Shown: positions 1 to 39,867 of the stretch, in pieces
Layout: each line of letters opens with the position of its first letter
Numbering within the stretch: the first letter of the stretch is position 1
DNA from: Gammaproteobacteria bacterium
GTDB lineage: Bacteria > Pseudomonadota > Gammaproteobacteria > Pseudomonadales > Azotimanducaceae
Direction: 5' to 3'
Assembly: GCA_028824555.1 (NCBI GenBank)
Contig: JAPPDJ010000023.1
Coordinates: 1 to 39,867 of the forward strand
DNA length: 39,867 nucleotides
Made by a program: the position numbers and the translations under genes
Notes under the pieces: model-generated
What the model was told of the DNA's origin: nothing
What the model saw: only the letters and a program-made list of their open reading frames with translations
Database searches by the model: none

Positions 1-140
1 GCTAGCGCGCCCTGAAGGGCGCGTCGGCAGTTCGCTGGCGCGAACTGCTGGCCTTCGTGCTCGCGTTCGCTCGCAACTACGGCTAGCAGCCTGTCGCGCT
101 TCGCCGCTGGCGCGGCAAAGTCCGACAGACGCCTAGCGCA
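1..140. repeat. Cluster of short palindromes (repeat family with a copy at 22192-22232)
   Basis: No gene is supported here. The stretch is a chain of hairpins: CGCGCCC/GGGCGCG at 6-23 and GCAGTTCGC/GCGAACTGC at 27-48. The segment at 50-90, beginning GGCCTTCGTGCTCGC and ending TACGGCTAG, recurs almost unchanged at 22192-22232. The octamer GCTAGCGC or close variants recur through the first 400 bases and again near 15530 and 15877. This looks like a REP/BIME-type intergenic repeat cluster. Its function is unknown. Confidence 0.7.
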
Positions 141-161
141 TGAGGAAGGCCACCCGAAGAA

Positions 162-237
162 GGGGCGACGCATGCGTCGCCCCTACGGCCCGGGACATGA
201 TCGACACCTTCCTGTAGGGGCGACGCATGCGTCGCCC
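162..237. repeat. Two copies of a perfect palindrome centred on GACGCATGCGTC
   Basis: A 22-base perfect palindrome centred on GACGCATGCGTC lies at 162-183, and a 21-base copy lies at 217-237, preceded by GTAG. The two are about 55 bases apart with unrelated sequence between them. No reading frame here looks like a gene. The remainder of the stretch up to 365 shows nothing recognisable. Confidence 0.75.
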
Positions 238-364
238 TGTCCGGCAGCCGGATGCATCGCCGCCAAGTCCGGGGAGTGACGGGGCCCTCGCATCCCAACA
301 ACGGTGGCGCGCCTGCGGCCTGTGCAGAGGCGCTAGTCCGCGCTAGCGCGTGACAAGGCGGGCC

Positions 365-481
365 TTCGGAGGGAAGGCATCTTGCCTTCCCTAGCGCGCC
401 AGCGCGCGAAATGAACCGCTGACGAAGTGGCCGGCCCGCCGCCCATCGGTGGTTGGGAGAGGTGGATGCCTTCCCTCCGAG
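365..481. repeat. GGGAAGGC palindromic repeat element
   Basis: GGGAAGGCA-TCT-TGCCTTCCC forms a 9-bp stem at 371-391. The outer sequence CGGAGGGAAGGCAT at 367-380 is repeated inverted at 465-479, so about 115 bases are bounded by inverted ends. Related elements lie at 11834-11933, with the same inverted-end layout, and at 15940-15963. The element lies immediately upstream of the aminotransferase gene, which is why the longer candidate starts of that gene at 427 and 490 are doubted. Confidence 0.7.
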
Positions 482-576
482 GACCGTTCATGCTGAAAGT
501 TCGTCGACCGAGGCTTGCGGCGACATACTGGGAAAACCTGGGGCCAAATCACGGACACGGAGCGGAGCACGCCACT

Positions 577-1791
577 ATGTGGATTCGTCGGCGCCTGGAC
601 ATCGGCTGGACGGACATCGCATGGGCATGGTCGCGCTGCCTGTTTCCCACCGCAGCAGACGAAGGCGCACGGCGTCGGCTGGAAGCGGCATGGGCCGGCG
701 AGAGCGACGCGGTTGCCTGTCTCTCCGTCCGCACCGGCTTTGATCTCTTGCTGCGCGCACTCGCTTTGCCGCCCGGCAGCGAGGTCCTGATGAGTGCGCT
801 CAACGTGCCCGGCATGTTCCGAATCGTCGAAGCGCACGACCTCGTGCCCGTGCCGCTCGACCTAGGGCCGAGCCTGTCGCCGTCCCCGGAGTTCGTCTGC
901 GACGCCATCACCCCCCGCAGCCGCGCCATCGTCGTGGCACATTTGTTCGGCGCAAGAGCCGACCTGACGGCAATCCGCGCCCTTGCCCAAGAACACGGGC
1001 TCTTGCTGATCGAAGACCGCGCCCAGGCATTCGACGGCCTTCCCGTCTCGCTCCCCGACGGAAGCGATGCGGCCCTCTACAGCTTCGGCACCATCAAGAC
1101 CGCCACCGCCTTCGGCGGCGCGATGCTCACCGTTCGCGACCAGGCATTGGCTGAGCGCATACGTTCCTTGGAACGCACCTTGCCGCCGCAGACGCGCTGG
1201 GCGTACTTAGCTCGCCTCCTCAAGTACGCCGGCGCGAAGGTGCTCACCGGCCAGCGCACCTATGCGGCTTTACGCAAGGCATTCGACTGGGCCGGCAGAG
1301 ACGTCGACGCTTGGCTGCAACGCGTGGCGGCAGGCTTTCCCGCAGAGCAACTCCTGAACGCAATCCGTCACCGACCAAGCACTCCCAACGTCGCCCTCAT
1401 GGAACGCCGAGTCCAACGCTTCGATCCCGCCCGCGCCAACCACCAACGCCAACGAGGCTTCCGCTTGGCTGCCTCCTTGGGGCACGACTTCCCCGTGGCA
1501 GGAGACCCCGCCACCCATACCTTCGACCTGTTCCCCCTCCGTCTCGGCAACCCCGCGGCCGTCCAAGCCAGCCTCCGCAAGGCCGGCTTCGACGCCATCA
1601 TGCGCGGCAGCATGACCACCGCCCCTTGCTCCAAGGAGAACCCAACCACCACCAGCAACGCCGAACGGCTGCTAGACGAAATCCTCTTCCTCCCGCTTTA
1701 CCCTGCCATGCCCGACGAAGAGCTGAGTCGCATGGCAAGCATGGTGCGCGAGTCCGGCGAACCACCCCTCCCAGAGAAGCCCTGGCAATGA
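577..1791 (+). CDS. DegT/DnrJ/EryC1/StrS-family PLP-dependent aminotransferase-like protein
   Basis: The protein has 404 residues from ATG 577. It shows the fold-type I PLP pattern of the DegT family: IEDRAQAF, whose Asp near residue 147 would contact the pyridine nitrogen, followed by YSFGTIKTATAFGGAM, whose Lys near residue 174 is the expected Schiff-base lysine. Members usually transaminate nucleotide-linked keto-sugars, but some are aromatases or dehydratases. There is no sugar-nucleotide gene beside it, so the substrate is unknown. The frame stays open back to 427, but that upstream part is palindromic repeat and resembles no family N-terminus. ATG 577 has a modest CGGAG ribosome site about 10 bases upstream. 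ATG 490 is the main alternative start. The family is fairly certain; the exact reaction is not. Confidence 0.8.
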   Translation: MWIRRRLDIGWTDIAWAWSRCLFPTAADEGARRRLEAAWAGESDAVACLSVRTGFDLLLRALALPPGSEVLMSALNVPGMFRIVEAHDLVPVPLDLGPSLSPSPEFVCDAITPRSRAIVVAHLFGARADLTAIRALAQEHGLLLIEDRAQAFDGLPVSLPDGSDAALYSFGTIKTATAFGGAMLTVRDQALAERIRSLERTLPPQTRWAYLARLLKYAGAKVLTGQRTYAALRKAFDWAGRDVDAWLQRVAAGFPAEQLLNAIRHRPSTPNVALMERRVQRFDPARANHQRQRGFRLAASLGHDFPVAGDPATHTFDLFPLRLGNPAAVQASLRKAGFDAIMRGSMTTAPCSKENPTTTSNAERLLDEILFLPLYPAMPDEELSRMASMVRESGEPPLPEKPWQ

Positions 1792-1839
1792 GCTCGACCA
1801 GCCTCCCATCGAAGCTGAGCCGTTCTGGGTCGAACTGGT

Positions 1840-2736
1840 TTAGGTCGGCAGCGGCAGCGTCGGAAAGAAACGCACTTCGACGCTTTCGCGTTCCTGCAAG
1901 CCTTCGGAGCCCGGCAGGGGGACGGCAGTGTGGAGGGTGGGGCAGAAGATCTCGCCGTCGGCGGGGTGGGAGTCGTAGGTGGTGAAGACGAGGGCTTCGT
2001 CGCGGGTCATGCGGGAGTAGTAGTGCCAGCGCTGGGCGGCGTTGGGCTTGCAGTAGTGGGCGTTGAAGGGGCGGGGCTTGGCGTTGGGGTTCAGGTCGTA
2101 CTCGAGGTCGGCGCGGTCGATGGAGGTGCGGTCGCAGACGGCGAGCGGGTAGCGGGCGAGGGGTTCGGGGGAGACGGAGCGCCAGATGTTGATGCCGAGC
2201 ACACGCCGGTCTGTCCTCATGCCCTGGATTTCGGTGAACTTCTCGCTGACGGACTGGCCGTCGTCGGTCAGCGAGTCGGCATAGTCGTTGTGTACGGCGG
2301 CGGCACAGGGGCCGTATTGGATGCCGTTCTCCCAGTAGTGCTCCTTGATCTCTTCGTTGCGGTAGGTGTGGCTGCCGAGCGGGCCGATTTCGGCGGTGGG
2401 CAGGAGCTCTTTGAGGAGGACTTGCGCTTCCTTGTAGTACACCTCGGCCACTTCCCCGATGTCCGTCCAGTCCCGCATCGCTGACGGGGCGTGGACGAGC
2501 AGGAACCCGGCACCGTTCGCAAGCAGATCAGTAGCGTCTGTCGGCTCCGCCATCACGCCCAGAGCAGCTCGGGCGTCGCGGATCAAGGTGGGTCTGCCGA
2601 GGCGCGCTGCGACGAACGCCTGGCGCTGTTCGTCGCTGCCCTCGTTCTGTGCCACGGGGTTGGCGAAGTTGAGCTTACCGACGAAATCCGTCGCGGGGCT
2701 TGACTCGGCGGCTCGGGAGGGTGCGGGTTCGGCCAT
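1840..2736 (-). CDS. CmcJ/NvfI-like (AsaB-type) oxidoreductase
   Basis: The protein has 298 residues and resembles the CmcJ/NvfI/AsaB family of hydroxylase or methoxylase-like enzymes. It carries an N-terminal segment PVAQNEG, then AVHNDYADS (His149-x-Asp151) as a candidate metal-binding pair, the conserved GINIWRSV segment, and a C-terminal TYDSHPADG followed by VEVRFF. Family members act in fungal and bacterial secondary metabolism, and most have no known substrate. The gene is followed on the same strand by intergenic repeats and faces the aminotransferase gene tail to tail, with about 48 bases between the stops. There is no signal peptide, so it is probably cytoplasmic. The family is confident from the motif pattern; the role is unknown. 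Confidence 0.75.
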   Translation of the reverse strand: MAEPAPSRAAESSPATDFVGKLNFANPVAQNEGSDEQRQAFVAARLGRPTLIRDARAALGVMAEPTDATDLLANGAGFLLVHAPSAMRDWTDIGEVAEVYYKEAQVLLKELLPTAEIGPLGSHTYRNEEIKEHYWENGIQYGPCAAAVHNDYADSLTDDGQSVSEKFTEIQGMRTDRRVLGINIWRSVSPEPLARYPLAVCDRTSIDRADLEYDLNPNAKPRPFNAHYCKPNAAQRWHYYSRMTRDEALVFTTYDSHPADGEIFCPTLHTAVPLPGSEGLQERESVEVRFFPTLPLPT

Positions 2737-2792
2737 GCCGTGATTGTCGCCAGGTTGGGTTTGCGCCGCAACCGCTGACAGGGACGGCGGCT

Positions 2793-2984
2793 TCAGCCGG
2801 CGGCGTTGTAGAACTGGGGCTCGGGCTGGCGCTCGTTGACGATGTCCTGCACGAACTCGCGGCAGGAGCCGCAGCCGGTGCCGACGCCGAGCTCGTCGGC
2901 GAGGGAGTTGACGTCAACGGTCCCTTGCGAGATCGCGCGTTGGATCTCGGCCTCGTTGACTCCGGCACAGAAGCAGACGTACAT
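2793..2984 (-). CDS. bfd: Bacterioferritin-associated ferredoxin Bfd ([2Fe-2S] protein)
   Basis: The protein has 63 residues, the usual Bfd size. Four cysteines at 4, 6, 38 and 41 (MYVCFC and GTGCGSC) give the BFD-like [2Fe-2S] ligand pattern. Bfd passes electrons to bacterioferritin to release stored iron when the cell is iron-starved. No bacterioferritin gene is adjacent. The promoter region just upstream carries a Fur-box-like sequence, which fits the usual iron control of bfd. The C-terminal tail after residue 50 (RQPEPQFYNAAG) is low in conserved features. Confidence 0.9.
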   Translation of the reverse strand: MYVCFCAGVNEAEIQRAISQGTVDVNSLADELGVGTGCGSCREFVQDIVNERQPEPQFYNAAG

Positions 2985-2994
2985 GACGCGGCGG

Positions 2995-3024
2995 ATACTA
3001 AATGCGAACGATTAACGATTGCAA
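2995..3024 (-). promoter_or_regulatory. bfd promoter with overlapping Fur-box-like site
   Basis: On the minus strand TTGCAA (3024-3019), an 18-base spacer and TAGTAT (3000-2995) form a sigma-70-like promoter ending 10 bases before the bfd ATG. The spacer at 3001-3020 on the plus strand reads AATGCGAACGATTAACGATT, which matches the common gammaproteobacterial Fur-box form AATGAGAATGATTATCATTT at about 15 of 20 positions. This stretch is notably AT-rich against its surroundings. Control by Fur is inferred from the match and the known regulation of bfd. Confidence 0.6.
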
Positions 3025-3068
3025 GCGCATTTTTTCGGCCAGGCGCGGCGCTTTTCCGCGGCAAGGCA

Positions 3069-3512
3069 TCACTCCACCTTGAAGTCGCCCTCGACGCGCC
3101 TCGCCAGTTCCTCGCGGGTCACGGTCTCCACTTGCTCGCCGATCATCCAGCGGTAGCCGAACGGGTCCAGGAACGTGCCCCGACGTTCCCCGTCGGCCTG
3201 CGCTGCCACGGGCTGCTTCACTTCCGCGCCGGCCGCCACGAGCCGCTCGGCCGCGGCATCTGCATCGTCCACTTGCAGGTGGAGGGCGACGTGCGTGCCG
3301 CGGAGGGATTTCGGACTGTGGACGTCGAAGTCGGGATACGCGTCCGAGACGAACACGGTGTTGCCGCCGATGCTGATCTCGGCGTGGCCGATGCGGCCAT
3401 CGCTGTCGGTAAACCGCGCGCCTGTCTCGCTGGCGCCGAACGCCTCCTCGTAGAAGCGAATGGCGGCCGCGCAGTCGTGGAAGCTGAGGTAGGGCGTGAG
3501 GGTCATTGGCAT
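3069..3512 (-). CDS. VOC-family protein (glyoxalase/bleomycin-resistance fold, PhnB-like)
   Basis: The protein has 147 residues. The start YLSFHDCAAAIRFYEEAFGA and the later TFLDPFGYRWMIGEQ are the two beta-alpha-beta-beta-beta halves of a small VOC protein of the PhnB-like group. These proteins bind a divalent metal and act on varied small molecules; the substrate cannot be read from the sequence. Two starts are close together, ATG at 3512 and ATG at 3506, and neither has a strong ribosome site. It lies 74 bases downstream of the HAD hydrolase on the same strand and may share its transcript. Confidence 0.8.
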   Translation of the reverse strand: MPMTLTPYLSFHDCAAAIRFYEEAFGASETGARFTDSDGRIGHAEISIGGNTVFVSDAYPDFDVHSPKSLRGTHVALHLQVDDADAAAERLVAAGAEVKQPVAAQADGERRGTFLDPFGYRWMIGEQVETVTREELARRVEGDFKVE

Positions 3513-3586
3513 GGTTGGCAAGCCGGCTGTCGTGGGACGCGCATAGTAGCCGGAGCGCTGCAGTCGAACGCGAGTCCGCCCACCCT

Positions 3587-4204
3587 TCAGCCCGAGAACG
3601 ACCTCGGCACACCCACCGAGGCGAGAAAGCGTTCGGCCACGGCAGGATGGGTTATGTGCACAGTCTGCATACCCACCGCCTCGGCGCCGGCGATGTTGTC
3701 GGCGTTGTCGTCGAGGAAGGTGATTTCCTCGCAGGCGAAGCCCATGTCCTCGGCGACGTGTCGGTAAGCGTCGGCGTTGGGCTTGCGCAGGCCAATGGTG
3801 GAGGAGACATAGATGTGGCGGAAGGCGGTGAGGCGGTGGCCGTAGAGCTTGCGCCAGCGCGTTTCGTGGACCGGGTTGGTGTTGGTGAAGATGCACTGCG
3901 GGATGGCGTCGCCAATGCGTGCCGCCTGGGCCAGCACGTCGTCGAAGGTGCCGGCAAGGAGCTGATTCCAACCGCTGCGCCAGTCCTCCAGTGAGAGCGT
4001 GATCTGCAGTTGCCGCGACAGGCTCCCGGCGAACTCCTCGAAATCGATGCTGCCGACCTCGAAGGCACGGTACGCCTCCCTTGCCCGCCAGCGACGGCGG
4101 AGCTTGTCGACGGGCTCGCCGGCGGCGTTCGACCAATGCCGGAACACCGCCTCGTGGTCGGTGCGCACGAGCACGCCGCCCATGTCGTACAGGAGTGCCT
4201 TCAA
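3587..4204 (-). CDS. HAD-superfamily (subfamily IA, YihX-like) hydrolase
   Basis: The protein has 205 residues with the HAD motifs in order: motif I DMGGVLV at residues 7-13, motif II IFTNTNP near 103-109, motif III Lys in GLRKPNADAY near 138-147, and motif IV FLDDNADNI near 162-170. Motif I has Gly where most phosphatases have the second Asp. The same D-x-G pattern occurs in the YihX sugar-phosphate phosphatase group, so activity on a small phosphorylated sugar is possible but not shown. The cap is the small alpha-helical type placed between motifs I and II. It sits between a PhyH dioxygenase gene upstream and the VOC gene downstream, all on the minus strand. Confidence 0.8.
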   Translation of the reverse strand: MKALLYDMGGVLVRTDHEAVFRHWSNAAGEPVDKLRRRWRAREAYRAFEVGSIDFEEFAGSLSRQLQITLSLEDWRSGWNQLLAGTFDDVLAQAARIGDAIPQCIFTNTNPVHETRWRKLYGHRLTAFRHIYVSSTIGLRKPNADAYRHVAEDMGFACEEITFLDDNADNIAGAEAVGMQTVHITHPAVAERFLASVGVPRSFSG

Positions 4205-4263
4205 GTCTCGCTGCGCTCCAGCCGGTGTGCGGGGTGCCCCTTGCAGGGCGCCGCAACAACCAA

Positions 4264-5052
4264 CTAAGCCTCTGCCATGCGCCGCTTCACCGTTTCGATC
4301 GGATTGCGGTAGTCCACGGTGCCGAGGCCGAAGTTCGTGAGCTTGTAGCCGATGAGGGCCTGGAGCTTCTGCGGCATGCGAAGCACCACGTCGTGCGGCA
4401 CGCCGATGAACTGGTTTTCGCGCTGCTTGAGCCAGGCGAGGTTGAAGTTCACGTTGATGGAGCGGCGGTATTCGTTCTCAGTGCTGTTGCCGCCGCCGCG
4501 GTGCCAGAGGGCGCCCTCCCATGCCAGGAGCGCCCCCGCGGGCATTTCGACCGAGAAGGTCTCGGCATCGGGATCGACTCGCTTCGTCCACAAATGGCTG
4601 CCCGGCACCACTTCCGTCGCGCCGTTTGCCTTCGTGAAAGGGTCGAGCGAGATCAAGGTGTTAACGATGAGCGGCGGGTGCCGACGCGGGATCGGATAGT
4701 GGCCGTCGTCCTGGTGCATGCGCTGGCGCTCGTCGCCCGGCCCCGGTCGCATCGCCGCGACGCCGGAGATCTGGTAGTCCGGACCCAGCACCGCTTCGAC
4801 GATGTCGAGCATGCGGTCGTTCATGAGGAGTTGGTCCACCGCTCTCGTCTTCGCCAGCAGGTTGTGCGTGTGCACGGTCTGCTGGCCGTGTTCGGTGTCC
4901 TGGCGGCTGCCGATGTCATCGAACACCGGCGCGAGGCCCTCACGAAGCTCCTCTACGGCCTCTGGGCTGAGGAAATCCTCAACCACGGCGAAGCCCACTT
5001 CCTCAATTCGCCGCGCAGCGCGTTCCGTCTCCATCCGTCTTGCTCCCGTCAC
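4264..5052 (-). CDS. Phytanoyl-CoA dioxygenase (PhyH) family protein, copy 1
   Basis: The protein has 262 residues. MHQDDGHYP places His113-x-Asp115 as the first two iron ligands, ALWHRGGGN gives the distal His184, and YRRSINV supplies the Arg that would hold 2-oxoglutarate. This is the full facial triad of Fe(II)/2-oxoglutarate dioxygenases. PhyH relatives hydroxylate acyl-CoAs, phosphonates or secondary metabolites; the substrate here is unknown. ATG at 5034 (METERAARR) is an alternative start. It is one of three PhyH genes in 14 kb (also 14571 and 17232). They differ in length and motif surroundings, so they are not recent duplicates. Confidence 0.85.
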   Translation of the reverse strand: MTGARRMETERAARRIEEVGFAVVEDFLSPEAVEELREGLAPVFDDIGSRQDTEHGQQTVHTHNLLAKTRAVDQLLMNDRMLDIVEAVLGPDYQISGVAAMRPGPGDERQRMHQDDGHYPIPRRHPPLIVNTLISLDPFTKANGATEVVPGSHLWTKRVDPDAETFSVEMPAGALLAWEGALWHRGGGNSTENEYRRSINVNFNLAWLKQRENQFIGVPHDVVLRMPQKLQALIGYKLTNFGLGTVDYRNPIETVKRRMAEA

Positions 5053-5128
5053 TTGGCGCCACGCTTCTTAAGCGCCGCCACCAGTCCCTTGTTGCCGCTT
5101 TCCTTCGCCGCGAGAGGCGTCGTCAACG

Positions 5129-6133
5129 TCAGAGCAGCTCCTCCGCCATGAACTGCAGGGTTTCGGCATCCCCGGAGCCGACGTTGATCATGGTCACGGG
5201 GCTCTCCTTCCACGCCTCTAGGCGCTCGCGGATGCGCCCCTTCGGGCCGACGAGGGAAATCTCGTCGCAGAGTTCGTCCGGCACTAGGGCAATGGCCTGG
5301 TCGCGCTGGCCGGAGAGGAAGAGGTCCTGGATCCGGTCCGCCACCTCGCCGAAGCCCATGCGGCTGACGTGATCCTTGTGCACGTTGAAGCTCTTTGCGC
5401 CCATGCCGCCGACGTAGAAGCCGACGTTCTGCTTGATCTGCATCAGCGCCCGGTCCACGTCGTCGTCGATGATGACGGGCACCGAGGCCGCGATCTCGAA
5501 ACCCGGCGCCCTCCGGCTCATGGCCTCCTTGTACTGATCCATCATCCGATACGGCGACAGGAACATGGGAATCCAGCCGTCGCAGTTCTCGACGCCAAGC
5601 AGCACGTTCTTCGGCCCTTCGGCGCCGAGATAGAGCGGAATGTGCTCCCGCGCCGGGTGCAGGATCAGCTTCAGCGGCTTGCCCAGGCCAGTGCCGCCGG
5701 GCAGCGGCAGCTTGTAGTGCTCGCCGTCGAAGGCCACCGGCCCATCCCGCGCCACCACCTTGCGGAAGATCTGAATCCACTCCCGCGTACGCGCCAGCGG
5801 CTTCGGATAGGGCTGGCCGTACCAGCCCTCCACCACCTGCGGCCCGGAAACGCCGATGCCGAGGATCAGGCGGCCGTTCGAGAGGTAGTCGAGGGTGGCT
5901 GCCTGCATCGCGGCACTGGTGGGCGTGCGTGCGGAAATCTGCATGATGGACGTGCCGAGGTTGATGCGCTCGGTGTGGGCGCCGATCCAGGTCAGCGGGG
6001 TGAAGCAGTCCGCGCCGTAAATCTCCGGGCACCAGATGGTGTCGTAGCCGAGCGACTCCGCCTCCTGCGCGACCTTGACGACCCGCTCGCCCCCCGGGGC
6101 TCCCAACGCACCTATGCCCAAACCGAGCTTCAT
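5129..6133 (-). CDS. Luciferase-like (LLM class) flavin-dependent oxidoreductase, probably F420- or FMN-linked
   Basis: The protein has 334 residues from ATG 6133, with a GGGGGA ribosome site about 8 bases upstream. It starts MKLGLGIG and contains AESLGYDTIWCPE, LGTSIMQISARTPTSAAMQA, LDYLSNGRLILGIGVSGPQ and IPLYLGAEGPKNV, the typical order of strands in the bacterial luciferase TIM barrel, LLM class. Such enzymes use FMNH2 or F420 to oxidise or reduce varied organic substrates. The frame is open further upstream but lacks family similarity. It is divergent from a second, distinct luciferase-like gene at 6297, with 163 bases between the starts. Confidence 0.85.
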   Translation of the reverse strand: MKLGLGIGALGAPGGERVVKVAQEAESLGYDTIWCPEIYGADCFTPLTWIGAHTERINLGTSIMQISARTPTSAAMQAATLDYLSNGRLILGIGVSGPQVVEGWYGQPYPKPLARTREWIQIFRKVVARDGPVAFDGEHYKLPLPGGTGLGKPLKLILHPAREHIPLYLGAEGPKNVLLGVENCDGWIPMFLSPYRMMDQYKEAMSRRAPGFEIAASVPVIIDDDVDRALMQIKQNVGFYVGGMGAKSFNVHKDHVSRMGFGEVADRIQDLFLSGQRDQAIALVPDELCDEISLVGPKGRIRERLEAWKESPVTMINVGSGDAETLQFMAEELL

Positions 6134-6296
6134 CCGAAGTCCCCCACGTCCACTGGCAAAACCCGCGAGCTTACACGCAATGCGCCTGTCGCCCGCAAAC
6201 GCCACGAAGCCTTCGGAGAGAACGCATCCTGCCCTTCCTCCGAGGTCCGTGCCACCTGTTATGGTAGCCGCTCGACCATGAGGACGGGGTGGGTTG

Positions 6297-7541
6297 ATGA
6301 AGTTCGGGCTCTTCTACGAGTTGCAGTTGCCGAAGCCTGCGGGCGAGGAGCAGTGGGGGCCGGAAGACGAGAAGCGCATCTACCACGAGATGCTCGACCA
6401 GGTGGAGCTCGCTGACAGCCTCGGGTTCGACTACGTCTTCGAGGTGGAGCACCACTTCCTCGAGGAGTATTCGCATTCGCCAGCTCCGGAAATGATGATG
6501 GCGGCGCTCTCCCAGCGCACGAAGAACATCCGCTTGGGGCACGGCATCGTGCTGACGCCGCCGGGCTACAACCACCCGGCGCGGGTGGCGGAACGCCTCT
6601 CGGCGCTTGATCTCTTGTCCCAAGGCCGCGTGGAGTTCGGCTCCGGCGAGAGCGCCTCGGAAATGGAACTCGGTGGCTTCGGCGTCGAACGCGGGCTCAA
6701 GAAGTCCATGTGGGAGGAATGCACCCGCGAGATTACCAACATGATGGTGCAAACGCCGTATCAGGGCTTCCAGGGCGAGTTCTTCGAGATGCCGCCACGA
6801 AACGTCATCCCGAAGCCGATGCAGAAGCCGCATCCGCCGCTGTGGGTGGCGGCGTCGCGCCGGGAGACCACCATGCTCGCCGCCCGTTTCGGCATGGGCA
6901 GCTTGGGCTTCGGCTTCGAGACGCCCGACGAACTCGCCGAGCGCACCAACGAGTACTACCGCATCGTCCGCGAGGAGTGCTTCCCCATCGGCCATGCCAT
7001 CAATCCGGGTCTCGCCGTGCTCACCACCTTCATGATGGCCGACAGCGACGAAGAGGCGCTCAGGCGCAGCGCCAACGGCCCGGCGTTCTTTTCGCACTCG
7101 CTCGGCTACTACTACAGCCCGGCCAGCGGCGGCCGCCACCAGCCCGGCGAGAAGAACATCTACGACGATTTCTTGAAGCAGAACGAGCGCGACAACACCA
7201 TGTCCGCCCGCACCGGCTTCATCAAGGAGGATGAAATCCGCAAGGGCGAGCCCGAGGACGAAGTGCAGCGCGCCCTCTATCGGGCGGCGCGCAGCGGCAC
7301 CGCCGTCGGCACTCCGGACCGGGTGCGCGAGACGCTCAAGACCTACGAGGACAACCACCTCGACGTGATGATCTTCGTCGCCCAGTGCGGCGATCGTGAG
7401 CACGATCACATCATGGAGTCTATTGAGCTCTTCGGAAAGGAGCTCCTGCCGGAGTTCAAGGAACGGCACGAGGCCGAGCACGGCAAATGGCGCGCCGAAC
7501 AGCTTGCCGGCATCGACTACCCGGTCAACTCGAGCATTTGA
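6297..7541 (+). CDS. Luciferase-like (alkanal monooxygenase alpha-chain-like) flavin-dependent monooxygenase
   Basis: The protein has 414 residues. MKFGLFYELQ, the acidic segment VFEVEHHFLEEYSHSPAPE, LGHGIVLTPPGYNHPARVAER, VEFGSGESASEMELGGFG and PLWVAASRRET mark a luciferase-family monooxygenase of the longer, alkanal-monooxygenase-like kind. It probably uses reduced FMN and oxygen supplied by a separate flavin reductase. A TTG lies one codon upstream of ATG 6297; ATG is preferred. It is followed after a single base by a small GTG-started gene, so the two are probably translated together. The substrate is unknown. Confidence 0.85.
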   Translation: MKFGLFYELQLPKPAGEEQWGPEDEKRIYHEMLDQVELADSLGFDYVFEVEHHFLEEYSHSPAPEMMMAALSQRTKNIRLGHGIVLTPPGYNHPARVAERLSALDLLSQGRVEFGSGESASEMELGGFGVERGLKKSMWEECTREITNMMVQTPYQGFQGEFFEMPPRNVIPKPMQKPHPPLWVAASRRETTMLAARFGMGSLGFGFETPDELAERTNEYYRIVREECFPIGHAINPGLAVLTTFMMADSDEEALRRSANGPAFFSHSLGYYYSPASGGRHQPGEKNIYDDFLKQNERDNTMSARTGFIKEDEIRKGEPEDEVQRALYRAARSGTAVGTPDRVRETLKTYEDNHLDVMIFVAQCGDREHDHIMESIELFGKELLPEFKERHEAEHGKWRAEQLAGIDYPVNSSI

Positions 7542-7542
7542 C

Positions 7543-7890
7543 GTGGCGCGCCAGGACCAGATCCAGGACGAGCGTCTGCGCGACCTGATCGGCACCGCCC
7601 ATGGCTCGATGCGAACGGGCGCCCCCACGGAGGCCATGCGGACCTTGGTCGAGGCGCTCTACCGGCTGATCGAACTGAAGCCGGAGCTCGCCACCGAACA
7701 GCTTGAGCCGCGGCCGGGTTGGAAGATGCCGTTTCTGTCGCGCTGGCCGCAGTACGGCGCCAACTGGAAGGAAGGCTCCCTTGACGCCGGCAAGCCCGAG
7801 ATCGAGTTCATCCGCGAGCGGTTCGCCATGTCCGAAGCGATCACCTGCTACGAATTCCTCCTCGACACGGCGATTCAGCGCGAGGCTTAG
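7543..7890 (+). CDS. Small conserved-looking protein coupled to the luciferase-like gene; function unknown
   Basis: The protein has 115 residues from GTG 7543, one base after the TGA of the luciferase-like gene, so translational coupling is likely. I do not recognise the family. It is soluble, mostly helical in appearance, and has WKMPFLSRWPQYGANW in the middle and an acidic C-terminal half (FIRERFAMSEAITCYEFLLDTAIQ). There are no cysteine pairs, membrane segments or signal peptide. The tight spacing suggests an accessory or partner protein for the monooxygenase, which is inference only. Confidence 0.6.
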   Translation: MARQDQIQDERLRDLIGTAHGSMRTGAPTEAMRTLVEALYRLIELKPELATEQLEPRPGWKMPFLSRWPQYGANWKEGSLDAGKPEIEFIRERFAMSEAITCYEFLLDTAIQREA

Positions 7891-7948
7891 GTCCCGCGGT
7901 ACGAGGAATGCGTCGTGAATCGCCGAGGGATTCGAGCGGGGCGCCTCC

Positions 7949-8022
7949 TTTCCTGTCACTCCCCCCTCGCGGGGGAGTCGAGAAAGGCCGTCCTCGGCCT
8001 TTCTCGGAGGGGGGGCCGCCGA
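7949..8022 (+). repeat. Double-hairpin intergenic repeat, copy 1
   Basis: A two-hairpin unit. The first hairpin is CACTCCCCC..CGGGGGAGT at about 7958-7978. The second is a perfect 12-bp stem, CGAGAAAGGCCG, loop TCCT, CGGCCTTTCTCG. A run of G and CCGCCGA follows. Other copies lie at 8056-8090 (half copy, inverted), 8127-8188 (inverted), 15558-15628 (inverted) and 15665-15736 (same orientation). The variable stem bases change on both sides so that pairing is kept. Confidence 0.85.
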
Positions 8023-8055
8023 AAGGCCAAGCCAACAGGGGTCATCGCAGCCCTT

Positions 8056-8188
8056 CGGCGGCCCCCCCTCCGAGAAAAGCGAGGACGCCGTGTTGGATGA
8101 ACCGAGGAACGCGGAAGATTCGACCAGCCCCCCCTCCGAGAAAAGGCGGGGACGCCTTTTCTCGACTCCCCCGCAAGGGGGGAGTGAC
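8056..8188 (-). repeat. Double-hairpin repeat, inverted half copy and full copy
   Basis: A half copy lies at 8056-8090 (GGCGGCCCCCCCTCCGAG and following). A full inverted copy lies at 8127-8188, where the second stem reads CGAGAAAAGGCG, loop GGGA, CGCCTTTTCTCG. Together with 7949-8022 they fill the gap between the small gene ending at 7890 and the TonB receptor stop at 8255. Nothing else is visible in that gap. The arrangement of inverted copies resembles a BIME, and it lies at the convergent 3' ends of two genes, where it could act in transcription termination. Confidence 0.8.
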
Positions 8189-8254
8189 GGTTCTGGGCCC
8201 GCGCCGTGCGCCTGAGGTCCTGCGGGCCGGGAGGGGGGCAGGGTCGTGGCGGGG

Positions 8255-11179
8255 CTAGAAGCTGTACTGCAGGCCGAGGCGGACCGACCGCGGCTGCTGG
8301 AAGCGGATGGGGAAGCCGAAGGTCGAGGACTCCCGCCCGCCCCAGGTGTCGGCGTATTCGTCCACCTCGATCTCGTCGTCGAAGTCGAAGACGTTGAAGA
8401 TGTCGATTCGGGCGGTCAGTTCGCCGCCGACGAGGTCCCGCGTGTGCTTGATGCCAAGATCGAGGCGATAGACGTACGGCGTTGATCCCCCGGAGCCGCG
8501 CGGTGCCGCCATGCCTTGGCGGTAGAACGATGCCGCGCCGTAGAGGCTAGCGTAGGGGTCGGTCGGGTGATAGCCGAAGGCGTTGATCGGCCGGCCGCTC
8601 GAAAACTCGAACGCGCCGCTCAAGAGCCAACCCTCGGCAAACGCCCAGGCGCCCCACGCCCGCGCCATGTGCCGACGGTCGTTCGGCAGGTCGCCGTCGG
8701 CGCCGTCCAACATGCCGGCAAAGTCGAACTGTGTCGTGTAGCCGGCGATGTCCTCGCCGGTGTCGCTGCGCACGGTTCCTTCGTAGTTGCCGTGGCTGCG
8801 GGAAACGGTATAGGCGCCGCGAAGCGTGTACACGCCGTCCCAGCGCCGCTTCAGGTCGAACGTCAGCGCCTGGTAGCGGCGCTTCGCCGGCGGATAGCCA
8901 AGGTCTTCGGCTGCCAACGTCACCTCGTCGAGCGCGCCATTGCCATCGAGGTCAACGAATGTGCGGATATCCCGGCCGGGATTAGCGAGCACGTAGTTGA
9001 AGTCCGCGAACCGGCCGAGCGCCTCGTCGGTGGTGACGTCCTCAATCCCTTCGGCGAGGTTGCGGTAGGTAAACGTGGCGCTCGCGACGAAGTCCTCCAT
9101 CAACTCCCATTCGTAGCCGACGATGTACTCGTCCTGCACCATGGGCCGAAGGTCTTGGTCGGCGATGGTGCGAACGTCCCGCGGCCTGCCGTCGGCGTAG
9201 ACGGTTTGCGGGCCGAGGCGGGTCTCGAGCGGGGCGGTGCCGTCTTCGGCGATTGCGCCGTCCAGCACATACCAATCTTCGGTGAAGAGCGCTGCACTCG
9301 CCATGCGGATATTGACGATGCTGGCGACCGGCAGGTGATAGCGGCCATAGTTGGCGAAGAGCCTGGAGGTGCCGGCGCCATCTGGATCCCAGGCGAGGCC
9401 GACGCGGGGCGCGAACTGATCGGTCATCTTCACGAAGCTCGCCCCCACCGAGTTGCGGTTGTCGTAGCGTTCGTTGCGCAGGCCCAGGCGCAGCGTTGCG
9501 CCCGGCGCGATGAGCCACTCGTCCTCGACGTAGAACGACGAGGCGATCACGTCGAAGTCGCCCCGGCGGTCGAATTGCCGGTGCCGCGTGACTTGGGTGA
9601 CGCCGTCCGGAACCACCGCGCCGTTGTCGAGAACCACTCCTGGCTCCACGCCGAAGTAGCGGTAGTAGCCACCGCCGGAATAGCCGAGAAAGTCGAAGGA
9701 GGTCTTCGCTTCCCGGTCGGTGCCAAAGCTCAAGAGGTGATTCTCGCCCACGGCCCACTCGACATCGACGCGCCCGACACTGCGCTCGTCCTTGCCGCCG
9801 CTCCTCGTGAAGTTGGTCCAGCAGCCGAGCAGGCGACGAAAGCGCTGGCGGCTGTCGAGGGCCACCGGGCAGCTCGCATCCTCGGGCGAAGTGTTGGTGA
9901 GGTCGTACTCGCCGCTGCCCCAGAGCGCCGACACCGCGACGTTGGTGCCGAAGTAGCCGCGATAGGCGAGGATGTGATTGACGCCGCCGCGCGAGAACTC
10001 CGTCGTCCGGTAGTGCTCGCCCACCTCACCGGTCTCGTCGTCCCACCGGAACGAAGTCTGGTGCGCCGTCTTCTCGTCCGAAAACCCGGTGTACTCGACG
10101 CGGTGGTTGTCGGACAGCAGCCAGTCCAGCTTGAGGCCCCAGAAGCCGGCGTCCTCGGTGGCCTTGCTGAGTCGGCCGTAGGCGCGATAGATGTCCTCGT
10201 CCACCGACCTGAGGTCATAGATGCCGTACACCAGCAATCGATCGCTCACGAGGGGGCCGCCGACCGACACGAAAACGTCGTGTTCGTCCTTCTCGTCGAG
10301 CCCGCCCACGGTGTCGTAGCGCCGCCAAGGCGATGGATGCTCGACATTCGGCACCCGGCCGCGCAATGAGTCGGGCTCGAAATACCCACCAACCGTCCAC
10401 TGCCATTCGTTCGTCCCCCGCTTCGTGACGGAGTTGATGACGCCTCCGGTGGCGCGACCGAAATCGGCCCCGAAGCCGCCCGTCTTGAGTTGGAACTGGT
10501 CGTAGAACTCGAACGGAACCGTGCTGGCGCCGAGCCCGGTGCGAACGTTGGTGACGTTCATGCCGTTGATGTAATAGACGTTCTCGGCGACGGACGCGCC
10601 GCCGAGGGAGGCATAGCCATAGCCCGTGCCGTACTGCTGACGCCTTCGGCCGGTGCCGAATGCGGTATCGCCATACACCGCACCGGGTGCCATCATCACG
10701 ACCGCATTGGGATCTCTCGGGATCGGCAAGCGCTCAAGGTCGCCAGCGGTGACGATCCTGGTGGTCTCGGAACGGGTCGTGTCCACCAGGGGAATCGACT
10801 CCCGGGTAACGATGACCTCCTCCACCGCCCGCGCGCTCTCGACCCTGAGATCAACCACGGTACCCTCGCCGACATGCACCTCGGCGATGATCGTGCTGGT
10901 CTGCGAGCCGCCAAGAACCCCGGTGACGGCGTAAGTGCCGACCGCAAGCCCGGAGAACCGATAGCGGCCGTCATTGCCGCTGACGGCGGTCCGGCTGCGC
11001 GCCGTGTCTACATGCCATGCCGTGACGGTTACGTCCGCCACGGGTCCCGAACTTGCGAAAACCTGTCCCTGAATGTGGCCGAGGGTCTTGCCCTGGCCAT
11101 GTGTCGGCAGGGCTAAGGTAAGCCCCACGGCAATTGCCGCCAACAGCGGGCCCACCCGGCCCCGGTCGCGTGGTGTCAA
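8255..11179 (-). CDS. TonB-dependent receptor, Oar-like, with N-terminal carboxypeptidase-regulatory-like domain
   Basis: The protein has 974 residues. A signal peptide (about residues 1-29) precedes a beta-sandwich domain at about 33-110 (GHIQGQVFASSGPVADVTV, GRYRFSGLAVGTYAVTG). The plug follows at about 120-280 (VEEVIVTRESIPLV, YYINGMNV, GGVINSVTKRGTN), then a long beta-barrel ending in LRLGLQYSF-type sequence with the terminal Phe expected of outer-membrane proteins. Receptors of this build import large or complex substrates or serve as adhesins; the ligand is unknown. The start is a TTG at 11179 with GGGAG 8 bases upstream. A GTG at 11155 is the alternative. It is divergent from the cupin gene (183 bases apart). 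Confidence 0.9.
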   Translation of the reverse strand: MTPRDRGRVGPLLAAIAVGLTLALPTHGQGKTLGHIQGQVFASSGPVADVTVTAWHVDTARSRTAVSGNDGRYRFSGLAVGTYAVTGVLGGSQTSTIIAEVHVGEGTVVDLRVESARAVEEVIVTRESIPLVDTTRSETTRIVTAGDLERLPIPRDPNAVVMMAPGAVYGDTAFGTGRRRQQYGTGYGYASLGGASVAENVYYINGMNVTNVRTGLGASTVPFEFYDQFQLKTGGFGADFGRATGGVINSVTKRGTNEWQWTVGGYFEPDSLRGRVPNVEHPSPWRRYDTVGGLDEKDEHDVFVSVGGPLVSDRLLVYGIYDLRSVDEDIYRAYGRLSKATEDAGFWGLKLDWLLSDNHRVEYTGFSDEKTAHQTSFRWDDETGEVGEHYRTTEFSRGGVNHILAYRGYFGTNVAVSALWGSGEYDLTNTSPEDASCPVALDSRQRFRRLLGCWTNFTRSGGKDERSVGRVDVEWAVGENHLLSFGTDREAKTSFDFLGYSGGGYYRYFGVEPGVVLDNGAVVPDGVTQVTRHRQFDRRGDFDVIASSFYVEDEWLIAPGATLRLGLRNERYDNRNSVGASFVKMTDQFAPRVGLAWDPDGAGTSRLFANYGRYHLPVASIVNIRMASAALFTEDWYVLDGAIAEDGTAPLETRLGPQTVYADGRPRDVRTIADQDLRPMVQDEYIVGYEWELMEDFVASATFTYRNLAEGIEDVTTDEALGRFADFNYVLANPGRDIRTFVDLDGNGALDEVTLAAEDLGYPPAKRRYQALTFDLKRRWDGVYTLRGAYTVSRSHGNYEGTVRSDTGEDIAGYTTQFDFAGMLDGADGDLPNDRRHMARAWGAWAFAEGWLLSGAFEFSSGRPINAFGYHPTDPYASLYGAASFYRQGMAAPRGSGGSTPYVYRLDLGIKHTRDLVGGELTARIDIFNVFDFDDEIEVDEYADTWGGRESSTFGFPIRFQQPRSVRLGLQYSF

Positions 11180-11362
11180 GTGTCAGTCTCCCGAGTCGAT
11201 CCGAATGTGCATCATGGGTGCGTCTCTCGCGCCGGAAGCTCGCGCAGCGAACGGCCGACTTGCCGGTCAGGGCGCGCTTGCATGGCCTGCGCAGGCAAGC
11301 GCAAGATGCCCGCCAGCGAGACGCGGCCGGCGCAAAGGCGATTGACCCGGAGGACACAGGCG

Positions 11363-11812
11363 ATGCACGAGAAGGGCACGCATTTTATCAAGAACTATGA
11401 ACTTGCCCGGATGGCCTCCTACAGCAACTACCCCGAGTCGCTGCTCGCCGCCATGCAGGTCAAGTCATTGGTCGGGCCGCGAGGCCCCATAGCCGATCAG
11501 GACATCAGCGTCTCGGCCTTCCGGCTCGAGCCCGGCACCGTCTATGGCGGTCACGCGCACCCTCACCCGGAGGTTTACATCTTCCTCGCCGGCACCGCCG
11601 AGTGCGAGTGGGGCGAAGAGACCTTCACCGCAGAAGCGGGCACCGTTACCCACTGCCCGCCCAACATGTCGCATGCCCTGCGAGTCACCAGCAGCGAACC
11701 ACTGCAGGCGATCATCGTCGGCTGGGCTCCCGACGGCGACCGCAGCGTCTGGAACGGCATCAGCACACTGCTCGAAACCCCGAGGGGCGGGGCTTGTCCC
11801 CGCCCGCGCTGA
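11363..11812 (+). CDS. Cupin-domain protein with a repeat-derived C-terminus
   Basis: The protein has 149 residues from ATG 11363, with CGGAGGA about 10 bases upstream. GGHAHPHPEVYIFLAGTAE is the cupin motif 1 (His, His, Glu ligands) and HCPPNMSHALRV is motif 2, so one metal-binding cupin barrel is complete. It may be an enzyme or a small-molecule sensor; no substrate is evident. The last residues (TPRGGACPRPR) are encoded by an intergenic repeat of the GGGGCGGGGCTTGTCCCC family at 11782-11805, so the original stop has probably been replaced by repeat sequence. The gene lies divergent from the TonB-dependent receptor. Confidence 0.8.
   Translation: MHEKGTHFIKNYELARMASYSNYPESLLAAMQVKSLVGPRGPIADQDISVSAFRLEPGTVYGGHAHPHPEVYIFLAGTAECEWGEETFTAEAGTVTHCPPNMSHALRVTSSEPLQAIIVGWAPDGDRSVWNGISTLLETPRGGACPRPR
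11782..11805 (+). repeat. GGGGCGGGGCTTGTCCCC repeat inside the 3' end of the cupin gene
   Basis: GGGGCGGGGCTTGTCCCC with flanking GA and GCCC. Related copies are at 33692-33716, 33800-33823 and 36392-36428. This copy is read through in frame and supplies the last codons of the cupin gene. Confidence 0.75.
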
Positions 11813-11833
11813 ACTCCCGGCGCACGAGCCTTC

Positions 11834-11933
11834 GGAGGGAAGGCATTCTGCCTTCCCTGGCGCCGACAGGCGCTTCTTGGAAAGCAGGTCGGCGCGCCGG
11901 GGCGCGCCAGGGAAGGCAGAATTCCTTCCCTCC
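11834..11933. repeat. GGGAAGGC repeat element with inverted ends
   Basis: The 25 bases from 11834 (GGAGGGAAGGCATTC and on) are matched in inverted form at 11909-11933, giving a 100-base element with imperfect inverted ends. Each end is itself a small palindrome. The middle holds the palindromic GGCGCGCCGGGGCGCGCC. It lies between the convergent cupin and amidohydrolase genes. The layout, inverted ends without a gene, resembles a MITE or BIME; no target duplication could be identified. Confidence 0.7.
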
Positions 11934-11958
11934 AAAAAGGCCCGTCCCCTACGATGTG

Positions 11959-13404
11959 TCATGCGTCCGGATCGCATGGTGCCTGACGGGTCATGTCGTT
12001 GAGCGGCACCGAATCGGCGGCGAGTTGGGCGAATCGAGATGGTGTGAGGCCCAAGGGAGCGAAGATTCCACATACCCTTGGCGCGAGCCCGGCCAGCGCG
12101 ACACATGCCCCCATCGGGGCAAGGCCCTCGAGACTCGCGGCGGCCAGCGTTGCCTCGCCGCCGATCCAGCTTGCCAGAACGTCGTGGTCGGACGCCGCGA
12201 ACACGTCCCGATGCGGGTCCGCGCTTGCCGATCGCACCAGCACCATGTCGGCGGGCGCTCCGGCCAGGATGGTGCCGAAGCGTGCCTCGAGGCCGAGGGC
12301 ATAGGCGCCATGCAGCGTCGCCATGCGCCATAGCGTCTGCCACGGCAACGCAACATCCGCCTTTGCCGCAGCGCGGCGAGCGCACCGCGCCTCCTCCTTC
12401 ATCGTGAACGAGCCGCTTGGCGACCAGTCTGTGGCCAGCGCAATGCGCACGCCGGAGTCGAGCGCGGCAGCGATGTCCACGGTCTCGCCATAGAGCGAGA
12501 AATTCGAGCGTGGCGACCACACCAGCGTCACGTCGTGTTCGCGCATCGCTTCGAAGTCGCTCGCGCTGGTTGCCACGCCATGCACGAGGGAGTAGCGGCG
12601 GTCTCCTTGCCGAGCGAGAGCCAGGAACCGGGCCACCTCCTGTCGCGCCACGCAGTTCGAGGCGCGCCCTTCGCCGACGTGGGCGACATGGGCGGCATAG
12701 GCGGGAGCCCCGCCCGTGGTTGCCGCGAGCTCGATCGGCTCGCCGGCGGCGCACGTCGGCGCCAGTTCCTCGAGCGCGCGAAACGAGAAGGGGAATGTGT
12801 CCATGTCGGCTTCGGCATCGTAGAGGGCAAGGTGCTCGGCGCTCTCCTGCAACCCTACGTTTCGAATCACGCCGGGCATTCCGCCCGGCCCCGCCAAGAG
12901 CGTGGCACCGCCGATGAGGTGACGCAGCTCCATGGCCACGAGCCTTGCCGTGGCCGCCGGGTCGCCGCCGGAAACGTGCGTCATGGGTTCTGGCACCGTC
13001 AGCTCCGGTTTGCCGTTCAGGCCAAAGCGCCACTCGTCTCGATGCTCGTAGCCCGGATTTCGATCCGGGTGGGGAAAGGCATAGCTGTAGGCCGGATGTT
13101 CGTGGGCGTTGACGAATCCGGGCGAGAGCACGGCGGCATCCCGACAATCAAGCACCCCGGCATCAGGATAGGCGGCCAGCAGTTTGTCGAAGGGGGCGAC
13201 GGCGCCGACCTTGCCGTTGATGCGGACATGGACGCCGTGACCGGGACGAGGCCCTTCCGGCAGCAGGACCGTGGCGCCCACGAGAAGCCCGGCGTCGGCG
13301 TTCGTCGCCGCCGTGAAGACGCAATCTGCGGGTACCTCGTCGGCGAGTGCACCGAAGGCGACGAGCGCCGCCAGGCAGAACTTCCATGCAGCGCGCACCA
13401 CCAT
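11959..13404 (-). CDS. Exported amidohydrolase (metal-dependent hydrolase)
   Basis: The protein has 481 residues. An N-terminal signal peptide (WKFCLAALVAFGALADEV) points to export. NAHEHP gives the His101-x-His103 metal pair, LVHGVA near residue 270 a further His, and IALATDWSPSGS near residue 345 the metal-binding Asp of the amidohydrolase TIM barrel. An N-terminal and C-terminal beta-sandwich (PADMVLVR) flank the barrel. Members deaminate or hydrolyse cyclic amides and ring compounds. Seven or more cysteines are consistent with an oxidising periplasm. The start ATG 13404 lies 126 bases from the divergent tesB. The exact substrate cannot be deduced. Confidence 0.8.
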   Translation of the reverse strand: MVVRAAWKFCLAALVAFGALADEVPADCVFTAATNADAGLLVGATVLLPEGPRPGHGVHVRINGKVGAVAPFDKLLAAYPDAGVLDCRDAAVLSPGFVNAHEHPAYSYAFPHPDRNPGYEHRDEWRFGLNGKPELTVPEPMTHVSGGDPAATARLVAMELRHLIGGATLLAGPGGMPGVIRNVGLQESAEHLALYDAEADMDTFPFSFRALEELAPTCAAGEPIELAATTGGAPAYAAHVAHVGEGRASNCVARQEVARFLALARQGDRRYSLVHGVATSASDFEAMREHDVTLVWSPRSNFSLYGETVDIAAALDSGVRIALATDWSPSGSFTMKEEARCARRAAAKADVALPWQTLWRMATLHGAYALGLEARFGTILAGAPADMVLVRSASADPHRDVFAASDHDVLASWIGGEATLAAASLEGLAPMGACVALAGLAPRVCGIFAPLGLTPSRFAQLAADSVPLNDMTRQAPCDPDA

Positions 13405-13530
13405 CTAAGGCTCTCCATCGCCCCGCCCACCGACTCCGGGCAGGGATGGTACGCCGAGTTTGGATCGTTGAAAGACCGCCTGCGCTCACGAGCTTGAGCC
13501 GCACCGGGCTTGGCACCACACTATGCGCCC

Positions 13531-14382
13531 ATGGAACCAACTCGAACCGGCGCCTTCCTTGCCCTGCTTGCGCTCGAACGTGCCGAGGACGGCGGCTGGA
13601 CGGCACCGCCGCCGCCGGACAAGGGCGACAGCACGTTTGGCGGGCAGTTTCTGGCGCAGTGTCTTGCCGCGATGCAGGAAACGCTGGGCACCGATCGCGC
13701 CGTGCACTCGCTGCATGCGTATTTCCTGCGCCCCGGGGATGTGCACCTTGCCGCGCACGTCGAGGTGGAGGCGGTGCGGGATGGGCGGTCGTTCTCGTCG
13801 CGGCAGGTGGTGGTGCGGCAGGGCGGCAAGGAGGTGTTTCGGATGACCGCGTCGTTTCAGGTGCCGGACGAGAGCCCCGAGTACACCGATGCCCGGATGC
13901 CACAAGTGCCGCCGCCGGAGCAGGTTGCCTTCACCTACGACGACTTCACCTTGGCGCAGACTGGCGAGAGTTCCTGGTACGGCAGCGACCGACCGATGGA
14001 CATTCGCTACATCAACCCGCCCGGCGAACGCGGCGAGGCGGTGACCGAACCGCAACGCATGTGGATGCGCATCGACGCCAAGCTGCCGGACGATCCTCGC
14101 GTGCATCACGCCGGCCTTGCCTATCTCTCGGACAGCACGCTGGTGGACCACGTCATGCTGCCGCACGGCCGGCGCTGGCAGGACGAGGGTTTCCTCGGCA
14201 CCAGTCTCGACCACGCCATGTGGTTCCACCGCTTCGCCCGTGCCGACGACTGGCTGCTGTTCGAGCAGAATGTGGAGACCACCGGCAGCGGCAGGGGACT
14301 CGCGAGCGGGCGTTTCTTCGACCGAAGTGGCAAACTCATCGCCACATGCGTGCAAGAGGGATTGATGCGATGGCTGAAGTAG
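13531..14382 (+). CDS. tesB: Acyl-CoA thioesterase II (TesB)
   Basis: The protein has 283 residues, close to E. coli TesB (286). It has the double hot-dog layout: FGGQFLAQCLAA and HSLHAYFLRPGDVHL in the first half, GRSFSSRQVVVRQ, then LVDHVMLPHG and SLDHAMWFHRFARADDWLLFEQ in the second, with the catalytic Asp in SLDHAMW and the Gln in CVQEG near the end. It hydrolyses medium- and long-chain acyl-CoA to the free acid and CoA in the cytoplasm. ATG 13531 starts the family alignment. The TAG stop is followed directly by palindromic repeats before a PhyH gene on the same strand. Confidence 0.92.
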   Translation: MEPTRTGAFLALLALERAEDGGWTAPPPPDKGDSTFGGQFLAQCLAAMQETLGTDRAVHSLHAYFLRPGDVHLAAHVEVEAVRDGRSFSSRQVVVRQGGKEVFRMTASFQVPDESPEYTDARMPQVPPPEQVAFTYDDFTLAQTGESSWYGSDRPMDIRYINPPGERGEAVTEPQRMWMRIDAKLPDDPRVHHAGLAYLSDSTLVDHVMLPHGRRWQDEGFLGTSLDHAMWFHRFARADDWLLFEQNVETTGSGRGLASGRFFDRSGKLIATCVQEGLMRWLK

Positions 14383-14383
14383 T

Positions 14384-14510
14384 GGAGCCTTCAGCGCGGG
14401 GGAGCGCGAGGGGCCTCCCCTCGCAAGAGGAGCCTTCAGCGCGGGGGACCAGAAGTTCCGCGCCAGCGGAACTTCCAACGCGCCCGCAAGGGCGCGCACG
14501 TACAACTCCG
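14384..14510. repeat. Palindrome and direct-repeat cluster between tesB and a PhyH gene
   Basis: GGAGCCTTCAGCGCGGGGGA occurs at 14384-14403 and again at 14429-14448. Between them GAGGGGCC/TCCCCTC forms a hairpin. GAAGTTCCGC, loop GCCA, GCGGAACTTC forms a 10-bp stem at 14453-14476, followed by GCGCCC/GGGCGC. Hairpins of the same design (GCAGTTCGC/GCGAACTGC) occur at 27-48 and 37819-37839. Confidence 0.7.
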
Positions 14511-14570
14511 GGCGACTACCACGCCGGACATGCCACCGCCACGCCGCCGCGCAAGCCGGTGACGCCGCGA

Positions 14571-15500
14571 ATGCCGGTGGCAATCGCGGACCACGACTGG
14601 ACGAACTCCAACACCGACCTGAACGCCGGCGAGATCGCCCATTTCCGCAAGCACGGGTATCTCGTCAAGCGGGGCCTGATCGACGAGCCCGAAGCGTTTG
14701 AGCTCGCGGTCGATCACCTTTGGAAGCACGTTCCGCACGACCTCCTCGACCGCGACGATCCGGCAACGTGGCTCTCGGACCCAGGCGAGGCTTGGACCGA
14801 CGAAGACGCCCGTCGAGTCGGGATGCTCTCGCACGGCGGCTGGAAGATGCGCTCGCGCGGCGAGGGCGGCATCGGCACGGAGCCGTTCCTTGTCGAACGC
14901 ATCGCCAACCACCCCAACATCCTCCGGGTGGTGCGCGCCTTTCTCGGCAAGCCCATCAAGCCGGTGGGACGGGTGCGGGGCATCTACGCCGTGTTCCCCA
15001 AGAAGCCCGACGCGCCGCCGAAGCTGGGGCCCCACGCGGACTATCACGCCGCCCAGGTTTCGACGATGGTGCTGGTGCACGACACCCCGCCCCGCTGCGG
15101 CGGCTTCACCATCTGGCCGGGCTCGCACCGCATCCTGCATCCGCATTGGGACACCGTGCATGGCGCCAAGATCGCCGAGGAGAAGCGGGAGGGATTCGCC
15201 GACGCGCGCGATGCGGTGCTGCGCGACATCACGCCGGTGGAGTTCAGCGGCAAGGCCGGGGACGTGATCTTCTGGCACGGGCGCATGCTGCACTCCGCCG
15301 GCATCAACCACTCCGCCGAAACGGCGAACCCCATCGTCCGCCTGATCGTCCCCTGCGACTACCAGATCGACGGCCAGACCTACGTCGACGACATGGAGTT
15401 CGGCCCCGGCCCCAACGTGCAGTGGTGGGTGGACACGCGCAACTTCGCCGAAGACGAGCCCACGACGCGAGGCAACATCTTCCACGGCTGGGCGATCTGA
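14571..15500 (+). CDS. Phytanoyl-CoA dioxygenase (PhyH) family protein, copy 2
   Basis: The protein has 309 residues from ATG 14571. GPHADYHAAQ gives His155-x-Asp157, FWHGRMLHSAGIN the distal His (241, or 236), and NPIVRLIV the Arg for 2-oxoglutarate, so the Fe(II)/2-oxoglutarate site looks complete. It has GGFTIWPGSH as in other PhyH enzymes and a long insert between the two halves of the fold. The frame is open upstream, but that part is repeat sequence and is not counted. The substrate is unknown. Its place 188 bases after tesB hints at acyl or lipid chemistry but does not prove it. Confidence 0.85.
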   Translation: MPVAIADHDWTNSNTDLNAGEIAHFRKHGYLVKRGLIDEPEAFELAVDHLWKHVPHDLLDRDDPATWLSDPGEAWTDEDARRVGMLSHGGWKMRSRGEGGIGTEPFLVERIANHPNILRVVRAFLGKPIKPVGRVRGIYAVFPKKPDAPPKLGPHADYHAAQVSTMVLVHDTPPRCGGFTIWPGSHRILHPHWDTVHGAKIAEEKREGFADARDAVLRDITPVEFSGKAGDVIFWHGRMLHSAGINHSAETANPIVRLIVPCDYQIDGQTYVDDMEFGPGPNVQWWVDTRNFAEDEPTTRGNIFHGWAI

Positions 15501-15512
15501 GTTGGGCGAGCA

Positions 15513-15628
15513 GTTCGCGCTAGCGCCTAGTTCGCGCTAGCGCCTCTGCACGCCCGGGCTGCCCCCCCTCCGAGAAACGGCGAGGAACGCCGTTTCTCGA
15601 CTCCCCCGCAAGGGGGGAGTGACAGGAA
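15513..15628 (-). repeat. GCTAGCGC direct repeat and inverted double-hairpin repeat, copy 4
   Basis: AGTTCGCGCTAGCGCCT is tandemly repeated at 15513-15546. An inverted double-hairpin unit follows at 15558-15628: stem CGAGAAACGGCG, loop AGGAA, CGCCGTTTCTCG, then CTCCCCC/GGGGGAG. It pairs with the opposite-facing copy at 15665-15736. Confidence 0.8.
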
Positions 15629-15664
15629 GGCCCTCGTACCCCCAACAACGGCGGTGGCGTGCAC

Positions 15665-15736
15665 TTTCCTGTCACTCCCCCCTCGAGGGGGAGTCGAGAA
15701 AAGCGTCCCCGCTTTTCTCGGAGGGGGGGCCGCCGA
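15665..15736 (+). repeat. Double-hairpin intergenic repeat, copy 5
   Basis: Same layout as 7949-8022: CACTCCCCC..GGGGGAGT, then an 11-bp stem CGAGAAAAGCG, loop TCCC, CGCTTTTCTCG, then a G run and CCGCCGA. The stem has one pair fewer than the other copies and different internal pairs, all complementary. Confidence 0.85.
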
Positions 15737-15796
15737 CCCAACGCCCGTACACCGCAATCCCCGAACGAAGCCCTCCTTTCACTCCCCTTTGCGCCA

Positions 15797-15848
15797 GCGC
15801 CGTTTTCTACGGCGCAAGGTCATAGGTAGGTGGGGGCTGGGGCCAGAC
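15797..15848 (+). repeat. GCGCCGT hairpin repeat with an exact 44-base inverted match at 27572-27615
   Basis: GCGCCGT, loop TTTCT, ACGGCGC forms a hairpin at 15797-15815. The 44 bases at 15805-15848 are found exactly, in inverted orientation, at 27572-27615, twelve kilobases away. Related hairpins occur at 22102-22131 and 22235-22253. Between this element and the next gene at 15994 only the small palindromes at 15921-15963 are visible. Confidence 0.8.
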
Positions 15849-15920
15849 ACCGAGCGCCAGCGAGGAGTCTGGCGGCGCTAGCGCAACGTGCTGGTCCGCA
15901 TCACGAGGCTGTAGAAAAAG

Positions 15921-15963
15921 ACGCGCCTATCGGCGCGTCGGGAAGGCAGAATGCCTTCCCTCC
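15921..15963. repeat. Palindromes upstream of the EstB-like gene
   Basis: GACGCGCC/GGCGCGTC forms a stem at 15920-15939. It is followed by GGGAAGGCAGAATGCCTTCCC, written here as stem GGGAAGGCA / TGCCTTCCC with a short loop, at 15940-15960. The latter belongs to the family at 365-481 and 11834-11933. Confidence 0.65.
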
Positions 15964-15993
15964 AAACCAATCCCGCGACAAGGAACCGCACCA

Positions 15994-17247
15994 ATGACCG
16001 ACTACCCCATGCCGCAAGGCGATGCTGCCGCACTCGGCTTCGATCCGGAACGACTCGCCCTCATCGGCCCCGCCATGCAGGAGTTCGTCGACGACCGGCG
16101 GGTGCCGAATCTGGTGACGCTGCTCGCCCGCCAGGGCCAGGTCGTGCACATGGAGGCGCGCGGTGTGCTCGATTTCGACACCGGCAAGCCGGTGGGACTC
16201 GACAGCCTCTTCCGCATGTACTCCAACACCAAGCCCGTGGCCGGCGTCGCGACCCTGATCCTCACCGAACGCGGCGTGCTGACGCCGGATGACCCGGTGT
16301 CGAAGTTCCTGCCGGAGTTCGCCGATCAGCGCGTGATGCGGACCGATGAGCCGATGCTGACCGAGCCGGTGAAACGGCCGATGACGGTGCGCGATTGCCT
16401 CACCAACACCACCTCCCTCATGAGCCCGGCGATGATGCCGAACTTCTGGCGCCAGCAATATCGCGCGGAACTCGAAGCGCTCGGCTGGGTGCGGCCGGCG
16501 GATGGCGCGGTCGAACCCATCAGCAACCGCGAGCGCGTTCGCATCCTCGCCGGCTTGCCACTCGCGGCGCATCCCGGCGAACGGTTCGTCTATCACGTCG
16601 GCTATCCGATTCTCGGCGCCGTGCTGGAAGAGGCGGTGGACGAGCCCCTCGACGTGTTCTTCCGCGAGAACATCTTCGCGCCGCTCGGCATGAACGACAC
16701 CGACTTCTATCTGAAGGAGGGCGCTCTGCCCCGCTTCGGCGCCAACTACGCGCCTCAAGCAGACGACGAGGGCATCGTGCGCCTCGTCTGCGTCGAGAAG
16801 GCCGACGCGAGCGAGAAGCATGTGGGGCCGAGAACGGAGTTCGGCGTCGGCGGCGACGCCGGCGGCATCCTCACCACGGTCGGCGACTACGCCCGCTTCG
16901 GCCAGATGCTCCTGAACGGCGGCGAACTCGAGGCCGCGCGCATCCTGGGCCGGAAGACGGTAGATCTGATGATCGGCAACCACACCGGCGACATGCTGAT
17001 CCCCATGACGGGCCCCGGCTTCCACTGGGGCTTGGGCGTCGCCAACTACCACGGCCGGGACCGCTTCCCCCTGATCCGTTCCGTCGGCACCTACGGCTGG
17101 GGCGGCGCCGCCGGCACCACCTACTTCGCCGACCCCGCCGAAGAGCTGTTGGGCGTCTGCCTCACCCAAGTCCTGACGCACGGCACCATGCCGAACAACA
17201 ACTATCAGGAGACCTTCCAGCGCCTGGCGTATCAAGCCCTGGTTTGA
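15994..17247 (+). CDS. EstB-like serine hydrolase (class C beta-lactamase fold)
   Basis: The protein has 417 residues. MYSNTK gives the Ser77-x-x-Lys80 nucleophile motif of the penicillin-binding/beta-lactamase fold, FVYHVGYPILG supplies the Tyr of the second motif, and YGWGGAAGT is the third (replacing KTG/HTG). This pattern fits the EstB-like esterases and transesterases rather than true beta-lactamases. There is no signal peptide, so it is likely cytoplasmic. AAGGA about 10 bases upstream of ATG 15994 supports the start. The last 16 bases overlap the end of the convergent PhyH gene. Confidence 0.88.
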   Translation: MTDYPMPQGDAAALGFDPERLALIGPAMQEFVDDRRVPNLVTLLARQGQVVHMEARGVLDFDTGKPVGLDSLFRMYSNTKPVAGVATLILTERGVLTPDDPVSKFLPEFADQRVMRTDEPMLTEPVKRPMTVRDCLTNTTSLMSPAMMPNFWRQQYRAELEALGWVRPADGAVEPISNRERVRILAGLPLAAHPGERFVYHVGYPILGAVLEEAVDEPLDVFFRENIFAPLGMNDTDFYLKEGALPRFGANYAPQADDEGIVRLVCVEKADASEKHVGPRTEFGVGGDAGGILTTVGDYARFGQMLLNGGELEAARILGRKTVDLMIGNHTGDMLIPMTGPGFHWGLGVANYHGRDRFPLIRSVGTYGWGGAAGTTYFADPAEELLGVCLTQVLTHGTMPNNNYQETFQRLAYQALV

Positions 17248-18128
17248 CGTTGCGACCGCTCGTGGATTCGCCGCGTCGGTCCAATCAGATACTCAAGCGG
17301 CCCTTCCACATAATCCGCATTCGCATCCACGCCGTAGCCCTCGAGCGCCGCCTCGCATCCACGCTCAAACCGCAGCCGCCTGACCGGTGCATCTGGAATC
17401 CGCTTCGTGACGATCAGGGCAATCATGTGCCGGGGCCGGTCGGATCGGTTGGGAACGCCGCGATGCCAAAGGCGAACATCGCGGATGAGAACGTCGCCAA
17501 CCTCGGTTTCGGGGCGCACCGGCGCCACTATCTCCCGCCGCCTGGCGGCCAGGGCCGCTATCGATTCGCCCTCGCCCTCTCCGGCACCGGTGCCAGCGTC
17601 ATTCACGCAGTGAACCCGGTGCGAACCGGGCCACAGTTCGATGGCACCGTTGCCTAGGCTCGTGGGTCCCGGTGGAACGTTGACCACCACGGACGCGGTC
17701 GGGGCAACCGTCTCGCCGACCTCGGTGTAGTGTTTCCCGTCCATGTGCAGGTGCTGCACCACGCTGCCTGGGCAGTTCGTGTTGCCGTTGTAGAACGTGA
17801 GAAGTGGGCGGCTGTCGCCCTCCGCCCCCTCGGCGCCATACAGGGCCCTACAAACGTCGTTCACGGCCACGTTCATCACCACATCTGCAAACACCAACTC
17901 CGGCGAAGGCGGCGGCCCTTGCTGCAAATGCCCAAGCGCCCGCGGATTGCCGCCAATGCTCTCGCAATAGCGCAAGAGTTCCTCGGTGTCCTCGTCCATG
18001 CGTCGCCGCAGCAGCGCGAGCGGCGCACTCGGAACCGCCCGCTCAAGGATGACGAAGCCGTGCTCGTGGATGGCCTCCACCGCGCGGCTAGTGTCCCCCG
18101 GGGCAACGCGAACGATCGTTTCTGTCAA
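17232..18128 (-). CDS. Phytanoyl-CoA dioxygenase (PhyH) family protein, copy 3
   Basis: The protein has 298 residues. QHLHMDGKHY gives His128-x-Asp130, VRLWHRGVPN the distal His222, and RPRHMIALIV the Arg that holds 2-oxoglutarate; ELWPGSHR is the usual PhyH turn. A Gly/Glu-rich loop (GTGAGEGEGES) sits in the insert between the two halves. The stop lies inside the end of the convergent EstB-like gene. Its start is 114 bases from the divergent Uma2 gene. The substrate is unknown. Confidence 0.85.
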   Translation of the reverse strand: MTETIVRVAPGDTSRAVEAIHEHGFVILERAVPSAPLALLRRRMDEDTEELLRYCESIGGNPRALGHLQQGPPPSPELVFADVVMNVAVNDVCRALYGAEGAEGDSRPLLTFYNGNTNCPGSVVQHLHMDGKHYTEVGETVAPTASVVVNVPPGPTSLGNGAIELWPGSHRVHCVNDAGTGAGEGEGESIAALAARRREIVAPVRPETEVGDVLIRDVRLWHRGVPNRSDRPRHMIALIVTKRIPDAPVRRLRFERGCEAALEGYGVDANADYVEGPLEYLIGPTRRIHERSQRQTRA

Positions 18129-18242
18129 CGACGGCGACCATTGGATGGAGAGGGAGCATCATAGCGACCCTATCGCAACGACCTGCGACGAACGTGACCT
18201 ACAGGCGTATGCTTTGCGACGCGGTGGCTTGGAGGAGACGCG

Positions 18243-18869
18243 ATGAGCGCGAGTGTGGCGGAACGCGAGACGGAGTTGGTGGAAACGCCCACCGGCTTGC
18301 CCGTGCTCCTCAATCTGCCGAAAGCGCGACGGCTCTCGGACGACGAGTTCTTTGAGTGCTGCCAACTGAATCGGGACTTGCGAATGGAACGAACGGCGGA
18401 AGGGAGACTGTCGATCATGCCGCCCACAGGATTCACCGCCAGCGACCGCAACGCGGAAATCACCCATCAACTTCGAAGTTGGGCCAAACGGGACGGCACG
18501 GGAAGAACCGCGGACTCTTCGGGCGGCTATCGCTTGCCGAATGACGCGGTTCGCTCTCCGGATGCCTCATGGATCCGCGAGGATCGGCTAGCAACTGTGC
18601 CGCCGGAGGCGCTTGTGGGCTTCCTTCCCCTATGCCCCGACTTCGTGCTCGAACTGCGCTCACCCACCGACAACCTCGCCACCTTGCAGGCGAAGATGGT
18701 CGAATACATGGAAAACGGCGCGGAGCTCGGCTGGTTGATCGATCCTTCTGATCGCACCGTTCACATCTACCGGCCGGGGAAAGCGGTGGAACGCCAGCGG
18801 GCACCGGCGAGCGTGTCGGGCGAGGACGTGCTGCCTGGGTTCGAACTGCTTCTAGGCGAGGTGTGGTAG
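18243..18869 (+). CDS. Uma2-family (DUF820) restriction-endonuclease-fold protein
   Basis: The protein has 208 residues with a GGAGGAG ribosome site 6-7 bases before ATG 18243. RLSDDEFFECCQLN, GRLSIMPPTGFTASDRNAEI, RSPDASWI and PDFVLELRSPTD are the ordered hallmarks of the Uma2 family, with the PD-(D/E)xK-type core in SPDASW and LELRS. The biological job of Uma2 proteins is unsettled; many copies occur in cyanobacteria and some other bacteria. It ends 19 bases before the halogenase gene and could share its transcript, but no functional link is known. Confidence 0.88.
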   Translation: MSASVAERETELVETPTGLPVLLNLPKARRLSDDEFFECCQLNRDLRMERTAEGRLSIMPPTGFTASDRNAEITHQLRSWAKRDGTGRTADSSGGYRLPNDAVRSPDASWIREDRLATVPPEALVGFLPLCPDFVLELRSPTDNLATLQAKMVEYMENGAELGWLIDPSDRTVHIYRPGKAVERQRAPASVSGEDVLPGFELLLGEVW

Positions 18870-18888
18870 CCGCGCTCCCGCCTGACGC

Positions 18889-20436
18889 ATGACCGACGTA
18901 GTCGTCATCGGCGGAGGCCCCGCCGGCAGCACCGTTGCCACGCTTCTGACGCGAGCGGGCCTCGACGTAACGGTGTACGAGCGGGAGACCTTTCCGCGCC
19001 CGCACGTGGGCGAGTCTTTGCTGCCGGCGACGCTGGCGATCCTCGACGACATCGGCGTCTTGCCGCTGATCGAGGCCGAAGGCTTCGTGCGCAAGGCCGG
19101 TGCCACCATGTCGTGGGGGCGCACGAAGGAACCGTGGGTTTGGTACTTCCGCGAGACCAACCGCCGCTATCCCACGAGCTTTCAGGTGTCGCGGCCTCGC
19201 TTCGACCAAATCCTGCTCGAACACAGCCGCGCTGTCGGGGCTGACGTACGCGAGGGAGCGGGCGTTCGGGAAGTGCTGTTCGAGGGCGAAGGCGCCACCG
19301 GCGTTCGCCTCGACGACGGAACGACGGTGCGCGCCCGCATGGTGGTGGATGCCAGTGGCCAGCAATCCCTCGCCGCGAAGCAGCTTGACCTCAAGCAGTG
19401 GGACGGCTTCTTCCGCAACCTCGCGCTCTACGCCTATTTCGACGATTGCCCGCACCTGCCGCCGCCGGACGACGGCAACATCTTCATCGAGTCGTCGCAA
19501 GGCGGCTGGACCTGGAAGATTCCCCTCGCGAACAACGTCTCGAGCGTGGGCGCAGTGGTGGACCGAGACGCTGGCGTTCGGCGCATTCGAGAAGTGGGCA
19601 GCGATGCCTACTTCGCCGAACAGGTGGCGGCGGCGACACGCACCGCCGCAATGATCGGCGATCTGCAGCCGAACGGCCCCGTAACGGTGGTGCGAGACTG
19701 GTCCTACGCCGCCTCACGGATGACCGCGCCTGGGCTCACCCTCGTCGGCGATGCGGCCTGCTTCGTCGATCCCCTGTTCTCCACCGGCGTGCATCTGGCC
19801 GTGTCCGGCGCTCACCTCGCCGCCGCCCAAGTCGTCTCGGCACTCACCGATGCCACCATCGCCGCCGAGGCCGCCATCGCCTATGAGCGCCTCTACCGCA
19901 CCCAATACGAGCACTTTCACCAACTTGCGCGCCTGTTCTATGCCGGCAACCGCAGCGTCGATTCCTACTTCTGGGCAACCCGACGCATCACCGCCGAAGA
20001 CGAACGCTCGCCCCGGGAAGCGTTCGTGCGAGCGGTGTCGGGGCAAACCGCCGCCGGCTACGAACGCTCCGTGCTCAGCCGAGCGGAACTGCCAGCCACC
20101 TTCGACACAGCGCTCACCGAGATGCAACGCCGCCCAAGCGCCCCCGACGACATCGCCAACGCGTCCCCGCGCCTGGCGCGAGAGCTACAGCTCATCCGCA
20201 CCGCCATTTTGGGCGAGAACCGCTTCGAGTGGGGCTACGCCGTCCGCGGAGAAGGCCGCGACGACCTCCCGGTAAGCCCGCTAGTGGCGCACCTCCTCCA
20301 CAACGCCAACGGCCAACGCACCATCGCCGAGATCGCCCAGGCAATAGCCACCGAAAACAACCGCCCAATCGCCGAGATCCAACCCATCGCCGAACGCGCC
20401 GCCCGCCTCCTGATCGAGGACCGCGTACTGCTCTGA
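18889..20436 (+). CDS. Flavin-dependent halogenase-like enzyme with a C-terminal PqqD-like/winged-helix-like domain
   Basis: The protein has 515 residues. It starts with the FAD motif VIGGGPAGS. GFVRKAGATMSWG holds a Lys at position 69 where flavin-dependent halogenases have the catalytic lysine, and GGWTWKIP (residues 205-212) is the WxWxIP halogenase signature. GDAACFVDPLFSTGV is the second FAD contact. These enzymes make HOCl or HOBr in the active site and pass it along a tunnel to a phenol, indole or carrier-bound substrate. Residues from about 440 to 515 form an extra domain (LVAHLLHNANGQRTIAEIAQAI) resembling PqqD or a winged helix. No biosynthetic cluster surrounds it, so the substrate is open. 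Confidence 0.82.
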   Translation: MTDVVVIGGGPAGSTVATLLTRAGLDVTVYERETFPRPHVGESLLPATLAILDDIGVLPLIEAEGFVRKAGATMSWGRTKEPWVWYFRETNRRYPTSFQVSRPRFDQILLEHSRAVGADVREGAGVREVLFEGEGATGVRLDDGTTVRARMVVDASGQQSLAAKQLDLKQWDGFFRNLALYAYFDDCPHLPPPDDGNIFIESSQGGWTWKIPLANNVSSVGAVVDRDAGVRRIREVGSDAYFAEQVAAATRTAAMIGDLQPNGPVTVVRDWSYAASRMTAPGLTLVGDAACFVDPLFSTGVHLAVSGAHLAAAQVVSALTDATIAAEAAIAYERLYRTQYEHFHQLARLFYAGNRSVDSYFWATRRITAEDERSPREAFVRAVSGQTAAGYERSVLSRAELPATFDTALTEMQRRPSAPDDIANASPRLARELQLIRTAILGENRFEWGYAVRGEGRDDLPVSPLVAHLLHNANGQRTIAEIAQAIATENNRPIAEIQPIAERAARLLIEDRVLL

Positions 20437-20520
20437 AAAGGCGAGCGCAAAGACAGGTTTAGTCTGAGATCGCACCATGCAGCTCCGGCGGATGGAGCTA
20501 TGCCGCACCGCCTTAGCCCG

Positions 20521-21921
20521 TCAACGCCAGCCTTGCCGCCACGCCTGGAACTTGGCCGGTCGCAGGCGATAGCGTGCGATGTTGCCTTCGTGGAGGCTCA
20601 TCAACTCCGTTTCCACCACTTCGACAAATCGTGCCCGGTCAGCGGGCGACACCTCGTCGGTGGCCGCATGTTGCCTCGCCAAGGCAGTCGCAGCCTTCTT
20701 GTCCATTCCCGACTGCACCACCTCGGCGACCAGCTCCCTTACGAGCAGCCGATAGCGCATGCGAAACGGGTCCGGCTCGCCGAGGGACTGACGTACCGCC
20801 GAGTACCGCGCGCTCGAGCGTTCGTAGGCCCAGACGAACACGTCGCGCAGCAGCTCAACCCGATTCAGCTCATAGACGGCCAGAACACCATCGACGTAGG
20901 CTCGCTCCGGCACGTCCACGAACGACAGGGGACAGAGATTGCCGCGAATCAGCGGGATGTTGGCCGCGAGGCGGGAGACCCGCTTGTTGACATCCTCGAA
21001 GCCCTGCAGGTAGGCCAGATGCACGAGGGCGAAGAAAGCCTGCTCGAAAGGGTCCGAGATCGCGGCCGCAGTGTCCAGAACCTTCTCGAAGCACTCCTCG
21101 ATGAGCTGCGGCACTTCCAGCGGGTGGTAAACCGTGCCGGCGATGCCGACCGGAATGCGCCGCAGGCGGCCACCGGCTAGCGGGTCGCCAAGCAGTTGGT
21201 CCGCGAGCAGGGCGTGCAGATTCAGAATGGTGTAGGCGTTGAAACCGACCTCCTCAGCCAAGCCAACGAGCAGTTCGATTGCCGCCTTGTGGTTGAGGAT
21301 CATCTGCGCCTCCCGCACATCCTTGCCCTCTGCAGCTTCGCCCAGCTCCAGCAACCGTTCGGTTTCCAGCAGGGAGTAGGTATTGCCTTCCAGACGGCTG
21401 GAGTTCCACGACAGATCGATCAGCAAGCGACTCAATATTGTTCGGGCGTACGTTCCCGCCGGGCGCTCGCTGCCGGGCGGGCGTCCCACATCGAGCAGAT
21501 GTTGGCGCGTGTCCACGGGCAGATAGAAGGTGACGTTGGGCCGGTAGCCATCGAGGAAGGCGCGCTGATATCCCACCGGCCGCCGCTGCCCGATCGGTGC
21601 CCGAATCGCCTGCCTGATCACCTCCGCTTCTGGCGAGAGTGACACATAGACCTCGCCATGCGCCCGGGCGGTGGGGCTGCCCGCGACCGCGCTACCTTCA
21701 CCGACTAGGGTGGCGGGCACCCGATAGCGACGGCCCTTGCGCTGGCCCTCGGCGAGCAGACGCCTTTGCTCTACCAGCAGCGCAAGCCGGTGCTGCAGCA
21801 TCCGCGTCGACCACTCGTACGGCAACCCCTCGCGGATCGCACTGATCCGTATGCCTTCCGGGTGCGCTGCCACGATGGCGAGGATGGAGTCAAACTCCTG
21901 TTTGGGAATCCGCTTCGGCAT
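20521..21921 (-). CDS. Fic-family protein with N-terminal winged helix
   Basis: The protein has 466 residues. Residues 1-70 look like a winged helix-turn-helix. SSRLEGN at 174-180 matches the inhibitory motif (S/T)xxxE(G/N), here before the Fic core. The active loop is HLAYLQGFEDVNKRVSR (His301 to Arg317), the FxDVNKR variant of HxFx(D/E)GNGR seen in a large group of bacterial Fic proteins; His301 is present. Fic enzymes usually transfer AMP to a protein hydroxyl. The target is unknown, and with an HTH domain it may also regulate its own gene. A strong -10 lies so close to the ATG that the mRNA may be leaderless. Confidence 0.88.
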   Translation of the reverse strand: MPKRIPKQEFDSILAIVAAHPEGIRISAIREGLPYEWSTRMLQHRLALLVEQRRLLAEGQRKGRRYRVPATLVGEGSAVAGSPTARAHGEVYVSLSPEAEVIRQAIRAPIGQRRPVGYQRAFLDGYRPNVTFYLPVDTRQHLLDVGRPPGSERPAGTYARTILSRLLIDLSWNSSRLEGNTYSLLETERLLELGEAAEGKDVREAQMILNHKAAIELLVGLAEEVGFNAYTILNLHALLADQLLGDPLAGGRLRRIPVGIAGTVYHPLEVPQLIEECFEKVLDTAAAISDPFEQAFFALVHLAYLQGFEDVNKRVSRLAANIPLIRGNLCPLSFVDVPERAYVDGVLAVYELNRVELLRDVFVWAYERSSARYSAVRQSLGEPDPFRMRYRLLVRELVAEVVQSGMDKKAATALARQHAATDEVSPADRARFVEVVETELMSLHEGNIARYRLRPAKFQAWRQGWR

Positions 21922-21928
21922 GTGGTGG

Positions 21929-22004
21929 ATTATATGTTACAAAAGCCAATATACGACAGTTAAAGCGCGTTATTTGTCGTATAAGATCTTTTTATGTCGT
22001 ATAA
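21929..22004 (-). promoter_or_regulatory. Fic gene promoter with three TGTCGTATAA operator-like sites
   Basis: This is an AT-rich island in GC-rich DNA. On the minus strand TATAAT occupies 21934-21929, and seven bases later comes the ATG. TGTCGTATAA occurs on the plus strand at 21975-21984 and 21995-22004 (20 bases apart, two helical turns). The inverted near-copy ATATACGACA lies at 21949-21958, over the place of the -35 element. The array is well placed for a repressor or autoregulator; the Fic protein's own N-terminal winged helix is a candidate binder. No good -35 hexamer is visible at 17-18 bases. Confidence 0.6.
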
Positions 22005-22101
22005 ATGGGCTTAACCGTCGCAAAACGCACCCTCATGGCGTCCTTTCGTTGCATCGTGCGTCGGAGCGGTAGCGTGGGACATCGACCCCGAAGTCCGCTA
22101 G

Positions 22102-22253
22102 GAGCGTGCGCCGTAGAAACGGCGCACGCTCGTAGTCGAAAGGTGAGCGAATGCGAACCTGCAGACCGGCACGTTTGCGAAGCAAACTGCGGGCCTTCGT
22201 GCTCGCATTCGCTCGCAGCTACGGCTAGGAGCCAGCGCCGTTTTCTACGGCGC
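22102..22253. repeat. Cluster of palindromic repeats between Fic and selenoprotein genes
   Basis: A perfect 13-bp stem, GAGCGTGCGCCGT, loop AGAA, ACGGCGCACGCTC, lies at 22102-22131. The segment 22192-22232 (GGCCTTCGTGCTCGC to TACGGCTAG) repeats the one at 50-90. GCGCCGT/ACGGCGC at 22235-22253 repeats the hairpin at 15797-15815. Together these fill most of the gap 22005-22300, in which no gene is visible. Confidence 0.75.
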
Positions 22254-22300
22254 AGCCTCCTAGGCGGCAGTTGGTCTGTCCCTGGTACGCGGTGCCGGGA

Positions 22301-23215
22301 TCAGGCCGTGAGGAACACGCAGGTTGGGCAGGTGGGGTCTGCCGCGTCAGCGTCGGCGGGCGTCTGGTACTGCGGCTCGTCGTGGCGTGGCAAGCGACTG
22401 TCCTTTTGCATCACGCCGTCCTTCCAGTCGTCGTTTGCGGCCCAGCGGTGGGGCAGGACCAGCACTTCTCCCGGTGATTTCGCGTCGCGGATGTGCTTCA
22501 AGGCTCTGAGCGTCACGTCGCGTTGCTTGGTCGGGTCGAACGGCGGGCCGGCGGTGCGGCCCAGGGGATAGTCGAGAAAGGCGATGCGCGGGGCGGCGGC
22601 GCTTGCCGAGATCGATAGGGCGCTCGAGAGGCTCACGGTGGGGATGCCGCGGGCTTCGGTTTCTCGGGCGATCAGTCCGACGGACTGATGGCAGACGGGT
22701 CAGACGGGCACCATCAAGGCCACGTCCACCTCGTCGGCGGCGAGGCGATCTGCCAAGGCTGGCGCCAGGGTGTCTCGCACCTTGCGGGCGGAGTAGATGC
22801 CGCCCATGAAGGTGTAGGCGCGTTCGGACACGCTGCCGATTGCGCCCTCGTTCGCGAGGCCCCGCAGGGCCGCGAGGGGGAAGACGACGTTGGGGTCCTG
22901 GCGGGCGTCGGCGTAGTCGTAGGCGAAGTGGGTGATGCGGAGGTCTTCGGTGGGCGTGTCGCGGTGGATTTCGCGATAGCTCACGTCGTCGCGGAAGTGG
23001 AATGCGACTTGGCTGAGTGCATAGATGCCGCCGGAGGCAACCAGCCCCACGCGCCATTCGGACATGGGACGGTCGGTGGCGGCCAAGGGCATCGGTTCGT
23101 TGCGCACCCACTGGTAGGCGGAGTAGCCCTTCGAGGAGTACACCGCGCGGGTGCGCTCGATGTAGTCGACCGGAGGCTGTCGCCCAAGCGCTTGCTGCTC
23201 GTCCGGGGTGCTCAT
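22301..23215 (-). CDS. Selenoprotein of the GrdB/PrdB (glycine/sarcosine/betaine/proline reductase B) type; UGA read as selenocysteine
   Basis: The protein has 304 residues if the in-frame UGA at 22702-22700 encodes selenocysteine (residue 172). The sequence around it is VALMVPV-U-PVCHQSVGLIA, the U-x-x-C-H pattern of PrdB/GrdB-like selenoproteins. Family-like sequence continues in the same frame after the UGA (PTVSLSSAL, AFLDYPLGRTAGPPFD) and the tail has CPTC. An 8-bp hairpin with a GUC loop begins 11 bases after the UGA (see the SECIS entry). Cutting at the UGA would leave a 171-residue fragment and a headless 111-residue one. The start ATG overlaps the moaE stop (ATGA), so it is the last gene of the moaCDE operon. 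The substrate is unknown. Aerobic marine bacteria carry relatives that are not part of Stickland reductases. Confidence 0.85.
22671..22689 (-). promoter_or_regulatory. Bacterial SECIS element for the selenoprotein
   Basis: Eleven bases after the UGA the mRNA has AUCAGUCC, loop GUC, GGACUGAU: a perfect 8-bp stem with a 3-base loop. The loop starts 19 bases downstream of the UGA with G then U. This fits the published bacterial SECIS rules (apical loop about 16-37 bases from UGA, small loop with an early G). It lies inside the coding region, as bacterial SECIS elements do, and would bind SelB. Confidence 0.75.
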
Positions 23216-23694
23216 GTGTTCGTCGGCTCCGTCACCTCACCCCAAGACTCGCGCCGGTTCCGGTCGCTGGCCGTGGACTCGATCCACACGTCGCCATCTT
23301 GGCGCCGCTCCTTCTTCCAGAACACCGCATCCGTCTTGAGGTAGTCCATGATGAACTCGCAGGCCGCAAAGGCGTCGGGGCGATGCCCGGAGGCGGCCAG
23401 CACCAGCACGATTTGCTCATTCGCCGCCAAGTCTCCAACCCGGTGCACCACCACTACGTTGAGGAGCCGCCAGCGCTCGCCGGCCTGCTCCACGATGCGC
23501 CGGATGCTGTCCTCGGTCATGCCCGGATAGTGTTCGAGATGCAGCGCCTGCACCGTGTTGTCGCCGAATCGGTCCCGCACGAGGCCGCCGAAGGCGACGA
23601 TGGCGCCGCAGTCGCCGCCACAACGTTCGCGACACGCGGCCCATTCGGCCGCGATGTCGAAATCCTGTGTCTGTATCCGGATGTCGGTGTGCAT
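23212..23694 (-). CDS. moaE: Molybdopterin synthase catalytic subunit MoaE
   Basis: The protein has 160 residues. GAIVAFGGLVRD, LHLEHYPGM, HRVGDLAANEQIVLV and the active-site segment DYLKTDAVFWKKE identify MoaE; the two lysine regions (K-T and W-K-K) are the ones needed for catalysis. With MoaD it converts cyclic pyranopterin monophosphate to molybdopterin in the cytoplasm. Its ATG comes one base after the moaD stop, and its stop overlaps the start of the selenoprotein gene, so the four genes are very likely one operon. The C-terminal tail after SWGEV is short and unremarkable. Confidence 0.95.
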   Translation of the reverse strand: MHTDIRIQTQDFDIAAEWAACRERCGGDCGAIVAFGGLVRDRFGDNTVQALHLEHYPGMTEDSIRRIVEQAGERWRLLNVVVVHRVGDLAANEQIVLVLAASGHRPDAFAACEFIMDYLKTDAVFWKKERRQDGDVWIESTASDRNRRESWGEVTEPTNT

Positions 23695-23695
23695 G

Positions 23696-23950
23696 TCAGC
23701 CTCCGGTCACCCGGGGCAGGAACGCCACCTCGTCGCCGGGGCGAAGCGGCGTTTCGCCTTGCACGATTGCCTGGTTGACGGCGATGCGCACGTCGGCGAC
23801 GTCTATGGCGCGGAACTGCTCTGCGGTCAGCTTCGTCGCCAATGCCGAGCGCAGGCCAGCAAGCGTGGGCGGATCGACTTCGATATCGAACTCGCCGAAA
23901 CCCACCGTCTCGCGCAGGGAGGCGAAGAAGCGCACCGTGAGCGCCGTCAT
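23696..23950 (-). CDS. moaD: Molybdopterin synthase sulfur-carrier subunit MoaD
   Basis: The protein has 84 residues and ends in RVTGG, the Gly-Gly tail that is thiocarboxylated to donate sulfur. [11 protein letters not shown] near the start and [15 protein letters not shown] at the end are typical of the ubiquitin-like fold. It overlaps the end of moaC by four bases (ATGA) and lies one base before moaE. It forms the MPT synthase heterotetramer with MoaE. Confidence 0.95.
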
Positions 23951-24426
23951 GCCATTCCGTCCCGCTTCCAAGTCCCGGATTTACCACCGGATTTCTCCAA
24001 GAGGGCGATGGATTCGATGACGATCCCCTTGTCCAGTCCCTTGGCCATGTCATACACCGTCAGCGCGGCTACGCTGGCGGCGGTCATCGCTTCCATCTCG
24101 ACGCCAGTGCGTCCCGACACCTTGCAGAGCGTGGTGATCATCAGGGTGTCGCCCTGAACGGTCTCGAAGTCCACCGCCACCTTCGACAAGGGCAGCGGAT
24201 GGCACAGCGGGATGAGGTCGCTCGTGCGCTTGGCGGCATGGATGCCGGCGACCCGCGCCACGGCCAGCACGTCGCCCTTGGGGGCGTTGCCTTCGACGAT
24301 CTCGCGCAGCGTCGCCGGCCGCATCCGCACGACCGCCCGCGCCCGCGCCACACGTTCCGTGACGGCCTTGGCGCCCACATCCACCATGGACGCTTCCCCG
24401 GCCTCATTGATGTGGGTGAGACCCAT
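23947..24426 (-). CDS. moaC: Cyclic pyranopterin monophosphate synthase MoaC
   Basis: The protein has 159 residues, the usual MoaC size. It starts [20 protein letters not shown] and contains [19 protein letters not shown] and [20 protein letters not shown], the conserved core with the catalytic Lys and His residues. MoaC makes cPMP from the MoaA product, in the cytoplasm. It is first in moaC-moaD-moaE-selenoprotein. MoaA and MoaB are not in the window, so the pathway must be completed elsewhere. The gene is divergent from mnmA, with 225 bases between the starts; no clear Moco riboswitch was recognised there. Confidence 0.95.
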
Positions 24427-24613
24427 ACGCCGCGAATCTCCGCCGCCGACCAAAAAACCGCTACCGCGCAGAAGCCTAACACCCGACCTCTTTCGGCGGG
24501 GGGCCTGCTGGAGCCGCGACGACCGCCCAGCAAAGCCCCGCAGAACGGCCGATGTTGGCGGGGAGGGGTTTTGAACCGCGGGCTCCTTAAGGCCGATTTC
24601 GTAGGCGTCCGCG

Positions 24614-24619
24614 TATAAT
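24614..24619 (+). promoter_or_regulatory. Candidate -10 element for mnmA-purB
   Basis: TATAAT lies in GC-rich DNA 32 bases before the mnmA ATG. No convincing -35 hexamer is seen at 16-18 bases upstream (TTAAGG lies at 21 bases). A leader of roughly 25 bases would result. Confidence 0.45.
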
Positions 24620-24651
24620 CGCGGCACTCGCGAGTCACTGCTCCGAACGCC

Positions 24652-25752
24652 ATGACTGAGCCCGCACCGGACGAAGGAGACACGCCCCTGCGGGTGATGG
24701 TGGGCATGTCGGGTGGGGTGGACTCCGCCGTTGCCGCGATGACGCTCAAGGAACAGGGGCACAGTGTCGCGGGCCTGTTCATGAAGAACTGGGACGAGGA
24801 CGACGGCACCGAGTACTGCACCGCCGAGGCCGACTACGCCGATGCGGCCCTGGTGTGCGAGCGCCTCGGCATTGAGCTCTTCGCCGCCAACTTTGCCGCC
24901 GAATACTGGGACAACGTGTTCGCCGCCTTCCTCGCCGACTACCGCGCCGGACGCACCCCCAATCCGGACGTGCTGTGCAATCGGGAGATCAAGTTCCGCC
25001 TGTTCGTGGACTACGCGGCCGAGCTCGGCTACCCCGTGGTCGCCACCGGGCACTATGCGCGCCGAAGCCCGCTTGGCGAGCCGTTCCGGCTGTTCCGGGG
25101 CGTGGATCGGAACAAGGATCAGACCTACTTCCTGCAAGCGGTGCCGACGGAGCAACTCAAGGACTGCATCTTTCCCGTCGGCGACATGACGAAGCCGGCA
25201 TTGCGAAAGCGCGCCGAGGCGGCTGGCCTCTCGGTGCATGACAAGAAGGACAGCACCGGCATCTGCTTCATCGGCGAGCGGCGCTTCGCCGACTTCCTCG
25301 CCCGCTTTCTGCCGGACGATCCCGGCCCCGTCCTCGACATGGAAGGCACGGCGCTCGGCGAGCACCGGGGCCTCGCCTGGTTCACCATCGGCCAGCGCCA
25401 GGGCATCGGCATCGGCGGCCAGGCGGGGCGTGCCGAAAAGCCGTGGTATGTCGCCCGCAAGGACCAGGACAGCAACACCCTCTACGTCACCCAGAACGAT
25501 TGCGACCTGCTCTCGCGCGAGCTGCATGCCAGCGGCCTCAACCGCATCGCCGGCGAACTGCCGGAGCGGTGCACGGCCAAGACGCGCTATCGCCAGCCGG
25601 ACCAGCCCTGTAGCGTGGATGTCGCGGGGGACGCGGTGACAGTGACGTTCGAGGCGCCCCAACGCGCCGTCACGCCCGGGCAATACGTCGCCTTCTACCT
25701 CGGCGAGGAATGCCTGGGCGGCGCCCGCATCGACCACACCGACGGGGAATGA
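24652..25752 (+). CDS. mnmA: tRNA-specific 2-thiouridylase MnmA
   Basis: The protein has 366 residues. The PP-loop SGGVDS is at 20-25, the first catalytic Cys is at 109 ([11 protein letters not shown]) and the second at 205 ([10 protein letters not shown]). [13 protein letters not shown] and the C-terminal beta-barrel ([15 protein letters not shown]) are all present, so it looks complete. It thiolates U34 of tRNA Lys, Glu and Gln using sulfur relayed from IscS and the Tus proteins. Its stop overlaps the purB start (ATGA). In many gammaproteobacteria hflD lies between mnmA and purB; here it is missing. Confidence 0.96.
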
Positions 25753-27542
25753 CCGTGAATCTCGAACCCCTCACTGCGCTGTCGCCCCTCGATGGGCGGT
25801 ACCGCTCCCGCGTCGCGCATCTGGCCGAGCATGTCAGCGAGTTCGCGCTCATTCGCTATCGCGTGCGGGTGGAGGTCGAGTGGTTCGTCTTCCTCGCGGG
25901 TCTGGACGAGGTGGCGGAACTGCCTCCCGTGGACGCTGCCACGCAAGAGCAACTGCACGCCATCTGGAGGGATTTCTCGCGCCAGGATGCAGCCGCCGTG
26001 CGGGCGATCGAGGCCCGCACCAACCACGACGTGAAGGCCGTGGAGTATTTCGTCAAGGACAAGGTGGCCGGCATTGCCGGCCTTGAACCGCACATCGAGT
26101 TCGTCCACTTCGCCTGCACCTCCGAGGACATCAACAATCTCGCCTATGCCCTCATGCTGAGCGAAGTGCGCGAGCGAGCCCTGCTCGGCCCGATGCGCGA
26201 ACTTGCCGGCAGGATCGGTGAACTTGCGGCACCGCTCGCCGCTCGTCCCATGCTCGCGCGCACCCATGGGCAGGCGGCTTCGCCCACCACTGTCGGCAAG
26301 GAACTGGCCAATGTCGCGGCTCGTCTGCGCCGTCACATCGGCACGCTCGCAGGCGTTGCCCTCTGCGGCAAGATGAACGGCGCGGTGGGCAACTACAACG
26401 CCCACCTCGTCGCCTTCCCCGACGTGGACTGGCCGGCGAGGGCACGCGAGTTCGTCGAGGGCCTGGCACTCGCCTTCAACCCCCACACGACGCAGATCGA
26501 GCCGCACGACACCATCGCCGAGCTCTGCCACGCGGTGATGCGGTTCAACCAGACGCTGCTCGACTTCGACCGCGATATCTGGGGCTACATCGCGCTCGGC
26601 TATTTCCGCCAGCGCAAGGTGGAGGGCGAAACCGGCTCCTCGACCATGCCGCACAAGGTGAACCCCATCGACTTCGAGAACTCGGAAGGCAACCTCGGCA
26701 TCGCCAACGCGTTGCTCGGACATCTGGCGGACAAGCTGCCGGTGTCGCGCTGGCAACGGGACCTGTCGGACTCCACCGCCTTGCGCAGCCTTGGCCCAGC
26801 GGTCGGGCACTGCGTAGTCGCCTATTCGAGCGCCCGGCGGGGCCTCGACAAGCTGGAAGTGGACGCAGAGCGGCTGGCGGCAGACCTCGACCAATCCTGG
26901 GAGGTGCTGGCGGAAGCGGTGCAGACCGTGCTGCGCGCGGCCGGCGCAAAGGAGCCCTACGAGACCCTCAAGGCACTCACCCGAGGCCAACGGCTGGATC
27001 GAGACGTGTACCTCGGCCTCCTGGCCGACCTTGATCTCACAGAGCCGCAACGCGAACGTCTGGCGGCACTCACGCCGGCAACCTACGTCGGCGCGGCGGA
27101 GCGCCTCGCCCGGGAAGCAGCCGCGCCGGAAGTCGTGGTGCGGGAAGTAGCCTGGAGCGACTGCTCCAAAACCCTCCGCGCCATCCGGGAGGAGGTGTTC
27201 ATCCGCGAACAGAACGTGCCCGTGGGCGAGGAATGGGACGGCCGCGACGACGACAGCCGCCACTTCCTCGCCGAGTCGGACGGCAAGCCCATAGGCACCG
27301 CAAGGCTCCTCGCCGCTGGCCAAATCGGCCGCATGGCGGTGCTGCAACGAGCGCGCGGCCTCGGTATCGGTCGCCTCCTGCTCGACGCCGCCGTCACGGC
27401 CGCTCGCGAGGGCGACTACCCCGAGATTTTCCTCGAAGCCCAAACCCACGCAGTCGAGTTCTACCGCAAGGCGGGTTTCCGCCCCGAAGGCCCAACCTTC
27501 ATGGAAGCCGGCATCCCCCACCAACGCATGACCTTGGACTAG
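25749..27542 (+). CDS. purB: Adenylosuccinate lyase PurB fused to a C-terminal GNAT acetyltransferase domain
   Basis: The protein has 597 residues. Residues 1-458 match a full-length PurB (E. coli PurB has 456): [11 protein letters not shown] at the start, [28 protein letters not shown] and the signature [18 protein letters not shown]. PurB cleaves SAICAR and adenylosuccinate in purine synthesis. Residues 459-597 form a complete GNAT domain of the YitI/ElaA-like kind: [40 protein letters not shown], the acetyl-CoA loop [11 protein letters not shown] and [11 protein letters not shown]. The frame is open throughout with no stop between. ATG 25749 overlaps the mnmA stop. The acceptor of the GNAT domain is unknown. 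I know of no standard PurB with this domain. Confidence 0.93.
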
Positions 27543-27571
27543 CCGCCGCCAAACCCCTCGCTACGCTCGGG

Positions 27572-27647
27572 GTCTGGCCCCAGCCCCCACCTACCTATGA
27601 CCTTGCGCCGTAGAATGACGCGGTCGCGCCATTCCCTACGGCGCAAG
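27572..27647. repeat. Intergenic repeat with long hairpin after purB
   Basis: The first 44 bases (27572-27615) are the exact inverse of 15805-15848. CTTGCGCCGTAG at 27602-27613 pairs perfectly with CTACGGCGCAAG at 27636-27647, giving a 12-bp stem that inner AATG/CATT bases may extend. It lies between the purB stop and the DUF1801 gene and could end transcription, though it has no U-run. Confidence 0.75.
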
Positions 27648-27663
27648 CTCCTAGGCGACTTTC

Positions 27664-28065
27664 GTGGAAGAGAGGTTTCGACTGAACGGTGCCGTGCCGC
27701 GCGACCCGGCCGTAGAAGCGTGGTTCGCGGAACGCAACAACGCCCTCGGCGCCATCGCCCGAACGTGGTTCGAGCACATGCGCCAATGTGGCTCGGAGGT
27801 GGTGGAACTCGTCCACGATGGCTGGGCCGTCGCCTGCGTAGAGGACCTGCCGTTCGCCTACGTCAGTACCTTCACGAAGCACGTCAACGTCGGCTTCTTC
27901 GCCGGTTCTATCCTTCCCGACGCGGCGCACCTCCTCCAAGGCACCGGCAAGCGAATGCGCCACGTCAAGCTCCGCCCCGGCGAACACGTCGATTCCGAGG
28001 CGCTTGGGGCCCTCATCGAAGCCGCCTACGAAGACGTTCGCGACTTCGCCCACTTCGCGAGATGA
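27664..28065 (+). CDS. DUF1801-domain protein
   Basis: The protein has 133 residues from GTG 27664. VELVHDGWAVACVEDLPFAYVSTFTKHVNVGFF and LLQGTGKRMRHVKLRP are the characteristic DUF1801 segments, a small YdhG-like fold with no proven activity. It is soluble and has no signal peptide. The ribosome site is weak, and it starts right after a hairpin repeat. It ends 10 bases before the stop of the convergent hipA-like gene, leaving no room for a separate terminator. Confidence 0.8.
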   Translation: MEERFRLNGAVPRDPAVEAWFAERNNALGAIARTWFEHMRQCGSEVVELVHDGWAVACVEDLPFAYVSTFTKHVNVGFFAGSILPDAAHLLQGTGKRMRHVKLRPGEHVDSEALGALIEAAYEDVRDFAHFAR

Positions 28066-28075
28066 CCCGCCGGCA

Positions 28076-29335
28076 TCACGGGACGCCACAAAGGTGCTTG
28101 GCGGTGCGCGTTTCCTCGTGCTCGAAGGCCCCCTCGTATTGGCGGATGTCCCCGGCAGTCAGCCCAGCGGCGCGACAATGGCCACGCCACTGACTTTCGA
28201 TGACGGAAACCATCTGCGCGAGCATTTGGCAGGCGTGGTCCCTCTTTATGTCGAAGAAAGGGGCAGCCTCGATGGCGGCTTCGATGGATGCGGCGTTGCC
28301 GCTCAACTCGCTGACGCCCGTCTCCAGGTGTCGTTGGCGCGCCGGTTGCGGATTGATGTCGAACGCCGGCGCCAGGCTCCACAGTCCACGCCCCACATGG
28401 AGTAGGCCAAGGTTCTTTAGGTGGTTGTCGTTGTTGGAAACGAGGATCGTGAAAAGCATGCGACGAAAAAGCTCCTCGATCTCCTTCTGCACGTCGTGAG
28501 CGTGGGCTCGCAACGCATCGGCAATGTCGGTGTAGAAGGCCCCGGTCGCCGTCTCGGCACCGACAAAGGACCGCGCTGAAAGGTACGGCACTCGGTCCGC
28601 GTCCGGCATGGCGCCATGCCGATCAAACCGCTCGATCAACGCTACCGGCGCGCTGGTTTGTGCAAGTTCCAGGCGCGCCGTAGCGGCATTGATGCCGGCC
28701 GCACGCGCAAGGCGGAGCGTTGCCACTTCCACACGCTCGATGGGCGTGGTGTCGTGGACGGTGGTGAACTTGGCGATCATCAACATGCTGCGGTCATCCA
28801 AGACGTTCGCCTTGGGACGAGCGCCGCCCAAGGAGCCGGCGCTACCAAGCAGTCGCTCCCGCTCTTCGGCAGTGAGGCTGTCGGGGTCGGCACCAGCCAA
28901 ACGATTGACGTCTCGCAACTCCGTGAGGCGCGGAATCGGCGGCTTTGCCGAAGAAACAGGGCGACCTTCGGAATCCAGGTAGCGCAACGCGCCTTGCCTC
29001 GTGATGTCGTCTGCGTTCAGAAGGAAATCCAGTTCCGTCAGCCACCCGGTGCGGGCCTTGCGAATGAGTCCGCGTCCCCAGGAGTCCGGGGCACCATCGT
29101 CCACCGGCGGGGGCAAGGCGGAGCGCGGGTTCTCGCGGGATGCGGCAGCGTAGAACGGATAATCGACCAGCGGCATCGTCGGCGCGATGGGAAACGCGCC
29201 CGGATGGTCGAGCCATTCGACCCGGTAGCGAAACGCACTCGTTTGGCGGCGGCCGTCAGACTCAAAAAGCAACTCGCCCACGGGATGCAGTTCCCTGCCG
29301 ATGGCGACCGACACGCGCTGCGTCGTCTTGGTCAC
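28076..29335 (-). CDS. hipA: HipA-like serine/threonine kinase (toxin of a type II system)
   Basis: The protein has 419 residues. The N-terminal HipA domain (about 1-100, GAPDSWGRGLIRKA) is followed by the kinase part. The Gly-rich loop is SAGSLGGARPKA (165-176), Lys189 sits in MIAKF, the catalytic Asp303 in SNNDNHLKNLG, and a further Asp326 in LAPAFDINP. HipA kinases phosphorylate glutamyl-tRNA synthetase or other tRNA synthetases and slow growth; the target here is unproven. The start is GTG 29335, overlapping the stop of the HTH gene upstream (GTGA). All key residues are present, so it is probably active. Confidence 0.87.
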   Translation of the reverse strand: MTKTTQRVSVAIGRELHPVGELLFESDGRRQTSAFRYRVEWLDHPGAFPIAPTMPLVDYPFYAAASRENPRSALPPPVDDGAPDSWGRGLIRKARTGWLTELDFLLNADDITRQGALRYLDSEGRPVSSAKPPIPRLTELRDVNRLAGADPDSLTAEERERLLGSAGSLGGARPKANVLDDRSMLMIAKFTTVHDTTPIERVEVATLRLARAAGINAATARLELAQTSAPVALIERFDRHGAMPDADRVPYLSARSFVGAETATGAFYTDIADALRAHAHDVQKEIEELFRRMLFTILVSNNDNHLKNLGLLHVGRGLWSLAPAFDINPQPARQRHLETGVSELSGNAASIEAAIEAAPFFDIKRDHACQMLAQMVSVIESQWRGHCRAAGLTAGDIRQYEGAFEHEETRTAKHLCGVP

Positions 29336-29664
29336 GTGTCCTCCTTCGCCGCCGGCAGTCGAGGGCGTCGGATTCTCTGCGGCAAACTATCGATGTCGAG
29401 CATGAGGCCGGTGTCGTCGCGGGAGACATCGAGAAGCCCCTCCAGTCGATGCAGTTCGCCAAGAGCGAGGAGTGCCATCGCCACAACGCCCGCCGCGACA
29501 CCAGGCTCGCCTCGTTCGAGCCGCACCACCGTACCCGGCGACACACCCATGCGCGCCGCGAAATCCGCTACCGGAAAGCGCCGCTTCTTGCGCGCAATTC
29601 GAATGTCACGCCCCAACGCGCGAAGCGTGCGCTGCACTGACGGGGGGAGCGGTCGATGAGCCAT
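29332..29664 (-). CDS. hipB: HipB-like HTH antitoxin (XRE-type)
   Basis: The protein has 110 residues from ATG 29664. DIRIARKKRRFPVADFAARMGVSPGTVVRLERGE (given here as two halves: DIRIARKKRRFPVADFAARM and GVSPGTVVRLERGE) is an XRE helix-turn-helix. HipB-type antitoxins bind and silence HipA and repress the operon. The stop overlaps the hipA start. A TATATT hexamer ends 7 bases before the ATG, so the mRNA may be leaderless. The upstream 50 bases are AT-rich, unlike the neighbours. Confidence 0.82.
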   Translation of the reverse strand: MAHRPLPPSVQRTLRALGRDIRIARKKRRFPVADFAARMGVSPGTVVRLERGEPGVAAGVVAMALLALGELHRLEGLLDVSRDDTGLMLDIDSLPQRIRRPRLPAAKEDT

Positions 29665-29671
29665 AAGAGTC

Positions 29672-29677
29672 AATATA
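29672..29677 (-). promoter_or_regulatory. -10 element of hipBA, 7 bases from the ATG
   Basis: On the minus strand TATATT (29677-29672) is followed by GACTCTT and the hipB ATG. The spacing is the same as at the Fic gene and would place the transcript start at or next to the ATG. No good -35 hexamer is visible at 16-18 bases, and a TTGATC lies at 22 bases. Confidence 0.45.
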
Positions 29678-29764
29678 ACGTAGTTTAGAAAGGTTAGCGG
29701 ATCAAATTTCAATAAATACGGTGGCTGCCCCGTTGTCGTCCAAGCAGGAGATGCGAAAGCTCAA

Positions 29765-29786
29765 CCTTGCACTGCCAAATGCAAGG
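29765..29786 (-). terminator. Hairpin downstream of the TlpA-like gene
   Basis: CCTTGCA, 8-base loop, TGCAAGG forms a 7-bp stem 26-47 bases after the stop of the TlpA-like gene and before hipB. There is no T-run after it, so an intrinsic terminator is only possible. Confidence 0.35.
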
Positions 29787-29811
29787 CATGGTGACCATTG
29801 GGCCAGCAGCG

Positions 29812-31290
29812 CTATGCGCTTCTCGGTTCCCCGGTCGCAGCCTTCCGAACGAGCTTGGCCAGTTCGTCGGACCATCCTGTGGTGCGCGCCAGAATCGTCC
29901 CATCCCGGTCCAAGAGCACATACGTTGGAAATGCGCGCACGTGCCAACGATCGACGATCTCGCCCTGCGTGCCCACATGCCAGTTCGCCCAGGGCATGGG
30001 CTCGTCCTGCATGAGATCGGTCACGGACTCGAGTTCCTCGTCAACGCTCACGGCCAACAGCGTGAACTGGTCCGCCGCTAGCGAATCGTGCAACTCCCGC
30101 AGTTTCGGCAAGACCGCGATGCAGGGGCCGCACCAAGTGGCCCAGAAGTCTACGAGGACGACCTTGCCGGCGTAGGCAGACAGCGCCTCTTCCGTGCCGT
30201 CGAGCCGCGTGCCGACCACGTCGGGCACCGTGGCGCCAACAGTGGTGTGGTTGATCCGGTAGAGGAGATGCTCTTGCGCCTCTGCCAAGGTTGCGTTCCG
30301 CGGCTGGCCTTCCTCGTCCAGCGCGCCGAGCCGTTCGACGATCTCCTCGTCCTCCACGCCCTCGCTGAGACCGGTCGCCAGCGCAAGGGCGCGTTCACGG
30401 AAGCCCCGGCGATCCTCGTCAGACAAGCTCCACGCATTGCTGTCACGCATCAATCCCGCCGCCGCGTAGTAGCGAGCAGTCGCCCGCGCCACCGGATCGA
30501 CGGCTCGCTCCACAACATCGGCGAGCATGGCATCGATGGCTTCCCTCTCATCGTCGCCGCGCGTTCGCGGCCACTGAAGGTAGTACAAGCGCCTGGGCCA
30601 TTCGTCGTGCTCCGGCGCCGCGTCGAGCAACCGCGCTGTCGCCTCGACCATCCGAGGTAGCGTCCCACGGCCAACCGCCACCTCTCTGCCGAGCAGGAAG
30701 ACAGCGGCATCGGTAAGTCGTTCATGGCCATCGGCGCGCAGGATCGCCGTTGCCGCACCGAGGGCACGAGCAACTACCGGCGGGTTGCCAAGTTCGTCCC
30801 AGCGCCGCCGCTTCTCTTCGTCAGAGTCGTCCGACGCACCGATCTCGTTCTGCGCCTCTTGCCAGGCGCTGTTGTCGTCGAGATACGCCTGCACCACCGC
30901 CCAGTCCGGCCCGAGACCGTCCACCAACGTGTCGATGCCGAGTTCGATGTCCTCGCTCGCCGTCTTCGACAGCCCATACGGATGGTCGACAAGAAACACC
31001 GCCGCATCGAGCGTGCGTGGGTGCCCTTCAACGCCGACGATCGCACGAGCAGCGGTCACCGCCAGCGTGATGTCCGGATGCGGGCCAACTTCGGCCTCGC
31101 GGCGCGCTTCCTTCTCCTCGGCGGAAGCGGCGGAGCGCCCAACTTCGATGTCCTTGGCGTGCCAAGCGGTGTCAAGCGTCACATACGCTTCCACGAGCTG
31201 CCAATCCGGATCGGACTCCTCTTGACAGGCCCCGCAAAGCAACGCCAGCGCCAAGAGCGCACCGCAGCGCCGCAATGTCTGGATGCACAT
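29812..31290 (-). CDS. Lipoprotein-like protein with a duplicated ~100-residue module and a TlpA-like thioredoxin domain
   Basis: The protein has 492 residues from ATG 31290, with GAGGAG well placed upstream. An N-terminal signal (ALLALALLCGAC) has a lipobox-like Cys at 22, so it is probably a lipoprotein facing the periplasm. Residues 28-127 and 128-223 are two versions of one module: each begins PDW, has AYxxxxxAW, then (E/D)EEK-type sequence and ends with GHxRxxDAAVFL. Residues about 350-490 are a thioredoxin-like domain of the TlpA/ResA kind with WATWCGPC (Cys387, Cys390) and the cis-Pro in RAFPTYVLLD. Such domains reduce disulfides, for example in cytochrome c maturation. The duplicated part is unrecognised. 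Confidence 0.8.
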   Translation of the reverse strand: MCIQTLRRCGALLALALLCGACQEESDPDWQLVEAYVTLDTAWHAKDIEVGRSAASAEEKEARREAEVGPHPDITLAVTAARAIVGVEGHPRTLDAAVFLVDHPYGLSKTASEDIELGIDTLVDGLGPDWAVVQAYLDDNSAWQEAQNEIGASDDSDEEKRRRWDELGNPPVVARALGAATAILRADGHERLTDAAVFLLGREVAVGRGTLPRMVEATARLLDAAPEHDEWPRRLYYLQWPRTRGDDEREAIDAMLADVVERAVDPVARATARYYAAAGLMRDSNAWSLSDEDRRGFRERALALATGLSEGVEDEEIVERLGALDEEGQPRNATLAEAQEHLLYRINHTTVGATVPDVVGTRLDGTEEALSAYAGKVVLVDFWATWCGPCIAVLPKLRELHDSLAADQFTLLAVSVDEELESVTDLMQDEPMPWANWHVGTQGEIVDRWHVRAFPTYVLLDRDGTILARTTGWSDELAKLVRKAATGEPRSA

Positions 31291-31356
31291 TCCCTCACTC
31301 CTCAGTCTCAACGATCCCCGAACGCCTTCCTCATCTGCGCCGCCGGCGCATTCTAG

Positions 31357-32070
31357 TCAGCCCTCGCCGAACCCCATGTCCACTTCGCGGACTTGCAGGT
31401 CGCAGCCCACCAACACCGGAATCGCGTCGCCCTCCAACCACCGCAAAGTGCCCCGGCAAGGACGCGATGCCTGTGGCGGCGTGGCTAGGCATGCGCTGTT
31501 CGGCTCGTATTCCAGGCGGCTCTGGCCCTCGAGTTTGAGGGACACGATTCCGTCCGTCGCATCCCACTCGCCGTGGTAGTTCTGGCCAGAGACCGTCTCG
31601 CCCTCCCAGATGTAGGTGTGGATCTCCAGGTCATGGTTCTCGAACAGCAGCACGACGGCCTCGCCCTGTTCCCGCGAGCAAAGAAGCTCGCGGATCTCCT
31701 CAGACGCCTCAGAGTCCTGCATCGCGCCGTCGCGGTCGAGGAACACCGCAACATGACCCCTCGTAACCACGTGATTCTGCAACCGACCTTCGACTGCACG
31801 CCCGGCAATCCCCATTGCTTCCAAAAGCTCGACGATTTCCATCGCTGAGGAAAAGCTCACCCATTCGCGGCCATACAGAACGACCACACCACTGTCCCTT
31901 ACGGGCGAGACAGTGGGCCTCTCCACCTCCAACTCGCGCTCTTGAGCAAATGCCACCAGCGCTTGCACGACATGGGAATCATCCTGGTCGGCGTCGTAAA
32001 TCTGCAGCACCGCCGGCTGGCTCGTGCAAGCCGCAAGACCAAACAACATCAGCGCCAAAACCGCTCGCAT
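31357..32070 (-). CDS. Putative lipoprotein of unknown function
   Basis: The protein has 237 residues from ATG 32070. [15 protein letters not shown] gives a signal with a good lipobox (L-A-A-C), so it is likely anchored in the membrane. The rest is an alpha/beta protein with no family I recognise: [35 protein letters not shown] and [20 protein letters not shown], and four cysteines in the C-terminal third. An upstream ATG at 32103 has no ribosome site. It precedes the TlpA-like lipoprotein by 66 bases on the same strand, so both may work together at the envelope, perhaps in disulfide handling (inference). Confidence 0.65.
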
Positions 32071-32277
32071 AGCCGTTCTTGCCCACCCGCTCAATGGAAT
32101 CATAAGCCAAGCACTGAAGAAATCCGGGCCGAAACACCGGAGGCCGGACCCCGTCCTCGACACACAAACATCTCGTCCTGCACACCCGTGGGAAGTCTCC
32201 TACGCCCAAACAGCTGCACCCGGAGCCCCGGCGGACCAGTCATCGCGGCGTCCGGGTCACCGATGCAAGAATTGCCC

Positions 32278-32305
32278 TTCCATTCCCCATTTCCGCCGCT
32301 ACAAT
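32278..32305 (+). promoter_or_regulatory. Candidate aceA promoter
   Basis: TTCCAT at 32278-32283, a 16-base spacer and TACAAT at 32300-32305 lie 42 bases before the aceA ATG. The -10 and its context (GCTACAATGCGCGCC) look like a typical gammaproteobacterial promoter; the -35 is weak. Confidence 0.45.
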
Positions 32306-32347
32306 GCGCGCCCTTTGCCCCCACCCAATCAGCAAAGGAACCCCGCC

Positions 32348-33652
32348 ATGGCCCTGCACTTCGTGCCTCGCAAGTCCCGTGCCCTGCAGATTGCCGAGCT
32401 TGAGGACGAATGGATCACCAACTCCCGTTGGACGGACGTGAAGCGCGGCTATTCCGCGGAGGATGTGGTGAAGCTGCGCGGGACGATTCCGCACCGCAGC
32501 ATGCTGGCGGCGCATGGCGCCGACAAGCTTTGGGAGCTGCTGCAAACCGAGAACTTCGTGAACTGCCTTGGTGCCGTCACCGGTGGGCAGGCCGTGCAGC
32601 AGGTGAAGGCCGGCATCAAGGCCATCTACCTTTCCGGCTGGCAGGTGGCCGCGGACAACAACGACTCCGAGACGATGTATCCGGATCAGTCGCTCTACGC
32701 CGTGAACTCGGTGCCGACGGTGGTCAACCGGATCAACAACGCCTTCCGCCGCGCGGACGAAATCCAGTGGGCGAAGGGGATCGACGACGGCATCGACTTC
32801 TACGCGCCCATCGTTGCCGATGCGGAAGCCGGTTTCGGCGGCGTGCTCAACGCCTTCGAGCTGATGAAGTCCATGATTGCCGCGGGCGCCGCCGGGGTGC
32901 ATTTCGAAGATCAGCTCGCTTCGGTGAAGAAGTGCGGCCACATGGGCGGCAAGGTGCTCGTTCCCACCGTTGAGGCGGTGCAGAAGCTCATCGCCGCGCG
33001 GCTCGCGGCCGATGTCTGCGACGTGCCCACTGTGCTGATGGCACGCACCGACGCCAACGCGGCCGACATGGTGACGAGCGACGTGGACGAGTGGGATAGG
33101 CCGTTCATCACCGGCGAGCGCACGCCGGAAGGCTTCTACCGCACCAAGAATGGCCTGCCGCAGGCCATATCCCGGGCGCTCGCCTACGCCCCCTATGCAG
33201 ACCTCATCTGGTGCGAGACGGCCGTGCCGGACCTCAACGAGGCCAAGGAGTTCGCCGAGGCGGTACACAAGGAATACCCGCGCCAGATGCTCGCCTACAA
33301 CTGCTCGCCGTCGTTCAACTGGAAGGCAAACCTCGACGACGTCACCATCGCCAAGTTCCAGCGCGAGCTGGCGGCGATGGGCTACAAGTTCCAGTTCATC
33401 ACCCTGGCCGGCATCCACAGCATGTGGTACGGCATGTTCGACCTTGCCAAGGGCTACGTGGACAACCAGATGACGTCCTATGTCGAGCTGCAGGAGAAGG
33501 AGTTCGCGGCCGCCAACGAAGGCTACAGCTTCGTCAGCCACCAGCAGGAAGTTGGCACCGGATACTTCGACGAGGTGGCGAACGTCATCCAGGGCGGCCA
33601 ATCGTCGGTGACCGCGCTGACGGGTTCGACTGAGGAGGCGCAGTTCGCTTGA
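32348..33652 (+). CDS. aceA: Isocitrate lyase
   Basis: The protein has 434 residues, the same as E. coli AceA. The active-site motif KKCGH is at 194-198. [44 protein letters not shown] and NCSPSFNW are all present. It splits isocitrate to succinate and glyoxylate, allowing growth on acetate or fatty acids through the glyoxylate shunt; malate synthase is not in the window. AAGGA lies 9-13 bases before ATG 32348. It is followed by two GGGGCGGGGCTTGTCCCC-type repeats before the convergent Omp85 gene. Confidence 0.96.
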
Positions 33653-33691
33653 AGAGGGCAGGGCGCCTGCCCCCTTAGAAGCCGTCCCTCC

Positions 33692-33823
33692 GTAGGGGCG
33701 GGGCTTGTCTCCGCCCGTCTTGAATGAACCGACGAACCCGGAACGGGATTCGGCAAAGGCCTCGCGTTCAAACCCGCCGTTGAGTTCGCCACGTCCCCCG
33801 TAGGGCGGGGCTTGTCCCTGCCC
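33692..33823 (+). repeat. Two GGGGCGGGGCTTGTCCCC-type repeats
   Basis: Copies at 33692-33716 (GTAGGGGCGGGGCTTGTCTC and on) and 33800-33823 lie in the gap between aceA and the convergent Omp85 gene. The copy at 36392-36428 contains a second internal CAGGGCTTGTCCCC, as if partly duplicated. Related sequence is at 11782-11805. No gene is visible in this gap. Confidence 0.75.
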
Positions 33824-33835
33824 GAGGCGCGCCCG

Positions 33836-35551
33836 TTAGATTTCGCGCTTGCTCGTCAGCGTGACCTGATAGCCCTCAACGCCTGGCGCGTCCGTGAGCG
33901 GATGCGCCAAATCGATGTGGTAGACGATATCGCGGTTGGTGCGGGTGGATTCGAAGCGCAGGCCCACGCCCACGTTGGCCAGCACGCCGTCGGCGACCCG
34001 GGCCTCGGCGTCCACGCCGCCCGAGGCGTGGCCCATGTCGAGGAAGGCCGCGGCGGCGACCCGCAAGACTCGGACCAGGTAAAGGTCTGAGTAGTAGCGT
34101 TCCTCTACGGTCAGCTTGAGGCGCGTCCTGCCGGCCTGGAAGCGGTTGGGATAGCCCCGCAAGCCCGTGTCGCCACCGAGCAGCAACTGGCGGTCGAGCG
34201 GCAATCCCCAGCCGCGTTCGGCCAACGCGCCGACGTGCAGCGCGAAGCGCGCCGAGTGCCGGCGCCGCCAGTCCGCCCATGCCGTCACGGTGGCGTTCTC
34301 GACCTTGCCTTCGGTGCGGTTCCAGTAGCCGGCGGCGTTTAGGCCGTACAGCAAGGTGTCGCGTCCTGGCTCGTCCGCGCCGGCGCGCGAGCGCCAGCCA
34401 TCCCGGAACGTTGCCGCCGCCACGAAGTGGCCGTCGCCACGAGGCGAATAGCCGAATTGCGCTGTGGCGTGAAGGCCGAGGAACAGGTCCTCCGTGGTGC
34501 GCACACGGCTGACGTTGCGGGTGCGGACATAGGCGTCCTCGATGCGCTCGAACGAAATCCACGGAAACGCGAAGAGTCGATCCTTGGGCAACACCGCCGC
34601 AGGGTGCATCGCTCCGCCCGAGAGTTGCGCCATCGGAGATGCCGGCGCAAAACGGTGATCCTCCGACGTGAAACCGGCCCGCCACCGCGAAGCGAAGCGG
34701 TGCCGCAATCCCGCCGACCAGCCAAGCGACGCGGTCGCCACCCGCCGCTCCACCCGGAAGGCCGCGGTTTCCAGACCGTCGCGAAACCGTCGCTCGCGAC
34801 GCTCCGACTCGACCCAGGACAACTCCCAAGCCCGGCGCGCATCCAGGGAGTGGAACGGCAAGGCAATCATGCCGTGCCTGCCGCTGCCATCATCGGTGTT
34901 GTCTGTGCGTAGCCGCAGGCCAACGCGACTGCCCATTAGGTTGGGCTCCGCCCAGCCGACCACGAAGCCCTTGCGATCGAGATTGTCGAAGTACGAAAGC
35001 TCGAGCGCGGTCCCTGTGCCAAGCAAGTTGCTGTCTGACACCCCCGCCGTGAGGCGCTCCTCGCCGCCCGTGCGGGTGAGGCCGAGGCTCGGCGACAGCG
35101 ACCAGACATCCCGCGTCACCACAGCCACGTCGATCGCGCCGTTGCAGGCTCGGTTGGCGAAGACGCGGGCATCGTAGAGGAAGGACTTGCCGCGCAGCAC
35201 CCGTTCCGACTCGGCGAGAATAGAGGTGCGGGCCAAGTCTCCCTCGCGGAACAGCAGGATCGCCCGCAGCACCTGCTCGCTGGTGTCGATGTGCCAGCGG
35301 TTGGCGGTGCGGAACAGGAGCTTGTCTTCCGCCGGGTCGCGGGTGTTGAAGAGGGGCCGGCGCACGAGTTCGACGGCGGTGACGCGATACTCTGCGTCGG
35401 CGTCAAGCGCGACGCCGGCAAGGGCCTCGAACGGCAGTTGTGCCAAGGCCTCCGGGTCGTGCTGCGGCTGGCACACATCGCCCGAAGCGGCGGCTCCGAG
35501 AGTCGCCAGCATCGCCGAAGCCAGCGCCACAAGAACCGTTGCCTTCGGCAA
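33836..35551 (-). CDS. Omp85/BamA-family outer-membrane protein (surface antigen D15 barrel)
   Basis: The protein has 571 residues from TTG 35551, chosen because it gives a clear signal peptide (PKATVLVALASAMLATLGAAASG). The frame is open up to ATG 35671, but the added 40 residues look non-coding. A POTRA-like region (YRVTAVELVRRPLF, then ILAESERVLRGKSFLYDARV) at about 50-150 is followed by a beta-barrel with the Omp85 signature LLGGDTGLRGYP near residue 480 and a strand-rich C-terminus. Only about one or two POTRA domains fit, so it is not BamA itself and is closer to TamA-like or smaller Omp85 proteins. Cargo unknown. It is divergent from a membrane protein gene. Confidence 0.82.
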   Translation of the reverse strand: MPKATVLVALASAMLATLGAAASGDVCQPQHDPEALAQLPFEALAGVALDADAEYRVTAVELVRRPLFNTRDPAEDKLLFRTANRWHIDTSEQVLRAILLFREGDLARTSILAESERVLRGKSFLYDARVFANRACNGAIDVAVVTRDVWSLSPSLGLTRTGGEERLTAGVSDSNLLGTGTALELSYFDNLDRKGFVVGWAEPNLMGSRVGLRLRTDNTDDGSGRHGMIALPFHSLDARRAWELSWVESERRERRFRDGLETAAFRVERRVATASLGWSAGLRHRFASRWRAGFTSEDHRFAPASPMAQLSGGAMHPAAVLPKDRLFAFPWISFERIEDAYVRTRNVSRVRTTEDLFLGLHATAQFGYSPRGDGHFVAAATFRDGWRSRAGADEPGRDTLLYGLNAAGYWNRTEGKVENATVTAWADWRRRHSARFALHVGALAERGWGLPLDRQLLLGGDTGLRGYPNRFQAGRTRLKLTVEERYYSDLYLVRVLRVAAAAFLDMGHASGGVDAEARVADGVLANVGVGLRFESTRTNRDIVYHIDLAHPLTDAPGVEGYQVTLTSKREI

Positions 35552-35693
35552 CGCTTCTTGCCCCAGCCCAAGCCGACCTCGAACTCCATCGGCATTCGGC
35601 CGGCTTACGCCGTCCGAAGCCCGACAGCCTCCTAGGATGGCCGCCGCCGTCCGCATACCCTTTCCACGCATCCGCCTATGGTAGTTTCGATGC

Positions 35694-36380
35694 GTGGACT
35701 TGCGCTTGATTCCCGTGGCGGTGTGGCTCCTTTCCTGGAGCGGCGTGATCTTGGCCTACGTCCTCTCCGCCAGCGGCGGGCACATCCCGGAGTGCTTCCC
35801 CCACCTCAGCGGCTGCACCACCGTGAGCGCCAGCGGACGCTACGGCGCCGGCTACTTCGTCTTCAAGGCGACGATCCTTCCAGCCGCCGCCCTCTTGGCC
35901 GGCTATTGGCTCCTCTGTGGGGAGTGGTTGCGCGCCGCTCGCGACCCGCGCGTGGGTTGGCGACGCTGCATAGTCGCCGCCGGCATCCTCGGCGCGGCCG
36001 CGCTCGTCGTGTACGCCACCTTCCTCGGTTCCGATGGCGAAACCTACCGCGCCCTGCGCCGCTACGGCACGGTGGTCTTCTTCGGCCTCACCTACCTCGC
36101 CGAAGCCATGCTGGCGCAGCGGATGCAGGCACTGATGCCCCGTTCGCTCGTCTCGCGCATCACCACCGGCCTGCTCGCGGCGATGCTGCTTGAGGGGATT
36201 GTCCTCGGCACTCTCGTCAACCTCGCCGACGCCCCCGTGGCGCTGCGCAACATCGCCGAATGGCACGTCGCCTCGGCCCTCCTCTTCTTTCCGGTCCTGA
36301 CATGGCTAAGCTGGCGCCAGACCGACTTCACGCTGAACTTCCGCATCGGTAACCAGATCACGCAACCCTATGAACCGTAA
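35694..36380 (+). CDS. Six-helix membrane protein (Frag1/DRAM/Sfk1-like, low-confidence family)
   Basis: The protein has 228 residues from GTG 35694. Six hydrophobic segments are visible, at about 6-26, 57-76, 92-111, 125-141, 156-176 and 190-206. HIPECFPHLSGCTTVSASG in the first loop and AEWHVASALLFFPVLTWLSW near the end recall the Frag1/DRAM/Sfk1 (CWH43-like) group, which often has an S-A-S-G and E-W pattern. Role unknown. It is divergent from the Omp85 gene and converges on rluC, with a GGGGCGGGG-type repeat between. Confidence 0.6.
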   Translation: MDLRLIPVAVWLLSWSGVILAYVLSASGGHIPECFPHLSGCTTVSASGRYGAGYFVFKATILPAAALLAGYWLLCGEWLRAARDPRVGWRRCIVAAGILGAAALVVYATFLGSDGETYRALRRYGTVVFFGLTYLAEAMLAQRMQALMPRSLVSRITTGLLAAMLLEGIVLGTLVNLADAPVALRNIAEWHVASALLFFPVLTWLSWRQTDFTLNFRIGNQITQPYEP

Positions 36381-36391
36381 CCGCTATGCTC

Positions 36392-36428
36392 GTAGGGGCG
36401 GGGCTTGTCCCAGGGCTTGTCCCCGGCC
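36392..36428 (+). repeat. GGGGCGGGGCTTGTCCC repeat between convergent genes
   Basis: GTAGGGGCGGGGCTTGTCCC followed by a partial second copy, AGGGCTTGTCCCCGGCC. It lies between the stop of the membrane protein and the stop of rluC. Confidence 0.7.
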
Positions 36429-36436
36429 GTCTTGAA

Positions 36437-37354
36437 CTAACCGTGCGAAGAATCCCCCCCACCCAGCTCCACGAAGTCGCGAAACGCGGCTGGCAGCGGC
36501 GCGAGGAAATCGAGCGTGGAACCTGCCATGTCCACGCGCAGGCGGCTTGCGTGCAGGAGCAGGCGGCCGCTTCGGGCCTTGCCGCGCGCGTACTTGTCGT
36601 CGCCCAGGATGGGATGGCCGCTTGACGCCGCGTGCACGCGAATCTGATGCGTGCGTCCGGTCTTTGGGAATGCGCGCACGTGGGTCGTGCCCTCGCCCCT
36701 CGCGACCACTTCGAAGTCGGTCCGCGCCGACTGTCCATCTGCCGCAACACGCATCCGCCGTTCGCCGCCAGCGAGCGTCAGGCGCCTGAGCGACGAACGC
36801 ACGGTGCGCAACGCCGCCGGCCACTCGCCCTCGACGACGGCGTCATAACGCTTGCGTACCCGGCCGGCACGGAACGCCTCGTGCCACGCTAGCAACGTCC
36901 GCCGGTTCTTCGCCAGCACGAGGACGCCGGATGTGTCCCGGTCGATCCGATGCGCCAGTTCCAGCCAGCCCGTCGGCTGCCGCGCCCGCAAGGTCTCGAC
37001 GAGTCCGGCGCTCACCCCGCTGCCGCCATGCACGGCGATACCGCTCGGCTTGTCGACGACAATGAGATCTTCATCCTCGTGGAGGAGCGCATCCTGAACC
37101 GCCACGGCAAGGCCGTGGTCAGCGGACGGCTCGCTGGCATCCGCCCCCGTGTGGGGCGGGATTCGCACCCGATCGGTCGCCGCGAGGCGCTGTCCCGCCT
37201 TGGCCCGACCGCCGTTCACCCGCACCTCGCCGCCACGCACCATGCGGTAGATGCGGCTCTTCGGCACCCCCTTCAGGCGGGCGATGAGGAAATTGTCGAG
37301 GCGCTGCCCGGCAGCCTCTCCAACCTCGACGACCTGCACCGGCTTGGCGCGCAT
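36437..37354 (-). CDS. rluC: 23S rRNA pseudouridine synthase, RluC-like
   Basis: The protein has 305 residues. An N-terminal S4 domain (RLDNFLIARLKGVPKSRIYRM, split here as RLDNFLIARLKG and VPKSRIYRM) is followed by the catalytic domain with HRIDRDTSGVLVLAKN, whose Asp is the nucleophile, and GRTHQIRVH and HPILGDDKY later. It is in the place of RluC, divergent from rne, as in E. coli. RluC modifies U955, U2504 and U2580 of 23S rRNA. Assignment to RluC rather than RluD or RluA rests on position and length. Confidence 0.9.
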   Translation of the reverse strand: MRAKPVQVVEVGEAAGQRLDNFLIARLKGVPKSRIYRMVRGGEVRVNGGRAKAGQRLAATDRVRIPPHTGADASEPSADHGLAVAVQDALLHEDEDLIVVDKPSGIAVHGGSGVSAGLVETLRARQPTGWLELAHRIDRDTSGVLVLAKNRRTLLAWHEAFRAGRVRKRYDAVVEGEWPAALRTVRSSLRRLTLAGGERRMRVAADGQSARTDFEVVARGEGTTHVRAFPKTGRTHQIRVHAASSGHPILGDDKYARGKARSGRLLLHASRLRVDMAGSTLDFLAPLPAAFRDFVELGGGDSSHG

Positions 37355-37404
37355 CTAACTTGGCCTCCTGATGTGCCGTCGTTGGCGATGGCGAAAAACG
37401 AAGT

Positions 37405-37434
37405 TTGTCACCGTCCGTCAAGGGCTGCTATAGT
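37405..37434 (+). promoter_or_regulatory. Strong-looking promoter for rne
   Basis: TTGTCA at 37405-37410, an 18-base spacer and TATAGT at 37429-37434 form a sigma-70-type promoter, close to the divergent rluC start. Transcription would begin near 37441, giving an rne leader of about 475 bases. E. coli rne also has a long leader with autoregulatory hairpins. Confidence 0.6.
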
Positions 37435-37440
37435 GCGCCC

Positions 37441-37915
37441 CCGTCGGAGGGATGCGCCGCTTGACCAATGCGCGGCAACCAACCTGGGGGCAAGCCCCCG
37501 CCCTTCCGATGCTGAAACCGGCGAAGCACACGGCCGGCAGAAGAACGGGGCAGCCCCAACCGGCTGCCGACCACATTTTCGATTTGACGCCAACGACACG
37601 CGAACCGTTAGGAAAGAACACCGCACGCACGGCCTTGAGGGCCGTGCCTGCTTGGCTGGTGCCTGCCCGTCTTGGGCGGCAGTCGGCACTTTGGGTCTTC
37701 ATGCTCTTGTCATCAAGCTTCACGCCCCCGGCGAGCCCGGGAACGTTGTCTTTCGTACTTTGCCGAACAACGAGCACGACGCGCGCCCGCCAGGGCCGAG
37801 CAACGAGCACGACGCCAAGCAGTTCGCGAAGCGAACTGCCTACGCGCCCCGTGGGGCGCGCCTACGCCTGATCTGACGAAATTCGCGTGTCGGCGTCCGC
37901 AAACGGATACGCCAC
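37441..37915 (+). promoter_or_regulatory. Long structured 5' leader of rne
   Basis: This gene-free stretch holds several hairpins: CACGGCC/GGCCGTG at 37628-37646, GCAGTTCGC/GCGAACTGC at 37819-37839 and CGCGCCCC/GGGGCGCG at 37843-37860. CAACGAGCACGACGC occurs twice (37768-37782 and 37801-37815). The start of this stretch has GGGGGCAAGCCCCC. In E. coli the rne leader mediates feedback on its own mRNA; whether this one does is inference. The hairpins also belong to the repeat families seen elsewhere in the window. Confidence 0.5.
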
Positions 37916-39867
37916 ATGAAACGCATGCTTGTGAACGCGACGCAACCCGAAGAGGTGCGCGTTGCCATGGTCGATGGGCAGAAGCTCTACGACCTCGACA
38001 TCGAGAACCATTCCCTCGAACAGAAGAAGGGGAACATCTACAAGGGGCGCATCACCCGCGTCGAACCGAGCCTCGAAGCCGCCTTCGTCGATTTCGGCGG
38101 CGAGCGCCACGGCTTCCTGCCGTTCAAGGAAATCGCCCGCAGCTACCATCGCGGCGGCGGCAGGGGGGGTGGCCAGGAGCGTGACGGCGGTCGCAATGGC
38201 CGCACGGCCATTGCCGATGCCGTGAGCGTGGGCCAGGAACTGATCGTCCAGGTCGAGAAGGAGGAGCGCGGCAACAAGGGCGCGGCCCTCACCACCTTCC
38301 CGAGCCTAGCCGCCCGCTATCTCGTGCTGATGCCGAACAACCCCCGTGCCGGGGGCATTTCGCGCCGCATTGAGGGCGAGGAACTGCAGGCGGACCTCGA
38401 CTACCTGCTGCAGCTGAACGATGCCATCAACGAGGCCGGCAAGCGGCGCGGACCGGCGCTCCTGTATCAGGAGAACACCGTCATCGTGAGGGCCTTGCGC
38501 GACTGCCTGCGCCAGGACGTGGGCGAAGTGCTGATCGACGACGAAGACGCCTACGACGAGGCCCGGGACTTCACCGAACAAGTGATGCCGAACCTCCTCG
38601 GCCGCATCAAGCGCTACACCGATGGCGTGCCCCTCTTCAGCCGCTACCAGATCGAGAGCCAGATCGAGACCGCCTTCCAGCGCGAGGTGCGGCTGTCGTC
38701 CGGTGCCTCTGTGGTCATCGACCCCACCGAGGCGCTGGTGTCCATCGACATCAACTCGGCCCGCGCCACCAAGGGCGCAGACATCGAAGAGACGGCACTC
38801 AACATCAATCTCGAGGCCGCCGAGGAAGTCGCACGCCAGCTTCGGCTGCGCGACGTGGGTGGCCTCATCGTCATCGACTTCATCGACATGGTGGCGCCGC
38901 GCAGCCAACGCGCCGTGGAGGCGAAGATGCGCGAAGCGCTCGAAGCCGACCGGGCGCGGGTGCAGGTGGGGCGCATCTCCCGCTTCGGCCTCATGGAGAT
39001 GTCGCGCCAGCGCATCCGTCCTTCGCTCGACGAACTCACCACCGAAGTCTGCCCGCGCTGCAATGGCCAGGGCCGCATTCGCGACATCCGCTCGCTGGCG
39101 CTCACCATCCTCAGGGTGGTGGAGGAAGAGTGCCTGAAGGAGCGCAGTTCCATCGTCCGGGCAATGGTGCCCACCAACACCGCGGCCTATCTCCTGAACG
39201 AGAAGCGGCGCGAGGTTGCCGAAATCGAGACCCGCACGGAGACCCACGTCGTGGTCGTGCCGGCGGCGCACCTCGAGACGCCGCACTACGACATCCAGCG
39301 CATCCGCGAGGACAACGCGGAGGCGGAAGCTAACGTCCTGAGCTATGAACTCGCGGAGGTGCATGTCGAGACGGACATGCCGGTGCGCGACTCGCGCCCG
39401 GCGCGGACAGCACCGGCGGCGCCGGCACGCGTGGCACCGGTCTCGCCGGTGAGCGCGACGCCAGCGTCGGCAGCGACCAGGCCAGTGGCGGCAGCGACGG
39501 CGGGCGAGGACAAGCCGGGACTCATCGGCTTCATCCGCAATCTCTTCGGTGAGTCGACACCAGCCGAAGCACCGGCGCCGAAGCGCCAGGAGGCCCGCTC
39601 CGGGCAAGAGCGCCGGCGTCGCGACTCCGGCGACGACCGCCGGCGTCCACGCCGGCAGGGCGGTCAGACGGAGCGCAGGGCCAGCGAAGGCCGCAACGGT
39701 CGCGGCAACGCGGCGCGCGGCGAAGGGCAGGGCCGAAGTCGTCGCCAGCGCGACGGTACCGGGCGCGATGCCCGTGGCGAGGGCCGTGACACGACGCGGA
39801 GCGAAGGCGGGGCTTCCCGGCCGCGCAGCGCTCGGGATGCGCGTGCCGACGCCTCCCGTGGCGACGT
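37916..39867 (+). CDS. rne: Ribonuclease E, partial (runs off the window); apparent deletion in the 5'-sensor region
   Basis: 650 residues are visible from ATG 37916 and no stop is reached. The S1 domain ([17 protein letters not shown]) has a Gly/Arg-rich insert at about 79-96. The DNase I-like part keeps the catalytic metal Asp residues (D278 in VSIDINSAR and D324 in DFIDM), and the Zn-link is CPRCNGQG at 379-386. After RRIEGEE (150-156) the sequence goes straight to [11 protein letters not shown]. In E. coli about 33 more residues, including GMGLIVRTAGVG with Arg169 and Thr170 of the 5'-phosphate pocket, lie there. The frame is unbroken. [13 protein letters not shown] near 541 looks like a membrane-binding segment, then an Arg-rich scaffold begins. 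Confidence 0.93.

Follow-up and report, generated by a model that had tools for sequence, protein, structure and literature searches.

Adenylosuccinate lyase (PurB) from other species is a homotetramer with lyase activity, and the fold motif of the GNAT N-acetyltransferases is an R/Q-x-x-G-x-G/A loop. A precedent for joining such a GNAT to a metabolic enzyme is MadA (YiiD) of Escherichia coli, which PMC8666670 describes as a malonyl-ACP decarboxylase joined to a GNAT, the latter nearest in structure to 5JQ4 (SACOL1063); according to the same paper the two domains are independent and the decarboxylase is active without the GNAT. The protein considered here resembles MadA, as there described, in carrying a SACOL1063-closest GNAT joined to a metabolic enzyme (PMC8666670), and differs from it in the enzyme partner and in layout, the GNAT being N-terminal with a 10-residue spacer in MadA and C-terminal with about four residues here. 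A search for the hot dog malonyl-ACP decarboxylase domain gave no match in the fused protein (Pfam, E 0.001), and the comparison with MadA is one of a possible likeness in working only, with no shared membership. A SACOL1063-group GNAT on a metabolic enzyme is a known kind of arrangement; new here is PurB as the partner. No report of a PurB-GNAT fusion was found in the open-licence PubMed Central literature, and PMC10924467 names PurB and a GNAT only in the gene lists of one figure legend.

The window, that is, the whole stretch of DNA analysed, comprises 39,867 nucleotides from a gammaproteobacterium of the family Azotimanducaceae (contig JAPPDJ010000023.1 of assembly GCA_028824555.1), and all positions are those of this stretch. 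The features at the locus are the following.

24652..25752, + strand: mnmA, upstream of the fused gene (sequence; Pfam tRNA_Me_trans)
25749..27542, + strand: fused gene purB-GNAT, an open frame of 597 codons plus stop
25749..27122, + strand: PurB (adenylosuccinate lyase) part, residues 1-458 (NCBIfam NF006764, Pfam, fold)
27123..27131, + strand: linker, given as codons 459-461 (AlphaFold2 model)
27132..27539, + strand: GNAT N-acetyltransferase part, residues 462-597 (Pfam, AlphaFold2, fold match)
27135..27140, + strand: two in-frame GTG codons (463, 464), a candidate internal start at the GNAT start (codon scan)

The original prediction, made from the letters alone, was that a complete PurB runs in frame into a complete GNAT domain, and both halves of that claim are borne out. 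Translation of the frame at 25749-27542 (+) gives 597 residues without a stop, matched by complete PurB and GNAT models, and its start overlaps the end of mnmA in the four letters ATGA (25749-25752). An AlphaFold2 prediction for the full chain has a mean pLDDT of 88.4 and ends the last PurB helix (450-457) about four residues before the first GNAT strand (462-467), which leaves residues 458-461 as the linker; among the fused proteins this linker is very short and differs in both sequence and length. The PurB half, predicted to be complete over residues 1-458, matches the NCBIfam adenylosuccinate lyase model NF006764 over residues 5-456 with 674.6 bits against a cutoff of 446 and is therefore complete, with Lyase_1 at 16-314 and ASL_C at 333-447 (Pfam). 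Its H173 aligns with E. coli H171, the catalytic histidine that is mutated in PDB entries, and the PurB signature loop GSSTMPHK, which we take to hold the catalytic serine, forms residues 296-303. In the comparison of the model with solved structures the closest are adenylosuccinate lyases (ranks 1-13, TMt 0.90-0.93, all bacterial), and the PurB sequences of the E. coli and Pseudomonas aeruginosa structures are 52-55% identical to the PurB part. Like PurB as otherwise known (NF006764; PDB 7t24, 2ptq, 3gzh), this half is full-length and keeps the catalytic histidine and signature loop; unlike the solved PurBs, of which the 13 sequences listed, at 380-482 residues, are too short for it, it is followed by a C-terminal GNAT.

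The GNAT half has the full pattern expected, including the acetyl-CoA loop: three Pfam GNAT models match above their cutoffs with their best stretches between residues 491 and 596, the loop reads RARGLGIG at 534-541, and a conserved tyrosine, Y572, follows. Folded alone from residue 463, this part reaches a pLDDT of 96.4 (AlphaFold2). In 119 rows of non-fused GNATs, which include some genes twice, 41 positions reach a conservation of at least 85%, and the window's GNAT matches the consensus at each of them (41/41); 30 of these positions are kept by all 14 fused proteins and at the other 11 at least one other fused protein differs. The separate GNAT genes of relatives have the same conserved residues as the window's GNAT. 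The nearest solved GNATs by sequence are YjcF and SACOL1063, then PA0115 and ElaA (33-36% identity), and by fold the ranking is SACOL1063, YjcF, PA0115, ElaA (5jph with E 1.0e-12 and TMq 0.92, YjcF with 0.88 and 5jq4 with 0.83). Since SACOL1063 (5jph, 5jq4) and YjcF (1q2y), with PA0115 (1xeb) and ElaA (5z6n) next, are closest by both sequence and fold, the GNAT is classed here with the SACOL1063/YjcF type, whose solved chains are GNATs alone of 140-153 residues in contrast to the PurB-fused form in the window. An ElaA-type GNAT was considered and rejected: the model of that type, NF007644 (PRK10314), reaches 41.8 bits, far below its cutoff of 171.

The fused frame without a stop occurs in at least 14 of 206 genomes of the family, the window's own included, and is divided between the window's genus (g1; 8 of 16 genomes) and a second genus (g7; 6 of 9). 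Single-contig genomes are found among them (G012, G013, G225 and G226), and two named records that are about 90% identical, L031 and L032, are also fused and may equal the assemblies G014 and G009. Apart from the two closest relatives of the window, the fused proteins are about 61-66% identical to that in the window, and over eight pairs of fused genes dN/dS lies at 0.09-0.30 for the PurB half and at 0.11-0.21 for the GNAT half, which indicates purifying selection on both. The GNAT is a separate gene in 3 of the 9 g7 genomes and in 7 of the 16 genomes of the window's genus, its start (ATG or GTG) in the latter overlapping the purB stop by four bases. One genome (G001) was left undecided, as purB runs off the end of its contig and is matched in two separate frames, and was omitted from the tree described below; in another (G005, locus L013) the separate GNAT gene matches in two pieces and may be frameshifted. 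The original prediction had looked to relatives with two separate genes as evidence against a fusion. Such relatives exist, as just counted, and this makes the fusion a lineage-specific state; it does not make it false. In samples of 390 genomes from the order, 369 from the class and 299 from the phylum, no fusion outside the family was among the matches listed, those that were full-length and stop-free being limited to G000, G012 and G225, which all belong to it; these searches used strict E-value limits and overlapping samples, and fusions with a distant GNAT or cut by a contig end could escape them. The fusion is real, lineage-specific and rare in the genomes sampled, and the rarity supposed in the original prediction, for fusions of purine synthesis enzymes to acetyltransferases, holds for this one at that scope, across family, order, class and phylum.

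By a hand count over 37 family genomes, purB and the GNAT are fused in 8; the GNAT is a separate gene no more than about 100 bases behind purB in 20 and lies about 1.2-1.3 kb away in 2; 1 could not be called, and in 6, one of which (G017) has no match at all, no GNAT was found near purB. At four family loci (L118, L122, L125 and L126) an in-frame GNAT start comes immediately after the purB stop, one codon from fusion. How the fused and split states are related was judged from two trees. The careful tree has 30 rows, 24 of g1 and g7 and 6 outgroups, and shows fused proteins scattered around split ones; with the outgroups taken as split, the minimum is three state changes, namely one fusion and two re-splits. 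Placing all fused rows in one clade is rejected (AU p 2.5e-40), an expected outcome given that g7 forms its own clade, whereas holding together the fused rows of g1 is marginally disfavoured (AU p 0.055) and holding together those of g7 is not rejected (AU p 0.197). Several forks are weakly supported, and with these AU values the number of fusions is uncertain. The quick tree has 64 rows, 14 of them fused; it omits loci with purB and GNAT at least 400 bases apart except nine outgroups, drops L031, L032 and L063 as copies of other rows and L153, L033, L046, L022 and L123 as fragments (L022 is also the same gene as L146), and keeps both L058 and L115 although they are identical. Its minimum is four changes, and it nests the split genus g8 within the group containing the fused rows (support 87), which makes a third re-split possible. 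An independent fusion in each group was also considered; a history of gains only needs about five or more changes against three, counted by eye with open forks resolved in its favour. One fusion followed by two re-splits is the best reading of the tree and a likely history.

The surroundings of the GNAT in relatives place this history in a larger cluster. Genome contigs searched with the GNAT alone yielded 276 loci, and the counts that follow refer to the best 80. In 45 of these 80, purB lies upstream on the same strand, with a cupin gene in between at 36 and direct contact at 9, including 2 that are fused (L031 and L032). At 4 of the 80, all in Nitrosomonadales (L072, L076, L088 and L091), the GNAT instead follows hisZ and purA, 1 has the cupin gene only, and 30 show no purB, purA or cupin gene in the sequence covered, 6 of the latter having less than 2.5 kb upstream. 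At the one locus where the cupin gene was scanned (L041) it is a RoxA-type gene (JmjC_2 plus a ROXA-like winged helix); at the others it was called by similarity to L041. A C-terminal DUF7931, a domain for which no paper was found in the open-licence PubMed Central literature, is present in 6 of the 7 relatives' GNAT proteins scanned, these six having been picked for their long frames; in L067 it is a separate overlapping gene rather than a GNAT tail, and two of the six, both purB-linked, are tandem GNAT-GNAT-DUF7931 proteins of 483-495 residues (L036 2360-3808 and L047 4001-5485). Such GNAT-DUF7931 proteins (PF25559) have the same GNAT in the same place behind purB as the window, and differ in standing apart from PurB and in their C-terminal DUF7931, which the fused genes do not have.

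Several of these components are missing in the window's clade. The gene hflD, expected between mnmA and purB and said in the original prediction to be absent there, has no match in the window's own genome (PF04356, G000; the E. coli control was positive), nor in any of the 12 tested genomes of the window's genus and g7, the sole match among 14 genomes being in G066. JmjC_2 has no match in 10 of these 12, and in the other two (G003 and G010) it lies on contigs other than that of purB, with no BLAST resemblance to the L041 cupin. DUF7931 has no match in 9 of the 12; G226 has a partial match that barely passes the cutoff (profile positions 3-62), and G012 and G013 have partial ones below it, in all three far from purB. 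The window's clade is without hflD and, beside the GNAT, without roxA and the DUF7931 tail.

We consider it probable that an old gene cluster was compacted to give a protein of two enzymes, each half of which retains its own function while the join mainly serves to fix co-expression; the lineage spread, the conserved residues, the purifying selection and the gene order of relatives were all counted for this. In the proposed model, the ancestral cluster would have been mnmA, hflD, purB, a roxA-like cupin gene and a GNAT gene with or without a DUF7931 tail; loss of hflD, the cupin gene and the DUF7931 tail from the locus would have left the GNAT directly behind purB, the two frames would have merged once, in the common ancestor of the two genera, and two descendant groups would have separated them again, one via the four-base overlap of start and stop. 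The PurB half would perform its usual two steps of purine synthesis and the GNAT half would retain its ancestral, independent acetyltransferase reaction, probably on the free amine of a small molecule. The main effect of the join would be fixed co-expression, together with one GNAT per chain of the PurB oligomer, so that a tetrameric PurB would have four GNAT domains sitting on it. The evidence leans towards a covalent link that is not needed, since the separate GNAT of relatives keeps the same conserved residues and the tree has two apparent re-splits; from its persistence in two genera, the link itself could nevertheless be useful. Beyond the locus, the fusion points to a conserved cluster of Gammaproteobacteria (purB, a roxA-like cupin gene, the GNAT and sometimes DUF7931), offers a handle on the function of the cluster's GNAT, and forms part of a natural series that runs clearly from adjacent genes through overlapping ones to a fusion and, apparently, back again.

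An unlikely alternative is that the GNAT regulates PurB or the AMP branch, acetylating PurB, PurA or a branch molecule and so tying purine flow to acetyl-CoA, with tethering raising the local concentration. The original prediction had already proposed PurB, a neighbouring protein or a purine-linked small molecule as what the GNAT may modify. The long-lasting neighbourhood with purB at 45 of the best 80 of 276 GNAT loci speaks for such a role, as do the retention of the fusion in two genera and the four Nitrosomonadales loci at which the GNAT stands right behind the gene for PurA, whose reaction precedes that of PurB in AMP synthesis; the last is a weak lead on function because at least three other Nitrosomonas loci (L073, L085 and L086) have a different upstream gene. 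Against regulation, 30 of the same 80 loci show neither purB, purA nor cupin gene in the sequence covered (6 of them on short upstream sequence), the cupin gene between purB and GNAT at 36 of the 45 purB loci indicates that the whole cluster is conserved rather than the PurB-GNAT pair, and two re-splits are the simplest reading of the tree; in the parts of the literature covered, the combination of PurB, lysine acetylation and acetyltransferase yielded only a paper on protein CoAlation. Stated more boldly, the GNAT would be an acetyl-CoA responsive partner of the adenylosuccinate branch and the fusion a self-contained unit of purine control, with the clustering with purB (and with purA in some Nitrosomonadales) arising because the GNAT acts on that branch, a version that we find distinctly doubtful. 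If the GNAT does act on the purine branch, the fusion would be a new acetyl-CoA link to nucleotide synthesis; otherwise it is an elegant but ordinary outcome of operon compaction.

Neutral read-through, with a stop lost by chance, a GNAT that still works or is translated separately from its own internal start, and a link that serves no function, is rather unlikely as well. It would fit the very short linker, variable in sequence and length, and the alternation of split and fused states in the tree, and a GTG or TTG codon occurs within the stretch from 14 codons before to 3 after the GNAT start in all 14 fused genes, from which a free GNAT could also be produced. The same stretch has no ATG in any of the 14, however, and both the purifying selection on the two parts and the retention of the fusion in two genera, at about 61-66% identity to the window beyond its two closest relatives, argue against a link without a role. 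That an assembly or sequencing error erased a stop between two genes is very improbable: although the window comes from a 182-contig assembly and the genes are separate in some relatives of its genus, the same open frame is present in 13 further genomes, four of them single-contig, and in L031 and L032, which are perhaps the same assemblies as G014 and G009.

Other genes in the window were noted in passing. Behind the fused gene lies a gene for a DUF1801 protein (27664-28062, +). On the opposite strand, a HipA-like gene (HipA_C, E 1e-41) with a helix-turn-helix gene directly before it (28079-29712, -) is likely to form a HipBA-type toxin-antitoxin pair. Upstream of mnmA, MoaE (23215-23694) adjoins a gene at 22700-23215 (-) for a 171-residue protein whose match to GRDB, glycine reductase selenoprotein B, is confined to the C-terminal part of the latter (positions 212-345 of 347).
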